DNA of 34,112 nt from Deltaproteobacteria bacterium (lineage in GTDB: Bacteria > Desulfobacterota > DSM-4660 > Desulfatiglandales > HGW-15), in assembly GCA_019313825.1 (NCBI GenBank), contig JAFDAM010000019.1:1-34112 (forward strand), written 5' to 3'. A program made the translations under genes and the position numbers. Under the pieces are notes generated by a model. The model did not search any database and was not told where the DNA came from. It was given only the letters and a program-made list of their open reading frames with translations. Below, piece after piece: positions 1-34,112 of this stretch (position 1 is its first letter; each line of letters opens with the position of its first letter).

Positions 1-560
1 AAATGAACTACCCCGCAGCAAGCTACGGGGTATCAAAATCTCAGAACAGCTTCAGCTGCAACTCTTGGCTATGGAGCTTCTTGTAATCTTTTTCGGGTCT
101 ACCTTGGCTTTTTACATAGTTCTTTATCGTGCCTTCATCACCGTGCCGGCCCACGGTGCTGATGAAGTACCCTTTGGTCCAAAACTCTCCACCCCACAAT
201 TGCTCCTTGACTGTGGGTACACGCTTGAATATTTCTCTGGCCGTTATGCTTTTCACTATTTTTACTAACCGAGTTGGGCTATAGCTCGGAACTGACTGGA
301 GCAGAAAATGAACATGGTCCTTTTCAACACCGATCTCTATGAAGACAATTTCGTACCGCTTTCCAATCTCCAAGCATACATCCTTGAGAACCGAATCTAC
401 CTCTTCTGTAAACACAACCCGTCTGTATTTGGCAGGGCATACCAAGTGATAAAGCAGTATCGATACGTTATGATGCTTATGGATATATTCGCTCACATCA
501 TAATGCTAACACTATTTAAAAGGCCGAAGCAAGCTTCGGGGAATTAACCCCAAAGGGATT
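1..560 (-). mobile_element. IS200/IS605-type insertion element (approximate limits)
   Basis: Y1 (HUH) transposase ORF flanked by hairpins TACCCCGCAGCAAGCTACGGGGTA (9-32) and CCGAAGCAAGCTTCGG (524-539), both containing AGCAAGCT, as expected for subterminal palindromes. Confidence 0.75.
41..496 (-). CDS. tnpA: IS200/IS605 family transposase TnpA
   Basis: 151 aa; HUH motif in 'EKDHVHFLLQSVP' and late catalytic-Tyr region 'IKNYVKSQG'. Confidence 0.9.
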   Translation of the reverse strand: MSEYIHKHHNVSILLYHLVCPAKYRRVVFTEEVDSVLKDVCLEIGKRYEIVFIEIGVEKDHVHFLLQSVPSYSPTRLVKIVKSITAREIFKRVPTVKEQLWGGEFWTKGYFISTVGRHGDEGTIKNYVKSQGRPEKDYKKLHSQELQLKLF

Positions 561-765
561 AAAAAAAACATCTTCCACCATAATTGAATCCCTCCTGGAG
601 ATCATGAAGAAGACCATAGAATCAGGCGAGGATGTATTGATCTCAGGATTTGGGAAGTTCTGTGTAAATGAAAAGAATGAACGGAAGGGCAGGAACCCCC
701 AGACCGAGAGTGCTTTGATGTTGGATGCGAGGAGGGTGGTGGTGTTTAAGTGTTCGGGGTGTTGA
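541..765 (+). pseudogene. 5'-truncated integration host factor/HU-type DNA-binding protein
   Basis: In-frame reading (LTPKGLKKTSSTIIESLLEIMKKTIESGEDVLISGFGKFCVNEKNERKGRNPQTESALMLDARRVVVFKCSGC*) with IHF signatures 'GEDVLISGFGKF', 'GRNPQT' and 'ARRVVVFK'; N-terminus is replaced by the IS end. Confidence 0.85.
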
Positions 766-769
766 GGGA
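716..769. repeat. Direct repeat copy 1 (IHF gene 3' end)
   Basis: TGATGTTGGATGCGAGGAGGGTGGTGGTGTTTAAGTGTTCGGGGTGTTGAGGGA; 52/54 identical to 2663-2716. Confidence 0.9.
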
Positions 770-777
770 TAGGGTGA

Positions 778-1227
778 ATGGGGAATAAGTCAATGAAATT
801 GACTGAGAAAGATTTGAATCATGGAGACCACATTTATGTAAAGCGAAAAGGACTACTCTATTCTCATCATGGAATATATGCCGGAGAAGGAACTGTCATT
901 CATTATCAAGGAGCAGAGAAGGAGAAAAAAGATCCAGTAGTCAGAAAAACAGACATGGATGAGTTTCTTAATGTTGGAAAACTGAAAAGACGTGACTACA
1001 AGAAGCGCTTACCTCCTTCTGAAACTCTAAAGATTGCAAGAGAGCATTTGTCTAATAACGGGTATTCTCTTGCATTCAATAATTGTGAACATTTTGCCAC
1101 TTACTGTGCTACAGGAAAGAAGAGGAGCAGACAGGTAAGAAAAGTCATTGGTGGTATTGTTGGAGTTGCCTTTGCTGTTACTGCCACTGTTATCCGAAAG
1201 AAAATAACCAGAAAACAAGAAGTATAA
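778..1227 (+). CDS. LRAT-domain (NlpC/P60-superfamily) protein with C-terminal hydrophobic segment
   Basis: N-terminal 'GDHIYVKRKGLLYSHHGIYAGEGTVIHY' (His box) and 'NNCEHFATYC' (Cys box), then a hydrophobic helix 'IGGIVGVAFAVTATVI'. Confidence 0.85.
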   Translation: MGNKSMKLTEKDLNHGDHIYVKRKGLLYSHHGIYAGEGTVIHYQGAEKEKKDPVVRKTDMDEFLNVGKLKRRDYKKRLPPSETLKIAREHLSNNGYSLAFNNCEHFATYCATGKKRSRQVRKVIGGIVGVAFAVTATVIRKKITRKQEV

Positions 1228-1308
1228 TGCCCAAAGAACAGTTGATATCATTTATAACTCCATTGTTCCTGGTTTAATGATCATACTATTACATAAGTCA
1301 TTAATAGA

Positions 1309-2064
1309 ATGAGAATGACAGGGAGTTTAAAAATGTTAAAAGGTATATCCAATCATCCATCCAATATCGCCGAATCGGCTGTTGAATTCCTCAAATCGGT
1401 TGAGGTATCGGAGAAGACTAAAAAACTCTATTCGGAAATATTTTATCTCTTCTTAGAAAGCCTACTTTCTGATTCATCTGCTGTTATTGAAGGTGAAGAT
1501 GGAGAGTATCTACTTTCTCATAACTGGGATGACTATTACGGTGGCGCAATCTCCATTTTTATTGACTGGTGGTTGCCTCGAAAAGTAATAGGCGAGGATA
1601 CCTTAATAGCACGGGCACCTGGAGTTTTACGTAAGTGGATCAAATGGTGCTATAAGCACAATTATTTTGATAAAGAACATTATGAAGATTTCATAGATTC
1701 TGTACCCAGAGGTAAAAGCAAAGAAGTCAAACGTCTTCAGAAAGCAGGAGATCTGCTCTATTCTCTTCACACCCCCGATCCGGATGCTTGGATGACTGGA
1801 GATAAGGACAAAGTGGTTTCAATTGACCATCACAAGGAACCGGATGAATTGGATGAAGGGTTTATGAAGATTATTCGGTTTGAGAAAGATTTTGCATATC
1901 TTGAGAACGAAGAAGGTGCCAAAAAAGGTCCAGTGATGCTAAGTAAAGAACTTGTGAAAGTCCTGAATATCGGTGATGCCATGAATGTTTCTATTGGACG
2001 ATATGCTAATCTTTGGAAGGTGTTAGAGAGCGGAAATGTCTATGCCGAAGATACTATCCTATAA
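1309..2064 (+). CDS. Hypothetical protein; N-terminal part weakly resembles a SAM-like core-binding domain without an integrase catalytic domain
   Basis: 251 aa ORF downstream of the LRAT gene; helical N-terminus 'AVEFLKSVEVSEKTKKLYSEIFYLFLESLL ... APGVLRKWIKWCYKHNYF'. Confidence 0.6.
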   Translation: MRMTGSLKMLKGISNHPSNIAESAVEFLKSVEVSEKTKKLYSEIFYLFLESLLSDSSAVIEGEDGEYLLSHNWDDYYGGAISIFIDWWLPRKVIGEDTLIARAPGVLRKWIKWCYKHNYFDKEHYEDFIDSVPRGKSKEVKRLQKAGDLLYSLHTPDPDAWMTGDKDKVVSIDHHKEPDELDEGFMKIIRFEKDFAYLENEEGAKKGPVMLSKELVKVLNIGDAMNVSIGRYANLWKVLESGNVYAEDTIL

Positions 2065-2113
2065 TGTAGAATTTATCTCTTTTTGCTTAAGAAAAATGTA
2101 AGGAAAATTCCAG

Positions 2114-2584
2114 ATGGAAATTGATAAGACTTTACCGCATCATCTTTTAGAAGGGACAATTGGGGTACCCATCATAGAAATAGTATCCAACAATTTTGAA
2201 GAGACACCGGGATATGAAGGATCAGTTAATACCTATCAGGAGATCGTCTTCCAGATAAAAGAGGAAGAACCAGATATATATACCATTGGCATTTTATATG
2301 CACTCTCACTGATGTCGTTTACTTATGCGGCACCGAGAGGTTATTCTGCTGAATATTTTATTCCTGATGAACAGTGGGCTCTGGGATATTTTATTCAGGG
2401 ACTGGAATTTAAATCGAACCGACTTTGTTTCACATCGGATTATGTTTCAGGTAGATTGATGAAAACGGATATAAGTTTCGAATCCGGCGGTAAGGTAACG
2501 CTCACTACTAGGAACCGAGGGAAAGGCGCTGAAAGATGGTTGACCCATCTACAAGGGAAGAAACATATTAAACCAGTGAATTAA
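2114..2584 (+). CDS. Hypothetical protein
   Basis: 156 aa ORF 49 bp downstream of the 251-aa ORF, same strand; no family recognised. Confidence 0.6.
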   Translation: MEIDKTLPHHLLEGTIGVPIIEIVSNNFEETPGYEGSVNTYQEIVFQIKEEEPDIYTIGILYALSLMSFTYAAPRGYSAEYFIPDEQWALGYFIQGLEFKSNRLCFTSDYVSGRLMKTDISFESGGKVTLTTRNRGKGAERWLTHLQGKKHIKPVN

Positions 2585-2662
2585 AGGGATGGCTCTATTT
2601 TTTTAGAAGAAGAAGAAAATGATTGGAGCTGAATTGATGAAATCCTTAGATTGATGATGGTA

Positions 2663-2716
2663 TGATGTTGGATGCGAGGAAGGTGGTGGTGTTTAAGTGT
2701 TCGGGGTGTTAAGGGA
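2663..2716. repeat. Direct repeat copy 2 (IHF gene 3' end, isolated)
   Basis: 52/54 identical to 716-769 but without the rest of an IHF gene upstream. Confidence 0.9.
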
Positions 2717-2902
2717 GAGGATGAGGAAAGGGTGGGGAAAGTTAAAGGAAAAATCCTTTTAATTCCGTGTGAGAATTTGTGTGAGAAAATCTTTCCAAAA
2801 TCTGCTAAAATGTGGAAAATCTACTAAAATCGGAAAAAATGAAACTCAATGATTTCAACAAGTTGTGTTATTTGAGGAGGTTAGGAAACTCGGGGTTAAT
2901 GT

Positions 2903-2947
2903 CTGTTAACCACCCTGTCGGCGGTTCGAGTCCGTCCCGGGGAGCCA
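2903..2947 (+). pseudogene. tRNA-Asn(GTT) 3' half, probable attachment-site remnant
   Basis: CTGTTAA CCACC CTGTC GGCGG TTCGAGT CCGTC CCGGGGA G CCA: exactly 45 nt, matching tRNA positions 32-76 with a GTT anticodon; no matching 5' half upstream. Confidence 0.75.
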
Positions 2948-3049
2948 TTCGATGCGAAAAGGGAGGCCATCATGCGATGGCACCCTTTTCTTACTCATGG
3001 CCTGTGGCCGATAATTTTCCGAATAAATGACACTTTTCGCATCGAATGG
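2945..3049. repeat. 17-bp perfect inverted repeat CCATTCGATGCGAAAAG / CTTTTCGCATCGAATGG
   Basis: Left arm 2945-2961, right arm 3033-3049. Confidence 0.85.
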
Positions 3050-3383
3050 CCCTGAGGGGCTTTTCTGCTTCTCCAGGTTTCTCTAAGAGCCTCCAGGGCA
3101 ATGTCCAGACCGACTTTGTTCCGGAACTTGAAGCAGTCGGTGACCGTTTTGGCGGGACTATAGACCTTGACCACGACGCGGTCAATCTCGTGTTTTTCGA
3201 CACCGAAACTGAAAGCCGGCCCGCTGAAGCGAACGATCTCAAGGGGGGGATAATCAAATTTCGGCTCCCATCTCTTGTTTTCAATGGCGATCCACACGCT
3301 ATGGGCGATCTGCGTTGTTAGGTGGTGAAATTCCAGGGCTGAAATCAGGCAGATCACCTCGTCTGGCCCTGCACCTGTGACCC
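2995..3383 (-). pseudogene. AbiEi-type antitoxin (type IV toxin-antitoxin) C-terminal remnant
   Basis: Frame reads '...RVTGAGPDEVICLISALEFHHLTTQIAHSVWIAIENKRWEPKFDYPPLEIVRFSGPAFSFGVEKHEIDRVVVKVYSPAKTVTDCFKFRNKVGLDIALEALRETWRSRKA'; N-terminal wHTH absent, no AbiEii partner seen. Confidence 0.7.
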
Positions 3384-4120
3384 GATCAAGGATACCAGGT
3401 CCTCAAACCGGCTCTGCAAACGGGCAAGCATCCTTGGCAGCTGCATCATGCGCCTGGATCGCCGCAAAAGCTCATTCTTCCACCGCAACTCTTTGGTTTT
3501 GTCATCAAACATTTGGTGATCCTCCTTTTGATGGCACACTTACATTTTACCCTGCGAAACGTATGCTCGTCAAGATACCTTGTGATATCAGTAGGTTGAG
3601 GGCTTTGTCATGGGTAGGGAATTAGTCCAAATAGTCAAGGGATGTCCCCGGGTTCACAACCTTCCCTTAGCCCCCGCGTCAAACCGTAAGTCGAGTTTTC
3701 CCCGTTACGGCTTACCGACGACCTTCCCCATGATTTTAGCCTTGGCCACATTAGCAGAGGTATAAAAAGATGGTTATCTTTATGTTGCCGGTCTATGGGA
3801 CGAGCCTCTTAAAATGAAATACAACATGTTGCTTTTTTTGCCAATTTGGGATATCTCTTGCTAAGCGCCAATAATCATCTGGCTTCAAGGGGCTGGATCA
3901 ACTCACAACACAAGGCAAGTAACAGTAGCTTTATACCCAAATAGTCGCATTCTATCTTACCCCGGATTCTCGATCCCGGATCGCCCCTTGGTTATAATAC
4001 TTTGCCTGATTTCCTGCGCTATACAATAACTACCCAATTCAATATTATACCATGTAAATGGTAAATAGAACGCCACACGAAACATCCATCCATGCCCTTT
4101 CATTTAAAAAAGGAAGGTAA

Positions 4121-5299
4121 ATGAATACTGACCTGTCATTTATTACCAACGAAGAAAATCAAAGACTTAAAGAGCGGTTTGAAGTCCTTATTAAAGACAC
4201 TTCATTCTTTGACTGCCTTGTAGCTTATTTCTATTCCAGCGGGTTTCACGCTATCTACCATTCTTTAGAAAACACAGAAAAGATAAGAATTCTTATTGGA
4301 ATCAGCACAAGCAGACAAACTTACGAATTACTGGAAAACGCCAAAAAACAAAAACAGCAACAAATTGATTTCTCGCACGCTGAAACCAAGCAGGAAGTTG
4401 AAAATTTTGTTCAAAAAGAAATGGAGGATTCTGAGGATAATAGAAAAGTTGAAGAAGGCGTAAATAAATTTATAGAATGGGCTAAAAGCGGCAAACTGGA
4501 AATAAAAGCTTATCCGTCACAGAACATACATGCCAAACTCTATATTATGACGTTTACTGAAGGCGATAGGGATGCCGGACGCGTTATTACAGGCTCCAGC
4601 AATTTTACAAAGGCCGGGCTGGTTGACAATCTTGAATTCAACGTGGAATTGAAAAACAGAAGCGACTATGATTTTGCTAAAAATAAATTTGAGGAATTAT
4701 GGAAAAACGCTGTAGATGTCAGCGAAAAATATGTTCAGACAATTCAGGAAAAGACCTGGTTGAGTCAAAATATCTCACCGTACCAGTTATACCTGAAATT
4801 TCTCTACGAATATTTCAAGGATGAACTCAGCCAGACAGATGAAGTATTTGTTAAGTATCTCCCGCAGGAGTTTAAAAAGCTTGAATATCAGGAGCAGGCG
4901 GTTTTAAACGCCAAAAAGATACTTCTGGAATACGGCGGCGTTTTCATCTCCGACGTTGTGGGCCTGGGAAAAACATACATTTCAGCGATGCTGGCAGGTC
5001 AACTGGACGGAAGAACACTTGTTATCGCCCCGCCCGTGCTCCTGGAAAAATCCAACCCCGGGTCCTGGCCGAATGTCTTTTCAGACTTCAGGGTTCAGGC
5101 GGATTTTGAATCCATCGGAAAACTGGACGATCTGCTGGCCAGGGGAACGGACAAGTACACAAATATCATCATAGACGAAGCACACCGCTTTCGAACTGAA
5201 ACAACGATTTCCTATGAGAAACTGGCCGAAATCTGCCGCGCCAAAAGGGTTATCCTGGTAACGGCAACACCCTACAATATTGCCAATTGTTGTAAATGA
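4121..5299 (+). pseudogene. PLD-family (HKD) nuclease fused to SNF2/DEAD helicase, truncated after helicase motif III
   Basis: PLD-like 'IHAKLYIMTF...GSSNFTKAGLVDNLEFNVEL'; Walker A 'DVVGLGKTYIS'; 'IIIDEAHRFR'; 'VILVTATPYN' followed at once by IANCCK*. The helicase C-terminal half is missing. Confidence 0.75.
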
Positions 5300-5517
5300 C
5301 GATTTTAAACAGGGTTTCACATGAAAAGATGAACACTGGTATGCCAAATCTAAACCAGTCCGATACACTTCTTCACTCTATCTATAATCCCCATTGGGAG
5401 CACAAATTGTCGATTTTACCAAAATCGGTATTTCCGACAATTTCAGAAATCCTATACAAACATCGGGCAAAGTCCGGACCTGCCAAGGTTATGCTCATTT
5501 GTTAAAGGAAAGCTTGT

Positions 5518-6486
5518 ATGAAAAAGAATAGATGCGCACTCTGTTCAAGCAACAAAGCACGTCGAAAATGCGCGAAGCATGGTGATACCCTGATATGCCC
5601 GCAGTGCTGTTCAGAGTCTCGCGACACAGTTTGCAGCGGTTGTCATTACTATAAAAAAGCCAGACAATACCAATCATCAAAGATTTCCAAACCGAAAAAT
5701 AGACACTTTATTGCCGAGATAAATGAGGAAGTTGAAAAGTCTGTTGATGATGCACTTGCTTTGGTTGAGCGTGGGAATATTCTGGAAGCAGAACATAAAC
5801 TTGAATCCCTGCGGACCAGTTATCCCACGAATCACATGGTCAACTATGGAATTGGGGTTGTCCATGCTTTCAGGGGCGACAACGACAAGGCCATAGACTA
5901 CTTCACTAGAGCAACCAGTGTGTTTCCTTATTTGATAGAGGCTCATTTCAACAAGGCAGTCGCATACAAGAACAAGCTTGACATTAAGAATGCGATTAAA
6001 TCTTTTGCTGAAGTCATCGAATTGGGTGATCCTCAAAATGATATGGTCCGTCAGGCAAGCGAATTTGTTGCCGGGTTTGAAGAACAGGTTTTTAAGACAC
6101 ATAATGTTACCTTGGATCGGTTCTTTGAATCACAAAGTGAGTTTGAAACAGGTTTTTCATTCATGGAAGACGGGAAATGGGAAAAAGCGATTGACCGATT
6201 CAAGAGGGCTGTCAGATTGAACCGCGCGCATCCTCAAAGCTATGGAAACATGGGTTTGTGTTACGCTCAGTTGGGCCGGAAAAAGGATGCACTTGATGCC
6301 TTCGACAAAGCCATCGGATTAGACCCCAACTATGAACCTGCAATTGTTAACAGGGCGTTTGTGGAGCGACTTGAGGAGGGAGAGCCCCTCAACCAGGAAA
6401 GATTTGAGTCTGTCAATTATTATAAGGATTATCCTTTCAAGAAAAAATCTTTTATTCAGGAGACACTTAATAGAATTTTTAAGTAA
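5518..6486 (+). CDS. TPR-repeat protein with N-terminal Cys-rich (putative zinc-binding) domain
   Basis: 'CALCSSNKARRKCAKHGDTLICPQCCSESRDTVCSGC' followed by TPR units such as 'HPQSYGNMGLCYAQLGRKKDALDAFDKAIGLDPNYEPA'. Confidence 0.8.
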   Translation: MKKNRCALCSSNKARRKCAKHGDTLICPQCCSESRDTVCSGCHYYKKARQYQSSKISKPKNRHFIAEINEEVEKSVDDALALVERGNILEAEHKLESLRTSYPTNHMVNYGIGVVHAFRGDNDKAIDYFTRATSVFPYLIEAHFNKAVAYKNKLDIKNAIKSFAEVIELGDPQNDMVRQASEFVAGFEEQVFKTHNVTLDRFFESQSEFETGFSFMEDGKWEKAIDRFKRAVRLNRAHPQSYGNMGLCYAQLGRKKDALDAFDKAIGLDPNYEPAIVNRAFVERLEEGEPLNQERFESVNYYKDYPFKKKSFIQETLNRIFK

Positions 6487-6595
6487 AAAGCGTGTAGGAG
6501 TGGGATGCCCTTAAAATTCTAAGAATCTTTTTCTATTAATCGAGAATCTTTTAAAAGAGGAGATTTTGAATATTCGGAAACTGAGAGAGTAAGAT

Positions 6596-8524
6596 ATGCT
6601 TGAAGAACATCTTTACCGGCACTTTGGATTTGAGTCTTTTATGACAGGACAGAGGGATGTGATTGAGTTGATCACCAGAGGAGATTCGGCCGTCGCTATT
6701 TTTCCTACGGGTTCGGGGAAGTCCCTGTGTTATCAGCTTCCGGCTCTGCTGCTGACCCATATGACCCTGGTTGTATCACCATTGCTGGCCCTGATGAAAG
6801 ATCAGGTCGATTTCCTCATTTCCCGTAATATTGCCGCTGCCCGGCTGGACTCGACCCTCGAACCTGAAGCCTATAACGAGATACTTTTTAAAGCCAAAAA
6901 AGGTGAACTTAAAATACTTATGATTTCCGTAGAGCGATTTAAAAACGAACGCTTCAGACATCATCTCGAAAATATGGATATATCCCTGCTGGTTGTGGAT
7001 GAAGCCCATTGCATCTCTCAATGGGGACACAATTTCCGTCCGGAGTACCTGAAGCTGACTGTCTATAAAAAAGAGTACCGCATCCCCCAAACCCTGCTCA
7101 TGACCGCTACTGCCGCTCCTCCGGTTATCGGGGATATGTGCTCCGGATTTGATATTCCCCTGGAAAATGTCATCATCACCGGTTTTTACCGGAAGAACCT
7201 TTTTCTGAAGGTCACCCCGGTAAAGGAATCTGAAAAGCCGGATATGCTGCTTGACCGGATCAATGAGGAGCCTGCTTCACCCACAATCGTTTATGTTACT
7301 CTTCAGCATACTGCTGAAGAAATAGCGGAATTTCTGGTGAATAAAGGGGTTCGCTCTGCCTGCTACCACGCGGGAATGAAGAACAGGGAGCGTGAACGGA
7401 TTCAGGATCAATTCATGGGTGGAACCATCTCTTGTGTGGTCGCCACCATCGCTTTTGGTATGGGCATTGACAAGAAGGATATTCGCCGGATAATTCATTT
7501 TGATCTTCCCAAAACCCTTGAAAATTACAGCCAGGAGATCGGTCGCGCAGGCCGTGATGGAAAACCGGCCTTGTGCGAGGCACTGGCCAACCGGGACAAT
7601 ATCAGTATCCTTGAGAATTTTATTTATGGTGATACACCGGAAAAGCAGGCTATCGCTGATTTGCTTGGGCAAATCAAGGCGCAACCGGAATTTATCTGGG
7701 AGTTCGGGCTTATTCCCCTTTCTTTTGAGTTGAATATTCGGCTGCTTCCTTTGAAAACACTCCTTGTCTACCTTGAAATGGCGGGCATAATTCGCCCTAA
7801 ATTCACTTACTTTGATCAGTACGCCTTTCAGTACCTCAAAGACAGAGACGATATTATCGGAAGCTTCAAGGGTGAACGCAGGGATTTTGCGGCATCTATT
7901 CTTGATCACTGCGAAACAAAAAAGATATGGACCTATGTTGATGTGGAGAGCATGGTTGCCGGGTATGGAGCCGAACGCAAACGGGTGGTTGCGGCACTGG
8001 AATATTTTGAAGAGCGAGGGTGGATAAGCCTCCAGGCCCGTCAGTCGGTGGAGGTATTTGATCTTATGGATAAGAGTTTTGATATTGATCATCTGGCAAA
8101 AACCATGTTTGAGAAGTTTAAAGAAAGGGAAGCCCATGAGATTGAAAAGATTCATAAAATGATTCTTTTCTTTGAAAACGGGGACTGTATCAGTAAGGCA
8201 CTGGCCGGCTATTTTGGCGAAACCATAGCTGTTGACCGATGTGGTCATTGTTCGGCATGCAAGGGGCATTTGACAAGGATGCCGGACACACGTAACCTTA
8301 AGCCTCTGACTGATCTGGACCTGAAAGAACTCATCAGCGGTTTTCTTGCAAAGCAGGATTCCCCTGCCACGCCTTTAGATATGGTAAAGTTTCTTTGCGG
8401 AATCCAGACGCCCGCCTTTATGAAGATAAAGGCCAGGTCTCTGCCGAATTTCGGCGTGCTGAAGCAGTATCCTTTTATGGAAGTAAAGACCTGGGTCAAA
8501 GCGAATCTTGAGTGCATCAATTAA
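6596..8524 (+). CDS. recQ: RecQ-family ATP-dependent DNA helicase
   Basis: 642 aa; 'FPTGSGKSLCYQLPAL', 'VVDEAHCISQWGHNFRPEY', 'LMTATAAP', 'YSQEIGRAGRDGKPA', C-terminal Cys cluster 'CGHCSACKGH'. Confidence 0.9.
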   Translation: MLEEHLYRHFGFESFMTGQRDVIELITRGDSAVAIFPTGSGKSLCYQLPALLLTHMTLVVSPLLALMKDQVDFLISRNIAAARLDSTLEPEAYNEILFKAKKGELKILMISVERFKNERFRHHLENMDISLLVVDEAHCISQWGHNFRPEYLKLTVYKKEYRIPQTLLMTATAAPPVIGDMCSGFDIPLENVIITGFYRKNLFLKVTPVKESEKPDMLLDRINEEPASPTIVYVTLQHTAEEIAEFLVNKGVRSACYHAGMKNRERERIQDQFMGGTISCVVATIAFGMGIDKKDIRRIIHFDLPKTLENYSQEIGRAGRDGKPALCEALANRDNISILENFIYGDTPEKQAIADLLGQIKAQPEFIWEFGLIPLSFELNIRLLPLKTLLVYLEMAGIIRPKFTYFDQYAFQYLKDRDDIIGSFKGERRDFAASILDHCETKKIWTYVDVESMVAGYGAERKRVVAALEYFEERGWISLQARQSVEVFDLMDKSFDIDHLAKTMFEKFKEREAHEIEKIHKMILFFENGDCISKALAGYFGETIAVDRCGHCSACKGHLTRMPDTRNLKPLTDLDLKELISGFLAKQDSPATPLDMVKFLCGIQTPAFMKIKARSLPNFGVLKQYPFMEVKTWVKANLECIN

Positions 8525-8552
8525 TGAACAGAGGGGCAATTTCCGGATCGTA

Positions 8553-8773
8553 TCAATGGTATGAAATGAGCCTTTTAAGGTTGGAAAAGATAGAGCGCAT
8601 CGCCCGCGTGAAGGCCACATAGCCAATGTTTGCCTTGTCTCCAAATTGGTTGGCTGACGCCCCACCAGGCCTTGAAAGGGAGGCTGCAACGTCGGGATTG
8701 ATATAGCCTCTGCCATAGTCCTTGCTTTTGGCCCCGTTAATTTTTAGATACTCATAGAGATCACAGTCTCACC
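8553..8773 (-). pseudogene. UvrD/Rep-like superfamily 1 helicase C-terminal fragment
   Basis: Minus-strand frame reads DCDLYEYLKINGAKSKDYGRGYINPDVAASLSRPGGASANQFGDKANIGYVAFTRAMRSIFSNLKRLISYH*; 'IGYVAFTRA' resembles SF1 motif VI. Preceded by an in-frame stop. Confidence 0.5.
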
Positions 8774-9145
8774 AAATCCTTTGATATGAGAAATATTTCT
8801 ACTGTGGAGTGCATTGTTAACCCTGAGATGTATTCTTGATATTAAGAAAGATCTAATCTCCCAGTGCTTATAAAGTCTATACTTCCCAAAAAGTCATAGG
8901 CGTCTGGGAGAATTTAAAAGCTCTTTTGACATTTATAGGGTCAAATGCTAGGTTTCATAAATAATCCATTACATTCCTCTTTCAGGCGACAACTAATCGA
9001 TGTGCCCGAAGAGATGTGTTACGATTTTCTTTTTGCTTCTATAAATCAAAGTCGATAAGCAGCCGTTGGAATATCCTGACAAGTATCCCTAACCTTCCGA
9101 TATGATGGCAAAATCAGTGTTGATATAAAATTCTGCCAGCTTTCT

Positions 9146-9159
9146 GTCCCGGGGAGCCA
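9146..9159 (+). repeat. 14-nt tRNA 3'-end repeat GTCCCGGGGAGCCA (candidate attachment core)
   Basis: Identical to 2934-2947, the CCA-terminal end of the tRNA-Asn fragment. Confidence 0.6.
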
Positions 9160-9166
9160 AAAAATC

Positions 9167-9201
9167 AAGGCTCAATCGACTAAGATTGGGCCTTTTTGTA
9201 T
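9167..9201 (+). terminator. Rho-independent terminator
   Basis: AAGGCTCAATC-gactaa-GATTGGGCCTTTTTG: near-perfect stem followed by T-run just after the tRNA 3'-end repeat. Confidence 0.7.
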
Positions 9202-9445
9202 CTATAGGTAATTGTGCCTTAACGCGTATATCATTGAAATTGAGATCATGGGACAGTATTATTGTGAGCACAGAACGACAGGTAAGCAATTGAATAAAGA
9301 TGATAAAAAACGTGACATTTTTACTTGCAGTGAATAAACTACTCTGCCGCAGGCTGCAGTGAATTAGCCCCTGTCTATCTCTGGAGACTTGTACGCCTTA
9401 GCGGATTAGATATGATATCCTGATATCCTAAAGGAGGAGACCGAT

Positions 9446-9991
9446 TTGCGGAAAACATTAATTGGTATGGGCATCGCAGTGGTGATGTTGTGCGTTATCA
9501 CATTCATGCAGGGTGGGTGGACACTGCTGGGTAATGGCCTTTTCCTGGGAGGAAGGATATTTGTCACGGTAATTCCCCTTATAATAGTTGCCTTTACCTT
9601 GGCGGGCATGATCTCCATCCTGGTCTCCGAGGAGGTGGTCTCGCGCCTCCTGGGTAAGGAGGCCGGGTTGAAAGGTATCCTGCTTGCATCTGTTGCAGGG
9701 GCGGTGATTCCAGGAGGTCCTTTTATATTCTATCCCATTGCCGCCACTCTGCTTGTCTCAGGTGCGGAGATCGGAGCGGCCATCAGCTTTGTGGCCGCAA
9801 AGGTCTTGTGGACCGTAAGCCGTCTTCCGGTAGAGGTGGCACTCCTGGGACCAAAGATCACCTTTATCCGGTACGGTGTGACCTTCATCTTCCCCATACT
9901 TGTGGGGCTGGCGGCAAATGCACTGTTTTCAGGACATACCGTAAGGATCCGTGAAGAGATAAGACTGCTTCAGAGGTCGGACAAGGCCTGA
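9446..9991 (+). CDS. Half-size permease (COG0701/ArsP-like), first half
   Basis: TTG start after AAAGGAGG; hydrophobic; signature 'AGAVIPGGPFIFYPIAATLL'. Confidence 0.75.
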   Translation: MRKTLIGMGIAVVMLCVITFMQGGWTLLGNGLFLGGRIFVTVIPLIIVAFTLAGMISILVSEEVVSRLLGKEAGLKGILLASVAGAVIPGGPFIFYPIAATLLVSGAEIGAAISFVAAKVLWTVSRLPVEVALLGPKITFIRYGVTFIFPILVGLAANALFSGHTVRIREEIRLLQRSDKA

Positions 9992-10010
9992 AAAACTCGA
10001 ATATCAGGGG

Positions 10011-10514
10011 TTGAATATCATGTTTATCGCATTCTGTGTCCTGCTGATTATGACCGTTACATTGATGACCATTGCTTACAGACGCGGTGACGGCTCGCTG
10101 GTTCGCGGGCTTAAGGCGGGAAGGGGTATGTTAATGGGGACGATCCCCCTCTTCCTTCTGGCATTTCCCCTTGCCGGTCTGATCCAGGTTGCCATACCCG
10201 CTGATCTGATACGCTCATGGCTTGGCCAGGAGGCAGGATGGAATGGGATCTTTATAGGGAGCATTGCAGGGACACTGATTCCGGGCGGGCCGTATGTGGC
10301 ATTCCCCATTATTGCCGCAATAATTAATACAGGCGCCAGTATCGGTACGGCAGTGGCGTTTATCACGGGTTGGGCCATGCTGACCATTATGCAGATGCCC
10401 TATGAACTCACCTTTATTGGGATCCGTTTCATGACCATCCGAATCATCTCCATGCTTATAGTACCTCCCATAGCAGGTATAGCTGCCCAGTGGCTATTTG
10501 GGGGAGGATTCTGA
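10011..10514 (+). CDS. Half-size permease (COG0701/ArsP-like), second half
   Basis: Paralogous to the preceding ORF; 'AGTLIPGGPYVAFPIIAAII'. Confidence 0.75.
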   Translation: MNIMFIAFCVLLIMTVTLMTIAYRRGDGSLVRGLKAGRGMLMGTIPLFLLAFPLAGLIQVAIPADLIRSWLGQEAGWNGIFIGSIAGTLIPGGPYVAFPIIAAIINTGASIGTAVAFITGWAMLTIMQMPYELTFIGIRFMTIRIISMLIVPPIAGIAAQWLFGGGF

Positions 10515-10619
10515 GTGATTTGAGCATTAGTCCTTCGATTTATAAGCTTGTTTATATACCCAAAAGTGCTTTGAGCGGAAATGGGTAAATTAAAAAAGTC
10601 GATAGATTAAACGATGCCC

Positions 10620-11360
10620 CTATTGTCTCCGTCTGTTGGCAATAATGATCTGTCTGAACCGTATTGCGAAATAGACTATTGAAAAGATGTACGCGGGCAG
10701 GTACAGCCACCAGGCAAACGGGTTAGGGATTCCGGTGTGCGGCACGTTGCCTGGCAGGCGTATGATGTTCTTCCAGTCCCAGCAGAAGGCCACGATCATA
10801 AGGAGACCGCATCCCAATACAATGGTCCAATCGTACCAGTGAAAACGGATCTCAAGGCCTTTTTCATCATAATAGATTATAAATGACCCGGCTGTGGTCA
10901 TTGCCAGCGCGATAAGTACCGGCGTTATCACCGGCCCTACCCACGGAAGGGGAATAAAGAAAAGTAGATCCCATGTCATGAGACTTTCGGGCCAACTGAT
11001 CATTGCCTGAAGCCAGATATAGTAGAATATATCCCAGATCCCGAAAGCTACCATGAAGAAACTGAACTTCTGCCAACCGTTTTTGCCTGCAGCGCAACCT
11101 ACTGCCGCAAGCATGAGGACCGTTGCGGCCTCGCGTCCGAGTTCGATGCGCATGAGATGATCAAGGACATGCTTGCCGTTCTCCCAGGTTACGATTATAG
11201 GGAAATGGAATGAACCGTCAAAGTAGATTTCTCGAAGATAGACAACAACAGAGCTCTCAACCCATGCGAACGCCATGGCAAAGGTCACAACCCAGATCCA
11301 GCGCCGGAGCGTTTCTCGCAAGGATTTTCCTGTTCTGTTGTTTTGGACGGAGATATTCAT
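10620..11360 (-). CDS. Polytopic membrane protein of unknown function
   Basis: 246 aa with several hydrophobic helices and 'RWIWVVTFAMAFAWVESSVVVYLREIYF'; no antisense competitor of similar quality. Confidence 0.7.
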   Translation of the reverse strand: MNISVQNNRTGKSLRETLRRWIWVVTFAMAFAWVESSVVVYLREIYFDGSFHFPIIVTWENGKHVLDHLMRIELGREAATVLMLAAVGCAAGKNGWQKFSFFMVAFGIWDIFYYIWLQAMISWPESLMTWDLLFFIPLPWVGPVITPVLIALAMTTAGSFIIYYDEKGLEIRFHWYDWTIVLGCGLLMIVAFCWDWKNIIRLPGNVPHTGIPNPFAWWLYLPAYIFSIVYFAIRFRQIIIANRRRQ

Positions 11361-11384
11361 TCACCTATTGCCCATGTCAGTACT

Positions 11385-12206
11385 TTAGTATTTGCTGATT
11401 ACCAAATTAAAGTATTCTTTAGCTTTATGCGTGACCAGTTCGAGGTATTCACGGAACAGGGTGTTGGCTTCAGGGCGTAGCCACTTGCTTGGTAGCAGTT
11501 CTTTAGGTAGATCGGGGTCAAAGAAGGGCAACTTGCGATATTCGTGAATAATACTAAACCTCTCTACAAAGCATTCGCTGGGCTTGATGTCTTTGCCTGA
11601 TCGTATGATTTTTTGCAGGGCTTCTAGTTTGGGACGATATCTAGTTAAAAAACTGGCGTACTTTTCATGTGTTTTGTTCAGATTCCAGGACCTGGAAACG
11701 ATCTCTTTTGGATCGGAAAAACCAAGGTGCTTGGCATGAAAGATATGGACGTTATTCCTGATTTTGAGTCTTTCAACTAATTCTTCGACCTCTTTTGTTA
11801 TGTCATAGGGCGAGATCCAGGTAGCATCACTTAGCGCACCGCATCCCATCCAACTCAGTTCAGTCCTCAGCCTGTCTCTGGCCTTCCGTTTCTGTTCAGG
11901 GATGGAGTAGGTGACAATCATCCAGGAGGAATCCCAGGGGATACCTTTTGGCCAGAAGATACGCTGTCCGCTTTTTGTCAATAGATTGCGGCCATCCTCT
12001 GTTAGGGAATAATAGCTTTTTCTGCCGACTTTTCTTACTTTCAATAGGTTTGCATGGCACATCCTCGATACTGCAGACCTGATGGATTGTTCGGACAGAC
12101 CAAAATTGCCAAGCAGTTTTACAATGCTGCCGATCCCTATCTCGCCGTTGGAGCCGCGGGCGTAATCACCATAGAGTGTGAGGAGAGCAGGCTGTGGATA
12201 AATCAT
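11385..12206 (-). CDS. paaX: PaaX-family transcriptional regulator
   Basis: N-terminal wHTH 'LLTLYGDYARGSNGEIGIGSIVKLLGNFGLSEQSIRSAVSRMCHANLLKVRKVGRKSYYSLTEDG', followed by 'WDSSWMIVTYSIPEQKRKARDRLRTELSWMGCGALSDATWISPYD'. Confidence 0.9.
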   Translation of the reverse strand: MIYPQPALLTLYGDYARGSNGEIGIGSIVKLLGNFGLSEQSIRSAVSRMCHANLLKVRKVGRKSYYSLTEDGRNLLTKSGQRIFWPKGIPWDSSWMIVTYSIPEQKRKARDRLRTELSWMGCGALSDATWISPYDITKEVEELVERLKIRNNVHIFHAKHLGFSDPKEIVSRSWNLNKTHEKYASFLTRYRPKLEALQKIIRSGKDIKPSECFVERFSIIHEYRKLPFFDPDLPKELLPSKWLRPEANTLFREYLELVTHKAKEYFNLVISKY

Positions 12207-12214
12207 GGGTAAAA

Positions 12215-12266
12215 CTCCTTTTCAAGGGGCGAATAATAGGAAAAAGGGGATTGTGTGTCAATTATT
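12215..12266 (-). promoter_or_regulatory. paaX promoter/operator region
   Basis: Minus strand: TTGACA-17 nt (CACAATCCCCTTTTTCC)-TATTAT, then AAGGAG and the ATG of paaX; near copy at 29353-29404. Confidence 0.75.
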
Positions 12267-12657
12267 AAATAGTGTATATCCGGAAAAGATATTCGGATAA
12301 AGCTGTCAGCGTTCAGCTATCAGCACTCAGCTTATTATGTTTAAAAGTATTTTACTGAAAGCTAATTGATGATAATGCTGATACCTAGAAGGATGTTTCA
12401 GGATGAGCAAGAATATGGACCCACAATTAGTGGATGCCTTCAATGGCTTCCCTGGGGGAATTAAGTCTCGCACGAAACGGAATCAAATACAGATTTCGAT
12501 CTGAGAAGAAGTGAAATGATTTCTTTTTTGATACCCATGGGGGATTGGTGGTAAGCTGTAAGTCATTATTATTACATAAAAAAAATGCAGAACAGGTGTA
12601 AATTGCAATATAGGGCCTAAGATGCTTGGAAAGTGTCTTTACGAAGGAATTTTTTTC

Positions 12658-12719
12658 TTGACATCATTCTATATCTCTCTATAATAGCCACTTTGTAGCT
12701 AAAATGTAATTAAATTGTA
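12658..12719 (+). promoter_or_regulatory. Sigma70-type promoter with downstream putative operator
   Basis: TTGACA (12658-12663), 16-nt spacer, TATAAT (12680-12685), then ACTTTGTAGCTAAAATGTAATTAAATTGTA (12690-12719), which recurs at 19893-19922. Confidence 0.75.
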
Positions 12720-12821
12720 GGCAATAGCTCAGTAATGTCCGGTTAGGATTTTGCAATGCTGTCATATGGAAGTTAATGGCCGGCGGGGGTCTCTTTTCAT
12801 GGTCGAACTGTATTATTTGCA

Positions 12822-13298
12822 GTGCATCCGCATGAAGCCGGAGGAAGGCGGAGAAGGTGGACGGGGGGCTTCCTGAACATGTACCGGATCATGGCGGGAT
12901 ATGGCGCCGTATCTATTGGCTCCCTGTATACATTCGGGCTTGAAGGGATATGGCTATACGATGCGGAGCAGAAAAAAATTGTGCCGCGTGAAATGCCGGA
13001 AGAGAAACCGAAGAATCGTGAAGAGGCCTGTCGCCTCCTGGCGGACTGGTTCTTAAGCAGACCTCTCTATCAGGTGTTCTATCATCCCCAAAACAAGATC
13101 GACATGATGGCAGCAATGGCACGGCAGTGGAATGTGGATGGTGTAGTCCTCCACATGAACCGTGGATGTGAAGGCCTTTCCATCGGAATTGCCGAGACCC
13201 GCCTTGGATTGATCAACGAAGGGCTCCAGGTCATGACCTACGAAGGGAACATGGGTGATGAGAGAGAATTTGATCTGGAAAAAACAGTGGTAAGATGA
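12822..13298 (+). pseudogene. 5'-truncated benzoyl-CoA reductase / 2-hydroxyacyl-CoA dehydratase catalytic subunit (PF06050-like) C-terminal stub
   Basis: 'YGAVSIGSLYTFGLEGIW...WNVDGVVLHMNRGCEGLSIGIAETRLGLINEGLQVMTYEGNMGDEREFD' is the C-terminal third of this family; Arg-rich unrelated-looking N-terminus. Confidence 0.75.
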
Positions 13299-13440
13299 GA
13301 GATCTTCCTGGAAATGCTCTCTGAAAAGAATAAATAAATATAAGAAAACATCCGTATTCTTATAGATGGAGGAATAGGAGTAACTTTTTTATAATACTCG
13401 CAGGACTTTTAACATTGAATGGATAAGGAGGAAAAGAATT

Positions 13441-15492
13441 ATGGCCCAAAAGATAATAAAGTCTGATTGTATCCTTTGTATAAATAGCTGCGGCATTGAT
13501 GCCTATGTTAAGGACGGCAAGCTGGTTAAGGTGGAGGGCATGAAAGAGCATCCCATCAGTGAGGGCGCCTTATGTCCCAGGGGTGAAGCGCTGCCTGAAT
13601 GGGTCTATTCAAAGGGCAGGCTGCAGCACCCCATGCAGAAAGTAGACGGCAAGTGGGAGCGCATCTCCTGGGATGACGCACTGGATACCATTGCCGAGAA
13701 GCTTCAGGAGATCAAGGATAAATACGGTGCAAGGGGCCTTGCCGTGTATACCGGCTCCCTGGGCACGGAAAATATAGAACTGGCTGCCTATGCCCAGAGG
13801 TTCCGTGGTGTGTACGGCACCCCGAACCTGCTCTCGGTGGAAGGCAACTGCTTCCGGTCACGTATCATGGCACGCCAGATGACCTTCGGCGGTTACCCCA
13901 TAGAGGAGCCGTGGAATTCCAAGTGCGTTATCGTCTATGGGCAGAACATGGATAATTCAAGGATCACTGTGGGAAGCAAGATCTATAAGGCCATGGATGA
14001 TGGTACCCTGGAGCACTTGATTATCATCGACCCGAAACGGATCCCCATGGCGGAGAAAGGCATCCATCTTCAACTGAGGCCCGGTACTGATACCGCCCTG
14101 ACTCTCGGGTTTCTAAATGTCATTATTGGAGAAGACCTGTATGACAAGGAGTTTGTAGAGAAGTCCTGCATGGGCTTTAATAGGCTCAAAGAGCATGTGA
14201 AGCAGTACACGCCCGAGACAATCGAGGAGATCACATGGGTACCTGCGGATGATATCAGGAAGGTTGCCCGTTTGTTTGCTCAAAACACGCCCGCATCTTT
14301 AGTGCCCGGCACCTGTTCCATCGATCAGCATATAAACGGCTTTCAGGGGAACAGGATTCATGCCATTATGCAGGCGGTAACCGGAAACATAAATATCCCC
14401 GGCGGATGGGTCTCTATCCCGTTTATTCGGCTGGGAGATATGAGAGTCACTGAGATCAGCGACCCCATAGGCACCAAGGAGCACCCGTTGTTCCGCCGTT
14501 TCTGGGGCAGGACATCACCTTACGGACAGCAGATGCTCTTTGCAGACGCGGTGCTGAAGGAAGAGCCGTATCCCATCAAGGGCCTGATCTGCACGGGTGG
14601 TAATCCCGCGCTGACCCTGCCCGATTCCGAGCGTATCAAAGAGGCGATGAGGGCGCTGGACTTCATGGTGGTATCCGAGCTCTTTATGACCGAAACAGCA
14701 GAGCTTGCAGACATCGTGCTTCCTGCCTGTTCGTTCCTGGAGAAGAGCGGTGTGGGCTATGTTTACGGAGTGACCAACTGTATTCCCTATGCCATGCTCC
14801 GCAAGAAGGTGATAGAGCCTATAGGTGAGAGTCGGCCGGACTGGAAGATATGGACCGGGATTGCCAACAGGATGGGTTACCAGGAACACTTCCCGTGGAA
14901 GACCGAGGAGGAGGTTATCGACTTCTTCCTGAAACCCAGCGGACTGACCAGGGAGCAGCTGGATACGGAGCATCCCGAAGGTATGTACTATGCTGAGAAG
15001 CAGTACAAACCGGGTAAATTTTATACCCCCTCAGGCAAGATTGAGCTCTACTCAGAGACCCTTGCGGAGAACGGCTATGATCCGATCCCGAAACACGTGG
15101 AGCCAAGCAAGAGCCCGGTGAGCACACCTGAGCTGTTCAAGAAGTATCCCGTGATCCTGAGCACCGGCGCCAGGGTTCCCGAATATACACACAGCCAGTT
15201 CAGGGGAGTTCCCTCTCTTAAAAAGATGGCGCCCGAGCCTTTGGCGGAGATCCATCCCGATACGGCCGGCAAATACGGTATCAGTGACGGTGACATGATG
15301 ACCATAGAGACGACCAAGGGCCAGATCGAGATCAAGGCCCTGACAACAGAGGCCCTGCACCCGGGGATAGTCAGCATCCCCCATGGGTGGGCAAAGGCAA
15401 ACTCCAATGTGTTGACCGAGCTTGAGCCCCGTGATCCTGTGACAGGCTACACGGAGATGAAGGCCTTGTTGTGCAGGGTAGCCAAAGCTTAA
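13441..15492 (+). CDS. Molybdopterin (DMSO reductase family) oxidoreductase, cytoplasmic
   Basis: 683 aa; N-terminal [4Fe-4S] motif 'CILCINSCGIDAYVKDGKLVKVEG...GALCPRGEA'; MGD-binding and C-terminal molydop-binding domain 'YTHSQFRGVPSL...HPDTAGKYGISDGDMMTIETTKG'; no Tat signal. Confidence 0.92.
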   Translation: MAQKIIKSDCILCINSCGIDAYVKDGKLVKVEGMKEHPISEGALCPRGEALPEWVYSKGRLQHPMQKVDGKWERISWDDALDTIAEKLQEIKDKYGARGLAVYTGSLGTENIELAAYAQRFRGVYGTPNLLSVEGNCFRSRIMARQMTFGGYPIEEPWNSKCVIVYGQNMDNSRITVGSKIYKAMDDGTLEHLIIIDPKRIPMAEKGIHLQLRPGTDTALTLGFLNVIIGEDLYDKEFVEKSCMGFNRLKEHVKQYTPETIEEITWVPADDIRKVARLFAQNTPASLVPGTCSIDQHINGFQGNRIHAIMQAVTGNINIPGGWVSIPFIRLGDMRVTEISDPIGTKEHPLFRRFWGRTSPYGQQMLFADAVLKEEPYPIKGLICTGGNPALTLPDSERIKEAMRALDFMVVSELFMTETAELADIVLPACSFLEKSGVGYVYGVTNCIPYAMLRKKVIEPIGESRPDWKIWTGIANRMGYQEHFPWKTEEEVIDFFLKPSGLTREQLDTEHPEGMYYAEKQYKPGKFYTPSGKIELYSETLAENGYDPIPKHVEPSKSPVSTPELFKKYPVILSTGARVPEYTHSQFRGVPSLKKMAPEPLAEIHPDTAGKYGISDGDMMTIETTKGQIEIKALTTEALHPGIVSIPHGWAKANSNVLTELEPRDPVTGYTEMKALLCRVAKA

Positions 15493-15521
15493 GGTAAAAT
15501 GACTTGTTGATCATTTTTCTA

Positions 15522-15552
15522 ATAACCCGTCGCCATTATGGCGACGGGTTAT
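15522..15552. terminator. Bidirectional terminator hairpin
   Basis: ATAACCCGTCGCC-attat-GGCGACGGGTTAT between convergent genes. Confidence 0.8.
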
Positions 15553-15700
15553 TTCTGTTTACCCCGGTAAGATCTTTTTAAAGGCGGCAATTAAAGCCGG
15601 AAAAGAGATTGACACTGCCCCCTTCCCCGGGGTTTATTGTAACTTGAAAACCACGTCCTTCTTCCCGCTTTACGGGAGATCTTCGAGGGTCGTGGATTCT

Positions 15701-16513
15701 TTACACGACGACCCTCTCAGGATGGCAGTAGCAGTTCAGCCTCTTATCCCTAACAAATCCCACGACAGTCATCCCTGCCCGCTCCCCGGTCTTAACTCCA
15801 TCAGAGGTTACTGCCGAAACAGAGGCGATAAGCGGGATGCCAACCATCGCAGCCTTAAAGACCATGTCCGACGGAAGACGGCCTGAAACTGCCAGCCAGC
15901 AGTCGCTAAGGTCGATTCCTTTTTTCAAGCCTCCACCAATCACCTTGTCCACAGTGTTGTGCCTGCCCAGGTCCTCGGCCTGGAACAGGGACTCGCCTGC
16001 AGGGGAGAAGAGGATAGCGCAGTGCGTCCCCCCGGTCCTGTTAAATACAGGCATTTTGGAGAGCATGCGAACACAGTTAATGATTACTTTGGCAGGGACA
16101 CGAAACCCAGTCCCATCAATCTTCTTATACACCCTGAAATCTTGCGCCAAGTCCACGTTTCTGTTCCCTGTGGATTCCAGCAGCGTGGCTGAAGGCAGTG
16201 ACGTCTTTGCCTGCTCATTCCTTATAACTAGGGCAAGATTATCCGTTATTTCTATTGACGAGACATCTTCAGCCCTTTGAATAAGGCCCCGTGTTAAAAG
16301 AAATCCCAGCACAAACTCCTCGAGGAGAGAGGGGGAAACCATTGCCCGGACAAAATCTTCTCCATCCAAGCGGATACTCAGCCGGCACTCATTGATAAGC
16401 TCGTCGGTAAGCTCTTTCACCTTTCCGGTCTCAAAGAATCGTTTGATCTGCTTTTTAACAACTATATTGCTCACTTTCACTCCTTTATAAGAAGGAACAA
16501 ATATCAAAAACAA
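15701..16513 (-). CDS. fdhD: FdhD formate dehydrogenase accessory sulfurtransferase
   Basis: 'FNRTGGTHCAILFSPAGESLFQAEDLGRHNTVDKVIG', 'VSGRLPSDMVFKAAMVGIPLIASVSAVTSDGVKTGERAGMTVVGFVR'. Confidence 0.93.
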   Translation of the reverse strand: MFLIFVPSYKGVKVSNIVVKKQIKRFFETGKVKELTDELINECRLSIRLDGEDFVRAMVSPSLLEEFVLGFLLTRGLIQRAEDVSSIEITDNLALVIRNEQAKTSLPSATLLESTGNRNVDLAQDFRVYKKIDGTGFRVPAKVIINCVRMLSKMPVFNRTGGTHCAILFSPAGESLFQAEDLGRHNTVDKVIGGGLKKGIDLSDCWLAVSGRLPSDMVFKAAMVGIPLIASVSAVTSDGVKTGERAGMTVVGFVRDKRLNCYCHPERVVV

Positions 16514-16687
16514 TATCCATCGGTGTATGATTGGCAGTTCCGGGGCATGCCCGAAAAATGTATACCGTAACCGGAGGGTTGATTAAGCTCGTTTCCCGTG
16601 ATAGAAATCAGTATTAAGTTCTTATTAAGCCGGATGTCCTTATTGTGACAATATACTATCTTTTAAACAGGAACAAAAGAAGAGTTT

Positions 16688-17263
16688 GTGAATAGATCGG
16701 AATGGCACATCTACACAGGGAAGATCCCCCATAGCGAAAAGGGGGATTATTGGGTCAGTTTTGAGAGTGATCCTGACCTGAAAAAAACAAAAAATAATAT
16801 TTACGGCCGGTGCCTGCCGTGTATACGGAACCTCTATCATCAGTTGAAAGAGGGACGCAGAGAGATCACCCTGGGCAATGCCTTCAACTGCTGGAAGATA
16901 ACGGCAGTGGTCAAGGGGATCGATGAGTGCCTTTCTCTGCTCAATGAGTTTGAGAAGAGGTTCCCATCAGGGCACGTATTCGGAAAATTCGGCAGCGGCC
17001 GCCCTGCTTCGGAAAGGAAGGTTGTCGTATTTCATACCGAGGATGAGGGCGAGCGGGACCGGATTAAGGAGGCCCTGGAGGCATGTCTCCCGGATGTTGA
17101 TAGAGACGGCAAGATCCTGGTCTCAAGGGCATGCGGGGTGCTATATGATGATATCCTGGGGGATTGGCGCAAATGGCAGCCGGTTAGCCCTGTAATATCA
17201 CCCGAAAGCAGAGGCCCGCTGCTGGAGAGGATAAAGAGGCTGCTCTATAGATCTACCATGTAA
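16688..17263 (+). CDS. Hypothetical protein
   Basis: 191 aa ORF with acceptable composition, divergent from fdhD; no family recognised. Confidence 0.6.
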   Translation: MNRSEWHIYTGKIPHSEKGDYWVSFESDPDLKKTKNNIYGRCLPCIRNLYHQLKEGRREITLGNAFNCWKITAVVKGIDECLSLLNEFEKRFPSGHVFGKFGSGRPASERKVVVFHTEDEGERDRIKEALEACLPDVDRDGKILVSRACGVLYDDILGDWRKWQPVSPVISPESRGPLLERIKRLLYRSTM

Positions 17264-17264
17264 T

Positions 17265-17441
17265 ACCTGAATTTTGCACCAACTATCTACTGTGGCTTGA
17301 AGCGCCTTATCTTTAAAGCTCGTTTCATGATTTTGATCCTCACCATATGGGTAATATGCCTGCGGGTCAAAATCACTCCAACTTCGCTTTAAACACAAGG
17401 CTTTCGGTGCCTCGCTACGATACTTGGTGCAAAATTCAGGT
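17265..17441. mobile_element. MITE-like element with 18-bp perfect terminal inverted repeats
   Basis: ACCTGAATTTTGCACCAA (17265-17282) and TTGGTGCAAAATTCAGGT (17424-17441), with an internal imperfect inverted repeat (GATTTTGATCC ... GGGTCAAAATC). Confidence 0.75.
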
Positions 17442-17518
17442 AATTGAAATGGTAAAAGTCTGGTAACCTTCAATAGTATGCACATCCCATATAGAATGCT
17501 CGGTATGGAATGTGATTA

Positions 17519-18616
17519 TTGTTTCTGAAAATCGATATCTCACAAAAGGATTGGAACGTGCAGGATAGATCTGACATTACAACCTTAAAGGAAAGGTCTT
17601 CAACCGAGGACAAGGATGGACACATACGTTTTTGTCTGGAAAAGGATGTAGAGTCTTCTAAGTCGACCGGGTTTGAGAGATATGACCTTATTAACAGTTC
17701 CTTGCCGGACATGGATTATAACGATATCGATATCTCTTGTCGATTCATGGGGAAAGATATCTCCGCACCTTTTATTGTTCTACCCCTGACGGGCGGGACT
17801 GAAACGGCCACGGAGATTAACAGAAACCTGGCAAAGGCCGCCCAGGAACTCAATGTCGTAATGTCTGTGGGTTCTCAAAGACTGGGCCTTGAGAATCCCG
17901 CTCTTGAAGCCACCTATCAGGTAAGGGATGTGGCTCCTGATGTCCCTCTTCTCGCTAATCTAGGTGCCATATATCTTAATTACGGATACGGGCTTAAAGA
18001 GTGTGAAAGGGCGGTTCAGATGATCGGCGCAGACGGGTTGTTTCTGTATCTGAATCCCATGCAAAAGGTCTTTCAAGGGACCCGCAACCTGAACTTTAAA
18101 GGACTTTCCGGCAAGATAGCCCATATATGCGGCAATCTGAGCGTGCCCGTGATAGTGAGAGAGGTGGGCTTCGGGCTCTCGTCAGATGTCGCACTTCAGA
18201 TGAAGAAGGCGGGAGCGAGTATGCTTGATATATCCGGTGCCGGCGGCACTTCCTGGGTGAAGGTGACAAGGTACCTTAAGGAAGATTCAATAAAAAAATT
18301 TGGCTCAAACTTTGACGACTGGGGTATACCCACTGTGGATTCATTGATCGCCGTCAAGGAGGCTGTCAATGATCTCCCAATTATTGCATCCGGTGGTATT
18401 CGCAATGGAATTGAGATTGCCAAGGCTCTGGCCCTGGGAGCAAGTTATGCTGGAATGTCTCTTCCTCTTCTATCCCCCGCCATGGAATCGTCAGAGATTG
18501 TTAAAAAGACAATAGACAATTTTATCAAAGAGGTCAAAATGGCCATGTTTTGTTGCGGTGTGTCAAATTTACGTGCATTACGAAAGGGTGAATGTATCAG
18601 GAAAAAGGAATTGTAA
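17519..18616 (+). CDS. fni: Type 2 isopentenyl-diphosphate delta-isomerase-like FMN protein
   Basis: 'GFERYDLINSSLPDMDYNDIDISCRFMGKDISAPFIVLPLTGG', 'MSVGSQRLGL', 'VGFGLS', 'LDISGAGGTSW', 'IIASGGIRNGIEIAKALALGA'. Confidence 0.87.
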   Translation: MFLKIDISQKDWNVQDRSDITTLKERSSTEDKDGHIRFCLEKDVESSKSTGFERYDLINSSLPDMDYNDIDISCRFMGKDISAPFIVLPLTGGTETATEINRNLAKAAQELNVVMSVGSQRLGLENPALEATYQVRDVAPDVPLLANLGAIYLNYGYGLKECERAVQMIGADGLFLYLNPMQKVFQGTRNLNFKGLSGKIAHICGNLSVPVIVREVGFGLSSDVALQMKKAGASMLDISGAGGTSWVKVTRYLKEDSIKKFGSNFDDWGIPTVDSLIAVKEAVNDLPIIASGGIRNGIEIAKALALGASYAGMSLPLLSPAMESSEIVKKTIDNFIKEVKMAMFCCGVSNLRALRKGECIRKKEL

Positions 18617-18639
18617 AAAGACTATTATGAGATTGGTCA

Positions 18640-19119
18640 ATGGAAGAAAAGGAACTCAAAGAAACAATTCTTGAATACGTGGAAACTCACAACAGTATGT
18701 CCCTGGCAACGGAGGGGGATGGCCTGCCCCATGCTGCTACGCTCTTCTATGTCAACATCGGGTTTCAGTTATATTTTGTGAGCAGCCCCTTAAGCAGGCA
18801 TGGAGAGAATATCGCCCGTAACGCAAGTGTATCCGCTACTATCAGTGAGGATTATTCCGGGTGGAGTGATATCAAGGGTATTCAGATGGAGGGCCGTGTG
18901 GAAAAGGTTGGGAGTATTATGGAGAACGGTCGCATTGTAAAGGCCTATGTGAAGAAGTTCCCTGATGTGGCGGATTTCTTCCTTTCTCCCAGAAAGCTCG
19001 GCCAGGCAATAGCAAACAAGGTGGCCAAGGTCAGGTTTTATAAGTTTGTGCCGACCAGGATACGCTTCATCAATAATGCCTTGGACTTCGGCCACCGGGA
19101 CGAATTGATACTTTCCTGA
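18640..19119 (+). CDS. Pyridoxamine 5'-phosphate oxidase-like FMN-binding protein
   Basis: 'MSLATEGDGLPHAATLFYVNIGFQLYFVSSPLSRHGENIARNASVSATISED...IKGIQMEGRVEKV'. Confidence 0.85.
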   Translation: MEEKELKETILEYVETHNSMSLATEGDGLPHAATLFYVNIGFQLYFVSSPLSRHGENIARNASVSATISEDYSGWSDIKGIQMEGRVEKVGSIMENGRIVKAYVKKFPDVADFFLSPRKLGQAIANKVAKVRFYKFVPTRIRFINNALDFGHRDELILS

Positions 19120-19198
19120 ATGAATGCGCAGCCAAAAGGAGGGGCGATATTCTATGATGTCCTTTCATGGCTTTGATACCTTAAACCCTAAAGTTGCA

Positions 19199-19320
19199 TA
19201 AATAACATGGCAAAATGGGCTTAAGACAGTAACAAACAGTGTTTTTAAACTTTTTCCGTATCTTGGTGAAATTTACCACAAGTGGCATCCTGACATTTTT
19301 AGAAATAGCCATGTTATTTA
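19199..19320. repeat. 13-bp inverted repeat TAAATAACATGGC / GCCATGTTATTTA bracketing ~96 bp
   Basis: Perfect arms 19199-19211 and 19308-19320. Confidence 0.7.
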
Positions 19321-19461
19321 CTCGATGGGAAAGCCGATGATATCCCGCCTCGGCGGGACTTCACCCTTGACGCCTTGGATCTCCCCGATGATGCGGGATC
19401 TTTCGAGCGGCATCTTCGACTTTTGCAACGTTAGGGTAAACTTCAAGAAGGGGATAGGGAA

Positions 19462-19647
19462 ATGGCTGAACAAAGATGCGGCAGTTGTTCCTTTCGGGCC
19501 ATATATGATAGAAAGCCCAAGTCGATCCTGGGGCGGATATGGCGATGGCATATGAATTGGTGTCCGGGTTGGAAGTCCTATCTGAAATCACTTCCAGAGG
19601 AAGAAAGGGCCGATATAATCTCTCGATATAATAATCTGTCAGCCTAG
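19462..19647 (+). CDS. Small Cys-containing conserved-looking protein
   Basis: 61 aa 'MAEQRCGSCSFRAIYDRKPKSILGRIWRWHMNWCPGWKSYLKSLPEEERADIISRYNNLSA'; CxxC and WHxNWCPGWK pattern. Confidence 0.55.
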   Translation: MAEQRCGSCSFRAIYDRKPKSILGRIWRWHMNWCPGWKSYLKSLPEEERADIISRYNNLSA

Positions 19648-19892
19648 GCAATGGGGTAAGGTATATGGTGATTGACAGGCTTCAGGGAAGGATTGTGGAC
19701 GGCTCTGGAATGCCTGTTTCTAACCCTCTCACCCACATGTGGGATGCCCTGCTTCTCCCTGATATCCCTGTATCCGTATATGGAACGTACACCATGATCC
19801 AGGACCCTTTCTCCAAAGAGCATGATGCCGATTGCGCCCAGGGGCTCCTGATCCACCATCAAGGCATCATCTGTCATTTTTATGTTATAGTT

Positions 19893-19922
19893 ACTTTGTA
19901 GCTAAAATATGATTAAATTGTA
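19893..19922 (+). promoter_or_regulatory. Second copy of putative operator upstream of GNAT/BCR chimera
   Basis: ACTTTGTAGCTAAAATATGATTAAATTGTA; 28/30 matches to 12690-12719. Confidence 0.65.
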
Positions 19923-19935
19923 AATTATTAATTTA

Positions 19936-20310
19936 TTGGTCAAAAGGGTTGAATCATTGGATAACCTCCTGATAAGAGGACTAAAAATAGAGGATGCAGA
20001 GGATGTCAACAGGATCCTCAGGGCGATCACAGGGGAGCAGGAAAGGCTTGACATACAACAGATCATTGACGAACTGTCCAGAAGCGGCGGGGTTGCCAGT
20101 CTGGTTGCCGAGCTTGACGGCGCGATCGTTATGCAGCAGAAGTTCTGCGATCCCCATGAGATGGACATTCCGTTTGTCAGGAAGTTTCTGGAAGAGAACG
20201 ATGTTCCCACATACTTTCTCGAGGTTGACGTCACAACTCCGCTCGGTCCCTTTGCCATCCGTACGGAGGCATTCCACGAAACCCTGGAGGCAGAGGGCGA
20301 TCTGTTTTAA
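19936..20310 (+). pseudogene. Chimeric ORF: GNAT acetyltransferase N-terminus fused to benzoyl-CoA reductase/2-hydroxyacyl-CoA dehydratase subunit C-terminus
   Basis: 'LLIRGLKIEDAEDVNRILRAITGEQERLDIQQIIDELSRSGGVASLVAELDG' is GNAT-like; 'AIVMQQKFCDPHEMDIPFVRKFLEENDVPTYFLEVDVTTPLGPFAIRTEAFHETLEA' is the C-terminus of PF06050-type subunits. Confidence 0.65.
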
Positions 20311-20322
20311 TTTCATCTTAAC

Positions 20323-20410
20323 TAGTGTCCATCCGGAAATGGATCATTACCGGATGGAGCTGACAGCTGATAGCTTGAATCCATAAACGGTAGTTTATGG
20401 ATGGACACTA
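20323..20410. repeat. 88-bp palindromic element with 12-bp terminal inverted repeats
   Basis: TAGTGTCCATCC (20323-20334) / GGATGGACACTA (20399-20410), with internal perfect hairpin TCCATAAAC-ggta-GTTTATGGA. Confidence 0.75.
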
Positions 20411-20553
20411 ACTACTCATTCAAGGTTCAAGGGGTCAAGGTTTAGCTCTGGCGAATAGGCGACCATGAATCTGGTTGACTCTTTTAAGAAATTTGGAAAT
20501 ATAAAAGCTGGAGAATTAATATCTTTAAATAGATCTAAGGAGGTTTTAGAAAG

Positions 20554-21327
20554 ATGATAAGCGCAGGAATTGATTGTGGTGCTAAAAATACCAAGACTAT
20601 TATTATGAAGGATGGCCAGATCATCGGCAAAGGGTCGGTTCTAACGGGTTTTGACCAGGGGAAGGCTGTTGAGGATTCCCTGGAAATGGCCATTCAGGTA
20701 GCCGGTATTACAAGAGAAGATATTGATAAGATAGCCGGCACCGGATCAGGAAAGAATGCTGTTGAGATGGCTGATATGAAAGTGAGCGACATCAAGGCTA
20801 TGGGAAAGGGAGCACATAAAATTTTCCCGAATGCCAGAACGGTTACAGACGTTGGAGCTGAAGAGGGAAGGGCTGTCAAGCTGGATGAGAATGGAAATGC
20901 CGTTGATTTTGCCGTTAACGAAAAATGCGCGGCAGGCGCAGGCGCCTTTATCGAAGCCATGAGCAGGGCGCTTGAGACGCCTCTTGAGGAGATGGGACCG
21001 TTGTCTCTGAAATCGAATAAAGAGATTCCCATGAACGCCCAGTGCGCTATCTTCTCCGAATCCGAAGTGGTCGGGCTTATTCATGCCAAGACGGAAATAC
21101 ATGATATAAGCAAAGCCATCCATGATGCCATGGCGAGCCGTATTGTATCCATGATCCGCCGGATTGGTGTTAATCCCGATGTGGTCATGCTTGGAGGTGT
21201 TGGCAATAATCCGGGCTTTGTGGAATCCATGAGGCGTGAATTAGAACAGGATAAGATCTACCTGCCTGATGAGCCGGAATTTGGAGCAGCTGTGGGCGCT
21301 GCAATTGTGGCCTCAGAAGCGGAATAA
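20554..21327 (+). CDS. bzdP: Benzoyl-CoA reductase activase subunit, BzdP/BcrD-like (BadF/BadG/BcrA/BcrD ATPase family)
   Basis: 'GIDCGAKNTKTIIMKDG', 'TVTDVGAEEGRAVKLDENGNAVDFAVNEKCAAGAGAFIEAM', 'VVMLGGVGNNPGFVESM'. Confidence 0.8.
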   Translation: MISAGIDCGAKNTKTIIMKDGQIIGKGSVLTGFDQGKAVEDSLEMAIQVAGITREDIDKIAGTGSGKNAVEMADMKVSDIKAMGKGAHKIFPNARTVTDVGAEEGRAVKLDENGNAVDFAVNEKCAAGAGAFIEAMSRALETPLEEMGPLSLKSNKEIPMNAQCAIFSESEVVGLIHAKTEIHDISKAIHDAMASRIVSMIRRIGVNPDVVMLGGVGNNPGFVESMRRELEQDKIYLPDEPEFGAAVGAAIVASEAE

Positions 21328-21388
21328 AATAGATATTAATCGTTAATCGAATAACCAATAATGAATGCTACTATTGGAGGATATATAA

Positions 21389-22276
21389 ATGGCTGAAGAG
21401 AAAAAACAAGAGTTTTGGAGATGGACTGAGTCCAACTGGAAGAATCCCGACATAGATTGGAAGGATGCCAAATTCGTCACGAGCGGCATCGATGTGGGTT
21501 CGGTCAGTTCTCAGGCTGTTATTATGACTGATGGGGAGATCTTTGCTTATGGGAACATGAGGACAGGGTCGGATAGCCCCGACAGTGCCCGAAATGCCTT
21601 AAAATTCGCCATGGAAGCAACTGACATGCCTGAAGACAGGATGGATTACTGTGTAGGGACCGGCTATGGAAGGGTAAATGTCCCTTTTGCTGACCGAACC
21701 ATCACCGAGATTGCCTGCCATGCGCGGGGTGCAAATTTTATATACGGCCCTGAAGTACGAACTGTACTGGATATAGGCGGTCAGGATATCAAGGCCATCC
21801 AGTGCGATGAGAAGGGAAAGGTGACTAACTTCATTATGAATGATAAGTGCGCAGCAGGAACCGGTCGCGGCATGGAGGTCTTTTCAGACCTTCTTGGTGT
21901 GCCCATTAATTATGTGGGTGATCGGTCTTTCGATGTCAAGGAAGAGCCTCAGCCAGTGTCAAGCACGTGCGTTGTCTATGCCAAATCAGAGGCCACAAGC
22001 CTTTTAAGAAAGGGGTGGAGCACGGAAGAAGTGCTGGCAGCCTATTGCAGCGCCATGGCCGATCGTATCTATTCCCTTGTGGAAAGGGTTGGTGTGGAGC
22101 CGGAGTTTGCAGTAACCGGTGGACTTGCAAAGAATCGCGGTGTCATGGACCGATTAATGCCCATGGTTGGTCTTAAACGTATGAAGACCAAGTGGGACAC
22201 CCAGATAGCCGGCGGCGTCGGTGCCGCCCTTTTTGGATATGCACTATGCCAGAAGGGAAAGGGAAGAAAGAAATAG
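21389..22276 (+). CDS. bzdQ: Benzoyl-CoA reductase activase subunit, BzdQ/BcrA-like
   Basis: 'GIDVGSVSSQAVIMTDGEI', 'TVLDIGGQDIKAIQCDEKGKVTNFIMNDKCAAGTGRGMEVFSDLL', 'FAVTGGLAKNRGVMDRL'. Confidence 0.85.
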   Translation: MAEEKKQEFWRWTESNWKNPDIDWKDAKFVTSGIDVGSVSSQAVIMTDGEIFAYGNMRTGSDSPDSARNALKFAMEATDMPEDRMDYCVGTGYGRVNVPFADRTITEIACHARGANFIYGPEVRTVLDIGGQDIKAIQCDEKGKVTNFIMNDKCAAGTGRGMEVFSDLLGVPINYVGDRSFDVKEEPQPVSSTCVVYAKSEATSLLRKGWSTEEVLAAYCSAMADRIYSLVERVGVEPEFAVTGGLAKNRGVMDRLMPMVGLKRMKTKWDTQIAGGVGAALFGYALCQKGKGRKK

Positions 22277-22367
22277 ATATCAAAGTTACGAGGCAATACC
22301 TGATGAGCTTGAACTGATAGTAAAATTACAATATTAAGCAGTCTGATTTTTATATGGAGATATGTAA

Positions 22368-22658
22368 ATGCTCGCGAATTATGGATATAAAGATGCTTCC
22401 GGCGATTTTTTTATCACCATTGATACGGATATCTGTAACGGCTGCGGCGACTGTGTATCAGCATGCCCAGCTGATATCTTTGAAGTGATGGATGAGGACC
22501 CGAACGACCCCCTAAGGGATGAGCCGGTAGCCGTTGTCTCAGCTGATAAAAAGAAGAAACTGAAGTATGAGTGCAATCCCTGTAAACCGGCATCCGAGAG
22601 GCCGCCCCTTCCCTGTGTAGAGGCTTGCAAGGCCGGTGCTATCTCTCATTCATGGTAG
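22368..22658 (+). CDS. 2[4Fe-4S] ferredoxin (putative BCR electron donor)
   Basis: 'DICNGCGDCVSACPADIFEV' and 'CNPCKPASERPPLPCVEACKAGAI' (second cluster with extended Cys spacing). Confidence 0.88.
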   Translation: MLANYGYKDASGDFFITIDTDICNGCGDCVSACPADIFEVMDEDPNDPLRDEPVAVVSADKKKKLKYECNPCKPASERPPLPCVEACKAGAISHSW

Positions 22659-23025
22659 ATAGTTTTCTCTATCTGAAAGTAGTAAAGGAGACATAACCCC
22701 CATATATTTAATCGCAGCGGGGCTTGTGCCCCGCAAAGCGGTATGCGCGAGCATTTTTTTATTGAAAATTGATCAATGTGGGGATCAGTCACTAAACAGA
22801 AAATTCTTGAGAGATTAATTTAATGTCTTGACATCATCTGTGAATTTTCTGATCATACCACGAGATATTTTTAAGGAGACCAATGGATATTGTATGTTTA
22901 ACCATTGGTCCGATTTTGTTGGGGGAACCATTCAGAAATACCTTCTGATCTGATATGTAAAAGTGATTCTGATCCGAATTGGGATGGAATAAAAACTTGT
23001 AGGGGAAAAGGAAAAGGGAAATGCT

Positions 23026-23589
23026 ATGGTAAAAAGAATTGTTATAGGGATTTCAGGTGCAAGCGGCGTGACTTACGGCGTACGTTTTCTCGAGTTACTC
23101 AAAGAGCAAGGGCATGAAACCCATCTCATTATATCCGAGGCAGGAAAGAGGAATATCGAGATCGAGACGACCTATAAGGCTGCCGAAGTGGAGGCAATGG
23201 CCGATTATGTTTATGACAACAGTGATGTCGGCGCGGCTATTGCAAGCGGCTCATTCCTGACCGATGGGATGGTGGTTGTCCCATGCACAATAAAGACCCT
23301 GTCAGGGATCGCCAACTCTTACACCGCTAATCTGCTTGTAAGGGCAGCGGACGTGACCTTGAAAGAGAAGAGGAAGCTTGCCATGGTGATAAGAGAGACT
23401 CCCCTTCACAAAGGACATCTCAGACTGATGACCATGGCGGCGGATATGGGGGCTCATATACTGCCTCCGGTCCCGTCTTTCTACCATCAGCCGAAGACTA
23501 TTGATGATATTATCAATCAGACCATGGGAAAGATATTCGATTATCTCGGTATTGAGCATGAACTCTTCAGAAGATGGGGTAGTGAGTAG
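23026..23589 (+). CDS. ubiX: UbiX/Pad1-type flavin prenyltransferase
   Basis: 'IVIGISGASGVTYGVRFLELLKEQGHETHLIISEAG', 'IASGSFLTDGMVVVPCTIKTLSGIANSYTANLLVRAADVTLKEKRKLAMVIRETPLH'. Confidence 0.93.
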   Translation: MVKRIVIGISGASGVTYGVRFLELLKEQGHETHLIISEAGKRNIEIETTYKAAEVEAMADYVYDNSDVGAAIASGSFLTDGMVVVPCTIKTLSGIANSYTANLLVRAADVTLKEKRKLAMVIRETPLHKGHLRLMTMAADMGAHILPPVPSFYHQPKTIDDIINQTMGKIFDYLGIEHELFRRWGSE

Positions 23590-24073
23590 AGAGTCCCGAG
23601 CTCAGTTTTTATAGGTAAGATAATAGCATGGCTGATTCGAGACTATAGCTCCAGTCCTTATACGATATATTCTGGTCTGTGTGCGCAGGCTCGATGTCTC
23701 TCAATAATCCTTATATACAGTCGAAGCAATCTTTGTTGAGATTTTTCCTTTCAGCTCTTCCTCCCTTAATGGGGCGGCGGGATACTCTGATGAGATGGAT
23801 AGCCCAACGAGAATATGATCCAATATTACATTGTTTCTACAAACTGTGGTTCGGCTTCATGAAAACAGAGAATCATTATCTGTAGTCCTATTGGCATATT
23901 GAAACAACTGACTCCTGACAACGAACGATTGAAACCGCCGCTTTGTATGGCTTAAGATTTGCACTTTATACCAGACCCGGATTCCGTATGGAACGATACG
24001 ATTAAAGTGAATTAATCCACCGTCTTCCGGTCCCCGGGTAGTTGGATAACAGAGGGGTGAAATAATACTTCCC

Positions 24074-25288
24074 ATGTCACGTCTTGCTGTGCTTCACTCG
24101 CTGAAATACCGGGATTTTCGATGGTTGGTAATCAGCTCATTTGCCTCCTTTATGGCAATGAACATGCAGATGATAAGCAGAGGCTGGCTTGTACTCAGGC
24201 TGGCTAACGATTCGCCGTTTGCGCTCTCACTGGTCATGATGGCATTTTCTTTGCCTATTACCTTTCTTTCATTAATCGGAGGCGCATTAGCTGATCGATT
24301 TTCCCGGAAGCACATAATAGTTGTTTGCCAAATCGGCAATGCCCTATTGACCTTTACACTGGCCACGCTGGATCAAGCCGGCCTGATCAGATTCTGGCAT
24401 TTATTAGTGGTTGGTTTAATCAACGGGTCCCTGATGGCCTTCAACATGCCCAGCCGGCAGTCGATAATCTCGAACATAGTGCCCTTTGACGGCCTGACTA
24501 ACGCCATTGCCCTCAGCAGCTCCGCCTTGAACCTGACCCGGATTGCCGGCCCGGGATTGGCCGGTCTATTGATTATCTACATTGATACCTCGGGCGTGTT
24601 TTATTTGAATTCAGGTCTCTATCTGTTCGCGGCGCTGTCTATCGCGATGCTCAGGACCGGCAAAGAACCGGCAAGCCGAAGTCGCAAGAGTATGTCCGGT
24701 GATATCCGCGAGGGATTTTCATATGCCATGAAAGATCCGATCCTCCTGGGACTCATCATTATGCTGTTCTTGTCGACGTTGTTTGGATTCCCTTACATTC
24801 CGCTGCTGCCTGCCTGGGCACGGGAAGTACTTGGTGTACGTTCAGACAGCCTTGGATTATTGATGATGATGATGGGGCTTGGGGGTTTTACCGGAACGAT
24901 GATACTGGCCTCTCTGCAGGCCTATAAAAAGCGCGGCGCCTTGCTGCTTATGACATGTTTGCTATGGGGAGTGGCGATATGCATATTCTCGAAGAGCACG
25001 ACTTATACCATAACCCTACCTCTCCTTTTTATTGTAGGTTTAATAGGCCAGTTTTTCATGACACTCAGCATGACACTTCTCCAGGTATATTCATCCGTGG
25101 AAATGCGAGGAAGGGTTATGAGCATAAGCATGCTGACCTTCGGTCTTATGCCTCTCAGCGCTGTCCCGTTCGGCGCTATCGCAGAGAACATAGGAACCGC
25201 CAATTCGTTGTTTTATAGTGGAGCTATACTGATAGTCTTAACCATAATCTTTGCTTTGTGGGATCGTAAATTAAGTGAGGTAGCATAA
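24074..25288 (+). CDS. MFS transporter (MFS_3/EntS-like)
   Basis: 404 aa; multiple TM helices, 'GGALADRFSRKHIIV', 'AFNMPSRQSIISNIVPFDGLTNAIALSSSALNLTRIAGPGLAGLL'. Confidence 0.9.
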   Translation: MSRLAVLHSLKYRDFRWLVISSFASFMAMNMQMISRGWLVLRLANDSPFALSLVMMAFSLPITFLSLIGGALADRFSRKHIIVVCQIGNALLTFTLATLDQAGLIRFWHLLVVGLINGSLMAFNMPSRQSIISNIVPFDGLTNAIALSSSALNLTRIAGPGLAGLLIIYIDTSGVFYLNSGLYLFAALSIAMLRTGKEPASRSRKSMSGDIREGFSYAMKDPILLGLIIMLFLSTLFGFPYIPLLPAWAREVLGVRSDSLGLLMMMMGLGGFTGTMILASLQAYKKRGALLLMTCLLWGVAICIFSKSTTYTITLPLLFIVGLIGQFFMTLSMTLLQVYSSVEMRGRVMSISMLTFGLMPLSAVPFGAIAENIGTANSLFYSGAILIVLTIIFALWDRKLSEVA

Positions 25289-25374
25289 CTAATCTCATTA
25301 AAACACTGGCTCGGCTGTTGATGTGTTGAAAGGATGCTTAAGGCATTGATAAAATCATTGGAAAACAAACACTT

Positions 25375-25405
25375 GTCGAAGACCCCGCGCACTTTTACGG
25401 GGAAC
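25375..25405. repeat. REP-like palindromic unit
   Basis: GTCGAAGACCCCGCGCACTTTTACGGGGAAC; inverted relative at 31445-31474, shorter relatives at 26671-26694 and 15661-15688. Confidence 0.65.
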
Positions 25406-25457
25406 CCTTGAGTCCGGGAACCCCTGTCCGCCTATCTTTGTGGTGGACTTGATCACT

Positions 25458-25479
25458 TTCTCCCAACTAATTGGGAGAA
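25458..25479. terminator. Hairpin between convergent MFS and MBL genes
   Basis: TTCTCCCAA-ctaa-TTGGGAGAA, followed by TTTAATTATT. Confidence 0.55.
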
Positions 25480-25485
25480 GAACCT

Positions 25486-26433
25486 TTAATTATTATCCCA
25501 CCAAAATTCCAGGCCCTGCGCATTGATTTCCACATCCATCTCCAACAATTCACGGCACTTGTGGTCAGGCAAAGTACAACCCTGTAGGCGAAGCTCATCC
25601 ATGAAGTAACTGAGGATGACTTCAAACAATAATCTATGGCGTTCTTCACCCTTCTCCGCAAGAGACTCCATAAGAGCGACCTGTCTGTCTATGGAATCAT
25701 GCATTTTTTTAGCAAGCCGGGGGGTATAAGTGACTTCTCCGTAATGGCCGAGATACATCTTTTCCGGGTTATAGGACATTAAACGATCTATCGAGTTATG
25801 CAGGGCTGTTGGATCAAATTGTACCGGAGTTGTTGTAGCAAAGATGGAAGCCCCCTTCGGGGTATCAAGCTCTTTGTATGAGATGCCGAAGGTATCCCCT
25901 GTAAAGAAGACGTTGGCGCGTTCATCGAACACACAAAAATGATGTCTGGAATGACCCGGTGTATCAATAAAAGAGAGGGGACGGCCGTTGAGCTTAATAA
26001 CGTGATCGTCACCCGCCTCAATTATCCGTTCTGCGGGGACAGATACGACTTCCCCATAATTTTCTCGAAAAACCGCTTCTCCATAAACAGAAAGTACCCC
26101 GGCAACCAGTTTGACCGGATCCGTCATGTGTCGTGCGCCGTACGGATGAACAACGAGACGAGCCTTTGGTAAAAACTGCATCAGCCTGCCGGCACCACCG
26201 GCGTGATCTAAATGCACGTGAGTGACAATGACATAATCGACATTTTCCCGAGGGATATTCTTCTTTTTTAAGACATCAAGCAGTCGGGGAACGGAGTATG
26301 TTGTACCCACGTCAACATAGGCCGCGCGGTTGTCTTCGATTATTAGATGGCTGGCCGCCAGGCAAGGTCGAGCAAAGCCCGTATCTATGGTAGTGATACC
26401 AAATGCATGTTCTTGGAAGAAGTTGTTGTCCAT
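25486..26433 (-). CDS. Metallo-beta-lactamase fold hydrolase
   Basis: 'VIVTHVHLDHAGGAGRLMQFLPKARLVVH', 'IDTPGHSRHHFCVFDE', 'FFTGDTFG', 'YLGHYGEV'. Confidence 0.92.
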   Translation of the reverse strand: MDNNFFQEHAFGITTIDTGFARPCLAASHLIIEDNRAAYVDVGTTYSVPRLLDVLKKKNIPRENVDYVIVTHVHLDHAGGAGRLMQFLPKARLVVHPYGARHMTDPVKLVAGVLSVYGEAVFRENYGEVVSVPAERIIEAGDDHVIKLNGRPLSFIDTPGHSRHHFCVFDERANVFFTGDTFGISYKELDTPKGASIFATTTPVQFDPTALHNSIDRLMSYNPEKMYLGHYGEVTYTPRLAKKMHDSIDRQVALMESLAEKGEERHRLLFEVILSYFMDELRLQGCTLPDHKCRELLEMDVEINAQGLEFWWDNN

Positions 26434-26758
26434 GATCAGAATTTATATAATATATCTAAGTGCGGAACCTATCGAAGGCCCTTACACCCTCGCCTGTAGA
26501 TCGGCAACTTTATCCGTATATTGAACTCTCGCTTTATGGGGGTAAGAGTCAATGGGCTCTGCCTGAAAAAGGCAGTCTAATTCGGCAATGCCGATTAATA
26601 AGGCTTAAGGCCGAAGGCTGAAAGAAGGAGCTGTTCCTGTTTTTTGCCGTATACCTTATGCCTTATGACTGTCGAAGATCCCGGTTTATCGGGGCGTTTT
26701 GCAAAGGTCTCACACCCTTTTAGGGTGCAAACAAAGCCACGTCCTTAGGGGGCGTGCT

Positions 26759-27208
26759 TTATTTGCCCTGGACATCAAGAAGTGCGAATCCGCTAGAATC
26801 GTCCTTAATACGTTTCGCATTCGTACCAACAATCTCATAGAGGATGACTTCCCCTATGAGCCATGTTGAGACACCCGGACGCAGACATCCGCTCATTGTA
26901 TTTCCCGAACGCCCGAGGGCGGCGTGTATATGAAGGACCGGTTTCCCATCCTCACCAGGGGCAAGAACACCCACCCCAGCCACTTCATGCGCACCGTCAA
27001 CGGGCAGAAACATCGGTTCCGGCGGCATCATATCAGAGTGCCGCGGACCGACAACGATCTCACCAGCTCCTATGCCCCCTACCAGGATAGCGTGTCCAAC
27101 TGAAACCCCATTCTGCTCAGCGAACTGCTCGATACAATCAGGTACAATGTCGCCATCCTCAAGTCGTATTACAAACACTCTGCCTGTCTTCCCTTCACAT
27201 GCTTTCAT
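26759..27208 (-). CDS. PPC/DUF296 domain protein
   Basis: 'VFVIRLEDGDIVPDCIEQFAEQNGVSVGHAILVGGIGAGEIVVG...KPVLHIHAALGRSGNTMSGCLRPGVSTWLIGEVILYEI'. Confidence 0.88.
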   Translation of the reverse strand: MKACEGKTGRVFVIRLEDGDIVPDCIEQFAEQNGVSVGHAILVGGIGAGEIVVGPRHSDMMPPEPMFLPVDGAHEVAGVGVLAPGEDGKPVLHIHAALGRSGNTMSGCLRPGVSTWLIGEVILYEIVGTNAKRIKDDSSGFALLDVQGK

Positions 27209-27336
27209 AATAGATCTCCTTAGATGATCCTGTAATCCTCCTTAAGTAGTACACTGCTCGCGGATTATCAAAGCCCGATCCTTCGTCGGGATTATTTGCA
27301 TAGGAGAAAATATACACTACCATGCGGGCTCTGAGC

Positions 27337-29235
27337 CTAAAGTAAACCCTCATCATCTCCCACAGCCTCTTGGAGCTTATCCACTATCGCAAAGAGACTT
27401 TGGGAGGCACTTGACTCCGGATATTTCACTATAAAGGGCTCACCATTAACACAATCCTCATATATCCTGTTATCAAGTGGTATATCTCCAAGGAACGGTA
27501 CTCCGACCTCCTGTGCAATATCCCTTGTCTCCCTGGACCCGCACATCCTGAATATATTGTTACAGTCAGGACATACAAATCGGCTCATATTCTCGACAAT
27601 GCCCAGAACGGGTGCATCGGCCTGCCGGCATAGACTTATGCTTTTTCTCGCAACCACCTGGGGACTTTCAGAAGGCAGGGTTATTATCAATGTGCCATCC
27701 AGATCCGGGGTATATTGTAACAGCCCGTAAGATTCCGCACCCGTGCCGGGCGGCAGGTCCACGATCAGGTAATCCAGGTTGCCGTAGTCGACATTGTTTA
27801 GAAACTGCTCTATGGTTGTTTTCTTTAAGGAGTCGAACCAGGTTATGGCCTCACCTGTCTGGAGCAGGAAAGCCATGGATATCACACCGACATTCTCAGT
27901 TCCCAGGATGGGAACCATTCCGTTGCTTCCTAATTTCAGTCTTTTTCCTTCTACCCCCAAAAGCCTTGGGATACAAGGGCCATGAAGATCGCAGTCCAAT
28001 ACGGTTACCTTCTTTCCTCTCAAAGCCAGGGCTGCGGCGAGATTGGCGGAAAATGTAGATTTCCCTACACCTCCTTTACAGCTCATAACGGCGATTTTAT
28101 GTTTGATTCCGCTCATGGCTTTTTTAATCACCTGCAGTGATTTATCAATAAAACGTCTGTCATCTTTTTGAGGATATGTGCACTGAAAATAATCGTTACA
28201 TCCATAGCAGCTTTTTCTATAGCAGGAGCGGCCAACATTTATCTGGATGATATCCATTTGCCGGCCTTCAGGTTCCTCTTCAGGGCTTTCCTTTTTGCCT
28301 TTCTGTCCTTTTCCTCCTGTCTTTTTCTCTATCATAGAGATTATATCGATAAAATTTTTTGAAGCATCGGAATCCGGATATTCAAGCAGAAAAGAATTTC
28401 CTCTGTCGGCGGCATTTACTATTAGAGGATCGTGACCTATCTTACCAAGAAGGGGGATGCCTAATTCTTCGGCAAGGGCGTTTCCGGAACCAAATTCGAC
28501 CATATAGCTCTTGCCGCAATTAGGACAAATAAATCCGCTCATGTTCTCGATCAGTCCGATGATCGGTATCCTGGTTTTCCTGCATAGGGTAATGCCCCTT
28601 CTTACCACATGTCCCGCCATATCGGACGGGATAGTTATCATGATGGCGCCGCTGATCTGCGGTAGATACTTGAACAGATTTACGGACTCCGAACCGGTCC
28701 CGGGCGGCATGTCAATTATTAGATAATCAGTATAACCGTAATTAACATTAGCCAGAAACAGCTCCAGGGCACCTCGTTTTTTATCACTGAGCCATGTGAC
28801 AGGGGTATCGTCTTCAAAGAGAAAGGAGGTTGAGACTATCTTGATGCCTAAAGGACCTTTGGGGGGTATAATTCCTCCGGGGCTGTCAACCAAACGCCCT
28901 TTACGGACACCTAAGATGCTGGTTATGCTAGGACCGTGTAGGTCGGAGTCGATTATCGCAACAGAGTATCCTTTTTTTGCAAGGGCAACTGCCAGGTTTG
29001 CGCTGATTATGGATTTTCCTACACCACCCTTGCCGCTCATAACCGGAATAATATTCCCTACATTTCTCATATTATCCAAGACACTCCTAAACCGGCCGCG
29101 TTCGTAAAAATCGAGTCTGCGAGGAGAGGGACAATCAAAAAAACGATAGCAATCCTCACAGATGAAATCACATTTCCAGCCTATCTCAACGTTTATAGCG
29201 AGCAGGTTCATCAATTTGTCTTTATCTTCAGTCAT
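27337..29235 (-). CDS. Tandem double Mrp/NBP35-type (ParA-like) Fe-S carrier ATPase
   Basis: 632 aa with two full P-loop modules ('MSGKGGVGKSIISANLA', 'MSCKGGVGKSTFSANLA'), two 'D(M/L)PPGTG(S/A)ES', two CxxC motifs ('FICPNCGK', 'FVCPDCNN') and a Cys-rich segment ahead of each module. Confidence 0.9.
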   Translation of the reverse strand: MTEDKDKLMNLLAINVEIGWKCDFICEDCYRFFDCPSPRRLDFYERGRFRSVLDNMRNVGNIIPVMSGKGGVGKSIISANLAVALAKKGYSVAIIDSDLHGPSITSILGVRKGRLVDSPGGIIPPKGPLGIKIVSTSFLFEDDTPVTWLSDKKRGALELFLANVNYGYTDYLIIDMPPGTGSESVNLFKYLPQISGAIMITIPSDMAGHVVRRGITLCRKTRIPIIGLIENMSGFICPNCGKSYMVEFGSGNALAEELGIPLLGKIGHDPLIVNAADRGNSFLLEYPDSDASKNFIDIISMIEKKTGGKGQKGKKESPEEEPEGRQMDIIQINVGRSCYRKSCYGCNDYFQCTYPQKDDRRFIDKSLQVIKKAMSGIKHKIAVMSCKGGVGKSTFSANLAAALALRGKKVTVLDCDLHGPCIPRLLGVEGKRLKLGSNGMVPILGTENVGVISMAFLLQTGEAITWFDSLKKTTIEQFLNNVDYGNLDYLIVDLPPGTGAESYGLLQYTPDLDGTLIITLPSESPQVVARKSISLCRQADAPVLGIVENMSRFVCPDCNNIFRMCGSRETRDIAQEVGVPFLGDIPLDNRIYEDCVNGEPFIVKYPESSASQSLFAIVDKLQEAVGDDEGLL

Positions 29236-29352
29236 ATTAATCCGGCTTCTATCTTATTGTTCGGCTGTCTTAACATCTGTGGTTATCCAGGTGGTGGAAT
29301 CAAGTTAACCCCAAATACGGACTCTCCAATCCTGATATCAAGGCTTGGCAAG

Positions 29353-29404
29353 CTCTTTTCAAGGAAGGAATAATAAGAGAAAGACGGTTGTGTGTCAATT
29401 ATTA
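29353..29404 (-). promoter_or_regulatory. Near-copy of the paaX promoter/operator, upstream of the double-Mrp gene
   Basis: Minus strand TTGACA-17 nt (CACAACCGTCTTTCTCT)-TATTAT; aligned to 12215-12266 it shares TTGTGTGTCAATTATTA, AATAATA and TTTTCAAGG. Confidence 0.75.
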
Positions 29405-30066
29405 CCTTTATGCACTCTTGTCCAAAATCGATTTTGAGCAATACGCCGCAGGGAGGAGAGATCGAAGGCAATCCCGCTAGGAGCGGGACAGAGGATGTCT
29501 TGATGGTGGATCAGGGTTTTATAAAAGGGTTGACAGTATTTTTATTCATGATCAAATAAAACTTGTTTAAACAATAATCAATAGAGCCTGTTTTCTCTAC
29601 AGTTTTCTATCAGATTTGGCGCTGATCGAAAATATTGAATTAGTATCAAGAATAATTTCTTTTCAATCATCCTAGGGGCTCTTATAATTCAATATTAAGC
29701 AACTATAAAGATAGAAACCTCTCTGCTGAGTCGATTATATTTTCAATAACTTAAGATCATCAAGATAATTAAATAAGAGGGACGGTTTACGTGAAAAAGC
29801 CAGAATGCCCCGTGCTTTGCACGGGGATGAATGGCCGTAGGGGTTTGGGGGCGGAGCCTCCAAAATCAAACAGGCTTTTTCCTTAGAAGAAGCCATGACC
29901 TTTGGTCGGGGTTCTTCACGTTACACTGGTCTAGTGCGTAAACCCTGAAGAGAGAATTAAGCGATAGAGACCCTGAATTTATTGAAGGGAGGTGATTGTG
30001 TTTAATTAAAGATATGTGAAATCTGACATATATCATCAGCATTAATACAAGAAAGGGGGATAATTT

Positions 30067-31269
30067 ATGAAAAAGACACTTTTAATATCTATGTTAATCA
30101 TGGCTCTAGCGGCAAGCTTTGCAATCGGGTCTGCAAAGGCGGTTGACTGGCCAAAAATGTTGGTATCAGTATCAGGCGGTCACACATCTCCCGGCCATAT
30201 AGTTCCACTTGCCTGGACACCAAAACATCAGAAGGATGCGGGCGTTACATGGCGGGTTATCGGAGCGGCAGCCACTGCCGAGAGGATCAACTGGCTCAAA
30301 TCCGGAAAAGCTCAGTTCTATTACAGGGAGTGGCATTCACTTGGGCAGGACATAGAGGTGGGTGAAGGATACGAACAGGATAAGAGCGGGCAAACACGAT
30401 TAAGAATCACCATTCACGGCTTTCCGCAATGGTTTGGAGCATGCGTTTACGCGGATAGAGGGATCAAAACAATAAAAGACATCAAACCGGGTACTACGTT
30501 TGTAGTTCCTGTCGCAGCGACTACAGTGGTGCACTTTTATAATGCCTTCCGCCGCTACCTTAATATGACCGAAAAAGAACTGATCATGATTGGACACGCC
30601 AGTTTCCCGGGCGCTTACAGGTCCTTTGGGCAGGGGCAGGCCGACCTTGTGAACACAAGCCCTGATTCGCCTGGAACATTGAGGTGGAAGGAAGGCCCCC
30701 ATGGTTTGATCGTATTAAATTGGCCGGAAGATCCGGAAGCGGAAAAAAGGTTTGCCGAATATCTTCCTGATGTACCTTTTGGTATAGTTAAGCGAGGTCC
30801 CAAGGAGTTTCATGGCATCCGTATGCCGGTTAACTACTGGTCTGCCACCTCACTAGCCAGTCTGGATGCTGAAGTGGTTTACAACATTGTTAAATGGATA
30901 GACCAAAACTATGATAATCTCAAGAACCTGACCATTGAATGTCAAGATATGACCTTGGATAATTTAAGGGAAGCGCTGGATTATGCTTATACCGGTGTTC
31001 ATGATGGAACGATAAGGTATTTGAAAGAGAAGGGGATGTGGACTTCGGCAGATGATGCAAGGCAGAAGTATAATGTCTGGTTGAATGATCGGTATATAGA
31101 GGTTTATAGCGCTGCCATGAAAGAGGCAAAAGCAAAGGGCTGGCAGATTGCCCCGGACCAGAAGGAATGGGTGCAATTTTGGAGAGACTACAAGAAAAAA
31201 TCCGGCCTTCCTCGTGTCAGGATAATGAAAGATGCGGAAATAACGGCAGCACTTAAGAATATCAAGTAA
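30067..31269 (+). CDS. TAXI-family TRAP transporter solute-binding protein
   Basis: Signal peptide 'MKKTLLISMLIMALAASFAIGSAKA', then 'VSVSGGHTSPGHIVPLAW...AERINWLKSGKAQFYY...GACVYADRGIKTIKDIKPGTTFVVP'. Confidence 0.85.
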   Translation: MKKTLLISMLIMALAASFAIGSAKAVDWPKMLVSVSGGHTSPGHIVPLAWTPKHQKDAGVTWRVIGAAATAERINWLKSGKAQFYYREWHSLGQDIEVGEGYEQDKSGQTRLRITIHGFPQWFGACVYADRGIKTIKDIKPGTTFVVPVAATTVVHFYNAFRRYLNMTEKELIMIGHASFPGAYRSFGQGQADLVNTSPDSPGTLRWKEGPHGLIVLNWPEDPEAEKRFAEYLPDVPFGIVKRGPKEFHGIRMPVNYWSATSLASLDAEVVYNIVKWIDQNYDNLKNLTIECQDMTLDNLREALDYAYTGVHDGTIRYLKEKGMWTSADDARQKYNVWLNDRYIEVYSAAMKEAKAKGWQIAPDQKEWVQFWRDYKKKSGLPRVRIMKDAEITAALKNIK

Positions 31270-31594
31270 CAGTTGGAAACTTTTCCGAAAAGGTGTTCCT
31301 CCTTCCCATACAAATGGGGCCGGTAAATTATATGCCGGTTAGGGGGTACGCCTTTTTTCAAACATAACTTAAATACTTCATCTTCCAGGAGGACAGATCC
31401 CTTGGAATACTGACTATTATCCATCACCAAATACCTGTTTTTGGATTCCCCGTAAAGTGCACGGGATCTTCGACATGCTATCCGTCCCGCTTTAGCGGGA
31501 TTTCTGGATGGAAACTAACTAACAACGGGAAGCCTAAAACGAAAAGATGTGCTTTCCATCTGTACATAGTGGAGTTGGGCCGGGAGGTTAAGAC

Positions 31595-32485
31595 ATGGTT
31601 GAGGAAAAAAAGGAGCGAAAAACAAGATATCAACAACTACCTTTACCCTTAAAAGTATATTTCCTTTCTGCGACTGCTGTTGGGATATTGCTTTCCATAT
31701 ATTTTATATTTGGCATGATTATTAAAGGGTTCACTTTCTACGACGCCCAATATTATTTTCTCCTGTTTGCACTTTTTGGATCATGTATCTTTCTGATTGC
31801 GCCGGAGAAAAAGAAACTCAAATGGTATGACCTTATTTGGGCCGCTGCAAGCTTTGCCTTGAATTTTTATTTTTTTACAAACGCTGAGCAGATAGCCTTG
31901 GTAGGCTGGCAGCCGGCCACTACACCGAATATCGTTATGGCAGTAATCTTATTCCTCATTTTTATCGAAGGAGCCAGAAGGGCATCCGGCGGAATTGCAT
32001 GGCCCCTTCTAGCTGTGCTATTCGCAATTTACCCCTTTTTTGCCGGCTACTTCCCCGGAATATTTCAGGGCGTTCCGAATGATTTCGTCAGCACCATATC
32101 TCTATATGCCTTTGGGGGAGATGGAATACTTGGGATACCGGGAAGGGTGATAGGCGGCATCCTGATGGGTTTCCTCGTCTTTGCCGGATTTCTGATAGCC
32201 CTGGGGGCGGGACAATATTTTCTTGATTTTTCCTATGCCCTTTTGGGGAAATACAGGGGTGGGCCTGCCAAGGTTGCCGTGATATCAAGCGGTTTCTTTG
32301 GGAGCCTGAGTGGTAGTGCTGCCGCAAATATTGTATCCACAGGCTCAGTCACCATACCGGCAATGAAGAGGATGGGGTATCCTGCCAACTACGCCGCGGC
32401 TATAGAGGCCTGCGCGTCAACCGGTGGGATGCTCATGCCCCCGGTGATGGGGGCGGGGTGGCTTTTATTATGGCGGCTATGGTAG
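31595..32485 (+). pseudogene. TRAP transporter fused 4TM/12TM permease, N-terminal part (frameshifted)
   Basis: 'PAKVAVISSGFFGSLSGSAAANIVSTGSVTIPAMKRMGYPANYAAAIEACASTGGMLMPPVMGAG', then out of frame (WLLLWRLW*). Confidence 0.8.
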
Positions 32486-33528
32486 GGATTCCATACCATA
32501 CTGTTGTTTTGGCTGCGGCTGTGCCGTCCCTTCTTTTCTACTGGGGGTTATTAGTTCAGGCTGATGCTTATGCGGCCAAGGTGGGCATGAAAGGGCTTCC
32601 GAAAGAAGAGATCCCGTCCTTGATGGGGGTGATTAAGAAGGCCTGGCCACTTTTAGCCGTCCTATTTTTCCTTATATACGGGCTTGTGGTCATGCAGCTG
32701 GAATATACTACCCCGTATTATGCCACAGTTATGTTACTGGTTCTTTCTTTTACTAATCGTGAAATCATGCTTACCCCTAAAAAATTTGTTGACAGTCTTT
32801 TTGTATCCGGCAAGGTAATAACCATAACATTGAATATCCTCGTGCCTGCAGGAATGGTCATATCGGCCATTGAGATAACCGGCGTCGGTGCGGCATTCGC
32901 ATCAGGGGTTTTAGGTGTTGGTGGAGGTAGTCTGTTCATGATCATGATCCTGGGCGTAATGGCTTGCTATGTAATGGGTATGGCGGGACTGATAATAAGC
33001 GCTTACATCTTCCTGGCCGTAACTATGGCACCGGCGATGATAGCGGCTGGTGGACTGAATGACGTTGCTGTGCATTTATTTATTATGTATTATGTGTTGA
33101 TAGCCTTTATTACACCACCTGTGGCGCCCGCTGCCTTTATTGCCTCTGCCGTAGCTGGATCTAAACCTTTACAGACAGGTCTCACATGTATGCGCCTCGG
33201 AATAGTGCTTTATTTTGTGCCCTTCTTTTTTGTCTTCAACCCGGCTTTGATTCTGCAGGGCCCTCTTTTTGAGACCATCTATCTGATCATTTTCTGTCTT
33301 GTTGGAATTTTAATTTTGGCTGGGGGGTTGGAGGGTTATCTTCTGTGGGTTGGCAAATTGAACATCTGGTCACGCCCGTTACTTGTTATAAGCGGATTCC
33401 TTATCGCTTTCCCGCAGATACCCACAACCATCATCGGGGTTCTGATTGGCGGGCTTGTTATCGCTATTCTCATGCGTAAGAAGGGATCCAAAGCAGAGGA
33501 ACCATTAACTAGTGATACACTTCCATAA
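32458..33528 (+). pseudogene. TRAP transporter fused permease, C-terminal part (frameshifted)
   Basis: Continues the same protein: 'AFIMAAMVGIPYHTVVLAAAVPSLLFYWGLLVQADAYAAKVGMKGL...'; overlaps the first ORF by 28 bp in another frame. Confidence 0.8.
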
Positions 33529-33660
33529 TAGCATGGCAATATGCCATACGGCTCATCTTTACATACAAGGGCTGTCCAGATTGCTCCATATACTTGCTTA
33601 TCCATGAAGGTCCCGCATTGCGTGGGTCATAATCAGTAGGCTATACTTATATTTGCGACG

Positions 33661-33695
33661 CGAGACCTTTGATTAGACATTTTTCAAAGGTCTCG
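33661..33695. repeat. 12-bp perfect hairpin
   Basis: CGAGACCTTTGA-ttagacatttt-TCAAAGGTCTCG. Confidence 0.7.
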
Positions 33696-33708
33696 ACGCT
33701 ATCCGGTA

Positions 33709-33864
33709 ATGGCGATCTTTTCAAGGCAATATCTACCTGCTTGTGAGTATGTGGCCAAATATTTAGGATGTGGCAAAGTTTATAGCAGGCTATTAAAGGT
33801 TCGGGGCATACACCCCAAATATTTGGCCACTGCGAAGTTTGGTGGAATTCCCCAAAAGATATAG
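33709..33864 (+). CDS. Possible small ORF (51 aa), unknown
   Basis: MAIFSRQYLPACEYVAKYLGCGKVYSRLLKVRGIHPKYLATAKFGGIPQKI*; below the length cutoff of the ORF track. Confidence 0.25.
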   Translation: MAIFSRQYLPACEYVAKYLGCGKVYSRLLKVRGIHPKYLATAKFGGIPQKI

Positions 33865-34057
33865 CCTTGAAGAGATAGCCCTTACCTCCTTTTCACACAT
33901 CAATGAGGTAAGGAATAAGTTGCGTCCTTCTCCCCCGCCAAGTTAGGCGGGGGGTGATGTGGTCAAGTAAAAAAAGACACCTTGTTAAGCGGCCAATGTT
34001 ATTACTCAGAGCAATAAATAGTTTGCATTTTATAAGTAATTGTGCTATGAAAATGGC

Positions 34058-34112
34058 ATGAATACAAAAACAACAGATGCTCGTTCATTATCAACAAAAA
34101 CACAAGAAGCAA
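34058..34112 (+). CDS. Start of an IS630-like transposase, truncated by window end
   Basis: MNTKTTDARSLSTKTQEA...; resembles the 'DARSLSxxxQEALR' N-terminus of IS630-family transposases. Confidence 0.5.
   Translation, partial: MNTKTTDARSLSTKTQEA

Follow-up and report, generated by a model that had tools for sequence, protein, structure and literature searches.

The window, that is, the whole stretch of DNA that was analysed (34,112 nucleotides), is the entire contig C39 of genome bin G000 (2.27 Mb, 158 contigs, ~65% complete). It contains a bzd operon in which the P, Q and ferredoxin genes are present and the catalytic N and O genes exist only as fragments; in class I reductases, BzdNO serves catalysis and BzdPQ serves ATP-driven electron activation (PMC11971306). 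The features of this operon are the following:

19936–20310, forward strand: chimeric ORF, 124 aa as listed, a single open frame
19957–20124, forward strand: head, N-terminal half of a GNAT, acetyl-CoA-binding loop absent
20113–20310, forward strand: tail, last 64 residues of BzdN and stop codon; only Cys327 of the six [8Fe-9S] ligands kept
20114–20121, forward strand: junction TTGACGGC, codons Asp61-Gly62; candidate deletion microhomology
20319–20414 (duplications included), forward strand: MITE-like element in the expected place of bzdO, with inverted ends GTGTCCATCC at 20325–20334 and 20399–20408
20554–21327, forward strand: bzdP-like ATPase (activase) subunit, intact (PF01869, TIGR00241)
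21389–22276, forward strand: bzdQ, intact (TIGR03192, 429.7 over a cut-off of 380.2)
22368–22658, forward strand: ferredoxin (Fer4), intact, in the same place as in the bzd operons of relatives

The two halves of the chimeric ORF

An earlier note on this DNA had described the ORF at 19936–20310 as an in-frame chimera, with a GNAT head and the tail of a BCR/2-hydroxyacyl-CoA dehydratase subunit joined at a DGxxV motif, and the two halves do match two different families. Residues ~8–62 of the head align colinearly and free of gaps to GNAT proteins over ~55 residues, the best being the GNAT of locus L011 (50% identity), and those adjoining bzdN in relatives reach 36–43%. From the alignment, the native start is more likely the TTG at 19957, which coincides with the starts of the relatives' GNATs, is preceded by AAAAGGG and would give a protein of ~117 aa. 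The head alone gave no family match, and the whole ORF gave none to GNAT in Pfam, in the latter case because the conserved part of the GNAT does not lie within the ORF; specifically, the acetyl-CoA-binding motif A (R/Q-x-x-G-x-G/A) is missing and sits in the deleted half of the gene. The head was also considered as BzdN's own pre-tail region, to which weak alignments exist in some loci (e.g. L049, 39%), and these were judged to be chance extensions because the head matches GNATs better and colinearly.

The tail (residues 59–124) matches positions 283–342 of the 2-hydroxyacyl-CoA-dehydratase-type family PF06050 and positions 313–374 of 377 in NCBIfam TIGR03190 (BzdN; E 8e-22), with a score for the chimera of 77.5 bits against a cut-off of 453.8, which is below that of a full-length BzdN. 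Residues 59–120 align without gaps to residues 315–376 of the solved BzdN chain 8s02_B (E 7e-21), and among relatives the closest BzdN proteins share 74–83% identity with the tail. Judged by these alignments, the broader assignment of the earlier note narrows to BzdN specifically, the [8Fe-9S] subunit of bzd-type class I benzoyl-CoA reductase. The cluster in BzdN is held by Cys36, Cys73, Cys100, Cys263, Cys293 and Cys327 (PMC11971306), and the equivalent of Cys327 in the tail is the Cys of QQKFC. Alignment with both the GNAT and the BzdN of relatives places the junction at Asp61-Gly62 in TTGACGGC, as the DGxxV proposal had it, and the peptide across it reads ...VAELDGAIVMQQK...

No gene spanning both halves was found among 61 relatives, 247 genomes of the phylum and a scan of GTDB species genomes. 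An AlphaFold2 model of the chimera has a mean pLDDT of 44 with zero residues above 70, which is weak evidence given an alignment of only 15 rows.

Gene order in relatives and the missing segments

The order GNAT-bzdN-bzdO-P-bzdQ-ferredoxin, all on one strand, is present in four genomes of the same taxonomic order as the source (G032, G038, G050 and G048); a fifth genome of that order, G036, has GNAT-bzdN-bzdO only, its contig ending after bzdO. The full arrangement also occurs in a distant archaeal MAG (L044), and in G043 the GNAT gene has a damaged bzdN start behind it, where the contig ends. In five relatives the GNAT has 145 residues, bzdN encodes 382–388 aa and bzdO 437–439 aa, and the relatives' N and O proteins score at or near the NCBIfam bzd-type cut-offs. 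Because GNAT adjoins bzdN in the five genomes of the order and in L044, the parents of the chimera are taken to be ancestral neighbours.

Counted by locus, a GNAT lies directly upstream of bzdN in L031 (4884–9939), L034, L035, L011 and L044, and a small conserved protein (VKLSGNSGRIYLPPDWVG...) precedes the GNAT in L031, L034 and L011.

Three relatives have 1260 bp between the Asp-Gly site of the GNAT and that of BzdN, and a fourth has 1267 bp. In the three relatives with 1260 bp, GNAT and bzdN share one reading frame, and therefore a deletion between the two Asp-Gly sites would automatically be in frame. The homologues of the two break sites have 4, 6, 7 and 7 identical nucleotides in the four relatives' own genomes, which makes a microhomology at the break in the source genome plausible, its own parental DNA being gone. 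The recombination at a short shared sequence that the earlier note had put forward would be in keeping with these 4–7 nt between the paired sites of each relative and with the TTGACGGC that the window has there.

The relatives carry bzdO between bzdN and bzdP; in the window it is absent between the tail and bzdP, and a 243-bp spacer with the MITE-like element is found there instead. Just downstream of the bzdN stop, the sequence retains a likeness to the L038 spacer between bzdN and bzdO. The element proper (20325–20408) is flanked by a 6-bp duplication, TAACTA (20319–20324 and 20409–20414), and its other genomic copies are likewise bracketed by TAACTA or TAATTA. Such paired duplications indicate flanks that were adjacent before insertion, and therefore an earlier loss of bzdO rather than an assembly collapse at the repeat. 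No second copy of BzdN or BzdO was found in G000 (a bin ~65% complete). The idea that an intact bzdN or bzdO exists on another contig of the bin was rejected; HGD-D on contig C62 is a different, weakly double-cubane-like protein.

The bzdO fragment, repeats and constraint

Part of bzdO does persist further upstream, and with it a set of repeats:

12662–12719, forward strand: 58-nt repeat, copy 2, upstream of the bzdO fragment
12729–12874, forward strand: high-copy MITE-like element, left half (~60 genomic matches)
about 12864–13336 (12822–13336), forward strand: bzdO fragment, C-terminal ~155 codons, 7 kb upstream of the chimera
19865–19922, forward strand: 58-nt repeat, copy 1, upstream of the chimera

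The fragment begins at about residue 280 of BzdO and runs to the C-terminus, is ~62% identical to its closest relatives and retains only Cys380 of the three [4Fe-4S] ligands. A premature TGA interrupts it at 13296–13298; in relatives this position encodes an amino acid, mostly Phe, Leu or Ile. Upstream, the fragment abuts the interior of the high-copy repeat, and the join lies at GGGGCTTCCT (12865–12874), letters that could be common to the repeat and to the bzdO codons for Trp-Gly-Phe-Leu. The high-copy element itself has long inverted ends (TAATGTCCGGTTAGGATTTTGCAATG...) and occurs at ~60 other places in G000, which is unusually dense for a 2.3-Mb bin. A dispersed 29-bp repeat, CCTGATCCACCATCAAGGCATCATCTGTC, at 19847–19875 is found at ~30 places in G000, several of them near the MITE-like element.

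The two copies of the 58-nt direct repeat are 76% identical, and their core occurs only twice in the whole bin. The repeat is possibly an old operon promoter or operator, perhaps for the PaaX-like regulator at 11385–12206; an upstream scan for a sigma-70 promoter gave no match. The regulator gene, on the reverse strand, adjoins the bzdO fragment and encodes a PaaX-family repressor with 220.7 bits, below the TIGR02277 cut-off of 264.55. On the simplest reading, the chimera and the bzdO fragment would both go back to a single operon or to its partial duplication.

Since dS is saturated in most comparisons, rates were compared and no date is given. Against the intact BzdN of L038, the tail has a pN/pS of 0.13, equal to that of the same segment between intact relatives, i.e. 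no relaxed constraint, and P, Q and the ferredoxin also look constrained. The BzdO fragment has a dN of ~0.34 where 0.14–0.15 was expected. This contrast in rates indicates that the BzdO fragment either became unconstrained earlier or is a diverged paralogue, and that the deletion in BzdN is recent. The tail codons look recently functional, as they would if the loss were recent or if intact genes had gone unassembled.

Elsewhere in the window, a one-base frameshift in a G-rich stretch near 32450–32470 splits a TRAP permease (DctM, 31595–33528) into two ORFs; it may be a sequencing error or a pseudogene, and hints at minor sequence errors or additional decay in the contig. A PNPOx-like gene lies at 18640–19119. 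A PLD-helicase protein of 392 aa (4121–5299) stops shortly after the first helicase motifs and is probably another truncated gene.

Origin of the chimera and comparison with known systems

The ORF is most likely what an in-frame deletion of ~1.26 kb left behind in a class I benzoyl-CoA reductase operon of the bzd type that is in decay, a reading for which the identities of the parents, the ancestral gene order in relatives, the missing parts and the absence of the fusion elsewhere were observed. It is supported because both parent genes are direct neighbours in relatives, and the damage is wider than the scar that the earlier note had offered as one option, with bzdO also missing and its fragment 7 kb away. 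The deletion would have taken the second half of the GNAT gene together with five sixths of the neighbouring bzdN, counted from its start; a short shared sequence (6–8 nt within TTGACGGC) probably guided the break, through either recombination or replication slippage. bzdO would have been lost from between bzdN and bzdP, where a MITE-like element now stands, and its remnant 7 kb upstream would have been cut inside another such element, the ATPase subunits and ferredoxin staying intact. The operon seems to have been dismantled here by MITE-like elements and short repeats, an example that may prove more useful than the chimera. The intact frame across the join and the unrelaxed tail count against a scar, and may reflect a very recent event, a retained function or an assembly fault.

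The deletion reading rests on one assembly of G000, whose bin may mix strains, and it infers the correctness of that assembly along with the break mechanism and the lack of function. The main rival, which is unlikely, is therefore an artefact of assembly or binning, with an intact GNAT-bzdN-bzdO in the living organism and a contig that misjoins distant pieces via MITE-like repeats or strain mixture. A bin of 158 contigs at ~65% completeness, high-copy repeats close to the lesions, a tail under undiminished constraint and the residual sequence errors at which the TRAP permease frameshift hints would all fit such a fault. However, GNAT and bzdN meet within unique coding sequence where the common stretch is ~8 nt at most, less than the usual k-mer misjoin would need, and the copies of TAACTA that bracket the element at 20325–20408 indicate that its flanks belong together. 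The bzdO fragment, diverged to twice the expectation and with a premature stop, is no product of misassembly; the missing halves are on no separate contig, and an artefact at the GNAT-bzdN join would leave the other lesions unexplained.

If it is expressed, the product of the deletion is most likely a non-functional remnant, because the acetyl-CoA loop and five of the six cluster cysteines are gone, the fusion has no homologue in the genomes searched and its fold is predicted at very low confidence. For these same reasons (catalytic and cofactor parts lost, no other genome with the fusion, a poorly predicted fold), the new protein born by fusion that the earlier note had also suggested is not supported. 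A selected, functional fusion, in which the N-terminal half of the GNAT and the C-terminal strand-helix unit of BzdN form a small regulator or adaptor, is accordingly very improbable: the open frame, a plausible ribosome-binding site, an upstream element of its own common to a second locus and the still conserved tail would suit it, but one of six cluster ligands, no acetyl-CoA loop, a pLDDT of 44 with nothing above 70, the lack of any homologue of the fusion and the missing partner subunit bzdO do not. A more specific version, slightly more doubtful still, is that the old operon promoter still drives the chimera, which is retained as a small protein, e.g. one binding the surviving BzdPQ through its BzdN tail, with activase and ferredoxin now serving another dehydratase-like reductase such as HGD-D on C62. 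As to a switch to class II of the benzoyl-CoA pathway, no ring-opening hydrolase scored above the TIGR03200 cut-off, and of six AOR-family proteins the four compared included none that was clearly BamB. That the 124 aa form one native, undescribed family, as a single open frame might suggest, is next to impossible and was rejected: the halves match two families that are separate full-length neighbours in relatives, a gene order that contradicts it, and no genome searched has a homologue spanning both in one gene.

What looks like a new fusion gene in a metagenome-assembled genome can be the scar of an operon deletion, and the case cautions against classing the source organism among the class I benzoyl-CoA reducers on the strength of its intact P, Q and ferredoxin genes. 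As a lead, the GNAT-bzd arrangement of relatives is worth more than the chimera itself. Specifically, a GNAT directly before bzdN in several genomes suggests an acetylation-linked control of anaerobic benzoate degradation there; no GNAT in a bzd operon was reported in the titles and abstracts of the literature searched. BadL, a GNAT of Rhodopseudomonas palustris, makes acetamidobenzoates that derepress benzoate genes (PMC6191541). It is likewise a GNAT in an anaerobic benzoate gene set, and by analogy a BadL-like role is possible for the intact genes of the relatives, whereas the copy in the window is truncated.

The GNATs of the relatives' bzd operons (L031 4884–5321 and others) align to the head over residues 8–62 without gaps and hold the same position upstream of bzdN, but their acetyl-CoA loop, which reads VDPRYMGRGIGK, was deleted with the C-terminal half in the chimera. 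Compared with the BzdN of Aromatoleum sp. CIB (PDB 8s02, PMC11971306), the chimera is without ~310 N-terminal residues, five of the six [8Fe-9S] cysteines and the partner BzdO. It resembles the deletion-born gene remnants (pseudogene fusions) of bacteria, in which an internal deletion likewise joins neighbours, here probably across a short shared sequence, with other lesions nearby; it differs in that its frame happens to have been kept, and hence it is called as a protein by gene finders.
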